Positions 1-64,000 of a stretch of 64,000 nucleotides of DNA are shown here, piece by piece (position 1 is the stretch's first letter; every line of letters begins with the position of its first letter). A program made the translations under genes and the position numbers. Under the pieces are notes generated by a model that did not search any database, was not told where the DNA came from, and saw only the letters and a list, made by a program, of their open reading frames with translations. The DNA lies in contig JAHEFS010000001.1 in assembly GCA_024640045.1 (NCBI GenBank), positions 38,395 to 102,394 on the forward strand. The letters are read 5' to 3'. Source of the DNA: Chromatiales bacterium (GTDB lineage: Bacteria; Pseudomonadota; Gammaproteobacteria; Xanthomonadales; SZUA-36).

Positions 1-1441
1 TACTGTCGCGGAAGGGAAAAAATGCGTCGGAACCCATGACTGCGCCATCCAGTGGGAGCTTGGCTTCGGAAGCCTTCCAGGCGGCGATGCGGGCAGAATC
101 CACGCGGCTCATCTGACCGGCGCCGACACCGAGGGTGCGCCCGCCGCTGGCGTAGACAATGGCATTGGACTTGATCATGCGCACCAGCTTCCAGGCAAAC
201 AGAAGATCGAGCCATTCCTGGTCCGTAGGTGCCCTGTCGCTGACGCATCGGCAATCAGAACGCTCGATCCGGCCCTGGTCGTACTGTTGAATAAGCAGGC
301 CGCCAGCCACCTTGTGGTAGCTGAGCCGATTGCCGGCATCGGCCGCGGGCTGGCCGCGAAGCACGCGCACGTTGGGCTTTGCCGCCAGCACGGACAAGGC
401 GTCCTCGGCGTAGGAGGGCGCCGAAATGACCTCGACGAACTGCTTTTCGATGATGCTGGCAGCCGTCTCGGCATCAAGTTGCTGGTTGAATGCAATGATG
501 CCGCCGAAGGCGGAAACGGGATCCGTTTCGAAAGCTCTCAGGTAAGCCTCGAGTGCGGTATCGGCCTGGGCGGCACCGCATGGATTGGCATGTTTGACGA
601 TGACGCAGGCCGGGTCTCCATGGAACTGGTGGACACACTCGATGGCGGCGTCGGCGTCGGAGATATTGTTGTACGAAAGCTCTTTGCCCTGGAGTTGCTC
701 AGCCCAGCCGGGCAGGGTTCCGCCGGCATCGCCAGCGACAAAAAAGGCGGCCTTCTGGTGCGGGTTTTCGCCGTAGCGCATCGTCTGCACACGGTTAAAT
801 TGCGGTGTATGGATGACCGGCAGACCGTCCGGGGCTTTGCCCTCGGGTCCACGCTGACTGAGGTAGTCGGCCACCATGCCATCGTAGCGAGCTGTGTGGG
901 CGAAGGCGCTGACCGCCAGGCGATAACGGGTGGACTCCGACACCGCGCCTGCGGACTGCAGTTCAGACAGCACGGCCTGGTAGTCTGACGAATCGGTGAC
1001 GATACTGACCCGAGCGTGATTCTTAGCCGCCGCCCGCACCATCGTCGGCCCGCCGATATCGATATTCTCGATGGCGTCAGCCAGGCTGCAGTCGGGGTTG
1101 GCGGTTACCTCGGCAAAGGGGTACAGGTTGACGATGACCAGTTCGAACGGCTCGATACCATGCTCAGCCATCACTCCGGCGTCCTGATCGCGGCCCAGAA
1201 TACCGCCGTGTACTTTCGGATGCAGGGTCTTGACCCTGCCGTCCATGATCTCGGGGAACCCGGTATGTTCACCGACCCCGGTGACGGCAACGCCACCGTC
1301 TCTTAGCAGGCGCGCGGTTCCACCCGTGCTGAGCACGGTGAAACCGAGACTTTCGAGGCCTTGGGCAAACTCCAGGATACCGGTCTTGTCGGAAACACTG
1401 ATCAAAGCGAGACGCCTTTCAGGCGCGGCTGAAGGGTTCAT
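1..1441 (-). CDS. purH: Bifunctional AICAR formyltransferase / IMP cyclohydrolase (3' end beyond window)
   Basis: PurH performs the last two steps of de novo IMP synthesis: formyl transfer from 10-formyl-THF to AICAR, then ring closure. Reading the minus strand from the ATG at 1441 gives 480 codons without a stop, so the C-terminus lies outside the window. The N-terminus has the MGS-like cyclohydrolase domain (LISVSDKTGILEFA, STGGTARLL, GGPTMVRAAAKN). The transformylase part follows, with the catalytic KHANPCG motif, YGENPHQ, and the KSNAIVYA and GAGQMSRVDS motifs. It lies downstream of fis on the same strand, as in many gammaproteobacteria. A GGAG about 11 nt before the ATG supports the start. 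Identification is very secure. Confidence 0.97.
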   Translation of the reverse strand, partial: MNPSAAPERRLALISVSDKTGILEFAQGLESLGFTVLSTGGTARLLRDGGVAVTGVGEHTGFPEIMDGRVKTLHPKVHGGILGRDQDAGVMAEHGIEPFELVIVNLYPFAEVTANPDCSLADAIENIDIGGPTMVRAAAKNHARVSIVTDSSDYQAVLSELQSAGAVSESTRYRLAVSAFAHTARYDGMVADYLSQRGPEGKAPDGLPVIHTPQFNRVQTMRYGENPHQKAAFFVAGDAGGTLPGWAEQLQGKELSYNNISDADAAIECVHQFHGDPACVIVKHANPCGAAQADTALEAYLRAFETDPVSAFGGIIAFNQQLDAETAASIIEKQFVEVISAPSYAEDALSVLAAKPNVRVLRGQPAADAGNRLSYHKVAGGLLIQQYDQGRIERSDCRCVSDRAPTDQEWLDLLFAWKLVRMIKSNAIVYASGGRTLGVGAGQMSRVDSARIAAWKASEAKLPLDGAVMGSDAFFPFRDS

Positions 1442-1517
1442 AGTCTATTAGCTCCGGCTCTTTGGTACGTCAGGTAACGGGTGTCGAAAACCCGCCGTGG
1501 TCGATCCTGCGTGCACC

Positions 1518-1546
1518 ATTATACGCAGTCACCGAAGCCGTGTGAT
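1518..1546 (-). promoter_or_regulatory. Candidate sigma-70 promoter for purH
   Basis: On the minus strand a perfect TATAAT (1523 to 1518) lies 17 bp downstream of ATCACA (1546 to 1541, 4 of 6 matches to TTGACA), inside the 3' end of fis. Transcription would start near 1511, giving a leader of about 70 nt before the purH ATG. The leader holds a short CGGGT/ACCCG hairpin. It would let purH be expressed independently of fis. Inference from sequence only. Confidence 0.4.
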
Positions 1547-1807
1547 GGTCTGCTTTTTCCCTTGGCGAATGTTGTAACGGCGAATCCGGGTGCGCAGGGT
1601 ATTGCGGGTCATACCCAGAATCCGCGCGGCGCGTGACTGGTTGCCCCGGGTAAACTTGAGCACCTCCTCGATGAGAGGGGGTTCAACCTCCGAGAGCAGC
1701 TTACGATAGACATGTTCCGGTTCCGTGTTGCCCATGTCGAGCAGGAACTGGTTGATCGTTTTCCGGACCTCTTCCTTCAGCGGGGTGCTTTGTGATTTCT
1801 TCACCAT
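1529..1807 (-). CDS. fis: Nucleoid-associated DNA-binding protein Fis
   Basis: A 92-residue Fis-family protein that bends DNA and modulates transcription of growth-related genes. The C-terminal helix-turn-helix is clear (GNQSRAARILGMTRNTLRTR), preceded by the conserved PPLIEEVLKFTRGN segment; the N-terminus (MVKKSQSTPLKEEVRK) corresponds to the beta-hairpin arm and first helix. The start at 1807 gives a normal Fis length; an upstream in-frame ATG at 1861 would add 18 residues without similarity. Fis usually follows dusB; here dusB is absent and a DUF3426 gene lies immediately upstream. Confidence 0.93.
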   Translation of the reverse strand: MVKKSQSTPLKEEVRKTINQFLLDMGNTEPEHVYRKLLSEVEPPLIEEVLKFTRGNQSRAARILGMTRNTLRTRIRRYNIRQGKKQTITRLR

Positions 1808-1891
1808 GACGGTTTTGCGTGCATTTTCAGTCCGGGTAGCCTGGGCGGGAAAAGGTAGCACACTGAAAGCGCCCGCGCACCATTGGACAAA

Positions 1892-2611
1892 TCAGAGAAA
1901 GCGGATTTCGAAACCGACGGCCCGCTCTCCCGGACTGGCGAACTCCAGCAGAACGGGCACATGCACCCTTGACCTGAGGAGGTCCGAGTCTGACCCGCGC
2001 CCAGGCAGATATTCGGTGGCGGTAAAGTCACGCCGAGCGACTGGTTTTCCTGCCAGGTCCAGTAACGTCAGCTCCAGCACAGGCCAGGATTGCGCCCGCT
2101 CGGCATGATTGACGAACGTGGCGCTGAGTACCAGGACGCCGGCCCGCGTCGGATGGGCGTGTAAATCTCGACTGACGACGTGTAACTGGCCCGTATCCCT
2201 GAACGACAAATCCGGCTCTGCCTGAACGAGTTGAAAATGCTGCAGCAACGCCTGCGCCTGCGGCCATGTGTCGATATCGGCCCTGAATGTCCAGCCCAGG
2301 TGCACCAGCGTGCCCAGTGCCAGGAGCAAGCTCAACGCCAGCCAGTGGCCCCGTTTTTCATCCCCCCTGAAATGGACGTGGGCAGGCCCGAACGGCGCGG
2401 CCAGTTCCTGCTTGCTACCCAGTACCGGAGGCCGGTAACGCGTGCCAGCCGGTGGCGGAGTGTCGCCCGTATCAGGCCACTCATCGAACAGTTGCTCCAG
2501 GGCATCGAACTTCTGCCCGCAGCGCCCGCAGCGCACGGTGCCGCGCGAGTGGGCCAGGGTGACGGCATTGAGGACGTGAGCAGAGTCACATTCCGGGCAG
2601 CGTGTGTACAT
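1892..2611 (-). CDS. DUF3426 / MJ0042-type zinc-ribbon membrane protein
   Basis: A 239-residue protein with an N-terminal MJ0042-type zinc finger: Cys5-x2-Cys8 and Cys28-x2-Cys31 in MYTRCPEC...VRCGRCGQ. A single hydrophobic segment follows around residue 90 (HWLALSLLLALGTLVHLGW), then a C-terminal DUF3426 domain (residues about 130-239) ending in GERAVGFEIRFL. In related genomes this family sits between prmA and dusB-fis. Its biochemical role is unknown; the architecture suggests a cytoplasmic metal-binding head on a membrane-anchored extracytoplasmic domain. The family call is confident, the function is not. Confidence 0.85.
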   Translation of the reverse strand: MYTRCPECDSAHVLNAVTLAHSRGTVRCGRCGQKFDALEQLFDEWPDTGDTPPPAGTRYRPPVLGSKQELAAPFGPAHVHFRGDEKRGHWLALSLLLALGTLVHLGWTFRADIDTWPQAQALLQHFQLVQAEPDLSFRDTGQLHVVSRDLHAHPTRAGVLVLSATFVNHAERAQSWPVLELTLLDLAGKPVARRDFTATEYLPGRGSDSDLLRSRVHVPVLLEFASPGERAVGFEIRFL

Positions 2612-2678
2612 GGCTCAGGGTGAGGGCAGGCTGGCCCAAAAACGAAACCGGACGAGTCGGTTCAGGTAAGGCACTGGC

Positions 2679-3365
2679 TCAGGTATTGTTCTCACCGGTC
2701 GCCGTGTCCGCTGTGGCCTCATCCTCGGGTCCGTCACCGTTCAGGTAACGGTAGCGGTTCAGTTCCGACATGAAGATTTCTCGGATTTGCGCCTCCCTCT
2801 TGTCCAGATTGGCTTTCGAGCGCGCACCCTGGCGCAAGCGCCCCCGCAATTGCTTGATCTCATCGCTGATGGTGGCATCAATGGGTAGGCCGGCGCGTTG
2901 ACGATCAGCGGCTTCGCGGATCTGGCCGTTGAGAGAAGCCACGACGCTGAGACGGCTTTGTTCGATCAGGCGGGCGTCGTAGGCGAGATTGTCGACCTCG
3001 ACCTGCATGGCGTCCAGAATCTCTTCTTCCGAGCGATACTTCAGCACCAGCAAACGGTCCGCACGCATCTGTTTTTCATGGGCGGCAATTTCGGGGTCAA
3101 CCTTGTTTTTTTCCTTTTGGACCTGTTCCAACGTCGGCTCGGGCGCGGTCGGGTCATCAATGGACCTGATGACTATTCCGTTCTGGAGGATTTGGTGCGG
3201 GCGGTTGGCGTACTCCGCTGGCAAAGTGCTGTCGTAGTGCACCTCACCTTTCTCATCGACCCAACGGTAAACGAGTTGCGCCATCGCCGGGGCGGCGGGC
3301 AGCAACAGGCACGCCGCGAGTGCCGCAAACATCCATGGCCGGTAGGCCTTGCTAGGTGCAACCAT
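2679..3365 (-). CDS. DUF4124 domain-containing exported protein
   Basis: A 228-residue protein with a signal peptide (FAALAACLLLPAAPAMA, cleavage near AMA-Q) followed by the DUF4124 core (VYRWVDEKGEVHYDSTLP). The rest is predicted alpha-helical and charged, with coiled-coil character (LEQVQKEKNKVDPEI, IKQLRGRLRQGARSK). The chosen ATG at 3365 overlaps the 3' end of pyrE by 14 bp, implying co-transcription. A downstream start at 3332 (MFAALAAC) is equally possible because no clear ribosome-binding site is seen. Function unknown; probably periplasmic. Confidence 0.75.
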   Translation of the reverse strand: MVAPSKAYRPWMFAALAACLLLPAAPAMAQLVYRWVDEKGEVHYDSTLPAEYANRPHQILQNGIVIRSIDDPTAPEPTLEQVQKEKNKVDPEIAAHEKQMRADRLLVLKYRSEEEILDAMQVEVDNLAYDARLIEQSRLSVVASLNGQIREAADRQRAGLPIDATISDEIKQLRGRLRQGARSKANLDKREAQIREIFMSELNRYRYLNGDGPEDEATADTATGENNT

Positions 3366-3996
3366 AACGATCACGATAGCGCCGAATCGCCGCGATGTCG
3401 AACTCTTCCCGGCCATTGCGTTCCAGGTAAACGATGAGGTCATTGAGCCCGGCGATGGCGATGACGTCAATACCGAATTCAGCCGTTACCTCCTGCGCGG
3501 CCGATTGATCGCTCTGACCACGTTCCTGGCGGTCCAGCGCGATGGCGACAGCTGCCGTGTGCGCACCTGCGCCTTCGATCCAGCCGATCGACTCGCGGAC
3601 CGAAGTGCCGGCGGAAATGACATCGTCGATGATCATGACGCGCCCACTGAGCGGCGCGCCGACCAGGAAGCCACCTTCGCCATGGTCTTTTGCCTCCTTG
3701 CGGTTGTAGGCGTAAGGCACGTTGCGGCCATGCTGGCTGCTGAGAGCGATGGTGGCCGCTGCAGCCAGCGGTATGCCTTTGTATGCTGGCCCGAACAGCA
3801 TGTCGTAAGCGATACCGGAGGCTTGGATCGCGGCTGCGTAGCAGTCGCCCAGGCGCTTGAGTGAATCGCCGTCGTCGAAACCGCCCGCATTGAAAAAATA
3901 GGGGCTGACCCGGCCCGATTTCAGGGTGAATTCGCCGAATTTGAGATTGCCCTTGGCCAGCGCCAAGTCAAAGAATTTTTCCTGGTGGTCCTGCAT
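3352..3996 (-). CDS. pyrE: Orotate phosphoribosyltransferase
   Basis: PyrE (214 aa) joins orotate to PRPP to make OMP in pyrimidine synthesis. The PRPP-binding loop VMIIDDVISAGTS is complete, and the N-terminal FGEFTLKSGRVSPYFFNAG and the YNRKEAKDHGEGG loop are typical. The start at 3996 (MQDHQEKFFDLAL) is preceded by a GAGAAG at SD distance and matches the family N-terminus; the longer frame to 4095 is unsupported. It is divergent from the exonuclease III gene, the same neighbourhood as pyrE-crc in Pseudomonas. Confidence 0.96.
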   Translation of the reverse strand: MQDHQEKFFDLALAKGNLKFGEFTLKSGRVSPYFFNAGGFDDGDSLKRLGDCYAAAIQASGIAYDMLFGPAYKGIPLAAAATIALSSQHGRNVPYAYNRKEAKDHGEGGFLVGAPLSGRVMIIDDVISAGTSVRESIGWIEGAGAHTAAVAIALDRQERGQSDQSAAQEVTAEFGIDVIAIAGLNDLIVYLERNGREEFDIAAIRRYRDRYGCT

Positions 3997-4063
3997 GTCT
4001 TCTCGTCGAGGGTGCGGTTTCCTGAGTATCGCCCCGTACAGGCCGCTATGCAACGCAGCCACC

Positions 4064-4100
4064 ATGACAAGGCGGGCGGGGGCGGGTATGCTCACGGCCC
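4064..4100 (+). promoter_or_regulatory. Candidate promoter giving a near-leaderless xthA transcript
   Basis: ATGACA (4064-4069) and TATGCT (4087-4092) are spaced by 17 bp in the pyrE/xthA divergent gap. The predicted start (about 4099-4101) coincides with the ATG at 4101, and no Shine-Dalgarno sequence precedes that ATG. The -10 matches only 4 of 6 positions, so this is tentative. Confidence 0.3.
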
Positions 4101-4895
4101 ATGAGAATTATCACGCTCAATGCCAATGGAATCCGCGCAGCGGCCCGTAAAGGTTTCTTCGACTGGATGGCCCGCCAGGATGCGGATGTGGTCTGCATCC
4201 AGGAAACCAAGGCCCAGGTTCACCAGTTGACTGATCCGGTCTTCCGGCCCGAGGGCTATCACTGCTACTACCACGATGCGCTGAAACCCGGTTACAGCGG
4301 TACGGCGGTCTATTCTCGGCATGAACCCGACGCAGTACAACACGGCCTCGGCTGGGACGTGATGGATAACGAAGGCCGCTGGTTGCAGGTCGATATCGGC
4401 GGCTTGAGCGTGGTCTCCCTGTACCTGCAGTCGGGGTCCTCCAGTGATGAGCGCCAGCAAGTCAAATATCGCGCCATGGATTACCTCGAGCCCCTCCTGC
4501 GCAAAATGGCCAGCGACGGCCGGGAGTACCTGATCTGCGGTGACTGGAATATCGCGCATAAGAAGATTGACCTGAAAAACTGGCGGGGCAACCAGAAGAA
4601 CTCGGGCTTTCTGCCGGAAGAACGTGCATGGATGAGCGAGCTGTTTGGGAAGTTCGGTTGGGTGGATGCCTTTCGGGTGGTCGACCCGCGGGAAGAACAA
4701 TACACATGGTGGTCCAACCGCGGACAGGCGTGGGCCAACAATACCGGGTGGCGTATCGATTACCAGGTGGTCACCCCTGGGGTGGCGGCCGCCGCCAGGG
4801 CAGCTGACATCTACCGGGACGAGCGCTTTTCCGACCACGCGCCGCTGACGTTGGATTATGCGTTTGACATCAGAGCCGGCAGGAAGCCTGCTTGA
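4101..4895 (+). CDS. xthA: Exonuclease III-family AP endonuclease (Crc-locus homologue)
   Basis: A 264-residue endonuclease/exonuclease/phosphatase-fold protein. The metal and catalytic signatures of exonuclease III are present: LNANGIRAA near the start, CIQETKA (Glu), CGDWNIAHKKIDLKNWR (Asp and Asn), and SDHAPLTLDY (Asp-His) near the end. Expected role is base excision repair at abasic sites and 3'-damaged ends. Its place next to pyrE is that of Pseudomonas crc, whose product has lost these residues; the gene here keeps them and should be a real nuclease. It overlaps the following permease gene by 4 bp. Confidence 0.9.
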   Translation: MRIITLNANGIRAAARKGFFDWMARQDADVVCIQETKAQVHQLTDPVFRPEGYHCYYHDALKPGYSGTAVYSRHEPDAVQHGLGWDVMDNEGRWLQVDIGGLSVVSLYLQSGSSSDERQQVKYRAMDYLEPLLRKMASDGREYLICGDWNIAHKKIDLKNWRGNQKNSGFLPEERAWMSELFGKFGWVDAFRVVDPREEQYTWWSNRGQAWANNTGWRIDYQVVTPGVAAAARAADIYRDERFSDHAPLTLDYAFDIRAGRKPA

Positions 4896-6148
4896 TTCAG
4901 AAATCACGCCCCTGGCAGGAGGTTTTGTTCACGCGCAGAATGCTGACCTGCGTGTTCCTGGGTTTCAGTTCGGGTATGCCGCTTTTCGTGTTGGTCTCGC
5001 TGGTCCCGGCCTGGCTGAGAAGCCACGAGGTGGACCTCGCCACCATCGGCCTGTTTGCGCTGGTTGGATTGCCCTATACCTGGAAGTTCCTGTGGTCACC
5101 CTTGATGGATCGCTACAAACTGCCGTTCCTGGGCAGACGACGCGGCTGGGCCCTGGTGACGCAGCTGGGCCTGTTGTTGTCCATTGGCGGACTGGGACAC
5201 TTCAACCCGGCGGTTTCCCTCGACAGCATCGTAATCGTGGTTTTCCTGGTGGCCGTTTTTGGCGCCAGCCAGGATATCGTTATCGATGCCTACCGCCGTG
5301 AATTGCTGGCTGATGACGAGTTGGGCACTGGCACCTCGATCTGGGTCAATGCTTACCGTTTGTCAGGGCTGGTGCCCGGGTCGTTGGCGCTGATCATGTC
5401 CGACCACTTTTCCTGGATCGTGGTTTACTGGACGACCGGTGCGTTCATGGCCATTGGGGTCATCACGACCCTGATGATTCCGGAAGTCAGCGACGACCGT
5501 CTCGCACCGCACTCATTGCGACAAGCCGTAGTCGAGCCTTTCGTCGAGTTCTTCCAGCGCGACGGCATCCGCAGTGCTCTGGCGATCCTGGCCTTCCTGT
5601 TCCTGTACAAGTTGGGGGATAACATGGCCACGGCCCTGGCAACGCCGTTCTATCTCGATATGGGCTACTCGCGCAGCGAGATCGGTTCCGTGGCAAAAAT
5701 TGCAGGGCTTTGGGCCAGCATTGCCGGTGGCGTGTTGGGCGGGATCGTCATGCTACGGCTGAGTATCAACCGGGCTCTGTGGCTGTTCGGATTCGTCCAG
5801 CTGGCGACCATCCTGCCCTACGTATGGCTCAGCCAGGCGGGGCATACCCTGGTCGGACTGTTCGTTGTCGTCAGTGGTGAGTACCTTGGCGTCGGTCTTG
5901 GCGCCATCGCGCTGACCGCTTACATGGCGCGGGAAACGAGCCGCGCTTTTACCGCCACGCAGTTCGCGCTGTTCAGCAGTTTTATCGCGGTGCCGCGGAC
6001 CATTGCCAACGCTTCCACGGGATTTATCGTTGAAGCGCTGGGCTGGACCGTGTTTTACGTGATGTGTGCCCTGGTCGCGATTCCAGGCATGTTGTTGCTG
6101 CTCAAGGTCGCGCCATGGCGCGACCCGGGATTGGGCAAAAGGCCCTAA
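4892..6148 (+). CDS. AmpG-like muropeptide permease (MFS)
   Basis: A 418-residue, roughly 12-helix major facilitator protein. The N-terminal signature (VFLGFSSGMPLFVLVSL, TIGLFALVGLPYTWKFLWSPL, DRYKLPFLGRRRGW) matches AmpG, which imports GlcNAc-anhydroMurNAc peptides during peptidoglycan recycling. It starts with TTG at 4892, overlapping the xthA stop as TTGA and preceded by AGGAAG. An internal ATG at 4940 would cut into the conserved N-terminus. It converges on a minus operon encoding AnmK and an M23 peptidase, which supports the recycling role. Exact substrate unproven. Confidence 0.85.
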   Translation: MIQKSRPWQEVLFTRRMLTCVFLGFSSGMPLFVLVSLVPAWLRSHEVDLATIGLFALVGLPYTWKFLWSPLMDRYKLPFLGRRRGWALVTQLGLLLSIGGLGHFNPAVSLDSIVIVVFLVAVFGASQDIVIDAYRRELLADDELGTGTSIWVNAYRLSGLVPGSLALIMSDHFSWIVVYWTTGAFMAIGVITTLMIPEVSDDRLAPHSLRQAVVEPFVEFFQRDGIRSALAILAFLFLYKLGDNMATALATPFYLDMGYSRSEIGSVAKIAGLWASIAGGVLGGIVMLRLSINRALWLFGFVQLATILPYVWLSQAGHTLVGLFVVVSGEYLGVGLGAIALTAYMARETSRAFTATQFALFSSFIAVPRTIANASTGFIVEALGWTVFYVMCALVAIPGMLLLLKVAPWRDPGLGKRP

Positions 6149-6522
6149 CGGGCCATGCGCGCCTCGAAGCCAAACGGTAACAGGGCCAGTCGTGTCATTT
6201 TCAGGTGTTGCGCCGCGAACGGCAGCCCAATGATGGTGATGGCGAAAAACAGCGCCATGATCAGGTGAAAGACAGCCAGTTCCAGACCGGGCAAAAGGAT
6301 CCAGATAATGTTCATCAGGACCGCAACGGCGCCGCCTGGGGGTTCCTTCTCACGAATTTCGCGGCCGAAGGGCGCTGCGGCCAGCCCGGCCAGCCGGAAA
6401 CAGGCAATGCCGAATGGAATGCCGATGATGGTGATGCACAGGATGAGGGCACCCAGCAGGTAGAGAAAGAACAGGACAAACCCGCCAAGCAGAAACCAGA
6501 GTATGTTCAGGGGGAGTGACAT
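6145..6522 (-). CDS. yccF: YccF-domain small membrane protein
   Basis: A 125-residue, highly hydrophobic protein with two repeated YccF motifs (CITIIGIPFGIACFRLAGLAAAPFG and the ITIIGLPFAAQHLKMTRLALLPFG repeat). The start at 6522 has an excellent AGGAGG 4 nt upstream; an ATG at 6543 lacks this and overlaps anmK. It is last in the M23-anmK-yccF operon, 17 nt after anmK, and overlaps the convergent ampG-like stop by 4 bp. Function of the family is unknown; it probably resides in the inner membrane. Confidence 0.88.
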   Translation of the reverse strand: MSLPLNILWFLLGGFVLFFLYLLGALILCITIIGIPFGIACFRLAGLAAAPFGREIREKEPPGGAVAVLMNIIWILLPGLELAVFHLIMALFFAITIIGLPFAAQHLKMTRLALLPFGFEARMAR

Positions 6523-6539
6523 GGGGCCTCCTGGCATGT

Positions 6540-7655
6540 TCACGTGTGATTGGGGTGGTGGACTTCGCCCAGCAGTACCGGTTCGCGCGCCCCGGTGATC
6601 AGGCGGGTGTCCTGCCGGCGTTCAGCCAGTCGTTCGCGTGCCAGCCAGGCGAACAGCACGGCTTCCACCCAGTCGGGGTGCATGCCGTGCTGGCTGGTGG
6701 GCTCGACCCGAGTATCCGGAAGGAGCGCAGCAATCCTGCCCAACAGGTCGGTATTATGGGCGCCGCCCCCGCAGACCAGCAGGCGCGCCACGGACCCGGC
6801 ACTCTCACTGACAGCCTGGGCGACCGTTCGCGCAGTCAGTTCGGACAGGGTGCACTGGACGTCTGCTGGCAATGCGGGGTGATTCCGCAGGAAGGGCTCC
6901 AGCCAGGCGCGGTTGAAGTATTCCAGCCCCGTGCTTTTGGGGGCGGCGCGGGCGAAGTAGGGATCGGACAAAAGGTCACGCAACAAGTCGGGCACCGGGC
7001 GGCCGCTGGCGGCCCACTCGCCATTCTCGTCGAAATCCAGGCCACGTTCCTGGCGGATCCACAAATCCAGCAGGCAGTTGGCCGGCCCGCTATCGTGCCC
7101 CCGCGTGCGGCCGTCGGCGGAAATGAAGGTGATGTTGGCGATGCCGCCCAGATTGAGAACGGCGCGCTCCTCATCAGAACGGAAGAACAACCTGCGGTGC
7201 AGCAGCGGCGCCAGTGGCGCCCCCTGGCCGCCTGCCTCCAGATCAGCCTGGCGAAAGTGGCTGACGACCGTGGCCCGTGTACTGCGCAGCAGAACCTGTG
7301 GACTGCCCAGCTGGATGGACCGAGGGGGATCCGCGTCGGGCGCGTGCCAGACCGTCTGGCCGTGGGAACCGATCGCGCTGATGTCCCGCATTTCGATGCC
7401 GGCCTCCTCGCTGACTTTTCGGGCAGCCTTGGCGAAATGGCGGCCGAGAAACTCGTCCAGCATTCCACCCGCGGCCTCCCTGGGTTCACGGCCGGAAGCC
7501 AGCAGATCTTCAAGTTCGGATGCAATGGGCTCCCCGTAAGGCAGCGTCAGCGCATGCAGTAATCGCGGCTCTTCGTCTTCGAACAGCACCAGGGCGGCGT
7601 CGACACCATCGCGACTGGTACCTGAGATCAACCCAATGAAGTAGCCCTGTGTCAC
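6540..7655 (-). CDS. anmK: Anhydro-N-acetylmuramic acid kinase
   Basis: AnmK (371 aa) cleaves the anhydro ring of 1,6-anhydroMurNAc while phosphorylating it to MurNAc-6-phosphate in cell-wall recycling. The ATP-binding SGTSRDGVDA is at residues 11-20; SHGQTVWH, VVSHFRQADLEAGGQGAPL, NLGGIANIT and the phosphate loop VCGGGAHN are all present. It starts with GTG at 7655, overlapping the M23 peptidase stop as GTGA, so the two are translationally coupled. The nearby AmpG-like permease would supply its pathway with muropeptides. Confidence 0.96.
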   Translation of the reverse strand: MTQGYFIGLISGTSRDGVDAALVLFEDEEPRLLHALTLPYGEPIASELEDLLASGREPREAAGGMLDEFLGRHFAKAARKVSEEAGIEMRDISAIGSHGQTVWHAPDADPPRSIQLGSPQVLLRSTRATVVSHFRQADLEAGGQGAPLAPLLHRRLFFRSDEERAVLNLGGIANITFISADGRTRGHDSGPANCLLDLWIRQERGLDFDENGEWAASGRPVPDLLRDLLSDPYFARAAPKSTGLEYFNRAWLEPFLRNHPALPADVQCTLSELTARTVAQAVSESAGSVARLLVCGGGAHNTDLLGRIAALLPDTRVEPTSQHGMHPDWVEAVLFAWLARERLAERRQDTRLITGAREPVLLGEVHHPNHT

Positions 7656-8989
7656 TCGGAGCGCGCGTAGAGCGAAGCCGACTCCAGCCGGCTCAACTGC
7701 GTCAGGAAGGGCGCTGCATGTTGTTGGAAAGCCGCCAGTTGCTCCTTCTCCAGCGGTTGCACCGCAGGCAGGGAAACGGTCCGCGGATTGCGGTGCTTGC
7801 CGTTGACGACAAATTCGTAGTGCAGGTGTGGCGCCTGTGCGAGCCCGGTTGCACCGACATGGCCAATGACCTGGCCCTGGCGAACCCGGTCTCCCTTCTT
7901 GACGGTGCGCTTGGAGAAATGCAGGTATTTCGTGACGATGCTGTTGGCGTGCTGGATGAAAACATAGTTGCCATTGAATTTGCTGTAGGCCGATTCGGTC
8001 ACACGGCCATCGCCGGCAGCGTAGACCGGTGTCCCTGTTGGCGCGCGGTAGTCAATGCCATTGTGCGCCTTGAAGCGTTTCAGAATGGGGTGAAACCGCT
8101 TGGGATTGAAGTTGGAGGAGATATAGGAAAAGTTGAGCGGTGCGCGCAGGAAGGCCTTGCGCATGTGGCGCCCGTCCGGGGCGTAATATTGGGGCCCATT
8201 GTCGGCTTCGTAGCGAATAGCCTGGTAGCGGTCACCCTGGTTGACGAAAGTGGCGGCCAGGACGTCACCGTCACGTAGATACTCGCCATCGCGATAGACT
8301 TTTTCATAGAGCAGGAAAAACCGGTCGCCGCTCCGTATATCCAGCACGAAATCGATGTCCCAGCCAAAGATGTTGGCCAGTTTCATCACCATGGCGTCGC
8401 TCAGGCCGGCGGCCTTGCCTGCCAGGAACAAAGATGAGTCGATGCTCCCCTCGGTTTCCACCATTTCCGTGGTGATCTGGCGCTCCTGGATCCAGGCAGA
8501 AGGCGCGCCTGCAACCATGTCCACCATCAGGTAACGCTCGTCATCGAGCGTGTAGCGCATGTGCTCTAACGATCCGTCCATTGCTTGCCGGAACGCGAAT
8601 TCGTCTCCCGGCCGAATCGTCTTGAGACTGCGGGTTTCATCGTTCAGCGCCAGAATTTCATGCAGGGTGCCCACGCTGAATCCCTGGGAGCGGAAAATGG
8701 TATCCAGTGTCTGCCCGGACTTGACCTTCATGCTGATCCATGGCGATTGATCAGTTGCGGCCAGTGGCGCGGTGGTGGTGTCGCCAGCACCCGTGGCTGT
8801 TCGCGTGGGCAGTGCCAGGTCGACCACCCGATCGAACGCGGGTGCAGTCGACGAGGGAGTCGGATTCAGGCCGCCCAGGGCGACACCGAACACGATCAGC
8901 GTGACCGCAAACAAGGCCGCCCGTGACCGGCTGATACCGATGTGCAAGTGTCGCAGGCGATGCAGCATTTGATTGGGAAATGTATCCAT
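7652..8989 (-). CDS. M23 family murein endopeptidase with LysM/OapA-like region
   Basis: A 445-residue peptidoglycan hydrolase of the MepM type. An N-terminal membrane anchor is at about residues 22-42, an OapA/LysM-like region at about 84-135 (SPWISMKVKSGQTLDTIF...RPGDEFAFR), and a C-terminal peptidase M23 domain at about 290-400. The zinc ligands are visible: His309 and Asp313 in HNGID, His388 and His390 in HLHYEF. It cuts D-Ala-mDAP cross-links in the periplasm in characterised relatives. It is divergent from tyrS, as in Pseudomonas, and coupled to anmK. No clear SD supports the ATG at 8989; M8 (8968) is an alternative. Confidence 0.9.
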   Translation of the reverse strand: MDTFPNQMLHRLRHLHIGISRSRAALFAVTLIVFGVALGGLNPTPSSTAPAFDRVVDLALPTRTATGAGDTTTAPLAATDQSPWISMKVKSGQTLDTIFRSQGFSVGTLHEILALNDETRSLKTIRPGDEFAFRQAMDGSLEHMRYTLDDERYLMVDMVAGAPSAWIQERQITTEMVETEGSIDSSLFLAGKAAGLSDAMVMKLANIFGWDIDFVLDIRSGDRFFLLYEKVYRDGEYLRDGDVLAATFVNQGDRYQAIRYEADNGPQYYAPDGRHMRKAFLRAPLNFSYISSNFNPKRFHPILKRFKAHNGIDYRAPTGTPVYAAGDGRVTESAYSKFNGNYVFIQHANSIVTKYLHFSKRTVKKGDRVRQGQVIGHVGATGLAQAPHLHYEFVVNGKHRNPRTVSLPAVQPLEKEQLAAFQQHAAPFLTQLSRLESASLYARSE

Positions 8990-9111
8990 TAACGGGAGGC
9001 AGCTGAATCCAGGGTCAGGCGTTCGGGCCAGGCAGGCATAACCTTAGCCAGACAAGGCCTGCCGGTCAATTGTGATCGCCGGGGTGGTGGATAAGGGGGT
9101 GAGGCAATACA

Positions 9112-10341
9112 ATGCCCGATCTGGCCAAAATCCTGAAGCAAATGAGCGATCTTGAACAGTCCCTGGCATTAATTGCACGGGGCACCGAAGAAATTATCAA
9201 GCTGGAAGACCTGGAGGCGCGGCTCAAGCTGGAGCGCCCGTTAAAGGTCAAGGTGGGGTTTGACCCGACAGCTCCTGACCTGCACCTCGGTCACACCGTT
9301 CTCATCAATAAAATGCGCCAGTTCCAGGACCTCGGCCACGAAGTCACGTTCCTGATCGGGGATTTTACGGGCCTGATCGGTGACCCGACAGGCAAGAATG
9401 TCACCCGCAAGGCCATGACGGTGGAAGAGGTCAAGGCCAATGCCGAGACCTACTCGACCCAGGTATTCAAGATTCTCGACCCGGATAAGACCCGGATTCG
9501 TTTCAACTCCGAGTGGCTGCACGCGCTGGGTGCCGAGGGCATGATCCGGTTGGCGGCCAAGTACACTGTTGCCCGCATGCTCGAGCGGGACGATTTTGAG
9601 AAGCGCTACAAAAGTAACCAGCCCATCGCCGTGCACGAGTTTCTGTATCCACTGGCGCAGGGCTATGACTCGGTGGCGCTCAACGCCGACGTCGAGTTGG
9701 GCGGCACCGACCAGAAATTTAACCTGCTTGTGGGCCGGCACCTGCAGCAGCACTATGGCCAGCCGCCGCAAGTGGTGATCACGCTGCCGCTGCTGGAAGG
9801 CACAGACGGCGTGCAGAAAATGTCCAAGTCACTGGGCAATTACATTGGCATCGTCGAAGCGCCCGCGGAAATGTTCGGCAAGCTGATGTCGATTTCAGAT
9901 GAGCTCATGTGGCGCTACTTCGACCTTCTGAGCTTCCGCAGCAACGAAGAGCTGGCTGGGCTGCGGCAATCGGTCGAGGAAGGAAAGAACCCGCGGGATG
10001 TGAAATTCCTGCTTTGCGAAGAAATCATTGCCCGTTTTCATGGCGCCACCGCCGCGCAGCAGGCGAAGGAAACCTTTATTGCGCGATTCCGCGAAGGCGC
10101 CATGCCCGAGGATATTCGTGAACAGACTCTGGAAACGGCGGGTGAGGGTATCGGTATCGCTGCGGCGCTGAGCCAGTGCGGGCTCACCTCCAGCAATTCG
10201 GAGGCTTTCCGCATGATTCAGCAAGGCGGGGTCCGCATCGATGGCGAGCGAGTGGAGGATCGGGGGCTGATGTTGCCAGCCGGCTTCAGTGGCGTGCTGC
10301 AGGTGGGCAAGCGCAAGTTCTGCAAAGCCGATGTCGAGTAA
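9112..10341 (+). CDS. tyrS: Tyrosyl-tRNA synthetase
   Basis: TyrRS (409 aa), class I, charges tRNA-Tyr. The HIGH-type signature HLGH is at residues 58-61, with [10 protein letters not shown] before it, and KMSKS is at 236-240. A C-terminal S4-like RNA-binding domain ends the protein ([19 protein letters not shown]). The ATG at 9112 follows GAGG at good distance; alignment to remembered TyrS N-termini also fits a start at 9142 ([14 protein letters not shown]). It begins the plus operon tyrS-tyrA-nudix-dipeptidase-VTT and overlaps tyrA by 11 bp. Confidence 0.97.
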
Positions 10342-11461
10342 AGATCATCAGGATAGTGAATCCGTCGAGACCTTGCGCGATCGGCTGGACACCGTCGATC
10401 ACCAGATTCTGCAGCTGATCGCCGAGCGCCAGGACCTGGTCACCAGAATCGGCGAGCGAAAACACCTCGATGGCAGGGCCCTGCGCGATTTTCGCCGTGA
10501 GCGCGAAGTCATCGAACTGGGCATGGACCGGGCCGGTCGGCTGGGGCTGAATCCGGATATCGCCCGGGATATTCTCGAGCGGTTGATTCACCACTCCCTG
10601 AGCAAGCAGGAGCAACGCCAGTTGGTCAGCTCCGGCCATGGCGCAGGCATGTCCGCGCTGGTCATTGGCGGTCTTGGCCGTATGGGTGACTGGCTGGCGC
10701 GTTATCTCGATACCCTCGGCTATGCGGTGGAGGTGGCGGACCCAGGTCCCGGTGACAGCCTGTTTCCCAGGATTCATGACTGGCGTGACTCATCGCTGGA
10801 ACATGACCTGGTGGCGGTGTGTGCACCACTGCGTGCCAGCAATCAGATACTGGAAGAACTGGCTGGCCACAAGCCGCGCGGACTGGTGTTCGACATTGGT
10901 TCGTTGAAGGGTCCCGTGGCCGCCGGTCTGGAGGCTATGCGCAAGGCGGGTTGCCGCATCGCCTCGGTACACCCGATGTTCGGGCCAAGGGAGTTGATGC
11001 TTTCCGGGCGTCATATTCTGCTGGTGGATGCGGGTCACGCCGAGGCACTGCTCGAGGCGAAGGCACTGTTTGCCCACACGGCCGCCGAGTGCGTCGAACT
11101 GGGTCTGCGTGACCATGACGAGGTGATGGGGTGGGTGTTGGGGCTGTCCCATCTGCTGAATATCGCGTTCGCCGCGGCCATCAGTGAATCGGGCGAGGCT
11201 GTGCCACTGTTACGTAAAATTTCCAGCACGACGTTCAATTCGCAATTGCAAGTCGCGGCACAGGTGGTCTCCGAAAATCCCCACCTGTATTTCGAGATTC
11301 AGACTGGAACGCTACCGGTCACGGGGGCGGTAGAGACCTTTTCGCGGTCGCTCGACCAGTTGGTGGATGCCATTTCCACATGCAACGAAGGACGTTTCGT
11401 CGAGATCATGCAGCACGCTCGCCAGTCACTTTCCGAGGTATCGGAGGGGCCGGCCAAGTGA
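10331..11461 (+). CDS. tyrA: Fused chorismate mutase / prephenate dehydrogenase (T-protein)
   Basis: A 376-residue bifunctional enzyme of tyrosine synthesis. Residues about 8-90 form an AroQ-type chorismate mutase ([28 protein letters not shown]). From about residue 100 a Rossmann-fold prephenate dehydrogenase follows ([18 protein letters not shown], then [10 protein letters not shown] and SVHPMFGP). The order matches the enterobacterial T-protein. The ATG at 10331 lies within the last codons of tyrS, so expression is coupled with tyrosyl-tRNA synthetase. The end overlaps the Nudix gene as GTGA. Confidence 0.93.
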
Positions 11462-11976
11462 CCCTGAATGACATCGATTGGGGCACGTGGAAGGCCAGGG
11501 ATCCGGCGACGCTGGTGTTCGTGATCGAGGATGACAAGGTCTTGCTGATTCGCAAGAAGCGGGGCCTGGGGCTTGGCAAGATCAATGGTCCCGGAGGCAA
11601 GCTCGACCCTGGCGAGAACGCCGTCGACTGTGCCCGGCGCGAATGCCGGGAAGAATTGGGTATCGAGGTACATGATCTCGAATGCCTGGGCGAACACAAG
11701 TTTCAGTTCATCGACGGCTATTCGATTCATTGCTGGGTTTTCCGAACCTACCGATACGAAGGCGAACCGGTCGAGACAGAAGAGGCTGTACCCCTGTGGA
11801 CGAATATCGACCAGATACCTTACGAGGAGATGTGGGAAGACGACCGTCTGTGGCTGCCCATGGTGCTCGAGGGCAGGAGCTTCTCGGCCCGCTGGGTATT
11901 TGACGACGATCGCATGCTGGACCACGACATTCGCCACGTGGAACAGGTGATTCCCGGTGGCCCCCGGATTGACTGA
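11458..11976 (+). CDS. MTH1-like Nudix hydrolase (oxidised purine nucleotide sanitising)
   Basis: A 172-residue Nudix protein. The Nudix box spans about residues 47-69 (GKLDPGENAVDCARRECREE then LGI). It resembles human MTH1/NUDT1 more than E. coli MutT: GLGKINGPGGK before the box, and after it DQIPYEEMWEDDRLWLP and MLDHDIRHVEQV parallel MTH1 segments. The likely reaction is hydrolysis of 8-oxo-dGTP or related oxidised purine triphosphates. The GTG at 11458 overlaps the tyrA stop; the longer frame from 11380 only reads through tyrA. Similarity is from memory, not from an alignment run. Confidence 0.85.
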   Translation: MTLNDIDWGTWKARDPATLVFVIEDDKVLLIRKKRGLGLGKINGPGGKLDPGENAVDCARRECREELGIEVHDLECLGEHKFQFIDGYSIHCWVFRTYRYEGEPVETEEAVPLWTNIDQIPYEEMWEDDRLWLPMVLEGRSFSARWVFDDDRMLDHDIRHVEQVIPGGPRID

Positions 11977-11987
11977 GGATTGAGCCG

Positions 11988-13193
11988 ATGGACAACAGAC
12001 TAACCCCGATACTCGCCAGCCTGATCTGTGCGGTGCTGCTCGTTCCGTCGGTCGAGGCTGAGGAAAACGCGCAGGCGCGTGCCCGGAATCTCGCACAGGC
12101 CAACATTCTGATCGATACCCATATTGACGTTCCTTACCGGATTTCAGAGAAGTGGGAAGATGTGACGCGGGCAACGGAGAAGGGTGAATTCGATCTGCCG
12201 CGCGCCCGCGCAGGTGGGCTGGACGTACCATTCATGTCAATTTACACGCCGGCCGAGATGGAGGCCGAAGGCGGCAGCTTCCAATTGGCAAACCAGTTGA
12301 TCGACATGGTGGAAGCCATGGTGGCGCGCGCGCCGGACGCGGCGGTCATAGTTCGTACCGCGGCCGAGGCCGAAGCCGCATTCAGGGCAGGCAAGCTCGG
12401 GCTGGCGTTGGGTATGGAAAACGGTTCACCGCTGGACCACGATATTGCCAACGTGGGCTATTTCCGCGATCGCGGCATCAGTTACATTACATTGACGCAC
12501 AGTCTGAGCAACCAGCTTTCCGATTCCTCTTACGACAAGAACCGCCCACTACAGGGCCTGAGTGACTTCGGGCGCGAGGTCGTGCGCGAAATGAATCGCG
12601 TGGGCATCATGATCGATATCTCCCATGTCTCCGACCAGGCGTTTTTCCAGGTCCTGGAGATCAGCCGGGTGCCGGTCATCGCATCGCACTCTTCCGCCCG
12701 GCATTACACGCCGGGATTCGAGCGCAACATGAGCGATGAGATGATCGTGGCTTTGGCGGAGCATGGGGGAGTCATCCAGATCAATTTTGGCTCTTCCTTT
12801 TTGACGAACGAAGCCCGCGAGTGGAGCGATGAGTTCTATGACAAGCTCGAAGTGTTCCAGGAAGCGGGCGACTTCGACGAACAAGACGTGGAAGTGGCCG
12901 CTTTCACAAAAGACTACCGCAAGGAAAAGCCCTTTCCCTTCGCCACACTGAGCGACGTACTCGATCATTTCGATCACGTGGTCAAATTGGTTGGTATCGA
13001 TTACGTTGGAATCGGTTCGGATTTCGACGGCGTTGGCGACAGCCTCCCCGTGGACCTGAAGGATGTGAGTGCATTCCCCGCCCTGGTCGAAGGCTTGCTC
13101 GGGCGCGGTTACTCCGAGCAGGACATCACCAAGATCATGGGCGGCAACCTGTTGCGCGTTTGGCGGCAGGTGGGGGAATTTACCGCGCTGTGA
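11988..13193 (+). CDS. Exported M19 membrane-type dipeptidase
   Basis: A 401-residue zinc dipeptidase of the renal dipeptidase (M19) family with a signal peptide (ASLICAVLLVPSVEA) for export. Metal-binding motifs are present: DTHID (His-x-Asp), GMENGSPL (bridging Glu), DISHVSD and ASHSSARH (His ligands), then GIGSDFDG near the end. Such enzymes hydrolyse dipeptides, including D-containing ones, in the periplasm. The start follows GAGG, 11 nt after the Nudix stop, and the gene ends 8 nt before the VTT gene, so all are in one operon. Confidence 0.92.
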   Translation: MDNRLTPILASLICAVLLVPSVEAEENAQARARNLAQANILIDTHIDVPYRISEKWEDVTRATEKGEFDLPRARAGGLDVPFMSIYTPAEMEAEGGSFQLANQLIDMVEAMVARAPDAAVIVRTAAEAEAAFRAGKLGLALGMENGSPLDHDIANVGYFRDRGISYITLTHSLSNQLSDSSYDKNRPLQGLSDFGREVVREMNRVGIMIDISHVSDQAFFQVLEISRVPVIASHSSARHYTPGFERNMSDEMIVALAEHGGVIQINFGSSFLTNEAREWSDEFYDKLEVFQEAGDFDEQDVEVAAFTKDYRKEKPFPFATLSDVLDHFDHVVKLVGIDYVGIGSDFDGVGDSLPVDLKDVSAFPALVEGLLGRGYSEQDITKIMGGNLLRVWRQVGEFTAL

Positions 13194-13201
13194 ACTGAGC
13201 G

Positions 13202-13810
13202 ATGGAGCAACTGCTTTCATTGGTTGAATGGCTGCAGGCCAACCCGGCACTGAGTGCGCCGCTGTTCGTGCTCGTTTTTTCCCTGATCATGGCAGTCGGC
13301 ATACCAGGTGGCTGGTTCTTGCTGCTCTCAGCCGGTTTTCTGTTCGGAACCCTCGGCGGCGCCATCCTGGTGACCGCGGGCGTTTTCCTGGCGGCATGGT
13401 TAACTCACATGGTCATCCGGACTGCCCTGGGGCGCTGGCTCGATCACCGGGCCGAGGCCTGGCAGGCCAGGGTTCGCACATTCATCGACCAGGGCAACAC
13501 ACTTTTGCTTATCGTCCCGCGCATGATTCCCGTGTTCCCGTTTTTTGCCCTGAACGTGGGCATGACAGCCTCTGGAATTCCGCTCGGAACCTACCTGTGG
13601 ACGACCACGGTCGGCACGATGCCCATTGCCCTGGTGATTTGCAGTATCGGGGCGCAATTCAAGGATCTGGAGGAGGTGGCCCAGGCCGGGGTCCTGGACA
13701 CGCTGCTGTCACCGGGTCTGCTGCTCCCCATCGGGGTCCTGCTCTGCATGACCCTGGGCGGCTGGTGGTTGCTCAGGAGAAATGCGGCCAGCCGGCAAGC
13801 GGCGGAATGA
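13202..13810 (+). CDS. TVP38/TMEM64 (VTT, DedA-superfamily) membrane protein
   Basis: A 202-residue inner membrane protein with about five hydrophobic segments. The VTT-domain signatures are visible: GIPGGWFLLLSAGFLFG, then the re-entrant-type IVPRMIPVFPFFALNVGMTASGIPL region with the conserved arginine and prolines. Family members act in lipid scrambling or envelope homeostasis in other systems. It is last in the tyrS operon; the stop is followed by a strong hairpin at 13858-13877. Specific role unknown. Confidence 0.85.
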   Translation: MEQLLSLVEWLQANPALSAPLFVLVFSLIMAVGIPGGWFLLLSAGFLFGTLGGAILVTAGVFLAAWLTHMVIRTALGRWLDHRAEAWQARVRTFIDQGNTLLLIVPRMIPVFPFFALNVGMTASGIPLGTYLWTTTVGTMPIALVICSIGAQFKDLEEVAQAGVLDTLLSPGLLLPIGVLLCMTLGGWWLLRRNAASRQAAE

Positions 13811-13857
13811 ACGTGAGATGACCGACTGAGGGGCCGTTGCGCCGGCAGCCTTGCCCG

Positions 13858-13877
13858 CCGCCAGCATCTGCTGGCGG
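13858..13877. terminator. Hairpin between convergent genes, candidate terminator
   Basis: A perfect 8-bp stem, CCGCCAGC (13858-13865) and GCTGGCGG (13870-13877), with an ATCT loop lies between the convergent VTT and DUF3501 genes. On the plus strand it is followed only by CCATTGACGAATTTT, and on the minus strand by GC-rich sequence. Intrinsic termination would be weak, so the call rests on position. Confidence 0.4.
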
Positions 13878-13890
13878 CCATTGACGAATT

Positions 13891-14496
13891 TTAAGAAAGG
13901 CGTCCGAGATCGCCCAGCAGCGATTGTCGAGTCGCTTCCGTTACGGCCAGCTGGTGGTTGTAGTAGTCGTGCTGAACGCCCATGCTGAGGCTGGCGCCCG
14001 CGTGCAGCGCGGTGATCATTTCATCACTCAGCTCGAAGCGCATGAAGTGAACCGCTGAGGTCTTTTCCTCGTTGGAGCGTTCCAGGTCTTCGTTGGCGAT
14101 GGCGTACACGCGCTCGAAGCCCTCGACCTGAATCCAGATCAGGTTTTCGACGCCCTTCAGATTGGCCAGCTGGCGCTTGCGCTCTTCCACGTCCTGGAAT
14201 TCCAGCATGGCGGTGCATTTCAGGTTACTGCCATCCGGGATTAGCGGGTTGTACGCATCCAGCTCTTCCTGGATGCCGTCGGCTTCGAAAATTCGTTCGA
14301 TGCGCAGCATTTCCTGGACCTGGTACTGGATGGTCAGGCGGTCCTCGAAGTACAGGTTGAGGTGTGGTCCGATGGAGACCCGGCGGTCTTTCTTATGGTC
14401 GATAACCCGGGCCCGAAATCCAGCGCGTTCGACGGCATAGGTTTCCAGGTTCATCAGGTCATTACGGGTCAGTGTTTTCATGGTCGTCATTTCCAT
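13891..14496 (-). CDS. DUF3501 family protein
   Basis: A 201-residue soluble protein with no known fold motif visible. Conserved-looking stretches are LTRNDLMNLETYA near the start, GPHLNLYFEDRLTIQYQVQEM in the first third, and VHFMRFELS with the acidic and His/Tyr-rich QHDYYNHQ near the end. I recognise the family as one that accompanies rubrerythrin and HdrD/GlpC-like Fe-S proteins. It starts 1 nt after the stop of the Fe-S gene, so the pair is translationally coupled; M6 (14481) is an alternative start. Function undescribed. Confidence 0.82.
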   Translation of the reverse strand: MEMTTMKTLTRNDLMNLETYAVERAGFRARVIDHKKDRRVSIGPHLNLYFEDRLTIQYQVQEMLRIERIFEADGIQEELDAYNPLIPDGSNLKCTAMLEFQDVEERKRQLANLKGVENLIWIQVEGFERVYAIANEDLERSNEEKTSAVHFMRFELSDEMITALHAGASLSMGVQHDYYNHQLAVTEATRQSLLGDLGRLS

Positions 14497-14497
14497 T

Positions 14498-15844
14498 TCA
14501 GATTCCGTAGGCTTTTCTCAGCAGGGTTAAAGGACTGGTCTCGCCATTTTTTAACTCCAGTCCGTCGGCAATCTGCGAGGCGGCCATCGGGCAGTCAGAG
14601 ACCAGGTAGTCCGCCTCCATTTTTTTGGCCCGATTGATAACAGGCCGGGCAATTTTCTGTGATTTCGCGTACGTGCCTTTGCGCACGCCATAGGTGCCGT
14701 CATGCCCGGAGCAGCGTTCGATCACCTGGATGTCGGCGTTCGGCACCAACGACAGCACGTCCTTGGTTTTCGGCCCAATGTTTTGCACACGCTGGTGGCA
14801 GGGTACGTGCCAGGCCACGGTGCCGATCGGGTTCTTGAATTCGGTGTTCATCAGGCCGGCCTTATGCCGGTGCACGAGGTATTCGAAAGGATCGTAGATG
14901 TGTTGCCGGATTTTCTGCAGGTCGACATCGTCCGGGTACATCAACGGCAATTCCTGCTTGAACATCAGCACGCAGGAAGGAATGGCCGCGACGATGTCCC
15001 AGCCCTCATCAATCAGTCGGACCAGTTCTGGCACGTTCTTGCGCTTGTACTTGTCGACCGTCTCGAGGTCGCCCTGCTCGAACTTGGGCATGCCGCAGCA
15101 CTCTTCCTTCTCGGTCAGGCGAACCGGGATGCCGTTGTGCTCGAAAACCTTGATCAGGTCATCGCCGATATCCGGTGCGTTCACGTTGCAGTAGCACGTG
15201 GCGAACAGCGCCACTCGGCCGCGCGTCGGGCCGGCCTCCCGGGCTTCGACGGCTGCCGGTGCACGGTTCTTGTTGCGGCGGCGAATGGTGTCGCTGTGAT
15301 ATTCGGGCAGGTGCGCGTCACGGTGCAGATCGAGCGTCTTTTCCAGGATCTTGCGTAATGCCGGACTGCGGTTGGCCGCGTTGATGGTCTGGCTGACAAC
15401 CGGCAGGCTACCGACCGTTCCGGTAATCTTGGTGTTGCTGATCAGTTTGTGGGCCAGCTTGCGCTCACCTTTCTTGAACTGGATTGCCTTGGCCCGCAGC
15501 ATCAGGTGCGGGAAATCGATGTTCCACTCGTGCGGCGGAATGTACGGGCACTTGGTCTGGTAACAGAGGTCGCACATGAAGCACTCGTCTACGACCTTCC
15601 AGTAGTCTTTCTTGTCCACCCCATCCACTTCCATGGTGGATGATTCGTCCACCAGGTCGAACAGCGTGGGAAACGCGTCACATAATGAAACACATCGCCG
15701 GCAACCGTGACACAGATCGAATACGCGCTCCAGTTCGTCCAGCAGGGGCGCTTCGTCATAAAACTCGGGCTCTTGCCAGCCCAGGGGGTGGCGAGTGGGT
15801 GCTTCGAGGCTGCCTTCTCGGTTGCTGCTGATGGGTCCGGACAT
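14498..15844 (-). CDS. HdrD/GlpC-like Fe-S oxidoreductase subunit
   Basis: A 448-residue protein with two N-terminal 4Fe-4S motifs: Cys45-x2-Cys48-x2-Cys51-x3-Cys55 and Cys88-x2-Cys91-x2-Cys94-x4-Cys99-Pro. Two CCG-like domains follow: EECCGMPKFEQGD in the middle and CHQRVQNIG with ERCSGHDGTYG towards the end. The second domain lacks the paired cysteines of classic CCG (CSGHDG instead). The architecture is that of GlpC and the heterodisulfide reductase D subunit, which pass electrons. It sits between rubrerythrin and DUF3501, suggesting an electron-transfer chain for peroxide or oxygen stress (inference). Confidence 0.88.
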   Translation of the reverse strand: MSGPISSNREGSLEAPTRHPLGWQEPEFYDEAPLLDELERVFDLCHGCRRCVSLCDAFPTLFDLVDESSTMEVDGVDKKDYWKVVDECFMCDLCYQTKCPYIPPHEWNIDFPHLMLRAKAIQFKKGERKLAHKLISNTKITGTVGSLPVVSQTINAANRSPALRKILEKTLDLHRDAHLPEYHSDTIRRRNKNRAPAAVEAREAGPTRGRVALFATCYCNVNAPDIGDDLIKVFEHNGIPVRLTEKEECCGMPKFEQGDLETVDKYKRKNVPELVRLIDEGWDIVAAIPSCVLMFKQELPLMYPDDVDLQKIRQHIYDPFEYLVHRHKAGLMNTEFKNPIGTVAWHVPCHQRVQNIGPKTKDVLSLVPNADIQVIERCSGHDGTYGVRKGTYAKSQKIARPVINRAKKMEADYLVSDCPMAASQIADGLELKNGETSPLTLLRKAYGI

Positions 15845-15879
15845 GTCGGTCTGCTCCGTGCTGGGGTTCAGGCTGAGAA

Positions 15880-15897
15880 GGGGCGCCGTAGCGCCCC
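15880..15897 (-). terminator. Intercistronic hairpin between rubrerythrin and the Fe-S gene
   Basis: On the minus strand GGGGCGC, a TACG loop and GCGCCCC form a perfect 7-bp stem, followed by TTCTC. It lies 31 nt downstream of the rubrerythrin stop and 36 nt upstream of the Fe-S gene start. The weak U-tract suggests partial termination or mRNA stabilisation, so rubrerythrin could be made in excess over the downstream proteins. Confidence 0.5.
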
Positions 15898-15928
15898 TCT
15901 CATGAACAGCTAAGACTACTCCCTACGC

Positions 15929-16345
15929 CTAGTCCATATCGTCCAGTGCTTTCTGGAAACGATTGGCGTGAGAACGCTCCGCCTTGGCCAGGGTTTCGAA
16001 CCAATCGGCGATTTCATCGAAGCCTTCATCGCGCGCCGCGCTGGCCATGCCCGGGTACATATCGGTGTATTCGTGCGTCTCACCGGCGATGGCAGCCTTC
16101 AGGTTGTCGCTGGTCGGGCCGATGGGTAGTCCGGTGGCCGGATCGCCCGCTTCTTCCAGGTATTCGAGGTGACCGTGCGCATGGCCCGTTTCGCCTTCTG
16201 CGGTCGAACGGAAAACTGCCGCAACGTCGTTGTAGCCTTCCACGTCCGCCTTCTGTGCGAAGTACAGGTAGCGACGGTTGGCCTGGGACTCGCCTGCAAA
16301 AGCGTCTTTCAGATTTTGTTCGGTTTTGGTGCCTTTCAGTGACAT
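15929..16345 (-). CDS. Rubrerythrin (diiron domain only)
   Basis: A 138-residue ferritin-like diiron protein. The metal ligands are readable: Glu19 in AGES, Glu52 and His55 in EGETGH, Glu89 in AGET, Glu123 and His126 in ERSH. There is no C-terminal rubredoxin domain, so it is the short type that needs an external electron donor; the adjacent Fe-S protein is a candidate. Expected activity is peroxide reduction. GGAGG lies about 10 nt upstream of the ATG at 16345. It heads the rubrerythrin-FeS-DUF3501 cluster. Confidence 0.93.
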
Positions 16346-16410
16346 GATCTTTCAATCCTCCGTTAACTCATGGGCGTACAAATACTCAGAGATCATAGTC
16401 AATTCCAGCT

Positions 16411-16457
16411 GATAGTTAAAATTGAATATATATATGATCTCAATAGTTAAATTCAAT
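16411..16457. promoter_or_regulatory. AT-rich region with two 31-bp-spaced direct repeats
   Basis: ATAGTTAAA occurs at 16412-16420 and again at 16443-16451, exactly 31 bp apart (about three helical turns), within a very AT-rich stretch in a 60% GC chromosome. The first copy continues as ATTGAAT and the second as TTCAAT. It lies between divergent rubrerythrin and tspO and is a good candidate for a tandem regulator site or promoter for either gene. The regulator cannot be named. Confidence 0.4.
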
Positions 16458-16563
16458 CGTTAGTTTGCCGTAACTGGGCATTATCTCGCAGGCTGGTTGA
16501 TCGAATGTTGACCAGCCTCAATAATGGATGCGGTCGGTAGCCGCATATCACAAGGAGAATGCG

Positions 16564-17049
16564 ATGAAACGCTGGGGTTCACTGCTATTTTTTCTCGCTC
16601 TCGTGGTGTTGGTCTCCTGGTGGGGCAGCCGTTTTATGCCCGGCGAGTGGTACGCGGGCCTGACCAAACCCAGTTGGAACCCTCCTTCGTGGCTATTCGG
16701 GCCAGTATGGTCAACGCTTTACATTCTTATGGCAGTCGCGGCGTGGCAGATCTGGAACACCGATCATCCGCGAAAGGTACAGGCGATCGCGCTCTGGATC
16801 GGGCAGTTGGTTGTCAACGGCGCGTGGTCCTGGCTGTTCTTCGGGCTGCATCGGCCGGGCATCGCCATGTTCGAGTTGGCGGGCCTGGTGGTGCTCGTGC
16901 TGCTGACTATTCGAATGTTTCATGCCATCAGGCCCGTCGCAGCCAGCCTGATGGTTCCCTACCTGGTCTGGATCACTTTTGCGCTGGCGCTGAATGTCGC
17001 GCTGTGGCGGCTGAATGGCGGTGGCGTCGCCAGCTTGACCGGCGGTTGA
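16564..17049 (+). CDS. tspO: TspO/MBR family tryptophan-rich sensory protein
   Basis: A 161-residue five-helix membrane protein. The family signature is clear: WYAGLTKPSWNPPSWLFGPVW (most of it), LYILMAVAAW, and YLVWITFALALNVALWRLN at the C-terminus. TspO proteins bind porphyrins and sterol-like ligands and are tied to oxidative or oxygen-dependent regulation. The ATG at 16564 is preceded by AGGAGA; an in-frame ATG at 16528 has none. It diverges from the rubrerythrin cluster across the AT-rich repeat region. Confidence 0.94.
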   Translation: MKRWGSLLFFLALVVLVSWWGSRFMPGEWYAGLTKPSWNPPSWLFGPVWSTLYILMAVAAWQIWNTDHPRKVQAIALWIGQLVVNGAWSWLFFGLHRPGIAMFELAGLVVLVLLTIRMFHAIRPVAASLMVPYLVWITFALALNVALWRLNGGGVASLTGG

Positions 17050-17064
17050 CTCGAGGATCGGAAT

Positions 17065-17439
17065 TCAGCGCTCCACCGCGTTGAATTCGAGTCTATTGCC
17101 GGCCGGATCCTGACAGAAGACCTGGATCAGTCTGATCTCGTCGACGCGTGTGGTGTGGTACTTGATGCGACGTTGCCCCAGCTTTCGTGTCAACGGTTCC
17201 AGGCGCTCTACCCGGAAGGCCACGTGATCCAGGGTGGTGTGCCCGAGGCCTGGCTCGCAATCACGCTCAGAAAGATGAACCAGCGCACGGTCCCCCGAAT
17301 ACAGCCAGTAGCCTCCGCTCGAGAATGCGGGGCGGAAGCCTTCCTTCAGACCCAGGACGTCCTCGTAAAATGCCTTCACCTGCGCCAACAGGGCACGTGG
17401 AGCACAGACGTTGATGTGATCGAGGTTGACCTGCGCCAC
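17065..17439 (-). CDS. VOC (glyoxalase/bleomycin-resistance) family protein
   Basis: A 124-residue vicinal-oxygen-chelate protein. The fold motifs are LDHINVCAP (metal His), FYEDVLGLKEG, TTLDHVAFRVE (second His) and the C-terminal FCQDPAGNRLEFN (Glu). It starts with GTG at 17439, with GGAGG about 9 nt upstream overlapping the end of the DUF819 gene, so it belongs to that operon. Substrate unknown. It is translated in the frame of a longer spurious reading frame extending into the DUF819 gene. Confidence 0.83.
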   Translation of the reverse strand: MAQVNLDHINVCAPRALLAQVKAFYEDVLGLKEGFRPAFSSGGYWLYSGDRALVHLSERDCEPGLGHTTLDHVAFRVERLEPLTRKLGQRRIKYHTTRVDEIRLIQVFCQDPAGNRLEFNAVER

Positions 17440-17444
17440 AGGGT

Positions 17445-18653
17445 TCAGCCTCCGATCAATTGGCCGAGCCGGCCGGTCAATATGGCCAGGTAGTTGCCTA
17501 GCGCATAGCCTATTAAGGCCATCAGGATAGATGCGGGTACCAGTGATTGGCGATGATGCGCAGCCACGATTGGCGCGGAGGCCGCTCCACCGATATTGGC
17601 GGCAGACGCGATGGCGAGGGTGTGGACGTCGACGCGGAACAGCCAGGCGCCGGCGAGGATGAAGGCGCCATGGACGGCAATCCAGACGTAAGCCATCAGC
17701 ACGAAGGCGCCCATGTCGGCCCAGTCCACGCCACTCAGATCCATGGTTGCCCCCACTCGCGCCACATAAACGTAAATGATGGCCATCGCGATGGGCTGGG
17801 CGGCGGGTAGTTTGCGAGCCGGTGTGACCGATGCCGCCAGGGCCAGCGTGGTCACCAGCAGGATCAACCAGGTGCTGGCAGTAATAACTGTGGCGCCTGC
17901 GACGACCACGGGTGGCAGCACTGCCGAAAGCTCCAGCGCGATCCAGGTGAAGCCCAGCGCCAACAGCGCCAGGTAAAGCAGGGAAGTCATGCTCGGGGCG
18001 GTTTCGCTGGTATCGAACTCGGATGCGGCCTGTTCCATTTGTGCAATTCGGTCTGGGGAAACGCGGGCCCACCGGTTGAATCGTTCGGCAAAAGCCTTGC
18101 TGCCCAACAGGATCGGCAGCCAGACGAGGTACACCATCTGGTCAGCGGCCGCGGCCATGGTCAGGTGTTCCGCCGTTCCTTCCAGGGCGGCGTGCGCCGC
18201 GGTCATGTTGCCGGTGCCCCCGATCCAGCTTCCGGCCAGCGTACCGAACGCGCGCCAGCTGTCCTGGGGCAGAGGGAACAGTCCGCCAAAACCCAGCTGC
18301 TGGCCGAGCCAGTAGGCCAGCACACCACCCAGGACCACACCGACGCTGCCGATCATCATCACGAACACCCCTTTGCCCATGATGCGAACGGCGCTCAGAA
18401 CATCGACCTTGATCAGCATCAGCACGATGAAAATCGGCAACCCGTATTGGCGCAAGAAGTCATAAGCCACACTCTGATAGGGGATCACGCCTGTGTTGGA
18501 CAGCAGTACGGGAGAGGCGTAGATGAATATCAGGGGGGGCAGAAACTCGAATATTCGCCAGCTGGTTTTGCGCTCCAACCAAAACCAGAACGTCACCACG
18601 GCCACCAGTACCGCCATGACGCCCACGGGCGAGTCGATCATTGCAGTGTTCAT
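17445..18653 (-). CDS. DUF819 family multi-spanning membrane protein
   Basis: A 402-residue integral membrane protein with about 10-12 hydrophobic segments. Features include GTLAGSWIGGTGNMTAAHAAL in the first half and the repeated-type ASAANIGGAASAPIVAAHHRQSLVP in the second half, typical of DUF819/YjcL transporters with inverted repeats. The start at 18653 overlaps the btuF-like stop by 4 bp (ATGA). It is presumably a secondary transporter or exporter; its substrate is not known. Confidence 0.85.
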   Translation of the reverse strand: MNTAMIDSPVGVMAVLVAVVTFWFWLERKTSWRIFEFLPPLIFIYASPVLLSNTGVIPYQSVAYDFLRQYGLPIFIVLMLIKVDVLSAVRIMGKGVFVMMIGSVGVVLGGVLAYWLGQQLGFGGLFPLPQDSWRAFGTLAGSWIGGTGNMTAAHAALEGTAEHLTMAAAADQMVYLVWLPILLGSKAFAERFNRWARVSPDRIAQMEQAASEFDTSETAPSMTSLLYLALLALGFTWIALELSAVLPPVVVAGATVITASTWLILLVTTLALAASVTPARKLPAAQPIAMAIIYVYVARVGATMDLSGVDWADMGAFVLMAYVWIAVHGAFILAGAWLFRVDVHTLAIASAANIGGAASAPIVAAHHRQSLVPASILMALIGYALGNYLAILTGRLGQLIGG

Positions 18654-19561
18654 GAATCTGAGTCCTCCAGGAATGTTCTTCGTAAGGTGTCCAGTTGGCG
18701 GCAAGCGACGAGGAAGCTGTCCAGGGTACGGCCAGTGGCACGGCTGATCTCGTTGGCGGGCAGCAGGATGAAGGCCTGGTTGCGCACGGCGCTCAATCGT
18801 GGCCACGCCAGCCAGTGCGCCAGCGGGTCGGCCTGGTCGGGAAGCACCGGTGCGATGAGCACGTCGGGGTCAGCGAGCAGCACGGCTTCACGAGAAACTT
18901 GCGGCGCCAGGACACCCTCCGCAGCGAAAACGTTGTGCGCACCGCAAATCGCCAGACCCTGGCTGACCAGGTGCTGTCCGTTTAATGTGAACAGAGGCTT
19001 TTGCGCCACCTGGTAAAAATAGCTGATCGTTTTCTTGCCGGCATAGGCGGCCTTCAGTTGCTCGAGTTTTTTCCGCGCTTCCATGGCGGCCGGCGGGCTG
19101 GGAAGTCCTGCAGCCGCTGCAATCTGATTCAGCAGGTTGGCAATATCCTCGGGGCGTTGAATCTCGGTTCGCCAGACCCGGATTCCGAGCGACTCCAGCC
19201 TGGACAACGCCGCCTCCGGATTACCGGAAGCCCAACCGATGACCAGGTCCGGTTCCAGCGCCATGATGCGTTCCAGGTCGAAGCGGAAGGCGTCGCCAAT
19301 GCGGGGGAGATTTCCCGCTTCATGGGGAAAGTCACTGTATTCCGCCGTTGCCAGGAGCCGCTCGCCTGCACCCGCGGCATAGGCCAGCTCTGCCAGGTGG
19401 GGTGACAGGGTGATAATTCGCTGTGCCGGTTGCTCGAGTGTGATCAGCGAGCCGTCCGCCTGCTTTAGCTCCGGCCCTGCAAGAGCGCTAGCCGAGGTCA
19501 GCAGGCCGAGGGAAATCGCGAAAAAACCGGCTTGGCGGCGCCTCGAAAAAGCCCGGATCAT
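18650..19561 (-). CDS. BtuF-like periplasmic cobalamin-binding protein
   Basis: A 303-residue helical-backbone periplasmic binding protein with a signal peptide (FFAISLGLLTSASALA). Typical BtuF/FecB features are RIITLSPHLAELAYAAGAG, the EYSDFPHEAGNLPRIGD region, and EPDLVIGWASGNP; the C-lobe has ADPDVLIAP. It should bind vitamin B12 or a related corrinoid for an ABC importer, but no BtuC or BtuD lies in the window. It starts with ATG at 19561, overlapping the ampE-like stop. An iron-chelate ligand cannot be excluded. Confidence 0.82.
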   Translation of the reverse strand: MIRAFSRRRQAGFFAISLGLLTSASALAGPELKQADGSLITLEQPAQRIITLSPHLAELAYAAGAGERLLATAEYSDFPHEAGNLPRIGDAFRFDLERIMALEPDLVIGWASGNPEAALSRLESLGIRVWRTEIQRPEDIANLLNQIAAAAGLPSPPAAMEARKKLEQLKAAYAGKKTISYFYQVAQKPLFTLNGQHLVSQGLAICGAHNVFAAEGVLAPQVSREAVLLADPDVLIAPVLPDQADPLAHWLAWPRLSAVRNQAFILLPANEISRATGRTLDSFLVACRQLDTLRRTFLEDSDS

Positions 19562-20439
19562 GCAATGACGTTGACGAGCAACAGCAGCGCCAGGACGGTC
19601 AGCCAGACACCCAGGTTTCTCCAGACCAGGTCCATCGCCTGCTTGAGGCAACTCAGCGGCCCGTCGAGTTGGTCCGCGTAGCCGTCACGAGCGGCCCGGC
19701 CACTCAAAACCACCTGCCTGGCTGCCATCAGCAAAAAGCCATTATCACCTTCAAACCAGCCGTGCTGCTGCTCATCGTGATACTGCTTCCAGCTTTGGTA
19801 AACAGAATCGAAATCGGTCGCTATAGCGAGTGAAAGGGTCATCAATTGAGCCACCGGCCAGTCGAGCACCTGCCGCAGTCGCCGGAACAGGCCCGCTTGT
19901 TCGCTGTCGAGCTCGAGGTCGCCCTCGTTCATGCGGTCCGCGATCCGGTACAGCAAGGCACCATAGATGCCAAGAACAGCGAACCAGAAAATGGTTCCAA
20001 ACCATCGTTGCAGTGCCTCGCGGAATACAAATTCAACGGCAGTTGCCTGGCACGCGGCTTCCTCTTCGGGCGGGTTTTCACCCATCAGGCTGGTCAGTGC
20101 GCGTCGTTGCTCTTCGTCATCATCGGCGTGGATGATGGCCTCGATGTCGGTATCCAGGTCGTGTGGGCCGAAGGTGTAAATCAAAACGGCCAGCGCGAGC
20201 AGGAACCCGCCCAACACACCCAGGGCCGAGACCAGTATGGAGTCGACCAGGCCCAGCAGCAGCAGGGGCACGCCAAAGTAGAACAGGAACCCGGTCACGC
20301 CTGACCAGCCAGGCAAATGACCGCACCGGTCGGAGCACCACTCGGTGACAGGCTTGATCCACTCAAACCGGTGCAAGCGGCCCAGGTCGCGCACGAAATA
20401 GCACAAGGCGAACGCAATGAGAATCGAAATGATGGTCAT
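19558..20439 (-). CDS. ampE: AmpE-like (CobD/CbiB superfamily) membrane protein
   Basis: A 293-residue membrane protein with four or five hydrophobic segments, grouped at residues 1-20, 47-95, about 155-175 and the C-terminal 25 residues. IYTFGPHDLDTDIEAI, FWFAVLGIYGALLYRIADRM and LDWPVAQLMTLSLAIATDFD resemble AmpE, the regulatory signalling modulator linked to beta-lactamase induction. AmpE belongs to the CobD/CbiB superfamily, so a cobalamin role is an alternative given the adjacent BtuF-like gene. AGGAAA precedes the ATG at 20439. No ampD is nearby. Confidence 0.72.
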   Translation of the reverse strand: MTIISILIAFALCYFVRDLGRLHRFEWIKPVTEWCSDRCGHLPGWSGVTGFLFYFGVPLLLLGLVDSILVSALGVLGGFLLALAVLIYTFGPHDLDTDIEAIIHADDDEEQRRALTSLMGENPPEEEAACQATAVEFVFREALQRWFGTIFWFAVLGIYGALLYRIADRMNEGDLELDSEQAGLFRRLRQVLDWPVAQLMTLSLAIATDFDSVYQSWKQYHDEQQHGWFEGDNGFLLMAARQVVLSGRAARDGYADQLDGPLSCLKQAMDLVWRNLGVWLTVLALLLLVNVIA

Positions 20440-20509
20440 CGGGCAATTTCCTGACGCCGCCATCCTTCGCGGCATGCCTGGAATTCTACCACGGCGGCCT
20501 GCTCAGCCC

Positions 20510-21499
20510 TCACGCGGGACGGTGATGCCGGTGTTCGCGGCATAGCGCCTCGAGGTCTTCACCGCAGCGCTGACGGAACCAGTCAGCCAGCAGGCGGAAA
20601 GCAATCGATACCGGAGGTGAGAGGAGAACCGAGCGGTCTTTCACGACCTGGACCAGGTCGTCCACCGTGAACCATCGCGCCTCTGCCAGTTCGTCGGATA
20701 TTTCGAATTCCTGACTGACCGCTTCAGCGTAGAAACCACACATCGAGGAGGCCGGAAAAGGCCAGGGTTGGGAAGACACGTAGCGGATGTTCGACAGGCG
20801 GATTCGTGATTCCTCGTAGACTTCCCGCACGACGGCGTCTTCGAGACTCTCACCAGGCTCGACAAAACCGGCCAGGGTTGAATAGCGACGGGGTGGCCAG
20901 TTCGGGTTCCTGCCCAGAAGGCAGGTGTCCTGGTGGGTCACCAGTACGATGATCGCCGGGTCGATGCGCGGAAACGACTGGCGCGCACACTCCTCGTTGC
21001 TGCAGACCAGCCGGTGGCCGGATGAGTTCAGGCGGTTTGGGGACCCGCATACGCCGCAGAAACGATGCCGGTGCTGCCAATAGTGGAGCGCCTTTGCATA
21101 GGCAAGAATGCCGGCATGTTTGGCATCCATGTCGATGGAAGCCCTTCGCAGATCGGTGAATGCCGCCTCCGGGTAAAGCTCCAGAACGTCATCTTTTTGC
21201 CGGTCCGTCACGGCTACCGTGAAATAGGTTCGCTTATGATCAGACCCCAGTAACGTTGGCGGTTGAATGAGGTCCGGTTCCGCCAGTTCCGAGGGTTTCA
21301 GGTAGACCGCCAGTGTTCCATCGGCATTGCGTGACAGCAAACTCCGGCTGCGCCACATCGGTACCAGGCGAGCATCGTCGCGGGCCAGCGCCTGTTCTAC
21401 CCACTCCGCATCATCGCGCCGCTCCACCAGGCGGTCCAGGCGGACCGATGTAAATCGATTGTTCTGGGAGCGTGTCAGTTGATCAATGTTGAGAGTCAC
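20510..21499 (-). CDS. nudC: NAD(H) pyrophosphatase / RNA deNADding enzyme NudC
   Basis: NudC (329 aa) hydrolyses NADH to NMNH and AMP and removes NAD caps from RNA. It has a zinc ribbon (Cys148, Cys151, Cys166, Cys171), the Nudix box at 211-233 (GFVEPGESLEDAVVREVYEE), and the NADH signature SQPWPFP at 243-249. It starts with GTG at 21499, 12 nt after erpA, so the two are probably co-transcribed. Length is slightly above E. coli NudC because of a longer N-terminal domain. Confidence 0.95.
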   Translation of the reverse strand: MTLNIDQLTRSQNNRFTSVRLDRLVERRDDAEWVEQALARDDARLVPMWRSRSLLSRNADGTLAVYLKPSELAEPDLIQPPTLLGSDHKRTYFTVAVTDRQKDDVLELYPEAAFTDLRRASIDMDAKHAGILAYAKALHYWQHRHRFCGVCGSPNRLNSSGHRLVCSNEECARQSFPRIDPAIIVLVTHQDTCLLGRNPNWPPRRYSTLAGFVEPGESLEDAVVREVYEESRIRLSNIRYVSSQPWPFPASSMCGFYAEAVSQEFEISDELAEARWFTVDDLVQVVKDRSVLLSPPVSIAFRLLADWFRQRCGEDLEALCREHRHHRPA

Positions 21500-21511
21500 T
21501 GACGCCGCTGC

Positions 21512-21886
21512 TCAGATTGAGAAGGAAGAACCGCAGCCGCAGGTCGTGGACGCGTTGGGGTTGCGGATGATGAACTGCGATCCTTGCAGGCTCTCGGTGT
21601 AGTCCACCTCGGCGCCTGCCAGATACTGGAAGCTCATCGGGTCGACCAGCAAGGTGACGCCTTCATTGGTGAATGAAAGATCGCCGTCTTCGGCCATCTC
21701 GTCGAAGGAGAAGCCGTATTGGAAGCCCGAACAGCCACCGCCCTGGATGTAAACGCGCAGCTTCAGGTCGGGGTTTCGTTCTTCCAGAATCAGTTCCAGT
21801 GCCTTGCGGGCGGCAGCGTTGGTGAAAACGATGCCTGGTGGGGATGTCTGTGCTTCCATGAAGGTTTGGGGTGCTCTAATCGTCAT
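21512..21886 (-). CDS. erpA: A-type iron-sulfur cluster insertion protein ErpA
   Basis: An A-type carrier that delivers Fe-S clusters to apo-targets. The three ligand cysteines are Cys52 ([11 protein letters not shown]) and Cys116/Cys118 in the C-terminal [11 protein letters not shown]. The GFSFDE and NPNAS signatures favour ErpA over IscA. Two starts compete. 21886 (124 aa) has GAAG upstream. 21859 (115 aa, nearer the usual length) fits a possible promoter TTGAAA-17-CATAGT at 21927-21899 but has no SD. A candidate small RNA with its own terminator lies just upstream. Confidence 0.93.
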
Positions 21887-21956
21887 TATGGTGACTTCAC
21901 TATGGCGGCAAAAGCAGTGACTTTCAATGAATTCCAACGGTTGCCAATGGATTGCG

Positions 21957-22059
21957 CAAAAAACAAAAAAGCGGCCGAGGCCGCTTCCAGTCTTTCCGTT
22001 ATTGCTTTTTTTCTCTATTAGTTATCGTTGTTTTCGGCAAGGCCCCCAGAAGTTGGGAT
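21957..22059 (-). ncRNA. Candidate small RNA or terminated leader upstream of erpA
   Basis: A promoter-like pair (TTGACG, 17 bp, TATAAA; 22094-22066) is followed on the minus strand by about 100 nt ending in a strong intrinsic terminator (21986-21961). The predicted RNA begins near 22059 with a short CCCA/UGGG hairpin and continues through an A-rich, probably unpaired middle with two GGAAs. It ends in the GC stem and U-tract. No open reading frame of note is inside. It could be a free small RNA or an attenuated erpA leader. I do not recognise it as a known family. Confidence 0.5.
21961..21986 (-). terminator. Strong intrinsic terminator on the minus strand
   Basis: On the minus strand AAGCGGC, CTCG loop and GCCGCTT (21986-21969) form a 7-bp stem followed by TTTTTTGTTTTTT counting the stem end. 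This is a textbook Rho-independent terminator. It closes either the cysQ-side transcript or the short RNA starting near 22059. It precedes erpA by about 75 nt. Confidence 0.85.
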
Positions 22060-22065
22060 GCGGCT

Positions 22066-22094
22066 TTTATACCCTTCAGTCCGCAGTCCGTCAA
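22066..22094 (-). promoter_or_regulatory. Near-consensus sigma-70 promoter, minus strand
   Basis: TTGACG (22094 to 22089) and TATAAA (22071 to 22066) are each one base from consensus and separated by exactly 17 bp. The sequence upstream is A/T-rich (AAAGCTAAAAAGATTT), resembling an UP element. It is the best promoter match I noticed in the window and points at the candidate small RNA and erpA. Confidence 0.7.
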
Positions 22095-22151
22095 GCCGTT
22101 GGTGAAATCTTTTTAGCTTTCAGTTCGCGCCGCATTAAAATTAGAAAAAAC

Positions 22152-22943
22152 TTATATATCAGTCACTTTCCCGGGCCAGTCCTGCCCGGCATCGCCGTAC
22201 ACCAGAAATTCGGGGTTGAGCACACTCTCGCGGCGGTTGTAGGCCAGGCGTTCGCCATCCAGGGTCACCACTGCCCCACCGGCTGCTTCTACCACGGCTT
22301 GTGCTGCCGCAGTGTCCCACTCAGAGGTCGGCCCGAAGCGGGGGTAGAAATCAGCCTTGCCTTCGGCCACCAGGCAGAATTTCAGCGAACTGCCCATGCT
22401 GACCATTTGGTGCGGACCAATCGCTGCCAGTCGGCGGGCCGTGTCGGGGTTGGCATGTGAACGGCTACCCACCACGATCGGTGGTGAGGCAGCGGGAATC
22501 CGCACACTGATGGACTCAGGGTGCGCTTCGCCCTTTTGTCTGAAGCAGCCCACATCCCGGGAGCCGAAATAGTCGAGCCCCTGAACCGGCACGTGGACGA
22601 CGCCGATGGCCGGATAATGGTCACGGATCAGGGCGATGTTTACGGTAAATTCGCCGTTTCGATTGATGAACTCCTTAGTGCCGTCCAGTGGATCGATCAG
22701 CCAGAATTCGCGCCAGGCACCACGTTCGGCAAAAGGGATGGCCGCCGATTCCTCCGACATCAGGGGAACCGAAGGGGTCAGTCGTCGGAGCGCATCCCGG
22801 ATCACACGGTGGCTGGCCAGGTCGGCCTGGGTCAAGGGCGAGTCGTCGTCCTTGATGGAAACCTCGAAGTCCCGCTGGTAGATATCGAGAATCGCCTTGC
22901 CGGCTTCGCGGGCAATGGCGACGAGTTCCTGCATCAGATCCAT
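22152..22943 (-). CDS. cysQ: 3'(2'),5'-bisphosphate nucleotidase CysQ
   Basis: CysQ (263 aa) dephosphorylates PAP (3'-phosphoadenosine 5'-phosphate) from sulfate assimilation to AMP. The Li-sensitive phosphatase motifs are present: SPLTQADLASH, LMSEES, FWLIDPLDGTKEFI and the C-terminal SEWDTAAAQAVVEAAGG. Start at 22943 (MDLMQELVAIARE), after GGGGG; the frame to 22988 has no family similarity. It follows nudE by 4 nt and is the last gene of the hisN-nudE-cysQ operon before the terminator region. Confidence 0.94.
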   Translation of the reverse strand: MDLMQELVAIAREAGKAILDIYQRDFEVSIKDDDSPLTQADLASHRVIRDALRRLTPSVPLMSEESAAIPFAERGAWREFWLIDPLDGTKEFINRNGEFTVNIALIRDHYPAIGVVHVPVQGLDYFGSRDVGCFRQKGEAHPESISVRIPAASPPIVVGSRSHANPDTARRLAAIGPHQMVSMGSSLKFCLVAEGKADFYPRFGPTSEWDTAAAQAVVEAAGGAVVTLDGERLAYNRRESVLNPEFLVYGDAGQDWPGKVTDI

Positions 22944-22947
22944 GTGT

Positions 22948-23505
22948 TCAACCCCCTTGATTGATGTTGGCCAGGTAGTCGCGGGCAATGTACAGGGCCG
23001 CGATGGTTCGCCCCTCGGTGCAATCCTCGCGGACGGTCAGCTCCCGCAGGCGGTCCAGCCGCCAGGGCACGACCTCGAGCTGTTCGGGTTCGTCTCCTGG
23101 CAAACGGCTTGGATAGAGATCGCGGGCCAACACGATGTGGGTCAGATGCGTCATGTAACCTGGGGCGAGGCTGAGGCGGTTGAGCAACACCAGTTCCCGT
23201 GCAGCGAATCCTGCTTCTTCTTGCAGCTCACGTTGTGCGGCTTCGAGCACGGACTCGTCCCGTTCCAGTCGTCCCTTGACCAGCCCGATCTCGTAGTGGT
23301 GCAGCCCGACGGCGTATTCCTTGACCAGCAGCACGGTATCGTCGTCCTGCATGGGCACCACGATCACCGCACCCAGACCACGGCTGCGCAGGCGCTCGTA
23401 GGAGCGGCGCTCGCCATTGGAAAACTCGAGATCCACCTGCTCGATGGTGAACAGTTTGCCGGGGTCGAGCTCGCGCCGGTCCCTGATTTTGGGCAAGCGC
23501 GCCAT
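22948..23505 (-). CDS. nudE: ADP compounds hydrolase NudE
   Basis: A 185-residue Nudix hydrolase. The Nudix box runs GRLERDESVLEAAQRELQEE then AGF. The N-terminal FTIEQVDLEFSNGERRSYERL and LAPGYMTHLTHIVLARDLYPS are NudE-like. NudE hydrolyses NADH, Ap3A and ADP-ribose. The ATG at 23505 shares one base with the hisN-like stop (TGATG). Pairing with cysQ is common in gammaproteobacteria and fits clearance of adenine nucleotides. Confidence 0.93.
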   Translation of the reverse strand: MARLPKIRDRRELDPGKLFTIEQVDLEFSNGERRSYERLRSRGLGAVIVVPMQDDDTVLLVKEYAVGLHHYEIGLVKGRLERDESVLEAAQRELQEEAGFAARELVLLNRLSLAPGYMTHLTHIVLARDLYPSRLPGDEPEQLEVVPWRLDRLRELTVREDCTEGRTIAALYIARDYLANINQGG

Positions 23506-24284
23506 CAGCCTGTCTCGCGGCCCAGTTTTGCATGCAGGGCCGCGTGCAGGGCAGGGTTTGCCGCCAGTACTGAGCGGGTGTCGAGGCAAATCGCCTGACC
23601 ATCCAGATCCGTAAAGATACCCCCGGCCTCGGTGACGATAAGGCTGAGGGCCGCGATGTCGAGAATGTTGACATCGGATTCGATGACCGCGTCGATTTGT
23701 CCCGAGGCCAGGCGATGGTAATGATAGAAATCACCATAGCCGCGCGTGCGCCCAGCCTCTGACAGCAATTTGCCCAAAGCGGCCCAACGGGATGACGAGG
23801 CCAGTGAGCCGATGTTACCGGTTGACAGGCTGGCGCCGGCACTGCTTTCAGTTTGGCTTACTGCCAGGCGTTGTCCGTTCAACCAGGCGCCGTCGCCGAG
23901 GGCCGCCCAGGCGACTTCGTTCATGGCGGGCGCGCTGGAAACACCGACGATGATCCGGCCCCGGTGCATCAGCGCAATCTGTGTCGAAAACATGCCATAA
24001 CCGCCAACAAAGCTCTTGGTGCCATCGATGGGGTCAACCAGCCACAGGTAATCGGAAATCTTGTCAGAGCGGCCATATTCCTCGCCAAAAATTCCGTGAT
24101 CCGGAAAGGCCTCGTTAATGACGCCGCGGATGCACTGTTCAGCCTCGCGATCAGCGATGGTCACCGGCGTTTGGTCGGGCTTGGTCTCGATCTCGAAGCG
24201 CCCGTGGTAATAATGCAGTATGGGTACCGTCGCTGCATCAGCTGCGGCCCGGGCCACTTCCAGAAAGCTTTCGTATTCACCCAT
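23505..24284 (-). CDS. hisN: Inositol monophosphatase-type histidinol-phosphatase
   Basis: A 259-residue member of the IMPase superfamily. Motifs: DQTPVTIADREAEQ, GIFGEEYG, LWLVDPIDGTKSFVGG, and SDVNILDIAALSLIVTEAGG. The RGYGDFYHYHRLASGQIDAVIE segment is the pattern I associate with HisN, which removes phosphate from histidinol-phosphate in histidine synthesis. A general sugar- or inositol-phosphatase role cannot be excluded, since no his genes are nearby. It starts 2 nt after the preceding small gene. Confidence 0.85.
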   Translation of the reverse strand: MGEYESFLEVARAAADAATVPILHYYHGRFEIETKPDQTPVTIADREAEQCIRGVINEAFPDHGIFGEEYGRSDKISDYLWLVDPIDGTKSFVGGYGMFSTQIALMHRGRIIVGVSSAPAMNEVAWAALGDGAWLNGQRLAVSQTESSAGASLSTGNIGSLASSSRWAALGKLLSEAGRTRGYGDFYHYHRLASGQIDAVIESDVNILDIAALSLIVTEAGGIFTDLDGQAICLDTRSVLAANPALHAALHAKLGRETG

Positions 24285-24286
24285 GT

Positions 24287-24565
24287 CTAGAAGTTCCCCT
24301 GCCAGTTGTAGCGATAGGTATGGGGCGAGACTTCGCCGCCCAGTTGCTGCATGAAGCTCTCCAGGTCCCCGCGATCGCTCGCGATTTTCAGCTGTATCGA
24401 CAGCTCATAGTCACGCAGGTAAGAGGTGCCGTGCCCTTCGGTAAAAATGTCAGCGGGACCCCGTGACCGGAAATCGAAGTCGATCCCTTCGTGTGCGGGC
24501 ATTCGCCAAACCAGTATGACCGCCGCAACGAGCACAACACCAAAGATGATCAGAACTTTGCGCAA
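24287..24565 (-). CDS. Small single-pass membrane protein of unknown function
   Basis: A 92-residue protein I do not recognise. A TTG start at 24565 is preceded by AAGGA; longer frames to 24646 or 24709 read into the bioA upstream region without an SD. Residues about 3-20 (KVLIIFGVVLVAAVILVW) form one transmembrane helix. The rest (GIDFDFRSRGPADIFTEGHG... YRYNWQGNF) is polar and probably periplasmic. It is first in the operon with hisN, nudE and cysQ, 2 nt before hisN. Confidence 0.55.
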   Translation of the reverse strand: MRKVLIIFGVVLVAAVILVWRMPAHEGIDFDFRSRGPADIFTEGHGTSYLRDYELSIQLKIASDRGDLESFMQQLGGEVSPHTYRYNWQGNF

Positions 24566-24737
24566 GTGGCGGATTCCTTCAAGGTGGTGATTCTTTTCGG
24601 CAGGTGTTCGGGTCGTTCGCTTGCATGGGTCCGGGTGACACTCCATGATACCAGACTGCCCGGCAGGCGACGTTGGTGGGTTGGCAACGATTCCTTGCGT
24701 CAAGGGCATTCAATTCAGGCTTCCAGGGTGTGGAAAA

Positions 24738-26084
24738 TTGTCCGAAAACCAGCGATTGAGAGAACGCGACCTGGCGGTTTTGTGGCACCCCACCACCCAG
24801 ATGAAAGACCATGAATCGCTGCCGTTGTTGCCTGTGCGCAAGGCCTCGGGTGTCTGGCTGGAGGACATGGAAGGCGGGCGTTACCTCGACGCCATCAGTT
24901 CCTGGTGGGTCAACCTGTTCGGCCATGCCCATCCGGCGATCAGTGAACGCGTCGCTGAACAGGCACATCAGCTGGAGCACGTGATTCTCGCCGGGGCGAC
25001 CCATCCCGGGGCCGTAGAACTTGCAGAGCGCCTGGTTGCGATCACTCCCCCGGGTCTCGATCGGGTTTTTTATGCCGACAGTGGATCTTCCGCTGTCGAA
25101 ATTGCGCTGAAAATGAGTTTTCACTACTGGTGCAACCAGGGTGAGCACCAGCGTAAGCGTTTCGTCACGTTGACCAACAGTTATCATGGCGAAACACTGG
25201 GCACGCTGAGTGTCGGTGACGCCGGTTTGTTCAAAAAGACCTATGAGCCTTTACTGCTCGAATCGATACTGGCGCCGAGTCCTGACTGTTTTGGTCTGCC
25301 GCCCGAGGCCTGGGACGATCACGCGGCCACCAGGCTGGAAGAGTTGGCCGTGTTGCTCGAGCGGCATTCCCAGGAGGTTTGTGCAATCATCATCGAACCG
25401 CTGGTGCAATGCGCCGGCGGTATGCGTATGTATCCTCCATCATGGCTCAGCGGGCTACGTCGGCTTTGCGATCGGTTCGGCATACACCTCATCGCGGATG
25501 AAATCGCGGTCGGCTTCGGTCGGACCGGCACCATGTTTGCCTGTGAGCAAGCGAACATCACCCCGGATTTCATGTGCCTCTCCAAAGGACTGACGGGCGG
25601 TTATTTGCCGATGTCAGCCGTCATGACCCGCGAGTCGATCTACCAGGCATTTTACGATGAGTACACCAGCCTGCGGGGGTTCCTGCATTCCCACAGCTAT
25701 ACGGGCAACGCGCTGGCGTGTGCCGCTGCCCTGGCGACGCTCGATGTCTTCGATGAGCAGCCATGGCTGGAGCGAAACCGGGAAACTGCCCGATTGATGA
25801 GGGCGGCCGTGGAGTCGCTTACCGACCACCCGCATGTGGGTGAAATACGCCAGTGCGGGATGATCCTGGCGATGGAAATGGTGGAGGACCGCGCATCGAT
25901 GAAGGTCTACGACTGGCGTGAGCGACGCGGGATGACGGTCTATCGACACGCGCTCGAGAATGGGGTGCTACTGCGCCCGATAGGGAACGTGGTCTATTTC
26001 ATGCCGCCTTACGTCATCGATGCGGGCGGGATCGAACTCATGGCCCGCGTGGCTTCCGAAGGCATCGACCTGGCGACTCGGTGA
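24738..26084 (+). CDS. bioA: Adenosylmethionine-8-amino-7-oxononanoate aminotransferase
   Basis: BioA (448 aa) makes 7,8-diaminopelargonate in biotin synthesis, using SAM as amino donor and PLP as cofactor. Evidence: WHPTTQMKDHESLPLLPV at the N-terminus, ISSWWVNLFGHAHP, SGSSAVEIALKMSFHYW, LIADEIAVGFGRTGTMFA, and the PLP lysine in LSKGLTGGYLPMSAV. TTG at 24738 is the only sensible start, since the ATG at 24645 would add 31 unrelated residues. Its stop overlaps the rsmE start. The bioA-rsmE pair near the Chp cluster matches Pseudomonas order. Confidence 0.94.
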   Translation: MSENQRLRERDLAVLWHPTTQMKDHESLPLLPVRKASGVWLEDMEGGRYLDAISSWWVNLFGHAHPAISERVAEQAHQLEHVILAGATHPGAVELAERLVAITPPGLDRVFYADSGSSAVEIALKMSFHYWCNQGEHQRKRFVTLTNSYHGETLGTLSVGDAGLFKKTYEPLLLESILAPSPDCFGLPPEAWDDHAATRLEELAVLLERHSQEVCAIIIEPLVQCAGGMRMYPPSWLSGLRRLCDRFGIHLIADEIAVGFGRTGTMFACEQANITPDFMCLSKGLTGGYLPMSAVMTRESIYQAFYDEYTSLRGFLHSHSYTGNALACAAALATLDVFDEQPWLERNRETARLMRAAVESLTDHPHVGEIRQCGMILAMEMVEDRASMKVYDWRERRGMTVYRHALENGVLLRPIGNVVYFMPPYVIDAGGIELMARVASEGIDLATR

Positions 26085-26812
26085 TGCGTATTTCCCGTTT
26101 TTTCACGGATCAGCCGCTTGCCGCTGGGCATTTGGTGACTCTGGGTGGATCCACCAGTCACTACATTCTGCGGGTGCTGAAGCTACGGTCCGGGGCACCC
26201 CTGGTCCTGTTCAATGGTGACGGGGCTGATTATGCGGCGGAGATCACGGAACTCGATCGGCAACAGGTCTCAGCCCAGGTCAACACTCGCCTCCCCGCCG
26301 CCGCCGAGTCACCTCTGGCTATTCACCTGGTCCAGGGCATCAGTCGTGGCGAGCGGATGGACCTGACACTGCAAAAGGCGACGGAGCTGGGTGTTGCCGG
26401 CTTGCTTCCTGTTTTTACCGAGCGTGTGGAAGTCCGGTTGCGAGGGGAGCGACTCGACAAACGGTTGCGGCACTGGGTGTCTGTTGTAAGGTCCGCCTGC
26501 GAGCAATGTGGCCGGGCGCGTATTCCTGTCGTCTCTGAGCCGCTGGACTTATCGGATTGGCTGGCGCGACCTTCGGGACGCCTGCGCCTGGTGCTGGACC
26601 CTGAGGCGGAAAAAAACCTTTCAGCACTGACGCTTCGGGGACAGGAAGTTGAGCTCCTGGCAGGACCGGAAGGCGGATTGTCGGAACCGGAACTGAAGCA
26701 AGCCCGGATTGCAGGGTATATTCCCGTGAAGTTGGGTCCCCGAGTGTTGCGGACCGAAACGGCTGGGCCCGCGGCGATCGCTGTGTTGCAGGCGCTGGCT
26801 GGGGATTTCTGA
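26084..26812 (+). CDS. rsmE: 16S rRNA m3U1498 methyltransferase
   Basis: RsmE (242 aa) methylates N3 of U1498 in 16S rRNA. The SPOUT-fold signatures are present: HYILRVLKLRSG near the start, RMDLTLQKATELGV, and the knotted C-terminal LLAGPEGGLSEPELKQA with LGPRVLRTETAGPAAIAVLQ. The ATG at 26084 shares a base with the bioA stop; GTG at 26081 is an alternative. It converges on chpC. Confidence 0.95.
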   Translation: MRISRFFTDQPLAAGHLVTLGGSTSHYILRVLKLRSGAPLVLFNGDGADYAAEITELDRQQVSAQVNTRLPAAAESPLAIHLVQGISRGERMDLTLQKATELGVAGLLPVFTERVEVRLRGERLDKRLRHWVSVVRSACEQCGRARIPVVSEPLDLSDWLARPSGRLRLVLDPEAEKNLSALTLRGQEVELLAGPEGGLSEPELKQARIAGYIPVKLGPRVLRTETAGPAAIAVLQALAGDF

Positions 26813-26843
26813 ACAGGCGGACGACTGTGTCCGGCGGGGCAGT

Positions 26844-27311
26844 CTATTGATCGTACAAGGCGTCTGTGACGCTTCGGGTCACTTCTTCCAGTTCGGGTAC
26901 CATCACTTCCAACTCGTCCATCGTGGCGAGACAATAGACAACGGATGAGTCACTGCTTTTTTCGAGTGGCGTGAGGGCATCCGGCGACAGTTTTTTCAAT
27001 TTGGGCAGGCCTTTGATCAGAACACCCAGGTAGTTGAGGCTGGTTTCCTCGGTCAGTGTCTTCAAGATCAGGATACGACTGTCAGAAGTGACCGGGTCCC
27101 GGCGGGTAATGTCCGCGAGCAGCGCGTAGCTGATAATCGGCACCTGCCAGGCATTCCATTCCAGTTCACCCAGCAACCACGCTGGCCCATGCTCGTAGGG
27201 CATCGGCTTTGAGTACTCGATGACTTCGGCCACCACATTGCTGGGTACCAGGATGTGGCTTTGAATGAGCGGGGCGAGGATGGCGCGAATCTCGGGCGCT
27301 TCGCTTTTCAT
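26844..27311 (-). CDS. chpC: CheW-like protein ChpC of the pili chemosensory system
   Basis: A 155-residue CheW-domain protein. HILVPSNVVAEVIEYSKPMPYEHGPAWLLGELEWNAWQVPII fits the CheW receptor-coupling fold (only partly quoted in families), followed by LLADITRRDP. In P. aeruginosa ChpC is an auxiliary coupling protein of the Chp system. The ATG directly abuts the chpA stop (TAA-ATG), so translation is coupled. It is the last gene of the cluster and converges on rsmE. Confidence 0.85.
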   Translation of the reverse strand: MKSEAPEIRAILAPLIQSHILVPSNVVAEVIEYSKPMPYEHGPAWLLGELEWNAWQVPIISYALLADITRRDPVTSDSRILILKTLTEETSLNYLGVLIKGLPKLKKLSPDALTPLEKSSDSSVVYCLATMDELEVMVPELEEVTRSVTDALYDQ

Positions 27312-30300
27312 TTACGACTCCTCCGTGTTGCCGAGCAGGCGGAAGACGGTCGCGATCAATTCCGTTTCCTTGTAGGGCTTTGTCAGATAAGCGCTCGCGC
27401 CGGCTTCGGTTGCCCGGTCGCGGTGCTTCTGGCCGGAACGGGAAGTGATCATGATGATTGGGATGTGTCTCAGGCGAGCATCCCCGCGTACATATTCGGC
27501 GAGCTGGTAGCCATCCATGCGCGGCATCTCGATGTCGAGCAGCAGGATGTCGGGAACGCGGTGCTGCATCTGTTCGACCGCATCCTGTCCGTCCTTGGCG
27601 GTGATCGCTTCAATTTCCTGGCCCTCCAGAACGCGGGAGTTGACCTTGCGCATCGTGATCGAATCGTCCACCACCATGGCCAAGGTGCGATGAGGTTTGT
27701 GCTGAACCTGGCGTTCCGGAATAACCGGTCGCACCCCATGCAGTAAAGCCTGTCGGATGATAGGGCCGGGGTCCAGAATTACGACGACGCGGCCATCGCC
27801 GGTCACCGTGCCGCCCAGGATGCCGGATACGCTGGTGATCTGCGGGCCGACAGGCTTGATGACCACCTCGCGGTGGCCCAGGAGTTCGGGTACGCGGAAC
27901 GCGGCGCGTTGATCACCAGCACGGATCATCAGCAATGAGATATTGTCATTGCCCAGCGCCCGCGCCGGTTCTCCCAGCAAGGGTTCCAGTTCCAGTATCG
28001 GATACGACTCATCAGCGAAGCTGTAAGTTGGCCGGTCTTCCTGCAGCATCGCCTGGTAGTCGGCAGGCGGTACGCGCGCGACGCCGGCGACGCTGGTCAG
28101 AGGGATGAAGTAACGCTGCTGGCCCGCAGTCACGCCGATGGCCTGCATGACCGCCAGGGTGAAAGGTATACGGATCGTGAACCTGCTTCCCTGGCCCTCT
28201 TCAGATTGAATCTCGAGGGAACCGCCGATCTGTTTGACTTCGCTGCTGACGACGTCCATACCCACTCCGCGGCCAGCCAGCCCGGTAACCGTGGCCGACG
28301 TGCTGAAACCGCTGCCCAGGATCAGTTCGAACAATTGCTGGGGCGGTGGGTGCGCGGACCCGTCGATCAGGCCGCGCTCGATGGCGCGCTGGCGGATTGC
28401 CTCGCGGTTGATGCCGGCACCGTCGTCTTCGATCTGGATCACGAATTCGGTCGCCTCGGCTTCTACCGTGATGCGGATTTCGCCCTCGGGATCCTTGCTG
28501 GCCAACTTTCGCTCAGCAGGCGCCTCGATGCCATGGGCAATGGCATTGCGCAGCATGTGCTCCAGCGGCACGGTGATGTGCTCCAGCACATTGCGATCGA
28601 GTTGATCGCTACCGCCTGCCATTAACAGCTTCAGCCGCGCCTTTTTCCCGGTTTCCGTGGCGGCGGTTCTGACCAGACGCCGCAGACGAGGCGCAATCGA
28701 CCCGAACGGCACCATGCGGGTTTGCATAAGGCCTTCCTGCAACTCCGTACTGACCCGGGATTGCTGACCCAGCAGATGGTCGGCCTGGCGCGCGGATTCC
28801 TCCAGCAGTTCCTCCAGGTTGAGCAGGTCAGCGACCGATTCCGACAATCCACGTGAGAGCTGCTGCATGGAAGAGAAGCGGTCCAGTTCCAGTGGGTCGA
28901 ATTCCTCGTCACCGGTCGAGACCGCATCGCGGTAGCGTGAACGAATCTGGGTTTCGGTCTCGATCTCGAGCTTACGAAATTGCTCCCTGAGTCGCGAGAT
29001 CGTTTCGGTGAACTCCCCCAGGTTGCCGCGCAGGCCTCCGATCTGTCGCTCCATCCTGGCCCGGAAAATGTTGATCTCTCCGGCGGACTTGATCAGGTTG
29101 TCCAGCAACTCGGAGTCGACCCGGATGTGCTGTTGGCTTTGCGTGTCCTCCGCCTTGGTGGTTGTCTGCGCCTCGGTTTCCGGGATGTCCGTGAAGACTT
29201 TCGGCTCCACGGGTGGCAGTTCTATGTCTGGCAGCGACGATCCGTCGTCCGGCTGCGAACTGATTTCTTCGATGTGCTGTTTGAAAATCTTAAGCGCTTC
29301 GCCCGGTTCCGTCGACTGGCCGCGGCTGATCTGCTCGACCCACAGATTGAGGCGGTCGCAGCCTTGCTCGAGTGCGGTGACCGAAGCGATCGATGGCCGA
29401 ATTTCGTGGCTGGCTGTGCGCTCGAGTAGCTCTTCCATGGCATGGCTGAGGTCGCCCAATGCTTCCAGGCCGGCCATGCGCGCACCGCCTTTGAGCGTGT
29501 GAATTTCGCGCTGCAGATTCTGCACCAGCGGCATGGTATGGAGGTTGTCGCGCCAGGTGTTGAGCAGGGAATCGCAACGTCCCAGCACTTCCCGGGCCTC
29601 ATCCAGGAAGATGCGCGTTATCTCGTCCTGAAGCGTCTCTTCGACTCGTGCGGGCTCTTCTGATGGAGCGGGAACCGTTTCGACGGCGGGTGAATCCCAC
29701 CCGGCATCTTCTTCTAATTTGCTTTCCGGGGGCGGCTCGGATGGTGTTGCGACGGCTACGGCAGGTATCGGGTCGGCTGTTTCGAACCAGTTTTTCAGGT
29801 CAGCCAACTGTTTCAGCAGGCTTTCTTCGTCCTCGGGGTACTGCGCGTCAGCATCGCCTTCCAATTGCTCCAGGCGTACCTGTAAAAAGGCGAAACTGCT
29901 GCCCAAGGCCCATAGGGCTTCGTTGTTGAACGGCGTATTCCGGTCCTGCTGGGTTTCCAGGGCGGATTCCAGCGCGCGTGCCACCTCCACATCTTGTCCC
30001 TGCGGCTTTAGCGCCAGGACTCCGGCGATGGTGTGCGCTGCACGAACATGCTCGGCACTGGCAAGCGTGTTGCGGTCCAGTGACACCGAATCCAGGAGGG
30101 TTTCGACCGTTCGCAGATTCTCCTGGAGTTCGTCGCGCATTGCGACATCAATGTCTTCCTCGACTGGGACTTCTGCTTTTGCCTCGGGCCGCCGGGTTTC
30201 CGGCAACATGCCAGCCAGAAAACCAGGCAGCTCGCCACGCAGCTCATCCCAATCCGCTGGTCGGGCATTCGCCAGTGATTCCGCGTGCTTGCCAATGGCT

Positions 30301-32468
30301 TCGATCACTTCATGGGTCAGCCCCGAGGGTTGGTTCATGAGGCGTTGTTTCAGTGCTGGCAGTGCCGCTTGCGCCAGCCGCACCGTCAATGCAGCGTCGG
30401 CGAACGAGCTGATGCGGGCTTCCAGCAGCGAATTGAGGAGCTCCTCTATTTCCCAGCAAAAATCACCCAGCTCGAGGGCACCGACCATACGGCCGCTTCC
30501 TTTGAGCGTATGGAAGCAGCGGCGCACCTCCGTCAGGCTTTTCACGTCTTCCAGGTTTGAATGCCATTCGGGCAGCTGTTGCTGCAAGGTTTCGGTCACG
30601 TCCTCGTATTCTTCCAGGAACACCTCGAGCAGTTCCGGGTCGATCACCACCGCTTCGGAAGAGATGGTTTCCGAGGGCGTCTCCACGGTGGGAGGCTCAT
30701 CCTCGGCTATTGCTTGTGAATTGGCGGCGGTTTCAGGTTCCGGGATTGTTTGCTGGACCGGTGCTTCGTGACCCTGCTCCAACCACTCGAGGCGTTTCTG
30801 CAGCACCCGGAAAAAATGTTCTTGCTGGTCCTGTTGGTCTCGTACTGCGGCCAGGTACAACTCCAGCGCCGCGACCGCATCCGTCAGCCACTCGAGTTGC
30901 TCGGGGGGGAGTGCGCTGTCGGTGTAGACGCTTCCCAGCAGACGTTCGCTTAATTGCAGCAAGCGCTTGGTCAGGGCTGCAGTCTTCTCATCGCCCAGCA
31001 ACTCCAGGGCGCCTGCGACCTCCATGATCGGACCCGTGAAGTTGGCTTCGCGCTCACCATCCAGTCTGGATTTAAGCGCGTCCTGGAACTGGTGCACGCT
31101 GTGAACAATTTCACTCAGCAGGTGTTGGGTGATTTTGCGGAACTCGTGCCGGGGCAATTCAGTGAGCATCGGCTCATCGTCCGCGCCGACGGGCTCACCC
31201 AGGGTGTCGATCTGTTCCAGCACTTCAGACTCGACCATCAGCACGTCTTCCGCCAGCTTCAGTAGCGCAGTTTCATGTTCGGAGTTTTCTGCCGCTGCGC
31301 TGGCATCAAAATCGGGCAGCAAGGCTTCGACAGTTTCTGCTGTCGTCGTCAGCGCCAGCATCCGCAGAGTATCCCGCAGGCGAAGCAAGGCTTCCCGGCA
31401 GAGTTCCCGCCGGTTTGCATCGACCTTGCCGGTGCGCAGTTCGAGGTCCAGTGCGTCCTTGATCAGGGTTAGCTCATCCCCGACTGCAGCGCCGAGGGAC
31501 TGGTACATGTCCCGGTCTTTTCCGCTGACGGATCCCTTGGCTTTGAGCAGGGTTTCCTGATCGGGCATCAACTCATTTAGTCGGAATCTCTTTCGCAGCA
31601 GGTCGAGGCCGGCGTGGCCGGGTTTGGTGATTGCCGCGCGATAGAGCAAGGCCTGGCTCAGGGCGTTTGTCGATGCAGTGCTGATGGCATCCTCGCCCTC
31701 TTCGGAGAGTTTTTTCAGGTTCAGGTGCAGCCGCGCCAGCAGTCGTCGCATGTGGGTATCGTTACGAATGCGTCGTTCCAGCAAGCCGCCCAAAACCTCG
31801 GATGCGATCCACCAGGTCCGTTTCAGGTCTTTGCGCTGCAACCGGTGAAGCAGGGTTTCGCACACACCCTGGAGCGGTGACAACAAGTCCCGGCTTTCCT
31901 GATCGTTGAGCCAGTTGAGCAATGCGCTTTCGTACTGCTGGCGGACTCGCTGGGAAAATTCGGAGAACGACTCCTGGTCTGCGTCCTCGGTGGTGCCGGC
32001 TTCCAGTTCGGGCAGTTCGACATCCAGCGGTGGAGTGAAAAGCGCGGCTTCCTGCAGCTTGGTTGTGCTGTGCGCCGCCCGTAACTCATTGATGACCGGC
32101 AGCAGCAGCAGCGGCAGATCATGATGCCCGGCCTGCAGGCGGTCGAGGTAGGCCGGTAGGATCACGATGGCATCCATGAGCGCTGAGAAGCCCTGTTCAC
32201 GCTTGGCGACGTGACGCTGGCCCAGCAGCCGGCAAAGTTCCGTCATTTCGTCGGCCAGCATTGCTGCGCCGGTCAGATTCAGAACATGCAGTGTCAGACG
32301 CAAATCGTCCAGTCTGCCCGCTGCCTCGAGGATCGCCTCATCCCGGACTCCAGAAACGCTGGCCAGGTGCTCGAGTTGAGCGCGCATTTGCCCGAGCTGC
32401 TTGTCGAGGTCTTCCCTGACCCAGGACAACGCAGTGGCCGGATGTTGACCGCGGGCGTTCAACGGCAC
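27312..32468 (-). CDS. chpA: ChpA-type hybrid CheA histidine kinase with multiple Hpt domains
   Basis: A 1718-residue sensor kinase for type IV pili control. The N-terminal 560 residues are helical ChpA-specific sequence. Hpt sites: His653 (CFHTLKGSG), a degenerate one at His812 (HTIAGVLAL) and His990 (IHTLKGGA). The CheA core follows: dimerisation helices from about 1115, ATPase with N-box HMLRNAIAHG (1304-1313), DDGAGI and GRGVGMDVV (about 1399-1407), CheW-like domain to about 1580. The C-terminal receiver domain has Asp1645 (LLLDIEMP). P. aeruginosa ChpA is about 2470 aa with eight phosphotransfer-type domains, so this is a shorter form. GTG start at 32468 lacks an SD. Confidence 0.92.
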   Translation of the reverse strand: MPLNARGQHPATALSWVREDLDKQLGQMRAQLEHLASVSGVRDEAILEAAGRLDDLRLTLHVLNLTGAAMLADEMTELCRLLGQRHVAKREQGFSALMDAIVILPAYLDRLQAGHHDLPLLLLPVINELRAAHSTTKLQEAALFTPPLDVELPELEAGTTEDADQESFSEFSQRVRQQYESALLNWLNDQESRDLLSPLQGVCETLLHRLQRKDLKRTWWIASEVLGGLLERRIRNDTHMRRLLARLHLNLKKLSEEGEDAISTASTNALSQALLYRAAITKPGHAGLDLLRKRFRLNELMPDQETLLKAKGSVSGKDRDMYQSLGAAVGDELTLIKDALDLELRTGKVDANRRELCREALLRLRDTLRMLALTTTAETVEALLPDFDASAAAENSEHETALLKLAEDVLMVESEVLEQIDTLGEPVGADDEPMLTELPRHEFRKITQHLLSEIVHSVHQFQDALKSRLDGEREANFTGPIMEVAGALELLGDEKTAALTKRLLQLSERLLGSVYTDSALPPEQLEWLTDAVAALELYLAAVRDQQDQQEHFFRVLQKRLEWLEQGHEAPVQQTIPEPETAANSQAIAEDEPPTVETPSETISSEAVVIDPELLEVFLEEYEDVTETLQQQLPEWHSNLEDVKSLTEVRRCFHTLKGSGRMVGALELGDFCWEIEELLNSLLEARISSFADAALTVRLAQAALPALKQRLMNQPSGLTHEVIEAIGKHAESLANARPADWDELRGELPGFLAGMLPETRRPEAKAEVPVEEDIDVAMRDELQENLRTVETLLDSVSLDRNTLASAEHVRAAHTIAGVLALKPQGQDVEVARALESALETQQDRNTPFNNEALWALGSSFAFLQVRLEQLEGDADAQYPEDEESLLKQLADLKNWFETADPIPAVAVATPSEPPPESKLEEDAGWDSPAVETVPAPSEEPARVEETLQDEITRIFLDEAREVLGRCDSLLNTWRDNLHTMPLVQNLQREIHTLKGGARMAGLEALGDLSHAMEELLERTASHEIRPSIASVTALEQGCDRLNLWVEQISRGQSTEPGEALKIFKQHIEEISSQPDDGSSLPDIELPPVEPKVFTDIPETEAQTTTKAEDTQSQQHIRVDSELLDNLIKSAGEINIFRARMERQIGGLRGNLGEFTETISRLREQFRKLEIETETQIRSRYRDAVSTGDEEFDPLELDRFSSMQQLSRGLSESVADLLNLEELLEESARQADHLLGQQSRVSTELQEGLMQTRMVPFGSIAPRLRRLVRTAATETGKKARLKLLMAGGSDQLDRNVLEHITVPLEHMLRNAIAHGIEAPAERKLASKDPEGEIRITVEAEATEFVIQIEDDGAGINREAIRQRAIERGLIDGSAHPPPQQLFELILGSGFSTSATVTGLAGRGVGMDVVSSEVKQIGGSLEIQSEEGQGSRFTIRIPFTLAVMQAIGVTAGQQRYFIPLTSVAGVARVPPADYQAMLQEDRPTYSFADESYPILELEPLLGEPARALGNDNISLLMIRAGDQRAAFRVPELLGHREVVIKPVGPQITSVSGILGGTVTGDGRVVVILDPGPIIRQALLHGVRPVIPERQVQHKPHRTLAMVVDDSITMRKVNSRVLEGQEIEAITAKDGQDAVEQMQHRVPDILLLDIEMPRMDGYQLAEYVRGDARLRHIPIIMITSRSGQKHRDRATEAGASAYLTKPYKETELIATVFRLLGNTEES

Positions 32469-32517
32469 CCAATATATGCGAGAAGAGGAAAGGAAGCTCT
32501 GTCCATGGGCGCTCGAC

Positions 32518-34575
32518 TCAGCCGTCCGGGTCTTCTTGCTCAGAACGTGTCCCTGGAACCTTGAAATCGCTGACGGACTCGCTCAATTGGAGGACCAGAT
32601 CGGCCAGTGTATCTACCGTTTCCGCGGTGGCCTTGCTCCCCGTGGAGTTTTTGACGGATACATCACGCACGCCATGCATTAATTCGGAGATCCGCGTGGC
32701 CGCTGCGCTTTGTGCCTGTGCTTCTGCCGAAATCTCCTGAATCATGGAAGAGAGGTCATTGGAAACTGTCTCGATTTTTTCCAGTGCTGCACCCGCATCT
32801 TCCGCCTGGTTCGCTCCGCGCACGACTTCCGTGGTCGTCGACTCCATGGAGTGGACGGCTTCCGAGGTGTCAGCCTGGATTGTCTGGACCAGGGATTCGA
32901 TTCTGCGGGTTGCCTGGGTGGCGCTTTCAGCCAGTTCCTGCACTTCATCTGCCACCATGGCGAACCCCTTGCCGGCGCCACCCGCCGAGGCGGCCTGAAT
33001 GGCAGCGTTCAGGGCCAGAACATTGGTTTGCTCGGCGATGCCGTTGATCAGGCCGATGATGTCTCCGATTTCCTGTGACGACTCTCCCAGCCGCTTGATG
33101 CGTTTCGAGGTCTCCTGGATCTGCTCGCGGATCAGGTCCATGCCAGCGATGGTTTGTCGAACTTTCTGAGCGCCACTGTGGGCAATTTCCACGGACTTGT
33201 GGGCTACTTCACTGGAATCCCGCGAGCGCTTCGCCATGGAATCGAATGCGTTGGCGATGTTGCGAACGTCATCGGTAGCGGAATCCATCTGCTCGGCCTG
33301 TTCACTGGCAGCCTTGGCCAGGCTGGCGGCCGAAGATCGTGTCGTCTCAGCACTTTGCGCGACCGCGTGGGACGTTTCATTGATGCCGGCGACAATTTCA
33401 CGCAGCCGCTGGACGGCGTAATTCACTGCCGTGGCTATGTCGCGCGTCACTTCCTCGCTGACCGATGCCTGTACGGTCAAATCGCCTTTGGCGAGTGAGC
33501 CGAGTTCATCCAGCAGGCGCTTGATGGCCTGTTGATTCTTGCGGTCTCGACTCGTAGCGACGCTCGCCCGCTCCCGTTCCGCGAAAACGACGGAGCGAAC
33601 CAGCAGGGCCACGATGACGAACAGGATCAGCAGGCCCGTTACCCCGCTGAGAATGGATGGCCAGATTCTGGTGTGCGGCAAATCCACGATGGCAGCCGCC
33701 AGGTTGCCCGCTTTGTTGAAAACCAGGCGGGCGTCCAGGAATATCTCGTCTGCCGCGCCCCGTATTTCGAAGAGCGCGGTGGCCGAATCAAGGATGGTTT
33801 GCAATTGCTCCCGCGCTTCATCGAAGCCGCTCCGCATCCGGTTCAGCGCCGACAGCGCACGTGCATTGCGCACCGCTTCGATCCCCAGGCTGTTACTGCC
33901 GCCTTGCAGCGCCGACAGGGTTTGTTCGAAGTCGCTGACCTCAAGCTCGAGGGCCTTCGCTGCATTGACGGCATTGCTGCCGCCGCCAAGAATTTCCGAA
34001 ACCCGGCGCAGCATGCGTTCGGCGTGAACGGGTTGCCGGCCAGCCGCAGCGACTTGCGCCAGTGGTGCGCCACTCTGGGTGAGTGCCGACACCATGTCCT
34101 CGGCTTCTTTCTGAATAGCCGGGGTTGCGGCGGAAAATGCGTTGCTCGCCTCACTCAGCGCCCGCACCAGTCCTTCGCGTTGACGGATCCGGTCGGCATT
34201 GGCGCTGACTCGCCTCCAGGTCATGGCGAGCTGGTCATAGGGCTCGCGCACATCCCCGGCGAGGGCGCGCGCGCCCTCGGCTTTCGAGCCGGAGCCGAGT
34301 ACCTGCATGGCGTGGCTCATCCGGTCATGACTGGCCGAGAGTTCCTCGAAAGCCTCGAGCTTGATGCTGGCGGCTTCGCCAGCCGATTTCGATAGCTGTT
34401 GAGACGAAACCTGAATATCCGTTGCCATCCGGACCCAGGCCTGCTCGTGCATCGCGTCCCGGGCTAGCAGAAAAAAGGTCACGGCCACAAAGGCCAGCGA
34501 TATCATCAGCAGGCCCGTCATGAGCAGGAGATTTTGCGATTTACGGCTTTTGGGTTGGGTGGCTGTCTGATTCAT
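32518..34575 (-). CDS. pilJ: Type IV pili methyl-accepting chemotaxis protein PilJ
   Basis: A 685-residue receptor with N-terminal TM (LLLMTGLLMISLAFVAVTFFLLA, about residues 16-40), a helical periplasmic PilJ sensor region to about residue 300, a second TM (IWPSILSGVTGLLILFVIVALLV), and a HAMP-like plus signalling coiled coil. The hairpin tip EIGDIIGLINGIAEQTNVLALNAAIQA... and GFAMVADEVQELAESA is the conserved MCP core. It should sense pilus engagement and feed ChpA. It lies 18 nt after pilI. Confidence 0.93.
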   Translation of the reverse strand: MNQTATQPKSRKSQNLLLMTGLLMISLAFVAVTFFLLARDAMHEQAWVRMATDIQVSSQQLSKSAGEAASIKLEAFEELSASHDRMSHAMQVLGSGSKAEGARALAGDVREPYDQLAMTWRRVSANADRIRQREGLVRALSEASNAFSAATPAIQKEAEDMVSALTQSGAPLAQVAAAGRQPVHAERMLRRVSEILGGGSNAVNAAKALELEVSDFEQTLSALQGGSNSLGIEAVRNARALSALNRMRSGFDEAREQLQTILDSATALFEIRGAADEIFLDARLVFNKAGNLAAAIVDLPHTRIWPSILSGVTGLLILFVIVALLVRSVVFAERERASVATSRDRKNQQAIKRLLDELGSLAKGDLTVQASVSEEVTRDIATAVNYAVQRLREIVAGINETSHAVAQSAETTRSSAASLAKAASEQAEQMDSATDDVRNIANAFDSMAKRSRDSSEVAHKSVEIAHSGAQKVRQTIAGMDLIREQIQETSKRIKRLGESSQEIGDIIGLINGIAEQTNVLALNAAIQAASAGGAGKGFAMVADEVQELAESATQATRRIESLVQTIQADTSEAVHSMESTTTEVVRGANQAEDAGAALEKIETVSNDLSSMIQEISAEAQAQSAAATRISELMHGVRDVSVKNSTGSKATAETVDTLADLVLQLSESVSDFKVPGTRSEQEDPDG

Positions 34576-34593
34576 GCGAGTCCCTTGAGGATT

Positions 34594-35136
34594 TCAGCTG
34601 GCGGCGCCGCTGAGGAAATCCGCGGTGGTAAACAGAATATCCAGGTCGAGTTCCTGCCAGGTTTCCGATCCCGACCGGAACTGACGCTTGATAAACCCGT
34701 GCAGGGAAGAGTTTGTTGCCAACCTGGAGGGTTGGGCGTCGCTTTCGACGAAGTTGCGTTGGCCAAAGACTTCGTCGACAAGCAGACCCACCGGCCGGCC
34801 GCGCAGGCTGGCCAGCAAAAGACGTGAACGCATGGTCGCCTTGGTTCGAGTTCCAAGCAGGAACCAGGCCAGGTCCACGATGGTGACGAGGTCGCCGCGC
34901 ACGTTGGCCAGGCCAAGAATCCAGGTCTTGGTTCCCGGAACCGGCGTGTAGGCGGGTAGGGGCAGGAATTCGTGGACTTGCTCGACGCTACAGGTCAGGT
35001 GATGCTCGTCGATCGCGAAGATGACGCCTGTCATTTCACCGTGTGCTTGTTCTCCACGGCCTTTGCCAGGATCGAAATCACGGGCGCGCGCTTCATACTC
35101 CAGGAGTTTGCTGAAAGCCGCGTTGAACGCGCTCAT
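34594..35136 (-). CDS. pilI: CheW-like coupling protein PilI
   Basis: A 180-residue CheW-domain protein that couples PilJ to the ChpA kinase. GVIFAIDEHHLTCSVEQVHEF, WILGLANVRGDLVTIVDLAWF and GRPVGLLVDEVFGQRNF are typical CheW segments. AGGAGGG precedes the ATG at 35136. It follows pilG with a 62-bp gap, where P. aeruginosa has pilH. Confidence 0.9.
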   Translation of the reverse strand: MSAFNAAFSKLLEYEARARDFDPGKGRGEQAHGEMTGVIFAIDEHHLTCSVEQVHEFLPLPAYTPVPGTKTWILGLANVRGDLVTIVDLAWFLLGTRTKATMRSRLLLASLRGRPVGLLVDEVFGQRNFVESDAQPSRLATNSSLHGFIKRQFRSGSETWQELDLDILFTTADFLSGAAS

Positions 35137-35198
35137 GAGCCCTCCTTCAGCCTCGTTTGTCCGCGTTGACGATATTCCCGGTCAAAGACTGTGCCGGT

Positions 35199-35609
35199 TC
35201 AATGGCCATGTTGCTGGATGGCCGACATGAGTTCATCGCGCGTGAACGGTTTGGTCAGGTAGAGATCCGAGCCCACCACGCGCCCGCGCGCCTTGTCGAA
35301 CAGACCGTCTTTGCTGGTCAGCATGATGACGGGTGTGTCTCGGTAATTCGCATTATTCTTGATGATGGCTGTTGTCTGATAGCCGTCGAGGCGCGGCATC
35401 ATGATGTCGACAAAGATCACATCGGGGTTGTGACGGGCGATCTTTGATAATGCCTCGAAGCCATTTTCGGCAGTCACGACCTTGAAGCCCTCGTTGGCCA
35501 ACATGGTTTCGGCGGAACGCCGGATGGTGGCGCTGTCGTCGATCAGCAGAACACAGGCCGTTCTACTGGCCCCGTTGCTTGCCTGGTTGTCGGGTTGATT
35601 TTCGCTCAT
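35199..35609 (-). CDS. pilG: Response regulator PilG
   Basis: A 136-residue stand-alone receiver domain. The acid pocket is Asp24/Asp25 (LLIDDS), the phospho-acceptor Asp68 (FVDIMMPRLDGYQT), the switch Thr in MLTSKDGLFDKA, and Lys120 (YLTKPF). The GRVVGSDLYLTKPF stretch is PilG-like rather than PilH-like. In relatives phospho-PilG promotes pilus extension. It is the only free response regulator of the cluster here and heads the minus operon, divergent from gshB. Confidence 0.9.
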   Translation of the reverse strand: MSENQPDNQASNGASRTACVLLIDDSATIRRSAETMLANEGFKVVTAENGFEALSKIARHNPDVIFVDIMMPRLDGYQTTAIIKNNANYRDTPVIMLTSKDGLFDKARGRVVGSDLYLTKPFTRDELMSAIQQHGH

Positions 35610-35632
35610 GGTTCTTCCCTGTTTTTGTCAAG

Positions 35633-35652
35633 GCAGGGGTTCCGTCCCCTGC
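35633..35652. promoter_or_regulatory. Hairpin in the pilG/gshB divergent intergenic region
   Basis: GCAGGGG (35633-35639) and CCCCTGC (35646-35652) form a perfect 7-bp stem with a 6-nt loop, about 24 bp upstream of the pilG ATG. It could be a leader structure for pilG or an operator; there is no U-tract. The rest of the 239-bp gap (35610-35848) shows no clear promoter to me. Confidence 0.3.
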
Positions 35653-35848
35653 AGTCAGCCCGGGTTCTGGTCGACTCTAGGTCTTTATTCCCGGAAACTT
35701 AGTCTACCCGCTGCCCGAATGGTATTCCAGACGGAATCAATGGCGCTCCGTTTCCGTTCAGAGCTGGTACAGCCCGTGCCATGTGTTCATCCCTGCTGGA
35801 ACCCCGCCGCCTGGAGCGGGATAATGGTCTTTTACCCTGGAACCCGAA

Positions 35849-36826
35849 ATGACTGACTCCGAAAGCCAATCCGGTTCGATCGTGCGCACCGGCGTGGTGA
35901 TGGACCCCATCGCCGGCATCAAGATTCACAAGGATTCCACTTTTGCCATGATGCTGGAGGCCCAGCGCCGGGGGCATGAGCTCATCTACATGGAGCCCGG
36001 CGACTTGCGCGTGGAGAATGGTGAACCCCTGGCCATGATGCGCCGGGTGGTTGTACAGGACGATCCTGAGAAGTGGTTCAGGCTGGAAAAGCCCGAATTG
36101 CTGCCGTTGGAGTCGCTGGATATCCTGCTGATGCGACGGGATCCGCCTTTTGACATGGATTATATTTTCCTGACCTACATCCTGGAACTGGCTGAGCGGC
36201 GCGGGGTGTTGGTGATCAACCGGCCCCAGAGTCTTCGTGACGCCAACGAAAAGTTCTTCATCAGCATGTTTCCTCAATGTTGCGTGCCTGTCGCGATTAC
36301 GCGTGACTCGCGGTGCATCAAGGAGTTCGTCGAACAGCAGGGCCTGTCCGTTGTCAAGCCGCTGGACGGCATGGGAGGTGACTCCATTTTCCAGTTGCGG
36401 CCCGGTGATCCCAACCTGAATGTGATCCTGGAGGCCATGACCCAAAATGACAAGCGATTGGTCATGGCGCAGAAGTACATCCCCGAAATCAGCCAGGGAG
36501 ACAAGCGCATCCTGATGGTGGATGGCGAGCCGGTGCCTTACGCGCTGGCCCGGTTCCCCGGGGCCGGGGACTTTCGCGGCAACCTGGCCAAGGGCGGGCG
36601 CGGTCAAGGCGTGGAACTTTCCGAGCGGGACCGCTGGATTGCCGGGCAGGTCGCGCCTGAACTGAAACGCCGGGGCATTTTATTCGCCGGTCTTGACGTG
36701 ATCGGGGACTGGCTATCGGAGGTGAACGTCACCAGCCCCACCTGCATTCGGGAGCTGGATGCTCAGTTCGGACTCAATATCGCCGGGCAGCTGTTTGACG
36801 CAGCGGAGGCGAAATTACAGCGGTGA
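35849..36826 (+). CDS. gshB: Glutathione synthetase
   Basis: GshB (325 aa) ligates glycine to gamma-Glu-Cys using ATP. The prokaryotic signatures are present: VVMDPIAGIKIHKDSTFAM at the N-terminus, LLMRRDPPFDMDYIF, NRPQSLRDANEK, VVKPLDGMGGDSIF, RILMVDGEPVPYALARFP and the glycine-rich GNLAKGGRG. It opens the plus gene run gshB-tonB-yqgE-ruvX-pyrB and its stop overlaps the tonB-like start. Confidence 0.97.
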   Translation: MTDSESQSGSIVRTGVVMDPIAGIKIHKDSTFAMMLEAQRRGHELIYMEPGDLRVENGEPLAMMRRVVVQDDPEKWFRLEKPELLPLESLDILLMRRDPPFDMDYIFLTYILELAERRGVLVINRPQSLRDANEKFFISMFPQCCVPVAITRDSRCIKEFVEQQGLSVVKPLDGMGGDSIFQLRPGDPNLNVILEAMTQNDKRLVMAQKYIPEISQGDKRILMVDGEPVPYALARFPGAGDFRGNLAKGGRGQGVELSERDRWIAGQVAPELKRRGILFAGLDVIGDWLSEVNVTSPTCIRELDAQFGLNIAGQLFDAAEAKLQR

Positions 36827-37680
36827 TGGCCCATGTTGACTGGTTGAACGACCGGTTCACGATCAGCGTAATGCTGGCGCTTGCCCTGCACGCTTTCGTG
36901 TTGCTCGGACTGGGGTTCGTCATGGAAATGAATCCGCTGAGTGAAAGCGCGGATACCATCGATGTGGTGTTGGTCAACTTCAGTTCGGAAACCGCACCTG
37001 AGGAAGTCGACTTTTTGGCTCAGGCGAATCAGCAGGGTGGCGGTGATGCCACGGAAGTCGAGCGCCCTTCCCAGGAGATCACGAGCGTTTTACCGAGCGA
37101 AGGCGAAGGCCTGATGCCGGTCTCGGCCGAGCCCATGGCGGCCGAACCCACGCCGGACATGCGGGATCAATTGACGGTGGCCGGCGACGAAGAATACCTG
37201 CCGGATGAAACAAAGATCGAGCAACCCGAGCAGGCGCTGCCGAGTATGGCGGAGTTGATGCGTCAACGTATGCAGGTGGCCGAATTGCAGGCGCGCCTGC
37301 AGCGGGACAAGGCTTTCGAGTCACGGCTCAAGCGACGCCGTTTCATTTCCGCCAACACTCGCGAGTATGAATTTGCCAGTTACATGCAGGCCTGGGTCAG
37401 CAAGGTGGAGCGGGTGGGCAACCTGAATTACCCGCCGGATATCCGGCGTCGCAAGTTGGTTGGCGACCTGTTGCTGACAGTCGGTATCAACCATGACGGC
37501 AGTGTCGAGAGCATCGATATCAGGCGGTCGTCCGGAACCCCAGAACTGGACGAGGCTGCGCTGCGTATTGTGCGCCTGGCGGCGCCGTTTGCCCCGCTGC
37601 CGAACAACATCCGCTCGCAAGTCGACGTGCTGCACATCACCCGGACCTGGAAGTTTTCCACGGGACAAACCTTTCAGTGA
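36826..37680 (+). CDS. TonB-like energy transducer (TonB3 type)
   Basis: A 284-residue protein with an N-terminal signal anchor (VMLALALHAFVLLGLGFVM), a long acidic linker and a C-terminal TonB domain (YEFASYMQAWVSKVERVGNLNYP, GDLLLTVGINHDGSVESIDIRRSSGTPELDEAALRIV region). The linker is Glu/Gln-rich rather than Pro-Lys-rich as in classical TonB. No exbB or exbD is nearby. The equivalent P. aeruginosa gene (tonB3, after gshB) is linked to twitching motility, which fits the neighbouring Pil-Chp cluster. ATG 36826 or GTG 36823 are both possible. Confidence 0.86.
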   Translation: MAHVDWLNDRFTISVMLALALHAFVLLGLGFVMEMNPLSESADTIDVVLVNFSSETAPEEVDFLAQANQQGGGDATEVERPSQEITSVLPSEGEGLMPVSAEPMAAEPTPDMRDQLTVAGDEEYLPDETKIEQPEQALPSMAELMRQRMQVAELQARLQRDKAFESRLKRRRFISANTREYEFASYMQAWVSKVERVGNLNYPPDIRRRKLVGDLLLTVGINHDGSVESIDIRRSSGTPELDEAALRIVRLAAPFAPLPNNIRSQVDVLHITRTWKFSTGQTFQ

Positions 37681-37749
37681 CCTGATCTGCGGCGTTTTAC
37701 CGGGCATCGAGACTTGACTTGTGCAGTCTCAGCATCCAGATTCGGGGGC

Positions 37750-38331
37750 ATGAACAAAGAGTCGTTCAACACGCTAGACGGATATCTCGAACGCCAGTTG
37801 CTGATCGCGATGCCGGCCATGATGGATCCTAATTTCTCCCGCAGCGTCACGCTGGTTTGCCAGCATTCTGAAGCGGGCGCAATCGGTATTACGATCAATC
37901 GGCTGTCTCGATTCTCACTGGGGGAGATCCTTGAGCAACTCGACATCGCATGTGCCGATGTCGATCTCCGCGCCCTGCCGGTGCTGGAGGGGGGGCCTGT
38001 TCATGCAGACAGAGGTTTCGTCGTGCATACACCGCTGGAAGGGTTCGAGTCCAGCCTGGCCATCAATGACGAGATCATGGTGACTACGTCCCGCGATATT
38101 CTTGCTGCTATTGCCAGGGGGCAAGGGCCGGCCCGTTTCGTTGTGGCCCTGGGCTATGCCGGCTGGGGTGATGGCCAGTTGGAGTCGGAAATGCGCGAAA
38201 ACGCCTGGTTGTCGGTTCCCGTCGACAGCGCCATCGTGTTCGACCTGCCGTTGAAAGAGCGCTGGCAGCAGGCCGTTTCACGCTTGGGTATCGGGATCGA
38301 AAACCTGCATGGGTTCGGTGGGCATGCCTGA
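37750..38331 (+). CDS. yqgE: YqgE/AlgH family protein
   Basis: A 193-residue UPF0301 protein. LDGYLERQLLIAMPAMMDPNFSRSV, the GAIGITINR turn, VLEGGPVHADRGFVVH and FVVALGYAGWGDGQLESEM are family landmarks. In Pseudomonas it is called AlgH, and it nearly always precedes ruvX; its biochemical role is unclear. Start at 37750 follows a GGGGG; an upstream ATG at 37714 would add unrelated residues. Confidence 0.94.
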   Translation: MNKESFNTLDGYLERQLLIAMPAMMDPNFSRSVTLVCQHSEAGAIGITINRLSRFSLGEILEQLDIACADVDLRALPVLEGGPVHADRGFVVHTPLEGFESSLAINDEIMVTTSRDILAAIARGQGPARFVVALGYAGWGDGQLESEMRENAWLSVPVDSAIVFDLPLKERWQQAVSRLGIGIENLHGFGGHA

Positions 38332-38770
38332 ACGCGCGCTGCCCGAGGGCACGCTATTGGCATTTGATTATGGTTTGAGCCGTATCGGTGTGGCCGTTGG
38401 CCAGACCATGACCCGGACCGCGACCGCATTGGAAACGATTGCCAACAAAGGTGACCAGGCGCGGGAGCGAATTGCCGCCCTGATCAAGGAGTGGCGTCCC
38501 GTGGCGTTGGTTGTCGGCCTGCCGTTGGACGCCGAGGGCGCCGAAACGGACATGTCACGCAAGGCGCGGGCGTTTGCGAAAGACCTGGCCCTTTCGGCCG
38601 GACTCGAGGTTTATTTCGAAGACGAGCGCCTGACCTCCAGCGCCGTGGAATCGGACTTTGCCGCCTTGCGGGCCTCGGGGGCGCGCCGGCGCAAGGATGC
38701 CGCATTGAAGGATGCAATGGCGGCCAAAATCATCCTTGAAAACTGGTTACAATCACACCCGTGCAATTAG
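38324..38770 (+). CDS. ruvX: Holliday junction resolvase-like protein RuvX (YqgF)
   Basis: A 148-residue RNase H-fold nuclease implicated in 16S rRNA 5' processing and possibly recombination. LLAFDYGLSRIGVAVGQ (catalytic Asp), VVGLPLDAEGAETDMSRKARAFA, VYFEDERLTSSAVE (Glu) and RRKDAALKDAMAAKIILE (Asp) are present. The ATG at 38324 overlaps yqgE by 8 bp; ATG 38309 is an alternative. Confidence 0.94.
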   Translation: MPERALPEGTLLAFDYGLSRIGVAVGQTMTRTATALETIANKGDQARERIAALIKEWRPVALVVGLPLDAEGAETDMSRKARAFAKDLALSAGLEVYFEDERLTSSAVESDFAALRASGARRRKDAALKDAMAAKIILENWLQSHPCN

Positions 38771-38792
38771 CCTCTGCGCTGGAGTCAGACTG

Positions 38793-39740
38793 ATGGCCAA
38801 GCCATTGGACCACCTGCTGGACATCGCCTCGCTGGACGATGACCAGATTCATTCCCTGCTGCGCATGGCGCGGCAAATCAAATCCGAACCCGGGCGCTTC
38901 CGGAACCTGTGTTCCGGGCGCCTGATGATCAACCTTTTCTACGAATCCAGTACACGGACCCGATTCTCTTTCGAGATTGCAGCGAAGCGACTGGGTATGG
39001 ACGTGGTGAACTTCACGGCCGCCGGCAGTTCGGTCAGCAAGGGGGAAACCCTGCTCGACTCTTTCAGAACGCTGGCCGCGATGGCGCCGGACATCATCGT
39101 GGTTCGCCACCCGGACGATGGGGCGGCAGCCGGGCTCGCCGCGGTGGCCCACTCCGGACTGCGCGTGGTCAACGCCGGTGACGGCTGTCACGCCCACCCA
39201 TCACAGGCAGTACTCGATGCGCTGACCTTGTCTGAGCACTTTGAGGATTTCTCGCAGCTCCGCATCCTGATTGCGGGCGACCTGCACCATTCACGTGTGA
39301 CTCGATCGGATGTCGAGATGCTGCGGCGGCTGGGTGCGGGGGAAATTCGACTGGCTGCGCCTGAGCCCCTTCGCCCGGGGCCGGAAACAGCACGCGGCAC
39401 CATTCAGTTCGACGACCTGGACCGCGCCATCGAGGGCGTCGACGTGGTCATGATGCTGCGCATCCAACATGAACGGCAGTCTGGGCTCGACCTGCCCTCG
39501 GCTGAGGACTATCACCGTGCCTGGGGTCTGAACGCCGAGCGTCTGAGCCGTGCGGCGCCCGGTTGCCGAGTCATGCATCCTGGCCCTATGAACCGTGGGG
39601 TTGAGATATCTTCTGAAGTGGCCGACGGGCCGCAGTCGCTGATCCTCGAGCAGGTCGCCAACGGTGTGTTTGCCCGTATGTCGATCTTGCTGTCGCTCCT
39701 GGGTGGCGAAATGCCCGCGCGTTCCGGGACCCAGGCCTGA
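38793..39740 (+). CDS. pyrB: Aspartate carbamoyltransferase catalytic chain
   Basis: PyrB (315 aa) commits carbamoyl phosphate to pyrimidine synthesis. The carbamoyl-phosphate loop FYESSTRTRFSFEIAAKRLG, the GSSVSKGETLLDS loop, VVRHPDDG, GDGCHAHPSQAVLDALTL and HPGPMNRG are present. GGAG precedes the ATG at 38793, 22 nt after ruvX. Neither pyrR before it nor the inactive dihydroorotase-like pyrC' after it is present, unlike in Pseudomonas. Confidence 0.96.
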   Translation: MAKPLDHLLDIASLDDDQIHSLLRMARQIKSEPGRFRNLCSGRLMINLFYESSTRTRFSFEIAAKRLGMDVVNFTAAGSSVSKGETLLDSFRTLAAMAPDIIVVRHPDDGAAAGLAAVAHSGLRVVNAGDGCHAHPSQAVLDALTLSEHFEDFSQLRILIAGDLHHSRVTRSDVEMLRRLGAGEIRLAAPEPLRPGPETARGTIQFDDLDRAIEGVDVVMMLRIQHERQSGLDLPSAEDYHRAWGLNAERLSRAAPGCRVMHPGPMNRGVEISSEVADGPQSLILEQVANGVFARMSILLSLLGGEMPARSGTQA

Positions 39741-39751
39741 CTCGGGTTGGC

Positions 39752-40465
39752 ATGCGGGATAAGCGCAACGACAGTTCAAGCCACAGACCCATCCGTAGCT
39801 ACGTCCTGCGCCAGGGCAGGCTGACGCCGGCACAGAAGCAGGCGCTGGATGAATCCTGGCCGAGATTCGGGATCGAACCGGGCGATTCGCCGCTGAATCT
39901 TCGCCAACTTTTCGGGCGCGAAGCACCGGTGATCGTCGAGATCGGTTTCGGCAACGGCGATGCCCTGGCCACGATGGCCGTGCAGGCGCCCGATCACGAC
40001 TTCATCGGCATCGAGGTGCATCAACCCGGTGTCGGTCACCTGCTGCGCCTGCTGGAAGCTGGGTCAATCAACAACGTCCGGGTGGCCATGACGGATGCCG
40101 TTGAGTTTCTGCGGGACCGGATACCCGCTGGTAGCCTGGCCGGGGTGCGCATTTGGTTTCCTGATCCATGGCCAAAAAAACGCCATCACAAGCGACGCCT
40201 CATCCAGCAGGCGTTCGTTCACTTGTTGGCGGGCAAGATCGCGCCCGGCGGCATCCTGCACCTGGCGACTGACTGGGTGCCCTACGCGGAACACATGCTC
40301 GAGGTGCTGTCCGCCGATCCTGATTTTGAGAATCTCTCTTCATCCGGCGATTACTGCAATCGACCAGCCTGGCGGCCGCTGACCCGGTTCGAACAGCGCG
40401 GCGAGCGCCTGGGGCACGAAACGCGTGACTTGTTGTTTAGACATTTAGAATACAATCAGGCCTGA
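39752..40465 (+). CDS. trmB: tRNA (guanine-N7)-methyltransferase
   Basis: TrmB (237 aa) makes m7G46 in tRNA. SAM-binding VIVEIGFGNGDALATMA, the IGIEVHQPGVGHLL motif, the family signature WFPDPWPKKRHHKRRL, and the C-terminal LATDWVPYAEHM and TRFEQRGERLGH segments are all typical. It starts 11 nt after pyrB. An arginine-rich N-terminal extension precedes the catalytic domain. Confidence 0.96.
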   Translation: MRDKRNDSSSHRPIRSYVLRQGRLTPAQKQALDESWPRFGIEPGDSPLNLRQLFGREAPVIVEIGFGNGDALATMAVQAPDHDFIGIEVHQPGVGHLLRLLEAGSINNVRVAMTDAVEFLRDRIPAGSLAGVRIWFPDPWPKKRHHKRRLIQQAFVHLLAGKIAPGGILHLATDWVPYAEHMLEVLSADPDFENLSSSGDYCNRPAWRPLTRFEQRGERLGHETRDLLFRHLEYNQA

Positions 40466-40514
40466 ATTCTCAGACCTTCATTGACCAGAACAGGGGAGAG
40501 CGAGCGTAACCGTC

Positions 40515-42353
40515 ATGGAAGCAGGCCTGACACTGACTGGAGACATGATGCTGACGCTCTCGGTGCTGGCTGTCACTATCTGCCTGTTTGTCTTTGAAGT
40601 GGTGCGGGTTGATATCGTCGCGATCTGCGTGATGGTGATGCTGGGGCTGTTGGGGCTGGTTCCCGGTTCCGAACTTTTCGACGGATTTGCTTCCAACGCG
40701 GTCATTTCCATCATCGCGGTCATGATCCTGGGGGCGGGGCTGGACCGGACCGGGGTCATGTCGGTGGTAGCGAAGTTCATTCTCAAGGTGGGGGGGCGCA
40801 CAGCACGAAAGATCATTCCCCTGACTTCGGGCATGGTAGGCGGAATTTCGGGCCTCATGCAGAATGTCGGCGCCGTCGCGCTTTTTCTGCCAGTCGTATC
40901 GCGGATATCTTCACGGACCGAAATCCCGCTCTCGTACCTGCTGATGCCGCTCGGGTTCTGCGCGATCATGGGGGGTACGTTGACCATGGTCGGTTCCTCA
41001 CCGCTCATCCTGCTCAATGATTTGATTGCCGCCTCAAACGAATCGCTGCCGCCGGGCGCGGAGACGATGGAGGCCTTCCACCTGTTCGACGTGACCCTGA
41101 TCGGACTCGCACTGCTGGCCTCAGGCATCACCTATTTCCTGTTGCTGGGCAAATGGTTGTTGCCGGTGCGCGGGGAGCAGTTGCATGGTTCACCCGCACG
41201 GACCAAGACCTATTTCAAGGATGTCTACGGGATTGAGGGCGACGTATTCGAGTTGTTGGTGACCGTCGACAGCCCGATGGTCGGGATGACTGTTGGCGAT
41301 GCTGAGCGCTTGCCTGGTGCGCCCCGCCTGCTGGGCATCCGCAACACCGAAGAACCCCGCCTGGCGCCCCCCTCCGACGAAATGATCTGGGTCGGAACCG
41401 TTTTGGGCGTGATGGGTACACGTGAGGTTGTCGGGCGTTTTGCGCTGGATAACCAGTGCCGTGTGCAGCCGCACCTGAGGACTTTCGGTGGCCTGTTCAA
41501 CCCGAGTCGCGCGGGGATTTCTGAAGTGGTAATTCCACCGGGATCGAAACTGATCGGCCAGTCGATTGGCGAGGCCCGGCTACGAAAACGTTACGGCATT
41601 AGCGTGCTTGCGATTAACCGCCGCGGTGAAATCCTGACCGATGATCTGCGCGACCAGGTCATGGTGACCGGGGACTGCCTGGTGAGCCACAGCACTTGGC
41701 GGGACCTTTCTGCGGTGCAGAAAGAGCGGGACTTTATCGTTGCCACCGATATCCCCAAAGAAGAGCAGCGCCCGCAAAAAGTAAAACCGGCACTGTTGTT
41801 TTTCGCGATCTCGATCAGCATGATCATTTTCACTGATTTCCGGTTATCCATCGCGTTGCTCGTCGGGGCGGTGGGTATGGTGCTGACGGGTGTGCTGAGC
41901 ATGGATGAAGCCTATGAGTCGGTCAGCTGGAAGACAGTTTTCCTGCTGGCCAGCCTGATCCCGCTGGGGCACGCCATGGAGCGGACCGGTACCGCGGCCT
42001 GGATTGCGCAGGAGGCCCTGGACATCCTCGGTAACATGCCGGACCTGGCGATCCAGATCATGCTGGCCATCCTGGCCACCGTGTTCACATTGGTCATGTC
42101 GAATGTCGGGGCCACGACCATCCTGGTGCCCATCGCCATCAGCATTGCCCTGGCAACCGGCGCGAACCCGGTGATGTACGCGCTGATCATTGCGCTATCG
42201 ACCTCGAACGCTTTTATTCTGCCCACCCACCAGGTGAATGCCCTGATCATGGGTCCGGGCGGGTACACGGTGGCGGACTTTATCAAGGCCGGCACCGGCA
42301 TGTCGGTGGTGTTCCTGGTGGTGATGCTGACGATGGTGAACCTGGTCTTCTAG
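40515..42353 (+). CDS. SLC13-family transporter with two RCK_C (TrkA-C) domains
   Basis: A 612-residue membrane transporter. N- and C-terminal hydrophobic halves (about 1-210 and 415-612), each with the SLC13/ArsB-type hairpin (SGLMQNVGAVALFLPVVSRIS; LVMSNVGATTILVPIAISIA), flank two cytosolic TrkA-C regulatory domains around residues 235-320 and 335-410. Such proteins are annotated as sodium-coupled sulfate, dicarboxylate or ion transporters; the substrate cannot be read from sequence. A second start at 40545 is possible. The stop overlaps the convergent Rieske gene by 4 bp. Confidence 0.88.
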   Translation: MEAGLTLTGDMMLTLSVLAVTICLFVFEVVRVDIVAICVMVMLGLLGLVPGSELFDGFASNAVISIIAVMILGAGLDRTGVMSVVAKFILKVGGRTARKIIPLTSGMVGGISGLMQNVGAVALFLPVVSRISSRTEIPLSYLLMPLGFCAIMGGTLTMVGSSPLILLNDLIAASNESLPPGAETMEAFHLFDVTLIGLALLASGITYFLLLGKWLLPVRGEQLHGSPARTKTYFKDVYGIEGDVFELLVTVDSPMVGMTVGDAERLPGAPRLLGIRNTEEPRLAPPSDEMIWVGTVLGVMGTREVVGRFALDNQCRVQPHLRTFGGLFNPSRAGISEVVIPPGSKLIGQSIGEARLRKRYGISVLAINRRGEILTDDLRDQVMVTGDCLVSHSTWRDLSAVQKERDFIVATDIPKEEQRPQKVKPALLFFAISISMIIFTDFRLSIALLVGAVGMVLTGVLSMDEAYESVSWKTVFLLASLIPLGHAMERTGTAAWIAQEALDILGNMPDLAIQIMLAILATVFTLVMSNVGATTILVPIAISIALATGANPVMYALIIALSTSNAFILPTHQVNALIMGPGGYTVADFIKAGTGMSVVFLVVMLTMVNLVF

Positions 42354-42685
42354 CCAACCAATGCCTGGTCGGCTAATTTCACCTTTCCTGCTTCGATCGA
42401 AACGGGTACGGCGGTCAATCGGCTGCCCTTGCAGGGACCCGAAACACAAGCGCCGGTGACCAGTTCGAAGCAGGCGCCGTGGTGTGGGCAGATCAGTTTG
42501 CCGGTGTTTTCCAGCAGGAATTCATCCGGAGCGAAAGTCAGTGAACGGCCCTGGTGCGGGCATGCGTTGACGTAGACGCGGACACCCTGTGCGGTCAGGA
42601 ATACGGCGAGGTCGCGGTCGTCGGCGCGTCGTTCCAGGCCGTTATCCGCCGGAATCTCGGCAAGGTCACATAAGTCCACTGCCAT
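42350..42685 (-). CDS. Small Rieske [2Fe-2S] ferredoxin-like protein
   Basis: A 111-residue protein consisting of one Rieske domain. Cluster ligands are Cys42 and His44 (ACPHQG) and Cys66 and His69 (CPHHGACF). It resembles the small ferredoxin subunits of nitrite reductase (NirD-like) or dioxygenases. GGGGAG sits 4 nt before the ATG. No partner oxygenase or reductase is adjacent, so its redox partner is unknown. It converges on the SLC13 gene. Confidence 0.9.
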   Translation of the reverse strand: MAVDLCDLAEIPADNGLERRADDRDLAVFLTAQGVRVYVNACPHQGRSLTFAPDEFLLENTGKLICPHHGACFELVTGACVSGPCKGSRLTAVPVSIEAGKVKLADQALVG

Positions 42686-42743
42686 TGACTCCCCAGCGCT
42701 CTGGCCGCATGTTTACCACTCTGAATTGCCCGGAACCTGTCTC

Positions 42744-43049
42744 ATGCCATTGTATATCAGTCCGCCACCCGCTAATCCCATCGTCCGCTTACTGATGGCG
42801 CTGGTGGGCGTGTTGGTGCTGGTCGGTTCATTCATGCTGGGACTGGCTGCGCTGGCCGTCGTTGCCGTAGTTGGCCTGATCGCCGGCCTGGTCTTGTGGG
42901 CACGCATTGCCTGGATTCGTCGGCAGTTGCGCAGGCAGGGCTTCAGCATGCCTGGCGAGGCCGCTAAACAGGATCGCTCCAGGAGCGGGGATCAGTCGGA
43001 GGTGATCGAGGCCGAGTACACCGTGATCAGGCGTCATCGCGAACCGTGA
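42744..43049 (+). CDS. Small two-TM membrane protein, unknown function
   Basis: A 101-residue protein. Residues about 15-35 and 37-56 form two hydrophobic helices (LLMALVGVLVLVGSFMLGLA; VVAVVGLIAGLVLWARIAW), followed by a basic stretch RRQLRRQG and a polar tail ending VIEAEYTVIRRHREP. ATG at 42744 is preferred over the upstream TTG at 42726. I do not recognise a named family. Confidence 0.65.
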   Translation: MPLYISPPPANPIVRLLMALVGVLVLVGSFMLGLAALAVVAVVGLIAGLVLWARIAWIRRQLRRQGFSMPGEAAKQDRSRSGDQSEVIEAEYTVIRRHREP

Positions 43050-43122
43050 AATGATTGACTTGTAATTACCCTTACGCAGTCTAGACTTAACAGCAGGTCA
43101 ATATACTAAGGGCGGAAAGGCA

Positions 43123-43557
43123 ATGACGGCAATTTCAAAAATCATCGAAGACAAGGGTGCGTTGGTGCTATCTGTTGAGGACGATGCATCCGTACTGGAT
43201 GCCATCAGCCTGATGGCGGAGGTGAACGTGGGGGCCGTCCTGATCAAGAAGGGCGATACTGTTGCCGGTATTTTTACGGAGCGGGATTACCTGCAGAAAA
43301 TCGCGCTCAACGCGCGCTCCTCGAGCGAGACACCGGTCAGCGAGGTGATGTCGTCGCCGGTGATCACGGCTGCTCCCGGCGATTCAATTCAACAATGCCT
43401 CGAGACGATGACCCAATGCCGCTGTCGTCACCTGCCGGTGGTGGATGATAACGAACTGCTGGGAATCGTTTCGATCGGTGATTTGGTCAAGCGCCTGCTG
43501 GAGGAAAAAGAGCTCGAAGTCCAACAGCTCAGCGGTTACATCAGCGGGAGCTACTGA
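43123..43557 (+). CDS. CBS-domain-pair protein
   Basis: A 144-residue stand-alone CBS pair: the first CBS around residues 10-60 (DDASVLDAISLMAEVNVGAVLI... GIFTERDYLQKI) and the second about 75-130 (MSSPVITAAPGDSIQQCLETM, RHLPVVDDNELLGIVSIGDL). CBS pairs bind adenosine nucleotides and act as energy or nucleotide sensors. AAAGG precedes the ATG. No effector domain is attached, so its target is unknown. Confidence 0.92.
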   Translation: MTAISKIIEDKGALVLSVEDDASVLDAISLMAEVNVGAVLIKKGDTVAGIFTERDYLQKIALNARSSSETPVSEVMSSPVITAAPGDSIQQCLETMTQCRCRHLPVVDDNELLGIVSIGDLVKRLLEEKELEVQQLSGYISGSY

Positions 43558-43570
43558 GGCCCCCAGCAGT

Positions 43571-43996
43571 CTAGATTTCCTGGTCTCGCTCTGCAGAGGG
43601 ACGATCGTCCCTCTGCGAAGCATGCTGGCCGGCCTGCAGGGTTTTTTCGACCGCCTTTGCCGCATTCTCGGTAATGCCGCCCGCCCGGGTCTGCTCGCGG
43701 ACTACTTCCTCGGCCCGATTCAATATTGCGTCCAGCGAAGCAGCCTGGCCGGCATTGGCAGTCTCTTCATGGTTGCCGAACAGGTTTATCCACACTTCTG
43801 TTTTCTTGCCCAGTGCGATGACCTGGCGGAATTCGCGGTCGGGTTCTGTGCCGCCGCGCAGCAACCCTGCCAGGGTGGCAATCAGGGAGACCGGGACCAG
43901 CACCAGATCCCGAAAACCGTCGGCCATCAGTTTTAGCTGGAACACCAGCGATTCACGGAAAAGTGCGCCGCGGGGGTTGGTTTCTTTTTCATTCAT
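43571..43996 (-). CDS. Conserved-looking hypothetical protein, possibly membrane-associated
   Basis: A 141-residue protein without a domain I can name. One moderately hydrophobic stretch ([19 protein letters not shown], about residues 32-50) could be an amphipathic or transmembrane helix. It is followed by [12 protein letters not shown] and a charged helical tail. Start at 43996 ([10 protein letters not shown]) is a choice without a clear SD; the frame continues to 44065. It is convergent with the CBS gene and divergent from gloA. Confidence 0.55.
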
Positions 43997-44046
43997 GGCA
44001 ACAGCTACGAGTAAACTACCTTCAGAATATTGCCTGGAGGCCAGAA

Positions 44047-44466
44047 ATGAAATACTTGCACACAATGGTTCGGGTCAGTGACCTGGATGCTTCCATCGAT
44101 TTTTACTGCAACAAACTCGGCCTGGTCGAGCTTAGGCGCAGGGAAAACAAGGCAGGCCGGTTCACGCTCGTTTTTCTTGCAGCGCCTGGTGATGAGGACG
44201 CGCAGGTAGAGTTGACCTACAACTGGGATCCGGAAATCTTGTCTGGAGGAAGGAATTTTGGCCACCTGGCTTACGCGGTAGACGACCTCTATGGCTTGTG
44301 CCAGCGGCTGAGGTCACAGGGCGTAACGATCAACCGTCCCCCCCGTGACGGCCACATGGCCTTCATTCGCTCGCCGGACGGGATTTCGATCGAGTTGCTG
44401 CAGAAAGGCGAGGCTCTGCCGGTCGAGGAGCCCTGGGCCTCCATGCCCAATGAGGGTACCTGGTAA
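44047..44466 (+). CDS. gloA: Lactoylglutathione lyase (glyoxalase I)
   Basis: GloA (139 aa) converts the methylglyoxal-glutathione hemithioacetal to S-lactoylglutathione. The metal ligands are His5, Glu55 (QVELTYNW), His73 (FGHLAYAV) and Glu116 (SIELLQK), as in the nickel-type E. coli enzyme. GGAGG precedes the ATG at 44047. Glutathione for this reaction would come from gshB in the same window. Confidence 0.95.
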
Positions 44467-44589
44467 GTGGTCAGGGCCCTGTCAGAACGGGAGGTTCATG
44501 TAGCTCGGGCCGCCTACAGTTAAATTGTGCAGTTTGCCCTTTACGGAGCGGTATTTGCCGGCCTGCATGAGGTGATCTGAGCGCCGGGC

Positions 44590-45981
44590 TCAGTGACCGG
44601 GCGCAAGCAATGATTCAGCACCGGCCACGGTGACAAGCGGGTTGTTGTAGAAGTCGAAAAACAGCCAGAACACCAGGCTGCAGACCACCAGGGTTGCCAG
44701 CATGACTGGCGTGCCGTAGCGGAACCAGACCCAGGGCGTAATGGCCAGCGAAGGATTGTTCTCGGCCTTGGCCAGTCGTTCCGAAATCGTGACGATGTAA
44801 ACGTTGGCTGTTGAGCCGATGTGTGTACCGTTGCCACCCAGTCCAACACCCGCTGCCAGTGCCCACCACAGTGGTGAGACATTGATTCCTTGTGCCTCCA
44901 TGCCCAGCAGGATCGGGATCATGGCAGCGGTGAAGGGTATGTTGTCAATTGCGGCAGAAAGAAGCGCGGCCACCCACAGCAGCACCAGCGTGGCGGTCAT
45001 CAGATCTTGCTGGACGAAGGGGATGATGAACTGCCCCAGCCAGCGCAACAGGCCGCTGTGTTCTGCCCCGCCAATCACGATGAACAGGGAAATAAAGAAG
45101 ATCAGCAAGGGAATTTCAACGTCTTCCATGGCGTGGTCCATTTCCACGTGCCGGGCGATGAACAGCAGGAGTGCCAACCCCACCGAGGACACCATCCAGG
45201 GCTCCCAGCCAATCGAATGGTGGATCATGAACAGCACGACCATGATGCCGAGCACGATCAGGCATTGGTTCCAGAGCGTGCGGTTCTGGTAGGTCGCTTT
45301 CTCGTGGAGCTCCCCTGTGGGGGTGGCTGCCAGTTCCTTGCGAAACAGGAAACGCAGGGCCACCAGGACGGTGATCCAGGCAAGCATCACCACGCCGCCC
45401 ATGTGGTAGAAAAAGGTATTGAAGTCGATTCCCTTGGCCGAGCCGATCATCAGGTTGGGAGGATCACCCACCAGCGTTGCAACCCCGCCCGTATCTGACA
45501 GCAAGGCTGCGGCCAGCAAGTAGGGAATTGGTGAGACCTTCATGGTTCGAGCGATCAGAATGATCAGGGGGCCAAAAATGACCACCGTGGTCACGTTATC
45601 CAGCAATAGCGACAGTAGCGTGACGGCGGACCCGATCAGCACCAGCAGTTGAAACTGGCGCCCCTTGCTCATCCTGGCCATGGTGTGGGCCATCACCTGG
45701 AAACCGCCCGTCGGAATCATGATGGACACGATGGCCATCATGCAGCCCAGCAGGAAAACCACGTTCCAGTCGACTGCCGCGATGGCCTGGAACGAGGTAT
45801 AGAAACCGTAGTATTGACCGGCGATGATCATCAGCAGTGCGCCCATCATCGCGAACTTTGCCCGGTGAAACCCGTGCAGTGTTTCGGTGAAGATGCCGAT
45901 GAAGGTGATGGCGAGAATAAAACCCGAAACCTGCATCTCGTGGGAAAAGTCGAGCATCTCAACCGCCATGTCTTGTTCCAT
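44590..45981 (-). CDS. NhaD/ArsB-type ion transporter, copy 1
   Basis: A 463-residue ion-transporter-superfamily protein with about 12 helices. Diagnostic motifs: TETLHGFHRAKFAMMGALLM, LLDNVTTVVIFGPLIILIAR, DTGGVATLVGDPPNLMIGSAKG, and DNIPFTAAMIPILLGMEAQG. These fit the NhaD/P-protein branch, proposed Na+/H+ antiporters. It is a close paralogue of the next gene upstream, apart mainly at the N-terminus and the loop around residue 225. A terminator separates the two, so it may have its own promoter. Confidence 0.85.
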   Translation of the reverse strand: MEQDMAVEMLDFSHEMQVSGFILAITFIGIFTETLHGFHRAKFAMMGALLMIIAGQYYGFYTSFQAIAAVDWNVVFLLGCMMAIVSIMIPTGGFQVMAHTMARMSKGRQFQLLVLIGSAVTLLSLLLDNVTTVVIFGPLIILIARTMKVSPIPYLLAAALLSDTGGVATLVGDPPNLMIGSAKGIDFNTFFYHMGGVVMLAWITVLVALRFLFRKELAATPTGELHEKATYQNRTLWNQCLIVLGIMVVLFMIHHSIGWEPWMVSSVGLALLLFIARHVEMDHAMEDVEIPLLIFFISLFIVIGGAEHSGLLRWLGQFIIPFVQQDLMTATLVLLWVAALLSAAIDNIPFTAAMIPILLGMEAQGINVSPLWWALAAGVGLGGNGTHIGSTANVYIVTISERLAKAENNPSLAITPWVWFRYGTPVMLATLVVCSLVFWLFFDFYNNPLVTVAGAESLLAPGH

Positions 45982-46048
45982 GCGCGCTGCCGCTCCGGAT
46001 TCGGAGGGTGGCGTATTTTACGCCCCTGAAGAGGGTCGCGGCGATACT

Positions 46049-46076
46049 AAAAAAAAAGCCCGGCAGGCGCCGGGCT
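46049..46076 (-). terminator. Intrinsic terminator after NhaD copy 2
   Basis: On the minus strand AGCCCGGC, GCCT loop and GCCGGGCT (46076-46057) form an 8-bp stem directly followed by a run of T residues. It is a strong Rho-independent terminator 20 nt after the stop of the upstream paralogue. It lies before copy 1, which would then be transcribed separately or by read-through. Confidence 0.88.
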
Positions 46077-46095
46077 ACGTTTGGTGTGAGCGTGT

Positions 46096-47475
46096 CTAGT
46101 GACCCGGTGCCGAGGTTGCGGTGTGAGCCGCGCCGATGGTCGGAATCGGGTCGTTGTAGAAATCGAAGAAGAAATAGAACACCAGGCTGCACACGATCAG
46201 GGTGGCGAGCATGGCTGGTGTTCCGTACCGGAACCAGACCCAGGGGGTGATGGCCAGTGACGGATCGTTTTCGTTCTTCGCCAGGCGCTCGGATATGGTG
46301 ACGATGTACACGTTGGCCGTAGAGCCGATGTGCGTGCCGTTGCCGCCCATGCCGACGCCTACCGCCAAAGCCCACCACAGCGGCGCCACGTGAATGCCCT
46401 GCGCCTCCATCCCCAGCAATATGGGGATCATCGCTGCGGTGAATGGAATGTTGTCGATCGCGGCCGAAAGGATGGCAGCTACCCACATCAGTACCAGGGT
46501 GGCGGTCACGAGGTCTTCCTGCACGAAGGGAATGATGAACTGACCCACCCAGCGCAGAAAGCCGCTGTGCTCCACGCCACCGACCACGATGAACAGTGAG
46601 ATAAAAAAGATCAGCAAGGGAATTTCAACGTCTTCCATTGCGTGGTCCATTTCCACGTGGCGCGCGATGAATACCAGTAACGTGAGGCCGACGGCCGAGA
46701 CCATCCAGGGTTCCCAGCCGATGGAGTGGTGCATCATGAACAGCACGACCATCAGGCCCAGCACGATGATCGACTGATTCCAGAGCTTCTTGTCCTTGTA
46801 CTCGACCTTTTCGTGGAATTCCCCTTGCGGCGTAACCGCCAGTTCCTTGGCGAACAGCACGCGCAACACGAACAGCACCACGATCCACGCCAGCAGAACG
46901 ATGCCGCCCATGTGGATGAAGAAGGTGTTGAAATCAATGCCCTTGGCAGATCCGATCATCAAGTTAGGCGGATCACCCACCAGCGTTGCCACACCGCCGG
47001 TATCGGACAGTAGCGCCGCAGCCAGCAGAAACGGGATGGGTGTGACCTTCATGGCTCGCGCGATGAGAATGATCAGCGGGCCGAAAATGACCACTGTCGT
47101 GACATTGTCGAGCAGCAACGAAAGGCCGGTAACGGCTGAGCCGATCAGGAACAACAGGTAGAATTGTCGCCCTTTGCTGATCCGGGCCATGTAATTGGCC
47201 ATGGCCTGGAACCCCCCGGTGGGGATCATGATCGAGACGATCGCCATCATGCAGCCCAGCAGGAAAACCACGTTCCAGTCCACGGCATCGACGGCCTGGA
47301 AAGAATTGTAGAAACCGTAATACTGACCGGCGACGATCATTAACAGCGCGCCCATCATGGCGAACTTGGCGCGATGGAAGCCATGCAGGGTCTCGGTAAA
47401 AATGCCGACGAAGGTAATCGCCAGAATAACGCCTGAGATGACCATTTCATCGGTTAAGGGCATAGTTTCGACCAT
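46096..47475 (-). CDS. NhaD/ArsB-type ion transporter, copy 2
   Basis: A 459-residue paralogue of the neighbouring transporter, sharing long identical stretches (TETLHGFHRAKFAMMGALLM, GDPPNLMIGSAKGIDFNTFF up to the 20-residue level). Differences concentrate at the N-terminus (MVETMPLTDEMVISGVI) and in the KELAVTPQGEFHEKVEYKDK loop. Probable Na+/H+ exchange in the inner membrane. Start at 47475 is chosen over 47541, which would add an unrelated 22-residue leader; 47463 is also possible. It is divergent from metK. Confidence 0.85.
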   Translation of the reverse strand: MVETMPLTDEMVISGVILAITFVGIFTETLHGFHRAKFAMMGALLMIVAGQYYGFYNSFQAVDAVDWNVVFLLGCMMAIVSIMIPTGGFQAMANYMARISKGRQFYLLFLIGSAVTGLSLLLDNVTTVVIFGPLIILIARAMKVTPIPFLLAAALLSDTGGVATLVGDPPNLMIGSAKGIDFNTFFIHMGGIVLLAWIVVLFVLRVLFAKELAVTPQGEFHEKVEYKDKKLWNQSIIVLGLMVVLFMMHHSIGWEPWMVSAVGLTLLVFIARHVEMDHAMEDVEIPLLIFFISLFIVVGGVEHSGFLRWVGQFIIPFVQEDLVTATLVLMWVAAILSAAIDNIPFTAAMIPILLGMEAQGIHVAPLWWALAVGVGMGGNGTHIGSTANVYIVTISERLAKNENDPSLAITPWVWFRYGTPAMLATLIVCSLVFYFFFDFYNDPIPTIGAAHTATSAPGH

Positions 47476-47653
47476 TTCGGATAATGCTCCCGGTTTAGTT
47501 ATCAGTTTAGTCCATCCCGGATTTGGGGAGTGGTCCGGCACCAGTCTGTGGGTCCCGGATTATTATGCACAGAACCGGTGGGGACTCAATTCAACAAGGC
47601 GATCGGAGCCAAACAATCGGTGGGGGTGTGCAATTATTAGAAGCCTGAAGTAC

Positions 47654-47687
47654 AATATATCTCTCAATCTTTATAGAAAGATATATT
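47654..47687. promoter_or_regulatory. Palindromic candidate operator upstream of metK
   Basis: AATATATCT (47654-47662) and AGATATATT (47679-47687) form an outer inverted repeat. Nested inside is a perfect ATCTTT-ATAG-AAAGAT palindrome (47667-47682). A -10-like TACAAT at 47651-47656 overlaps the left edge, so a bound repressor would block metK transcription. An ArsR-type methyl-cycle regulator such as SahR is plausible, but no regulator gene is in the window. Confidence 0.5.
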
Positions 47688-47707
47688 AACCCGGAGAACT
47701 ACGCGAA

Positions 47708-48874
47708 ATGAGCGAATACCTGTTTACTTCGGAGTCGGTTGCGGCCGGCCATCCCGACAAGGTTGCAGACCAGATTTCTGATGCCGTCCTCGACGCCATC
47801 ATTGCGCAAGACCCTGCAGCCCACGTGGCATGCGAGACCTTTGTCAAAACCGGTGTGGCCATCGTCGGCGGTGAGATCACGACTTCCGCCTGGGTCGACC
47901 TGGAAGAATTGATCCGGGGCGTGATCTGCGATATCGGCTACACCTCATCGGCGGTTGGCTATGACGGTCACACCTGCGGTGTCATCAACATCATCGGCAA
48001 ACAGTCTCCCGACATTGACCGCGGCGTCAGCCGCGAGCGTCCGGAAGACCAGGGTGCCGGTGACCAGGGGCTGATGTTCGGTTACGCCACCAACGAAACC
48101 GACGTGCTGATGCCCGCACCTATTTACTACGCACATGAACTCATGAAGCGGCAGAACGAAGTGCGTACGGCCACGGATGATGGCCGCCGCCACCTGCGGC
48201 CTGATGCCAAAAGCCAGGTCACGTTCCGTTACCAGGACGGTCGGCCGGCGGGTATCGATGCGGTCGTGCTGTCGACCCAGCACAGCCCGGATTCCACCCA
48301 GGAGCAGTTGCGCGAGTTGGTGATGGAAGAAATCATCAAGCCGATTCTGCCTACGGAGTGGTTGAACGGGAACACCAAGTACCACATCAACCCGACCGGG
48401 CGCTTCGAAATCGGTGGCCCGGTGGGCGACGCTGGTTTGACCGGCCGCAAAATTATCGTCGACACCTACGGCGGTATGGCGCGTCACGGCGGCGGAGCAT
48501 TTTCCGGCAAAGATCCCTCCAAAGTGGACCGTTCAGCAGCATATGCTGCCCGCTACGTGGCCAAGAACCTCGTTGCAGCCGGATTCGCTGACCGAATCGA
48601 AATCCAGGTGAGCTACGCCATCGGGGTAGCGGAGCCGACCTCGATCAGTGTTGACTCTTTCGGCACCGAGAAGATTCCGGTGCGCAAGATCGAACAGATC
48701 GTACGCCAGGAATTCGACCTCAGGCCCTACGGGATTATCCAGATGCTGGACCTGATCCGCCCGATCTATCGTGCGCTGTCGGCCTATGGCCACATGGGCC
48801 GCGAGGACCTGGGCGTCAGCTGGGAGCGCCTGGACCGGGTGGAGTCGTTGAAGGCTGCAGCCGGCCTCGACTGA
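47708..48874 (+). CDS. metK: S-adenosylmethionine synthetase
   Basis: MetK (388 aa) makes SAM from methionine and [23 protein letters not shown] at the start, the [16 protein letters not shown] hexapeptide region, and [21 protein letters not shown] and [19 protein letters not shown] segments are canonical. It begins 20 nt after the palindromic operator, with a CCGGAG SD. With ahcY and metF it forms the methyl cycle. Confidence 0.98.
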
Positions 48875-48884
48875 AACGAATTTC

Positions 48885-48950
48885 CACGCCCGCCGAGGAG
48901 CGTTGCGACCCGGTCTCCAGATAGACCGGGCCAGGCTCGGTGGGTGGCTC
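48885..48950 (+). ncRNA. SAH riboswitch upstream of ahcY
   Basis: The conserved SAH-riboswitch core GAGGAGCG-TTGC (48895-48905) and the matching CCAGGCTCGG (48931-48940) are present. They are joined by an 8-bp hairpin CCCGGTCT/AGACCGGG (48909-48916 and 48923-48930). The outer P1 stem pairs 48887-48897 with 48935-48946. In this riboswitch class bound S-adenosylhomocysteine turns on ahcY. The recognition is by remembered consensus; its place between metK and ahcY fits exactly. Confidence 0.9.
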
Positions 48951-48993
48951 GAATGTAACAACCGCGCTCGTTTGAATGACAGGAATGAAAACG

Positions 48994-50424
48994 ATGAGTG
49001 CTGCTATTGAAGATATGAAAAAACACGATTACCACGTTGCCGATATTTCACAGGCGGATTTCGGCCGCCGTGAAATCGCCATCGCCGAAACTGAAATGCC
49101 GGGCCTGATGGATGTTCGCGACGAATTCCGGGGCGCGCAACCTCTGAAAGGTGCGCGCATTGCCGGCAGCCTGCACATGACCATCCAGACTGCAGTTCTG
49201 ATCGAGTCATTGCAGGCACTCGGCGCCGATGTCCGCTGGGCCTCGTGCAACATTTACTCCACCCAGGATCACGCCGCGGCCGCCATCGCGGCAGGCGGCA
49301 CGCCGGTATTCGCATTCAAAGGCGAGAGTCTGGACGAGTACTGGGAGTTCACCCACCGCATATTCGAATGGACCGATGCAAACGGTCAGCAGACCTTTGC
49401 CAATATGATCCTGGACGACGGTGGTGATGCCACCCTGTTGCTGTACCTGGGCGCACAGGCTGAGAAAGACGCCAGTGTGCTGGACAACCCGGGCAGCGAG
49501 GAAGAGGTAGCATTGTTCCGGGCTATCCGTAAGCGGCTGGACACGCGTCCGGGCTGGTATTCCAAGGCGCTCGCAGCCATCCAGGGTGTGACCGAGGAAA
49601 CCACCACTGGTGTCAAGCGGCTATACACGCTGGCCAAGGAAGGTACGCTGCCGTTCCCGGCCATCAACGTCAATGATTCCGTTACCAAGTCGAAGTTCGA
49701 CAACCTTTATGGTTGCCGCGAGTCACTGGTCGATGGCATCAAACGCGCCACCGACGTCATGATTGCAGGCAAGGTCGCGCTGGTGGCCGGTTACGGCGAT
49801 GTGGGTAAAGGGTGTGCTCAATCGCTGCGGGGCCTGGGAGCGACCGTGTGGGTGACCGAGATCGATCCGATCTGCGCTCTGCAGGCGGCGATGGAGGGTT
49901 ACCGCGTAGTGACGCTGGAGGAAGCTGCCGACAAGGTCGATATTTTCGTGACCGCTACCGGTAATTACCACGTGATCGAGCATGACCACATGGCGCGTAT
50001 GAAACACCAGGCCATCGTCTGCAACATCGGCCATTTCGACAACGAAATCGACGTGGCCAGCCTCAAGCAGTACGACTGGGAAAACATCAAGCCGCAGGTC
50101 GATCACATCATCTTTCCTGACGGCAAGCGCATCATCCTGCTGGCCGAAGGCCGCCTGGTGAACCTGGGCTGTGCGACCGGTCACCCGAGCTTCGTGATGT
50201 CCAATTCCTTCACCAACCAGGTGCTGGCGCAGATTGAATTGTTCTGCCACGGCGACCGTTACGAAAATCAGGTCTACGTCCTGCCCAAACACCTGGATGA
50301 GAAGGTGGCCCGTTTGCACCTCGACCGCATCGGGGCGCATCTCACCGACTTGTCGGACCAGCAAGCCAGATACATTGGTGTTGAGGTTTCGGGCCCATAC
50401 AAGCCGGATCACTACCGCTACTGA
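48994..50424 (+). CDS. ahcY: Adenosylhomocysteinase
   Basis: AhcY (476 aa) hydrolyses S-adenosylhomocysteine to adenosine and homocysteine with bound NAD. Landmarks: [35 protein letters not shown], the NAD loop [31 protein letters not shown], and the C-terminal [11 protein letters not shown]. The ATG at 48994 has AGGA 9 nt upstream; in-frame ATGs at 48976 and 48985 are alternatives. It sits downstream of the SAH riboswitch and, with metF, regenerates methionine precursors. Confidence 0.97.
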
Positions 50425-50491
50425 GCCGGCGGAGCACGCATGGAACTGGCTGCGGCGGTGAACTTTGCAGGGACGCCGCCGCGGCCCCCTT

Positions 50492-50517
50492 TCCCACTGG
50501 CTGTCAGAACGGTGGGA
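50492..50517 (+). terminator. Weak hairpin between ahcY and metF
   Basis: TCCCAC (50492-50497) and GTGGGA (50512-50517) form a 6-bp stem with a 14-nt loop, followed by TTGGATGTTTTT. It may attenuate transcription from ahcY into metF. The long loop and interrupted T-run make it a low-confidence terminator. The rest of the 131-bp gap holds nothing I recognise. Confidence 0.35.
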
Positions 50518-50555
50518 TTGGATGTTTTTGTCACCATTGAGCGATTGACCCAAAC

Positions 50556-51401
50556 ATGACCCGCGACGGCACCCCCATTTCCTTCGAGTTTTTTCCGCCC
50601 AGGACGCCCGAACAGGAATCCTTGCTGGAAACGACCTGGCGCCGGCTGGTGCGCTTCGACCCCGAGTATTTTTCGATGACGTTCGGGGCCGGAGGATCCA
50701 GTATCGATGCTACCCACCAGGCAGTGTTGAAGCTGTCTTCGGATTCCGGCGTGCAGGTAGCGCCGCACATTTCCTGCCTCATCGACAGTGAGGCCCATTT
50801 GCGCCACTTCCTTGAGGAGTACCGCGCGGCAGGCGTCGACCGCCTGGTGCTGCTGCGGGGAGACCGTCCACCCGGTTCGGTTAATGCGGGCCCGTTCGAG
50901 CACGCCAACGAATTGGTCGGGTTCGTGCACGAACGCTACGGCGAGCAATTCACGATTGAAGTCGGCTGTTATCCGGAGTTTCACCCCGAATCGACATCTC
51001 CCCAAACCGACCTCGCATTCTTCAGGCAGAAAGTGGATGCCGGTGCCAGTGGGGCGATCACGCAGTATTTCTACAATGCCGACAGCTATTACCGCTTCGT
51101 TGAGGATTGTCGGCAGGCCGGGATCAATATCCCGATTCGTCCGGGCATCATGCCGATTACCAACTATCGCCAATTGGCCCGGTTTTCAGCGATCTGCGGT
51201 GCGGAAATTCCGCAGTGGATCATGCGGCGACTGGAAGCCTGGGGCGACGATCTCGAGTCCATCCGTGATTTCGGTCTCGACGTGGTTTCCCGGCTGTGTG
51301 AGCAGTTGCTTCGCGATGGTGCCCCGGGTCTGCACATCTACACGTTGAATCGGGCGCATGCGACCGAAGACTTGCTGGAGCGCCTGTATCCGGGTTCGTG
51401 A
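50556..51401 (+). CDS. metF: 5,10-methylenetetrahydrofolate reductase
   Basis: MetF (281 aa) reduces 5,10-methylene-THF to 5-methyl-THF with FAD, supplying methyl groups for methionine synthesis. PISFEFFPPRTPEQESLL, SMTFGAGGSSIDAT, RLVLLRGDRPPG, GCYPEFHPES and AITQYFYNADSYYRFVEDC are family segments. It lies downstream of ahcY on the same strand, a common arrangement under SAH control. Confidence 0.96.
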   Translation: MTRDGTPISFEFFPPRTPEQESLLETTWRRLVRFDPEYFSMTFGAGGSSIDATHQAVLKLSSDSGVQVAPHISCLIDSEAHLRHFLEEYRAAGVDRLVLLRGDRPPGSVNAGPFEHANELVGFVHERYGEQFTIEVGCYPEFHPESTSPQTDLAFFRQKVDAGASGAITQYFYNADSYYRFVEDCRQAGINIPIRPGIMPITNYRQLARFSAICGAEIPQWIMRRLEAWGDDLESIRDFGLDVVSRLCEQLLRDGAPGLHIYTLNRAHATEDLLERLYPGS

Positions 51402-51562
51402 GGGAAGGCGTTAGACGTGAGTCGATCGCCCGTGCGTCCGCCTGCCAGGATGGGGTGGTCGAAATCGTTGCCGATCCAGCGTCAAGGTACCTGGCTGCAC
51501 CAACAGCCCACCGAGTACGTCCAATGTGAGAACAAGCGGTGCAATGGGATTCTTTTTCCGGC
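51402..51562. other. Intergenic stretch between convergent metF and asparaginase-type genes
   Basis: This 161-bp gap between convergent stops shows no open reading frame, no strong hairpin with a T-tract and no repeat that I can see. Confidence 0.5.
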
Positions 51563-52552
51563 TCACGAATCCTCGCCGTAAATGCCGATGAACAGTTCGC
51601 CCTGCGTGTTGATACTCGCCCGGTACATGCCGGCCGTGTTGTGGGGCATCGCGATCGATCCGTCTCCTCCCATGATGATGACGCCGCCGTCGCCGCCTGC
51701 CTTGACCAGGATGTCATTGATGACCGCGTTGCCCGCTTCGGCAACACTGGCACCTGCCGCAACCCGCGTGCAGATATTGCTGGCGACCACGTAGCGGATG
51801 AAGAATTCACCGTGCCCGGTAGCGCTGACCGCGCAGCTGTCGTTGTTGGCGTAGGTGCCTGCGCCGATAATGGGCGAATCACCGACACGGCCGAAACGCT
51901 TATTGGTCATGCCGCCGGTAGAGGTGCCCGCCGCCAGGTTGCCGTTCTGATCACGCGCCACGGCGCCCACGGTCGAGAAAAAGCTCTGTGGCTGGAAAAT
52001 CCCTGCAGTTTCCTCAGCCTTGGCCTGCTGGAGTTGTTCCCAACGGTGTTCGGTGCGGAAGTAGGAAGGGTCAACGAACTCGAAACCCTGTTCCTGGGCG
52101 AACAGCTCAGCGCCGTCTCCGATCATCATGACGTGCCGGGACTGGTTCATGACGGCAATGGCGAGGTCGATGGGGTTGCGAATGCGATGGATCGCGGCAA
52201 CCGCTCCGGCGTTGAGGGTTGCCCCATCCATGATCGACGAGTCGAGCTCGTTTTGCCCCGCGGCATTGAATACGGCCCCCTTACCGGCGTTGAACAGGGG
52301 AGAGTCCTCCATGATGTTGATGGCAGCCCTGACTCCTTCGATACTGGTCCCGCCCTCCGACAACACTCGGTGGCCTGCACGGATGGCTTCCTCCAGTTTT
52401 TCCCGGAAGGCTTGTTCACGCTCGGGTGTCATGGCTTCGCGGGTGATGGTGCCAGCACCGCCGTGAATCGCGATGGCGACTTCGGCAGCCTCGGCAGGCG
52501 AGGCCAGCAACAGGCCGATGCAGGTAGTCCAGAAGAAAATTTTGGCTTTCAT
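51563..52552 (-). CDS. Exported isoaspartyl peptidase / L-asparaginase (Ntn hydrolase)
   Basis: A 329-residue T2-type N-terminal-nucleophile hydrolase with a signal peptide (IFFWTTCIGLLLASPAEA). IAIHGGAGT opens the alpha subunit. The autocleavage site precedes Thr194 in FFSTVGAVARD, which becomes the nucleophile; GTSTGGMTNKRFGRVGDSPIIGAGTYA follows, and GHGEFFIRY closes the active site region. It would remove beta-aspartyl dipeptides or asparagine in the periplasm. The E. coli homologue is cytoplasmic, so export is notable. Confidence 0.93.
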   Translation of the reverse strand: MKAKIFFWTTCIGLLLASPAEAAEVAIAIHGGAGTITREAMTPEREQAFREKLEEAIRAGHRVLSEGGTSIEGVRAAINIMEDSPLFNAGKGAVFNAAGQNELDSSIMDGATLNAGAVAAIHRIRNPIDLAIAVMNQSRHVMMIGDGAELFAQEQGFEFVDPSYFRTEHRWEQLQQAKAEETAGIFQPQSFFSTVGAVARDQNGNLAAGTSTGGMTNKRFGRVGDSPIIGAGTYANNDSCAVSATGHGEFFIRYVVASNICTRVAAGASVAEAGNAVINDILVKAGGDGGVIIMGGDGSIAMPHNTAGMYRASINTQGELFIGIYGEDS

Positions 52553-52589
52553 GGGAGTCCTCTTTCGATTCGCTTGATTTGGCGAGCGG

Positions 52590-53132
52590 TCAGGGGCAAG
52601 GCGCCAGCGACTGTGCGCGGCGCTCCAGCCAATAAAGTGCGGTATAGACTTTGGGGTCGAGCAGCAGGCCTTTCCGGTGTTGTACGCCCAGCCACTCTGC
52701 TACCTCGTCGAGGGGGACGCAGTGCACCTGGATATCTTCACTGTCATCACCCCCTCCCGGACCGATTTTGCTGAGGTCTTCGGCGAGAAAGAAAGTGATG
52801 ATCTCGTCGCTCATGCCGGCTGAACTCGGGCACTCGAGCAGTTGTGTGATCCGGCCAGCCGCGTAGCCGGTTTCTTCGATCAGTTCCCGCCGTGCCGCCT
52901 GCAGGATTGGCTCATCCGGATCACCCTGGTCGCCGACCAGTCCAGCGGGCAATTCGACAACCCGGCTGCTCACCGGCACCCGGTATTGTTCGACCAGGAT
53001 GATTTCGTTGTCGCCCGTGACCGGAATCAATACCGCGACGCTGCTGGCATTGGTGCGGGTGGCGAATTCCCAGCCACCGGATTCCACCAGGCCCAGGTAG
53101 CGCCCGCGAAACAGAAACGAAACATCATTCAT
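52590..53132 (-). CDS. ADP-ribose pyrophosphatase-type Nudix hydrolase
   Basis: A 180-residue Nudix enzyme. The Nudix box is in GLVGDQGDPDEPILQAARRE plus LIEETGY; upstream VAVLIPVTGDNEIILVEQYRVPV and downstream PSSAGMSDEIITFFLAEDL are ADP-ribose pyrophosphatase-like (NudF/NudK type). Start at 53132 (MNDVSFLFRG); the frame to 53243 extends without an SD. It lies 37 nt upstream of the asparaginase-type gene on the same strand. Confidence 0.87.
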   Translation of the reverse strand: MNDVSFLFRGRYLGLVESGGWEFATRTNASSVAVLIPVTGDNEIILVEQYRVPVSSRVVELPAGLVGDQGDPDEPILQAARRELIEETGYAAGRITQLLECPSSAGMSDEIITFFLAEDLSKIGPGGGDDSEDIQVHCVPLDEVAEWLGVQHRKGLLLDPKVYTALYWLERRAQSLAPCP

Positions 53133-53289
53133 CTGCCAAACCACCCCGCCTTTGGTAAACTGCTGCGATTGTATCCCTGCAGCGGTGCCGGGGGCCAACC
53201 GCGCGACGCGCCCGTCGCCGGCTGGCCAATCAATCTGAACCAAACACCTGCGAGCGGCTCAAAGCAGCAGGTTTCGAGGGAAGAACAAA

Positions 53290-54729
53290 ATGTCCGTGAT
53301 CAAGAAAGCAGGCCTGGCCCTGTGCCTGATGTTGTCCATTGGTTTGTCGGTGGCCCAGGAAGCGAACGAGCTTTCGGAAAATGTGGCCGAACTGCGCAAT
53401 TTGGCCAACCGCGCCCATGCCCAGGGCGACCAGGAAACATTCCGTTCGGTCGTCGCTCGCTTACATGAGCTGAGACCAAACAACAGCGAGTACATGTACC
53501 AGTTGGTGCTGGCACATGCGGTGCTCGGGGAGTTGACCGAAGCGTTCAATATCATGCTGTCCATGCAGCGTCAGGGCCTTTCCTATGACTTCGACAAGTC
53601 GCCCGACTCGATGAATCTGCGCGAGAAGAAGGTCTACTCATATCTCAACGACCTGATGATCCGCGCGGGACAGCCGATGGGCGAAGCCACCGAGGTGGCC
53701 ACTCTCGACGCCGGAATTGGCCAAGTCGAAGCGATTGACTGGGATCCTGGCCGTGAGGCTTTTCTGGTAGCGACGATCACCGACGGGCGTTTGCTGGCCG
53801 TGCGCCGGGATGGCAGTTTCACAGAACTCTTGCGGGCGGATCGCGAAAACGGCCTTTGGGGAATCTACGATCTGGCTGTCGATATCGATCGAAACCGGTT
53901 GTGGCTGACCAGTTCAGCAACCCCGTCCTTTGCGGGCTTCGACCCCGTCGACAAGGGGCTTTCCGCCCTGTATGAACTGGAGCTGGATACCCTGAAAGTA
54001 GTCAATCGCTACCCGGTGCCGGTCGATGGTCTTCCCCACAACCTGGGCAGCATGTCCCTGGCGACGACCGGCGATCTGTTTTTCGCCGACCGCAGCCTGC
54101 CAATACTCTACGTGCTGAAGTCCGGTGAGGATCGGCTGCGGCCCGTATTCGCGACGCGGAAACTGGTCAACCTGAGGGGGATCGCGGTCTCTGCCGATGG
54201 TAGCCAGATTTACGTGTCCGACTACGAAATGGGCATTATCCGTGTCGATCTCGAAACGGGCCAGATCAGCACGCTGGCCAAGGCTGAGACGCTCAACCTG
54301 GGCGGAATCGATGGCCTGGAGTATGTGGATGGCGCATTGCTGATCATCCAGAACGGTATACAGCCACAGCGGATCATGCGCCTCACCCTGGATGTGACTG
54401 GCACAATGGTCGCGGAGGTGGCGCCGGTTGCCGTCGCGCTGGAAGTGTTCGATAAACCGAATTACGGCACCGTGGTCGGCGACGAACTGGTCTTTTTCGC
54501 CAATAGCTTTGGCAGAAACAATGGTCAGGAAACAGACCGGCCATTGAAAATCGTCAGCGCAAATTTGGCCGGCGTGCAAAACATCGTTCCGCCCGACATG
54601 CAAAAATTCCTGGACGACCAGGCGCGGAGACGCATGCAAAGACCGGGGCTCGAAGAGGCCGGGGCTGGCGACAGCACCGGGCAGGGGACAGCGGACGACT
54701 CAAACGTGGACGAGGATGATGGTGGCTGA
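53290..54729 (+). CDS. Secreted protein with helical N-domain and beta-propeller-like repeats
   Basis: A 479-residue protein with signal peptide (AGLALCLMLSIGLSVAQ). Residues about 25-130 look like TPR-type helices (LRNLANRAHAQGDQETFRSVV, YMYQLVLAHAVLGELTEAFNI). From about 135 to 430 come repeated strand-rich segments resembling SMP-30/NHL propeller blades (VEAIDWDPGREAFLV, LRGIAVSADGSQIYVSDYEMG, GIDGLEYVDGALLIIQNGI). The C-terminus is low-complexity acidic (STGQGTADDSNVDEDDGG). I know no characterised homologue; function unknown. Confidence 0.75.
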   Translation: MSVIKKAGLALCLMLSIGLSVAQEANELSENVAELRNLANRAHAQGDQETFRSVVARLHELRPNNSEYMYQLVLAHAVLGELTEAFNIMLSMQRQGLSYDFDKSPDSMNLREKKVYSYLNDLMIRAGQPMGEATEVATLDAGIGQVEAIDWDPGREAFLVATITDGRLLAVRRDGSFTELLRADRENGLWGIYDLAVDIDRNRLWLTSSATPSFAGFDPVDKGLSALYELELDTLKVVNRYPVPVDGLPHNLGSMSLATTGDLFFADRSLPILYVLKSGEDRLRPVFATRKLVNLRGIAVSADGSQIYVSDYEMGIIRVDLETGQISTLAKAETLNLGGIDGLEYVDGALLIIQNGIQPQRIMRLTLDVTGTMVAEVAPVAVALEVFDKPNYGTVVGDELVFFANSFGRNNGQETDRPLKIVSANLAGVQNIVPPDMQKFLDDQARRRMQRPGLEEAGAGDSTGQGTADDSNVDEDDGG

Positions 54730-54742
54730 AGCGTTCGCCTGA

Positions 54743-55630
54743 TCAGGCGGTTTGCAGGCAGCGGTGGCGCAGCATGCCACCGAAAGAGAGTTCGTCGAAC
54801 AGGCGGTTCAGGCGCGCTTCATCCACCGTACCGCGGGTCAGGTCCGGGCGATCGAGTGCGGAAGGGACTTCGGTGTGGATAACGGTTAATTGCCGGGCCA
54901 ACTCGGCCGCCGCGCGGTGCATATCCAGCTTGCCATGCAGTGATTTTGCACCCCGAATACTGAGATGCGGAACTTCGGCCAGGCGCTCCCAGAGGGCGTC
55001 CAGGTCGTCGAAGTGAGCCAGCAACGCAGAAGCCGTCTTGGGCCCAACCCCGGGGATGCCCGGAATGTTATCCACCGAGTCCCCGGTCAGGGCCAAAAAA
55101 TCTGCCATCTGCTCGGGCCAGACACCGAAATGATCGCGGACGTGCTGTCGTCCCAGTTTGCGATTGCGCGCAAAATCCCACCAGTGATCACCTTCGCGAA
55201 TGACCTGGGCCAGGTCCTTGTCGCCTGTCACCACGCAGACCGGATGGCCGCGCGCGCGCCAGTATTCCGCCAGGGTTCCGATGAGATCGTCCGCCTCGTA
55301 ATACGGATCAGCAAAACACTTCAGTCCCATCGATTCCGAGATTTCCCGCGCCCAGGCGAACTGGCGTTTGAGATCCTCGGGCGCCGGGTCGCGGTTCGCC
55401 TTGTACTCGGGATAGATTTCGTTGCGGTAACTGGTGGTCAGGGATTCATCGAAGGCGATCCCGACATGGTTCGGGTCGGTCTGCTCCAGCAGGCTGCAGA
55501 GAAATCCCGTGAAGCCATAGGCCGCGTTGGTCGGCTCACCCGCCGGGTTGGAGAATTCGTCGGGCACGGAATACCAGGCCCGGAAGACGTAAATGCTGGC
55601 ATCGACCAGGTAGACGGGAGCGAGGCTCAC
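54743..55630 (-). CDS. Stand-alone 5'-3' exonuclease (FEN / Pol I N-domain family)
   Basis: A 295-residue PIN-like flap nuclease similar to the N-terminal domain of DNA polymerase I and to Xni. VYLVDASIYVFRAW, AFDESLTTSYRNEIYPEYKANR, YYEADDLIGTLAEYW and VVTGDKDLAQVI carry the metal-binding acids; the helix-hairpin-helix is DNIPGIPGVGPKTASALL. Unlike E. coli Xni it seems to keep the acidic cluster in EADD and TGDKDL. GTG start at 55630 overlaps the HNH gene stop (GTGA). Confidence 0.88.
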   Translation of the reverse strand: MSLAPVYLVDASIYVFRAWYSVPDEFSNPAGEPTNAAYGFTGFLCSLLEQTDPNHVGIAFDESLTTSYRNEIYPEYKANRDPAPEDLKRQFAWAREISESMGLKCFADPYYEADDLIGTLAEYWRARGHPVCVVTGDKDLAQVIREGDHWWDFARNRKLGRQHVRDHFGVWPEQMADFLALTGDSVDNIPGIPGVGPKTASALLAHFDDLDALWERLAEVPHLSIRGAKSLHGKLDMHRAAAELARQLTVIHTEVPSALDRPDLTRGTVDEARLNRLFDELSFGGMLRHRCLQTA

Positions 55631-56244
55631 GAAATCAGTGATTCGCCGCGCTCAACACGCTTACGCAGTACGCTGTTACGCGGGAAGTGTGCCAGCAGAA
55701 AATCCATCTGGTCAGCGAGGATTCGACGGCCCTGGAGGTAGACGTATTCCGCATGTGTAGGAGAGAAAGGAATGGCCAGCAATTGGATGCCTGCCTGCTC
55801 TGGCGTTCTTCCGGCCTTGTAATTGTTGCAGCGTTTGCAGGCGGTGACCACGTTGGTCCACAAATCGCGACCGTCCTGGCTCAACGGTTTCACGTGGTCT
55901 CTCGACAACATGTAGTTGGGAAATTGCTGGCCGCAGTACAGGCACATGCCCTGGTCGCGGCGAAAAAGGGCCTTGTTACTGAGCGGGGGGACATAGCCGT
56001 CACTGAACAGGTGCTTGAGCGGATGCTGGCCCCAGGTAGCGACGATGGCGTTGACGTCGATCGAGCTGCGCAAGCCACTGACCGCATTGATGCCTCCGTG
56101 AATGGCATACAGTTTGCGTCCCAGGGTATAGCTGACCTGGCCTAGCGAGATCAGGCGCACCGCTTCCTGGTAGCCAATCCATTCCAGGGGCATCCCTGAA
56201 ACATCGGTTCGCAGTACCTGTTGTTGCAGATCCATGTTCATCAT
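55627..56244 (-). CDS. HNH endonuclease family protein
   Basis: A 205-residue protein. The central HNH domain has CLYCGQQF and CKRCNNYK zinc pairs around MLSRDHVKPLSQDGRDLWTN, giving the His-Asn-His core. The N-terminal region (PLEWIGYQEAVRLISLGQVSY) is the conserved lead-in of a widespread chromosomal HNH family. It is translationally coupled to the 5'-3' exonuclease gene. ATG at 56244 is preferred, with 56241 and 56235 also in frame. Target unknown; no methyltransferase is adjacent, so a restriction role is unlikely. Confidence 0.87.
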   Translation of the reverse strand: MMNMDLQQQVLRTDVSGMPLEWIGYQEAVRLISLGQVSYTLGRKLYAIHGGINAVSGLRSSIDVNAIVATWGQHPLKHLFSDGYVPPLSNKALFRRDQGMCLYCGQQFPNYMLSRDHVKPLSQDGRDLWTNVVTACKRCNNYKAGRTPEQAGIQLLAIPFSPTHAEYVYLQGRRILADQMDFLLAHFPRNSVLRKRVERGESLIS

Positions 56245-56266
56245 GATCGGGTCCAGTGACCCTCTG

Positions 56267-56304
56267 GACACAACATCTTGTGTCTGTGTGACTGCTCTGT
56301 GACT
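56267..56304. promoter_or_regulatory. Operator-like repeats between HNH and degQ genes
   Basis: GACACAA (56267-56273) and TTGTGTC (56278-56284) form a perfect inverted repeat. Immediately next to it, CTGTGTGACT (56284-56293) and CTCTGTGACT (56295-56304) are 10-mers differing at one base and phased by 11 bp. Direct repeats at one-helical-turn phase are typical of OmpR/PhoB-family response regulators. A TATATAT follows. It could control HNH, degQ or both. Confidence 0.45.
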
Positions 56305-56454
56305 ATATATCTGGATTTGAGCGACAAAGCAACCATGCCCGGCCTGGTCTGAGGCTATGCCTCGACGGGCATGTCGGGCGGCAGGCTCAGTTCATGGGCG
56401 AACCTTGCCGCTACTGCGTGGTCGAAAGCTGTCGCCGAACCCCCGGAGGTGCAC

Positions 56455-57792
56455 ATGAAGTTCCTGTTGATTCTGCTGGCTTGTCTCCCCGTAACCCTGC
56501 AGGCGGCCTTGCCCACCTCGGTGGATGGTCAGCCCTTGCCCTCACTGGCGCCGGTGCTGAAAGAAGTCACTCCCTCAGTGGTTAATGTCTATACACAAAC
56601 CCGGGTTCGTGTGCGCAGTCCGTTGCTGGATGACCCGATTTTTCGCCGCTTCTTCAACGTGCCGGATGTTCCCAGGGAACGCGTTTCCCAGAGCCTGGGG
56701 TCCGGCGTGGTCGTGGATGCTGAAAAGGGCTACGTACTGACCAATAACCACGTCATCGAAGGTGCGGATGACATTGCCGTCACGCTCAAGGATGGTCGCA
56801 GCCTGGAAGCAAAACTGCTCGGCGCGGATCCGGATACGGATCTGGCGGTGATCCAGGTCCCGGCCGAAAATCTCCGGGCATTGCCGCTCGCGGACTCCGA
56901 CCAGCTCGAAGTCGGCGACTTCGTCGTCGCGGTGGGCAATCCATTCGGACTCGGGCAGACGGTAACGTCCGGTATCGTCAGTGCGCTGGGTCGCACCGGT
57001 GTTCGGGGGTTGGAGTTTCAGAATTTCATCCAGACCGATGCTTCGATCAACCCCGGCAATTCCGGCGGCGCGCTGATTAATCTGCGCGGAGAACTCGTTG
57101 GCATAAACAGTGCCATTTTTACCCCGAGCGGAGGAAATGTCGGAATTGGCTTTGCCATTCCTTCCGGTATGGCCCGTTACGTGATGGGTCAACTCATCGA
57201 GCACGGTGAAGTCCGCCGCGGGACCCTGGGCCTGATCGTACAAAATCTTTCCGGGGATCTTGCCGGCGCTTTCGGCGTGGCAAACGGCCAGGGTGCGCTG
57301 GTGGCGGAAGTGCTGGAGAGTTCGGCCGCGGAACGGGCCGGGCTGAAGCCGGGTGATGTTCTTATCACCATCAGTGGCCGAACTGTTCACAGTGCACAGG
57401 ACTTCATGAACGCCGAAGGCCAGGTGCCCGTCGGTGAATCCGTGCGTATTGGCTATCTGCGCGATCGCGAAACACGTTCAGCCGAACTGTTGATCGAAGA
57501 ACCTCCGCGGCTGGCAGGCGCAGAGGTGGACCAGCGCCTGGACGGTGCCGTGTTCAGCGAATTGCCGACACGCCTGCGCAATAGCAGTAGCTACGGCGTT
57601 CTGATTTCCGAACTCGATTCCCGTAGCCGACTGGCCTATGAGGGTCTGCGGCCGGGTGACATCATTACGGGCGCCAACCGTCAGCGTATTCGCAACCTGC
57701 GTGAACTGCGTGAAGTGCTCGGAAGTGTGCGGGGCTCGCTGGTGCTGCAGATCCGCCGTAATCGCGAGGTTTATATTGCCCGCATCGACTGA
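56455..57792 (+). CDS. degQ: DegQ/DegP-type periplasmic serine protease
   Basis: A 445-residue HtrA protease with signal peptide (FLLILLACLPVTLQA). The catalytic triad is His99 (TNNHVIEG), Asp129 (DTDLAVIQV) and Ser203 (NPGNSGGAL). Two PDZ domains follow (about 250-340 and 360-445; GQGALVAEVLESSAAERAGLKPGDV, SSYGVLISELDSRSRLAYEGLRPGD regions). It degrades misfolded periplasmic proteins. The ATG at 56455 has GGAGGTG upstream; the frame from 56371 is not needed. The upstream repeats suggest stress control. Confidence 0.95.
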   Translation: MKFLLILLACLPVTLQAALPTSVDGQPLPSLAPVLKEVTPSVVNVYTQTRVRVRSPLLDDPIFRRFFNVPDVPRERVSQSLGSGVVVDAEKGYVLTNNHVIEGADDIAVTLKDGRSLEAKLLGADPDTDLAVIQVPAENLRALPLADSDQLEVGDFVVAVGNPFGLGQTVTSGIVSALGRTGVRGLEFQNFIQTDASINPGNSGGALINLRGELVGINSAIFTPSGGNVGIGFAIPSGMARYVMGQLIEHGEVRRGTLGLIVQNLSGDLAGAFGVANGQGALVAEVLESSAAERAGLKPGDVLITISGRTVHSAQDFMNAEGQVPVGESVRIGYLRDRETRSAELLIEEPPRLAGAEVDQRLDGAVFSELPTRLRNSSSYGVLISELDSRSRLAYEGLRPGDIITGANRQRIRNLRELREVLGSVRGSLVLQIRRNREVYIARID

Positions 57793-57876
57793 CCGGCACT
57801 GGACCCTTGCCAGGGACTTCTATGGCCCGCCCGCATGTCCTAAACTGGCGTGAACGGAAGATCTAAGGACCTCGCC

Positions 57877-59244
57877 ATGAGCTATACCTGCGACCACGAA
57901 ACACCGACCATTCCGCTGTTGCCCGTGGCGGCGGCCGACTATGAGGCCTGGCTGAAAACCGTGCCCCAGCGACACCGCCGATGGCTTGAGAGCGCCGGTT
58001 TCAGCGCCAAACCGGGCAAATGGTGTGCTGTACCGGACGAAAATGGCCGGCTGGAGGCGGTGGTCTTTGGAATGGCAGAGGAGGGCTGGTTGTACCAGTT
58101 GGCAGCGCTGCCCCCGGAACTTCCCGAGGGCTGCTACCGGCTGGTTTCGGTCTGGAATGAAGATCAACGGATTCAGGCCAGCCTCGGTTGGGGGCTGGGT
58201 GCTTACCGCTTCGAGCGCTACCGGAAGCCGGGTACACCCCTGCCTGTGCTGCACCTGGATACCGATATCGCGCCCATCGTGAAGAAAATGCACACTGCCC
58301 AGTCCCTGGTCCGTGACCTCGTGAATACACCGACCGAAGACATGGGGCCGGAGGAACTGGCCGGCGCCGTGTTCAGGGTGGCCGATCGGCTTGGGGCCAC
58401 TGCCGAAGTCGTTCAAGGTGACGACCTGCTGACCCGGAACTACCCGGCGATTCATGCCGTGGGCCGGGCGGCAACCCGGGCTCCCCGTCTGGTCACCCTG
58501 TCCTGGGGCGACAAGGATGATCCGGTGCTGGCGTTGGTCGGCAAAGGCGTGTGTTTCGATACTGGCGGCCTCGATATCAAGCCCGCCGCCGGAATGAAAC
58601 TCATGAAGAAGGACATGGGGGGTGCAGCCCACGTGCTGGCTTTGGCCCAGCTCGTGATCGAGTACGAACTTCCGGTCCGTCTGCAGTTGTTGATCCCCGC
58701 CGTGGAAAACGCCATCAGTGGTAACGCTTATCGCCCCGGCGACGTTATTGAAACCCGCAAGGGCCTTAGTGTGGAAATCGGCAATACCGATGCGGAGGGC
58801 CGCGTCGTCCTGGCAGACGCCTTGTGCCGGGCTTGTGAGGAAAAACCAGATCTCGTCATTGATTTTGCGACCTTGACCGGCGCTGCCAGGGTGGCCCTGG
58901 GCACGGATCTGCCACCGGTATTCAGCAATCACCTGGAGATCGCGCAGTCGATTACGGCTGCCGGGGAACGGGTGGAAGACCCGCTCTGGACCATGCCGCT
59001 TTACCAGCCCTACAAGACCCTGCTGAAAAGCGAGATCGCTGACCTGAACAACATCGGCAGCACCTCTTACGGCGGCTGCATTACGGCCGCGCTGTTTCTG
59101 GAACATTTCGTGGAACCGCAAATCCCCTGGGTACACATCGATACTTTTGCCTGGAACCAGTCTTCCCGTCCCGGACGGCCGTTGGGTGGCGAGGCATTGG
59201 GCCTGCGCGCGGTGTTCAACTATTTACGTGAGCGTTACGGTTAG
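57877..59244 (+). CDS. M17 leucyl aminopeptidase family protein
   Basis: A 455-residue metallo-aminopeptidase. The catalytic C-domain has GKGVCFDTGGLDIKPAAGMK, MKKDMGGAAH, and the family signature NTDAEGRVVLADAL, with the bicarbonate-site arginine. The N-terminal domain is divergent (PLLPVAAADYEAWLKTVPQR). It resembles PepB-like or uncharacterised M17 paralogues more than classical PepA. AAGGA lies 8 nt before the ATG at 57877. Confidence 0.93.
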   Translation: MSYTCDHETPTIPLLPVAAADYEAWLKTVPQRHRRWLESAGFSAKPGKWCAVPDENGRLEAVVFGMAEEGWLYQLAALPPELPEGCYRLVSVWNEDQRIQASLGWGLGAYRFERYRKPGTPLPVLHLDTDIAPIVKKMHTAQSLVRDLVNTPTEDMGPEELAGAVFRVADRLGATAEVVQGDDLLTRNYPAIHAVGRAATRAPRLVTLSWGDKDDPVLALVGKGVCFDTGGLDIKPAAGMKLMKKDMGGAAHVLALAQLVIEYELPVRLQLLIPAVENAISGNAYRPGDVIETRKGLSVEIGNTDAEGRVVLADALCRACEEKPDLVIDFATLTGAARVALGTDLPPVFSNHLEIAQSITAAGERVEDPLWTMPLYQPYKTLLKSEIADLNNIGSTSYGGCITAALFLEHFVEPQIPWVHIDTFAWNQSSRPGRPLGGEALGLRAVFNYLRERYG

Positions 59245-59249
59245 CGGCG

Positions 59250-60437
59250 CTATAACAGCAGGAAGCCCAGGATGGCGACAATACTGGTTAATACGGCCAG
59301 CAGGCTCAGGTAACTCATGCCGATCAGGCTGAACTTGGAAAACGTCATCAGCCAGCCCTGCTGGTAAACCCGGCGTAACGAGATCAGCAGATACAGCGGA
59401 ATCCAGCTGCTGACCACCACGATCAATACCGTTGCCGTGGTACCCAGCCACGTGTATTCCGACGCCCAGGCGGAACCCTGCAACTGGGCCAGCAAAAGGA
59501 TCCCGATCAGGCTAATGAAGATGAATGCGTGGTTGTGCAGAGCGTAGATCAGGTGCTCGATGTAGAAACGCTTGGCGAACAGGTACCAGAACTTGAATAA
59601 CAGGGCGACAACCGGCAGCAGGACGAACATGGTGCCCGGAAGGATGTCAAAAACCTGGTCGATGATCAGGTTGGGGTTGTCATTGATTCGTTTGGCTTTC
59701 TCGGGTGACTCCTCTACTTCGTCATTGATCCAGTCATTCAGGAAATCTGGCAGGAATGGAATTACCACCGGGTTGGTCTCGCGGTTCCACGGTTCCCCGT
59801 CAATTGTGATTTCATCCGCAGTGAACGGTTCGAAATTATTTCCCGTGATATCAGCTGCGGCCTGGCCTTGCTCGTAGGTGCTGACCAGGCCTTCGACATC
59901 GGTCACGCCAGCGTCTTCCAGTTTTTTTCTCAGTTCGTCCGGAGCCATCATGCCAGGGCTTTCACCGGCCCCGGAGATGCGTATGTCGGGCTCCCCCGAT
60001 TCAGGGTTGACGTTCATTCCGATGTTGATGGCGTTGCTGGACAGGTTCGCGGCCAGCAGGAAGAATGCGATGGAGGCGAACAGGTACAACCGTAAGGGCG
60101 GTGTGTAGCGGAACCGCCGGCCGTCGAGGTAATCCCGGGTCAGTTTGCCGGGCCTGAACAGCAGCGGCTTCATGGTGCGAGCGAAGCGCGAGTCGAGATC
60201 GATAAATTCTTCGAGAAATTCACGCATCAGCGCGGGGAAAAATCGCATGAAGTTCCGGTCAGGCTGCCCGCAATAGTGACAGAAGGGCCCAGCGAGTTCG
60301 GTGGCGCAGTTGAGGCACTGCGGTGACCCAACCCGCCGCTTCTCTTTCATAGTCAGAGACGGGTCGGTTGCCGCATGGATTTCATCGGTCGGCTGCGCCG
60401 CCGGGGTAGCCGGTAACGAGGAATTCCGGTCTTTCAT
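59250..60437 (-). CDS. DUF3667 zinc-ribbon membrane protein
   Basis: A 395-residue protein. The N-terminal zinc ribbon is Cys41-x2-Cys44 and Cys53-x2-Cys56 (CLNCATELAGPFCHYCGQ), followed by the DUF3667 landmark FLEEFIDLDSRFARTMKPLLFRPGKLTRDYLDGRR region and about five transmembrane helices. A long extracytoplasmic loop (about 150-270) separates the first helix (LFASIAFFLLAANL) from the rest. Function unknown. It overlaps the upstream SDR gene by 4 bp, so they form an operon. Confidence 0.88.
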   Translation of the reverse strand: MKDRNSSLPATPAAQPTDEIHAATDPSLTMKEKRRVGSPQCLNCATELAGPFCHYCGQPDRNFMRFFPALMREFLEEFIDLDSRFARTMKPLLFRPGKLTRDYLDGRRFRYTPPLRLYLFASIAFFLLAANLSSNAINIGMNVNPESGEPDIRISGAGESPGMMAPDELRKKLEDAGVTDVEGLVSTYEQGQAAADITGNNFEPFTADEITIDGEPWNRETNPVVIPFLPDFLNDWINDEVEESPEKAKRINDNPNLIIDQVFDILPGTMFVLLPVVALLFKFWYLFAKRFYIEHLIYALHNHAFIFISLIGILLLAQLQGSAWASEYTWLGTTATVLIVVVSSWIPLYLLISLRRVYQQGWLMTFSKFSLIGMSYLSLLAVLTSIVAILGFLLL

Positions 60438-61435
60438 TGTGCGGGACCTTCCCTGAGCATTGCCTGCCCACGCATCCAGTCGATGGTGTCTTCCAGCAGG
60501 GACCGGACAGGCGTAAAACGATACCCCAGTTCGCGCTGTGCCTTGGTGGAATCACAGTGAATGTGGCGGGTGATCATGGCGGCCGACTCTGGCGTCAGGT
60601 CTGGCTCTTTACCATCCAGCACCGCTTTGAGCCGATACAGCTGCGAAACGCTTTTCAGCAGCCAGGCCGGCGAGGCGCGGTTGGGCACCTTTCTACCCAG
60701 TAGTTCACCGGTTATTCGAACCACTTCCAGGAAAGGGGTCTCTTCCCCCCCCAGCAGATAGTTGTGCCCCGATCGGCCACGATGAAAGGCTTCGACGTGG
60801 GCCCTGGCCACTTCGCGGACGTCGGAAAATGCCCCGCCTCCCGGCGGCACGCCGGGCAGCTTGCCAGCGTCGACCAGCCGGATCATTCGCGACCAGTTGC
60901 GACGGTCGCCCGGACCGAGAATATGTGCTGGATTGAGTATGACCGCATCGAGACGTTTGTCCGCCATGGCCCGCCGCACGACGTTTTCCGCCTCGTGCTT
61001 GGTGCGCACGTAATTAATCCAGTCAGCATTGCCCAGCCGCTGGCTGTCCTCGGCGACCAGGGTAGGCTGAAAACCCCACACGATGAAACTGGAGGTGTGC
61101 ACGAAGCGGCTGGCTTCCCTGTGCAGCGCGGCTTCGATTACGTTGCGAGTGCCCTGGACGTTGATCCGAGTCTGTACTTCGTTGTTCCTGGACCACACGT
61201 TCGTGCTCGCAGCCACGTGAAAAACACAGTCGACCTTTGGCGGCATTGCAGACCGCACCGAATCGGCATCGGTGATGTCGCCTTGCTGCAAATCGATGTC
61301 CAGGCCCGCCAGGTCCTCCAGCGGTGAACTTTGCCGCACCAGCGCAGTGACCTGCCAACCGTTGCCCGCCAGTTCGCGGGCCAGGTTCATGCCGACAAAT
61401 CCGGTCGCGCCGGTGACAAAAGCGGTCAAACCCAT
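60434..61435 (-). CDS. NAD-dependent epimerase/dehydratase (extended SDR)
   Basis: A 333-residue extended short-chain dehydrogenase. Cofactor-binding TGATGFVGMNLA is at the N-terminus, with HVAASTNVW, INVQGTRNVIEAAL and the catalytic YVRTKHEAE (Tyr-x3-Lys). It resembles HpnA-like or dihydroflavonol-4-reductase-like SDRs acting on isoprenoid or sugar substrates. It overlaps the DUF3667 gene and diverges from the MATE pump. Substrate cannot be assigned. Confidence 0.87.
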   Translation of the reverse strand: MGLTAFVTGATGFVGMNLARELAGNGWQVTALVRQSSPLEDLAGLDIDLQQGDITDADSVRSAMPPKVDCVFHVAASTNVWSRNNEVQTRINVQGTRNVIEAALHREASRFVHTSSFIVWGFQPTLVAEDSQRLGNADWINYVRTKHEAENVVRRAMADKRLDAVILNPAHILGPGDRRNWSRMIRLVDAGKLPGVPPGGGAFSDVREVARAHVEAFHRGRSGHNYLLGGEETPFLEVVRITGELLGRKVPNRASPAWLLKSVSQLYRLKAVLDGKEPDLTPESAAMITRHIHCDSTKAQRELGYRFTPVRSLLEDTIDWMRGQAMLREGPAQ

Positions 61436-61486
61436 GGATGCTGAACCCTCATGTACAATGCAGCGTCCCTCCTGGGACCCGGGCCG

Positions 61487-62872
61487 GTGAACAGTATAAC
61501 CTCAAGCAAAAATCATCCCGCGGAGATCCGCCGCACCCTGCAACTGGCCGCTCCGGTCATGATCGGTCTGATTGCCAGTTTCGGTATGAATTTCGTCGAT
61601 ACCGTGATGGCGGGGCGCTTGCCGGAAAAGGATGTTGCCCTGGCGGCATTGGCCACCGGGGGTGCGGTGTGGTCCGCCATGCTGATGTTTATTCTCGGCA
61701 TATTGATGGCTTTGCAGCCCACGGTCGCGCAACTGGATGGCGCAGGCCTGCAGCGCCGGGCCGGTGAAATGCTGCGCCAGGGTTTCTGGATTGCGGCCGC
61801 GCTGGCCGTTCCATATTCGGGCATCCTGGTCCACAGCGAATCCATCCTGCGGTTTATGGCCATCGATCCTGCCATCGTGCCGACGGCCGTGGACTACCTG
61901 GATGCGATGGCTTGGGGCGCGCCCGCCATGTGTCTCGTTTTCCTGCTGCGGTTTTTCAGTGAGGGTACGGGGCACACGCGGCCCACGATGTACATCGGCC
62001 TGATCGGCATCATCGTAAACGTGCCGCTCAACTGGATTCTGATGTTCGGTAACCTGGGCGCTCCGGCGTTGGGCGCTAAGGGCTGTGGTTATGCGACCGC
62101 GATCGTGATCTGGCTGCAGGTTGCGGCGCTGGTGACCTATATCCGCTGGCATCATCATTTCCGCGACTTCAGGCCGTTTGGGCGCTGGGACTGGCCCCGG
62201 ATAAAAGTCATCCTGCACCTGCTGCGTGTCGGGTTGCCGATCGCGATAACGATATTCGTCGAAGGCAGCCTGTTTGTTGCCGCCGCCCTTTTGATTGGAC
62301 GCCTCGGCCCGATCCCGGCCGCGGGCCACCTGGTGGCGGTCAATTTTGCGGCCCTGTTGTTCATGATACCGCTGGGCCTGGCCAGTGCGATTACCACCCG
62401 CACTGGCAACGCGATTGGGCGTGGTGATCCTGAAGGAGCGCGTTATGCCGGTATGATTGGTATGGTCATCGTGCTGGGCACGCAAACCATCAGCGCCGCC
62501 ATCATGGTGCTGGCCCCGGGGTTGGTGGTGGGCCTTTATACGAATGACCCAGCCATTGCTGCGGTTGCAGTCACTCTGCTTTTCTACGCAGCGATCTTCC
62601 AGTTCCCCGATGGCATCCAGGTGTGTGCCGCTGGCGCGCTCCGGGGTTACAAGGACACCATTGTCCCGGCGTTCTACAACGTCATTTCATACTGGCTGAT
62701 CGGTCTTTGGTTGGGCTATCACCTCACCTTCGAACGACAAATGGGGCCTGCCGGCATGTGGATCGGCATGATCGCGGGTCTCACCAGTGGTGCGATACTG
62801 TTGTTGGGCCGGTTTCTGCGACGCAGCGAAAAATCCATAACGGATACCCGGACCCAGGCGCTCGATGCCTGA
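61487..62872 (+). CDS. norM: MATE family efflux pump, NorM type
   Basis: A 461-residue, 12-helix multidrug/Na+ or H+ antiporter. Conserved segments: APVMIGLIASFGMNFVDTVMAG, QPTVAQLDGAG, NVPLNWILMFGNLGAPALGAKG... and CAAGALRGYKDT. They parallel Vibrio NorM throughout. The GTG at 61487 gives a normal length; an ATG at 61451 would add 12 residues and overlaps a TACAAT that could be a promoter element. Exports cationic drugs and dyes in relatives. Confidence 0.92.
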   Translation: MNSITSSKNHPAEIRRTLQLAAPVMIGLIASFGMNFVDTVMAGRLPEKDVALAALATGGAVWSAMLMFILGILMALQPTVAQLDGAGLQRRAGEMLRQGFWIAAALAVPYSGILVHSESILRFMAIDPAIVPTAVDYLDAMAWGAPAMCLVFLLRFFSEGTGHTRPTMYIGLIGIIVNVPLNWILMFGNLGAPALGAKGCGYATAIVIWLQVAALVTYIRWHHHFRDFRPFGRWDWPRIKVILHLLRVGLPIAITIFVEGSLFVAAALLIGRLGPIPAAGHLVAVNFAALLFMIPLGLASAITTRTGNAIGRGDPEGARYAGMIGMVIVLGTQTISAAIMVLAPGLVVGLYTNDPAIAAVAVTLLFYAAIFQFPDGIQVCAAGALRGYKDTIVPAFYNVISYWLIGLWLGYHLTFERQMGPAGMWIGMIAGLTSGAILLLGRFLRRSEKSITDTRTQALDA

Positions 62873-62893
62873 GTCCGGGCCCATGCCGTGTTC

Positions 62894-63193
62894 TCACCTC
62901 GGACCGTTTTCGAGGTCCTTGAAGCGTCGTTCCAGTTCGGCGATCCGATGCTGACGCTCGTCCAGTTCGGGTGAGGCGAGATCGGACTCCTCGACTTCGT
63001 GGTTCCGGAGGAGCGGCATCACAAGGGCCATCACGATGTACAGCGCACCCGTGCCGAGCGCGTGAATGAACAGGCCGGCAATAGCCAGCGCCCGAATCGC
63101 CCAGACGTTCCAGCCCAGGCGTTGTGCAAACTCGGCGCAAACCCCGGCCAGTAAAGCGTCCTTGTGCCGATACGATGAGGCCTTGCCCGTCAT
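62894..63193 (-). CDS. pspC: PspC-domain membrane protein
   Basis: A 99-residue protein with a PspC domain (DALLAGVCAEFAQRLGWNVWAIRALAI) whose hydrophobic segment (LFIHALGTGALYIVMALVMPLL) spans the membrane. A charged C-terminal helix follows (HRIAELERRFKDLENG). PspC senses envelope stress with PspB and PspA in enterobacteria; there is no separate PspB here. It starts 4 nt after the pspA stop. Confidence 0.85.
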   Translation of the reverse strand: MTGKASSYRHKDALLAGVCAEFAQRLGWNVWAIRALAIAGLFIHALGTGALYIVMALVMPLLRNHEVEESDLASPELDERQHRIAELERRFKDLENGPR

Positions 63194-63197
63194 TGGC

Positions 63198-63899
63198 TCA
63201 AGCTTCCGCTGTTTCCGGTGTTGCAGTGCCCTGGTGGGCGATTGTGGACTTCAGTGACTCCAGTTCCGCTTCGATGGCGGGGTCGCCGGGTGCCTCGACG
63301 GCTTCCCAGGCGGCCGGCGCCATGCCGCCCACTTCATAAGAACGAACCCTGGCTTCCAGGCGCTCGACTTGCGACTGCAGGCGATCGAAGCGCCCCATCG
63401 CCTCGCGCATCTTCCGCTCACCGGGGGACACGCGCGACCGCGGTTGACTCGTCGTTGCGGGGCTGCCCGGTTCCGGCCGCATCATTTCCTTCAGCTTGAT
63501 CCTGGCTTCCGACAGCTTGGACTTGAGCGTTTTCATATCAGCCTCTAGCTGGGCAATACGATCGTTGAGCAGGACATGCTCATCCTGCGCGTTCTGCAGC
63601 GTTTGTGAAAGTTCGGATTTCGCCTTCAACGCCGTGCGGGCCAGGTCGTCGCGATCGGTGGCCACGGCCTGCTCGGCGCGTTCCTGCCACTCCTTGATTT
63701 CGCCTTCCAGTTGCCCTGAGACGCGCTCGAGGTGCTGTTGCTCCGCCAGCAGGTCTGCCACCGCCAGGCGCGCATCTTCACCAGCATCCTCCATTTCACG
63801 GATCAGTGCCCGCAACAGTTTCTCCGGGTTTTCGGCTTTTTCCAGCAAAGCGTTGACGTTGGCTGCGATCACGTAACGAACGCGAGTAAAGGCTCCCAT
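63198..63899 (-). CDS. pspA: Phage shock protein A (IM30/PspA family)
   Basis: A 233-residue, almost wholly coiled-coil protein that binds stressed inner membrane. TRVRYVIAANVNALLEKAENPEKLLRALIREME is the typical N-terminal amphipathic region (partly cited), with LVADLLAEQQ-type heptads through residue 140 and a later helix (MREAMGRFDRLQSQVERLEARVRSYE). AGGAGA precedes the ATG at 63899; the frame to 63968 is unsupported. A sigma-54-type promoter lies about 40 bp upstream. Confidence 0.93.
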   Translation of the reverse strand: MGAFTRVRYVIAANVNALLEKAENPEKLLRALIREMEDAGEDARLAVADLLAEQQHLERVSGQLEGEIKEWQERAEQAVATDRDDLARTALKAKSELSQTLQNAQDEHVLLNDRIAQLEADMKTLKSKLSEARIKLKEMMRPEPGSPATTSQPRSRVSPGERKMREAMGRFDRLQSQVERLEARVRSYEVGGMAPAAWEAVEAPGDPAIEAELESLKSTIAHQGTATPETAEA

Positions 63900-63938
63900 C
63901 GATGAATCTCCTGTGTAATGTGGGTTTGCCCTAACAGA

Positions 63939-63954
63939 TGCAGTTTCCATGCCA
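63939..63954 (-). promoter_or_regulatory. Sigma-54 (RpoN) type promoter for pspA
   Basis: On the minus strand TGGCATGGAAACTGCA fits the -24/-12 consensus: GG, exactly 10 bases, then GC, with TGGCA and TGCA blocks intact. The predicted start near 63928 gives a 29-nt leader carrying the AGGAGA SD. The enterobacterial psp operon is also sigma-54 dependent (via PspF). A/T-rich sequence to the window edge could hold an IHF or activator site. No pspF is visible. Confidence 0.65.
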
Positions 63955-64000
63955 TTACCTGCATACATAACAAAAACAGCAGGTTAGATATATTTAGCCC

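Follow-up and report, generated by a model that had tools for sequence, protein, structure and literature searches.

Small RNAs that bind Hfq through an A-R-N site, among them MgrR, ChiX, and CyaR, have a well-established layout. These enteric RNAs of the Hfq Class II type are short and intergenic, follow a sigma-70-like promoter, and carry an A-rich A-R-N-type tract and a U-tailed intrinsic terminator in an Hfq-encoding genome. CrcZ, the Hfq/Crc-titrating RNA of Pseudomonas, likewise joins an A-rich unpaired segment to a terminator, and the 5'-UTR attenuators of amino-acid operons consist of a promoter, ~100 nt, and a terminator, often before argC. The locus that we describe here resembles all three. 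It probably encodes a real, old, and undescribed small RNA, and we think it fairly likely that this candidate is a stand-alone, Hfq-associated RNA acting in trans.

An element between cysQ and erpA

The window (the whole 64,000-nucleotide stretch of DNA that we analyzed) carries the element on its minus strand. A -35 hexamer, TTGACG (22089 to 22094), is separated by a 17-nt spacer from a -10 hexamer, TATAAA (22066 to 22071), downstream of which AUCCCAACUUCUGGGGGCCUUGCCGAAAACAACGAUAACUAAUAGAGAAAAAAAGCAAUAACGGAAAGACUGGAAGCGGCCUCGGCCGCUUUUUUG ends near 21964. The predicted small RNA of ~96 nt (21964 to 22060), with its start placed from the promoter and its end from the U-tract, opens with a local hairpin found by folding, CCCA-ACUUC-UGGG (22045 to 22057). 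The candidate seed recognized by alignment, GGGGGCCUUGCC (22036 to 22047), takes the form GGGG(U/C)CUUGCC in the window's family and is followed by an A-rich single-stranded stretch at 21987 to 22035, a span whose composition (58% A), A-R-N-like triplets, and unpaired state in folds make it a candidate site for the distal face of Hfq. The intrinsic terminator, AGCGGC-CUCG-GCCGCU plus U6 (21965 to 21985), was identified by a terminator scan, which placed the hairpin at 21988 to 21967, and by family alignment. Upstream lies cysQ (22152 to 22988, minus strand; PF00459, Inositol_P); downstream lie erpA (21512 to 21868, minus strand; PF01521) and, beyond it, nudC, a NUDIX gene that includes a zinc ribbon; the genes were assigned with Pfam. 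A first-pass annotation of this DNA had proposed just such a module, and its description stands: the TTGACG-17-TATAAA promoter is present at 22094 to 22066 of the minus strand and kept in relatives, the ~100-nt layout of 5' hairpin, A-rich center, and terminator is confirmed with a 5' hairpin that is weak in the window, the Pfam matches bear out the placement between cysQ and erpA, and the reported lack of coding potential agrees with our finding of no start codon or frame common to members.

We propose that a sigma-70-type promoter would make a non-coding RNA of ~95 to 125 nt, ended by the intrinsic terminator, in which the 5' hairpin is followed by an unpaired, A-rich middle and then by the hairpin of the terminator with its U-tail. 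Hfq would bind the A-rich tract and the U-tail, and the exposed segment that follows the 5' hairpin would base-pair with target mRNAs. Transcription, Hfq binding, and base pairing are all inferred here from sequence.

Judged on single-sequence statistics only, the module in the window could be chance. The RNA folds mildly better than shuffles of that single sequence (z -1.6), and its CCCA/UGGG hairpin is unremarkable when the window is taken alone (p ~0.13 to 0.24). The surrounding 2 kb shows no excess of terminators (2 found versus 2.0 expected from shuffles), and the TTGACG-17-TATAAA promoter is absent from the list that the terminator scan returned. In our judgment, the comparative evidence settles the module as real, with promoter, RNA, and terminator forming one conserved, single-copy unit with sharp edges.

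Conservation, distribution, and locus history

The first-pass annotation had staked its proposal on the promoter, 5' part, and terminator being conserved together, and a DNA search found the same unit upstream of erpA in relatives. When identity is profiled with the -10 box or the terminator as anchor, the values for the family stay at a background of 0.23 to 0.31 outside the unit and rises above it only from the -35 box to the U-tract. The aligned family members have in common TTGAC, TATAA, GGGG(U/C)CUUGCC, the A-rich tract, and AGCGGCUUCGGCCGCUUUUUU; all of them read TTGACG or TTGACC at the -35 position, and the -10 hexamer is 0.94 identical with TATAA kept. In one genus (g9; L093, L090, and L100), a palindrome, GCGTCAACTTGACGC, takes in the -35 box as one of its halves and may be where a regulator binds over the promoter.

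In the terminator stem, identity is near 1.0 in the window's family, and the GCGGC/GCCGC stem is invariant in 24 family members; conservation of this stem across the class is a biased measure, as the covariance models select for it. If one mismatch at most is tolerated, the 20-mer of the terminator occurs once per genome and only at this locus in 11 of 12 genomes, the twelfth being a genome of genus g12 without the RNA, so the stem sequence is not merely a common terminator of these bacteria. Covarying stem bases, which the first-pass annotation had suggested looking for, are almost absent from the terminator: 21 sequences hold one compensatory pair, and 45 of 500 shuffles equal it. This near-absence arises because the stem hardly varies, and the evidence is therefore sequence conservation, not covariation. 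An insulating promoter-terminator pair whose short RNA has no function would leave us with an inert RNA compatible with all of our results, yet the terminator sequence is conserved and is unique in each genome tested, the family has kept its 5' motif, and a 5' hairpin and A-rich composition are maintained across families, which makes this explanation highly improbable.

A covariance model built from 24 sequences of the window's family only (R1) scores the window copy at 84.6 bits and detects the RNA in 30 of 39 family genomes, with exactly one copy in each; a broader model, R2, likewise gives single copies in the family. Six of the nine family genomes without the RNA belong to one genus, g12, which has kept erpA and Hfq; the RNA is therefore dispensable. 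Outside the family, R1 matches nine genomes of the class, in every case at one locus, hemJ | RNA > argC > DUF6776 > bactofilin > erpA, with hemJ divergent upstream of the RNA in some. TTGAC also precedes the more distant copies. R2, with which 369 genomes were searched, gave 28 non-own matches. Of the 19 with an E value of 5e-4 or better, 18 belong to the hemJ/argC/DUF6776/bactofilin/erpA locus, and the remaining one is similar to a copy among these 18 and looks like its paralogue. Within ~1.5 kb of R2 matches we found argC in 16 cases, DUF6776 with bactofilin and erpA in two, and hemJ in two. These 20 matches fall in 11 families, which with the window's family and family f9 (L139, L134, and L181) brings the total to at least 13 bacterial families. 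Eight R2 matches belonged to the training set of that model, so it is R1 that provides the clean test. As the terminator is part of both models, they under-count copies with other terminators, such as L139, which was found by position alone and has a different terminator stem. Weak R2 matches in L242, L247, L250, and L251 were treated as probable false positives. One genome (G392) holds two similar copies of the RNA, one ~400 nt before argC (L249) and the other elsewhere between other genes (L232).

Several neighbors of distant copies deserve record in their own right. A Fur-family gene (PF01475) and a bacterioferritin-like gene lie upstream of the RNA at L217 and L237 (genome G304). The upstream divergent gene at L243 and L246, and at L211 and L212, looks like a ClcA-type chloride channel when read from sequence, and the argA-like gene downstream of the L243 copy is a second link to arginine besides argC.

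On the comparative evidence, hemJ | RNA > argC > DUF6776 > bactofilin > erpA is the ancestral locus of the RNA, and the cysQ-RNA-erpA arrangement in the window derives from it by shrinkage. The window's family has lost argC from its place next to the RNA, and DUF6776 precedes erpA in most members. In the window's order, relatives of ArgC are distant (~35 to 42% identical) and located elsewhere. The window genome has lost DUF6776 from the locus as well. Relatives have the DUF6776 start, ATGCG, ~6 nt after the U-tract, and the resemblance to it of the bases just after the window's U-tract (TTGCGCAATCCA...) suggests a remnant; judging from the relatives, the probable remnant of this gene start (TTGCGCAAT..., an 11-residue reading) occupies 21924 to 21959 of the minus strand. 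Because the cysQ-RNA-erpA order is derived, it does not point to Fe-S regulation, and the association of the RNA with cysQ is incidental.

Free RNA, leader, or decoy

The first-pass annotation had left open a free small RNA or a leader tuning erpA. The free RNA is favored by the conserved unit and by the lack of an Rfam family; as a general explanation the erpA leader is not supported, since the gene downstream of the RNA varies and no antiterminator pairing was found. No more than a few genomes have erpA in that place; others have argC, DUF6776, or DUF3683, and the neighbor is convergent in L232 (a GGDEF gene) and in L243 (an AA_kinase plus GNAT, argA-like gene). Given this variation and the two convergent cases, we find a stand-alone RNA the best fit.

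A broader form of the leader idea is a terminated attenuator, in which the unit is the promoter of an argC-DUF6776-erpA operon, regulated or leaky read-through sets expression, and the short RNA is a by-product. The unit does head the same cluster in most lineages. At eight family loci, all of one clade, the DUF6776 ATG stands 6 nt after the U-tract, which leaves no room for a second promoter, so that DUF6776 must be read through the terminator in that clade; several other members have only ~20 to 45 nt between the U-tract and the next gene. Against this, complementarity of the leader to the stem is at shuffle level (mean p 0.48), with no terminator-disrupting alternative pairing above shuffles, and no conserved ORF or leader peptide was found in the RNA among members. 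Furthermore, the downstream gene changes, read-through into the next gene is impossible where that gene is convergent (L232 and L243), and at L181 erpA is separated from the RNA by ~870 nt in which no long ORF was found. We consider the attenuator unlikely, and read-through into the operon beside a free RNA possible in some clades.

We return to the stand-alone RNA and to its parts. With 21 members combined, the 5' region is more stably folded than its dinucleotide shuffles, at a Stouffer z of -5.9 that is an upper estimate because related members are not independent. This value owes most to distant members, whose 5' hairpins are strong and unrelated in sequence; the hairpin is weak in the window's family. 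The GGGG(U/C)CUUGCC segment is near-invariant in most family members but lost or changed outside the family and, by a replacement inside it, in genus g8. Exact 12-nt complements of this candidate seed occur almost only at the RNA's own locus, no perfect complement that could mark a target was found at conserved places, and pairing of the RNA with the starts of erpA, cysQ, nudC, or nudE is no better than that of random 60-mers. In each of two clades, six bases at the RNA's 5' end can form a long-range pairing with six just ahead of the terminator, by a different sequence in each (GUUCUG/CAGAAC and UCCUGU/ACAGGA); the window's group has no such pairing, and it was set aside.

The middle of the RNA is 41 to 65% A across the family, the longest A-R-N runs are modestly above composition shuffles (mean z ~1 over 39 members), the U-tail is present, and Hfq is encoded in 26 of 26 genomes examined. 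A rival reading is a decoy for Hfq, or for an Hfq/Crc-like system: like CrcZ of Pseudomonas, the RNA would titrate Hfq, here through its A-rich tract, and could do without a target-specific seed. It is the scaffold (a 5' hairpin of any sequence, the A-rich tract, and the terminator) and not the seed that persists across families, and some members carry long runs such as AAUAAUAAUAACAAU. The tract is short compared with that of CrcZ, however, the A-R-N runs of the window's family are hardly longer than composition predicts, the CrcZ model matches poorly, and the family has conserved GGGG(U/C)CUUGCC, a motif for which a decoy would have no use. We hold a decoy to be very unlikely. Distinctly unlikely, too, is a reading in which a small RNA spanning much of the Gammaproteobacteria and tethered to the hemJ/argC/erpA locus has kept its scaffold and terminator-stem sequence but swapped its 5' target-pairing part between lineages, the scaffold (through Hfq titration or the stem sequence itself) being the ancestral function. 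The split pattern itself, with the scaffold kept and the 5' part replaced, would let one ask how small-RNA seeds turn over.

Comparison with known RNA families

The first-pass annotation recognized no known RNA family and suggested Rfam as the check; the result agrees, with no family at gathering or relaxed thresholds. With Rfam 15 at the gathering score, the loci of 20 relatives gave no match, and the sole match in the window is an SAH riboswitch elsewhere (RF01057; 48889 to 48976, plus strand; 64 bits versus a cut-off of 37). SraL (RF01408), whose overall layout is similar, had the best Rfam score in a focused scan, 18.6 bits versus a gathering score of 39, which we judged a chance, composition-level match and did not take as homology. 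CrcZ (RF01675) reached 10.5 bits versus a gathering score of 95. Our literature searches yielded nothing relevant on a small RNA at argC, hemJ, cysQ, or erpA; argC does come up in a Bordetella paper, but in an unrelated connection.

If it is transcribed, this is a small-RNA family outside Rfam that is found in at least 13 gammaproteobacterial families, and it sits beside genes of heme (hemJ), arginine (argC), and Fe-S (erpA) biosynthesis. It offers a defined single-copy object for study, which the covariance models can find in cultured relatives.

Set against the systems with which we began, the RNA differs from the attenuators of amino-acid operons in having no leader peptide, no antiterminator, and no conserved downstream gene, and from CrcZ in having about a quarter of its length and a different locus. 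From MgrR, ChiX, and CyaR it is set apart by a different locus, the lack of an Rfam match, and Hfq binding that is a prediction. It is nevertheless with these Hfq-type small RNAs that it most likely belongs, as an RNA family absent from Rfam but of an already known kind.
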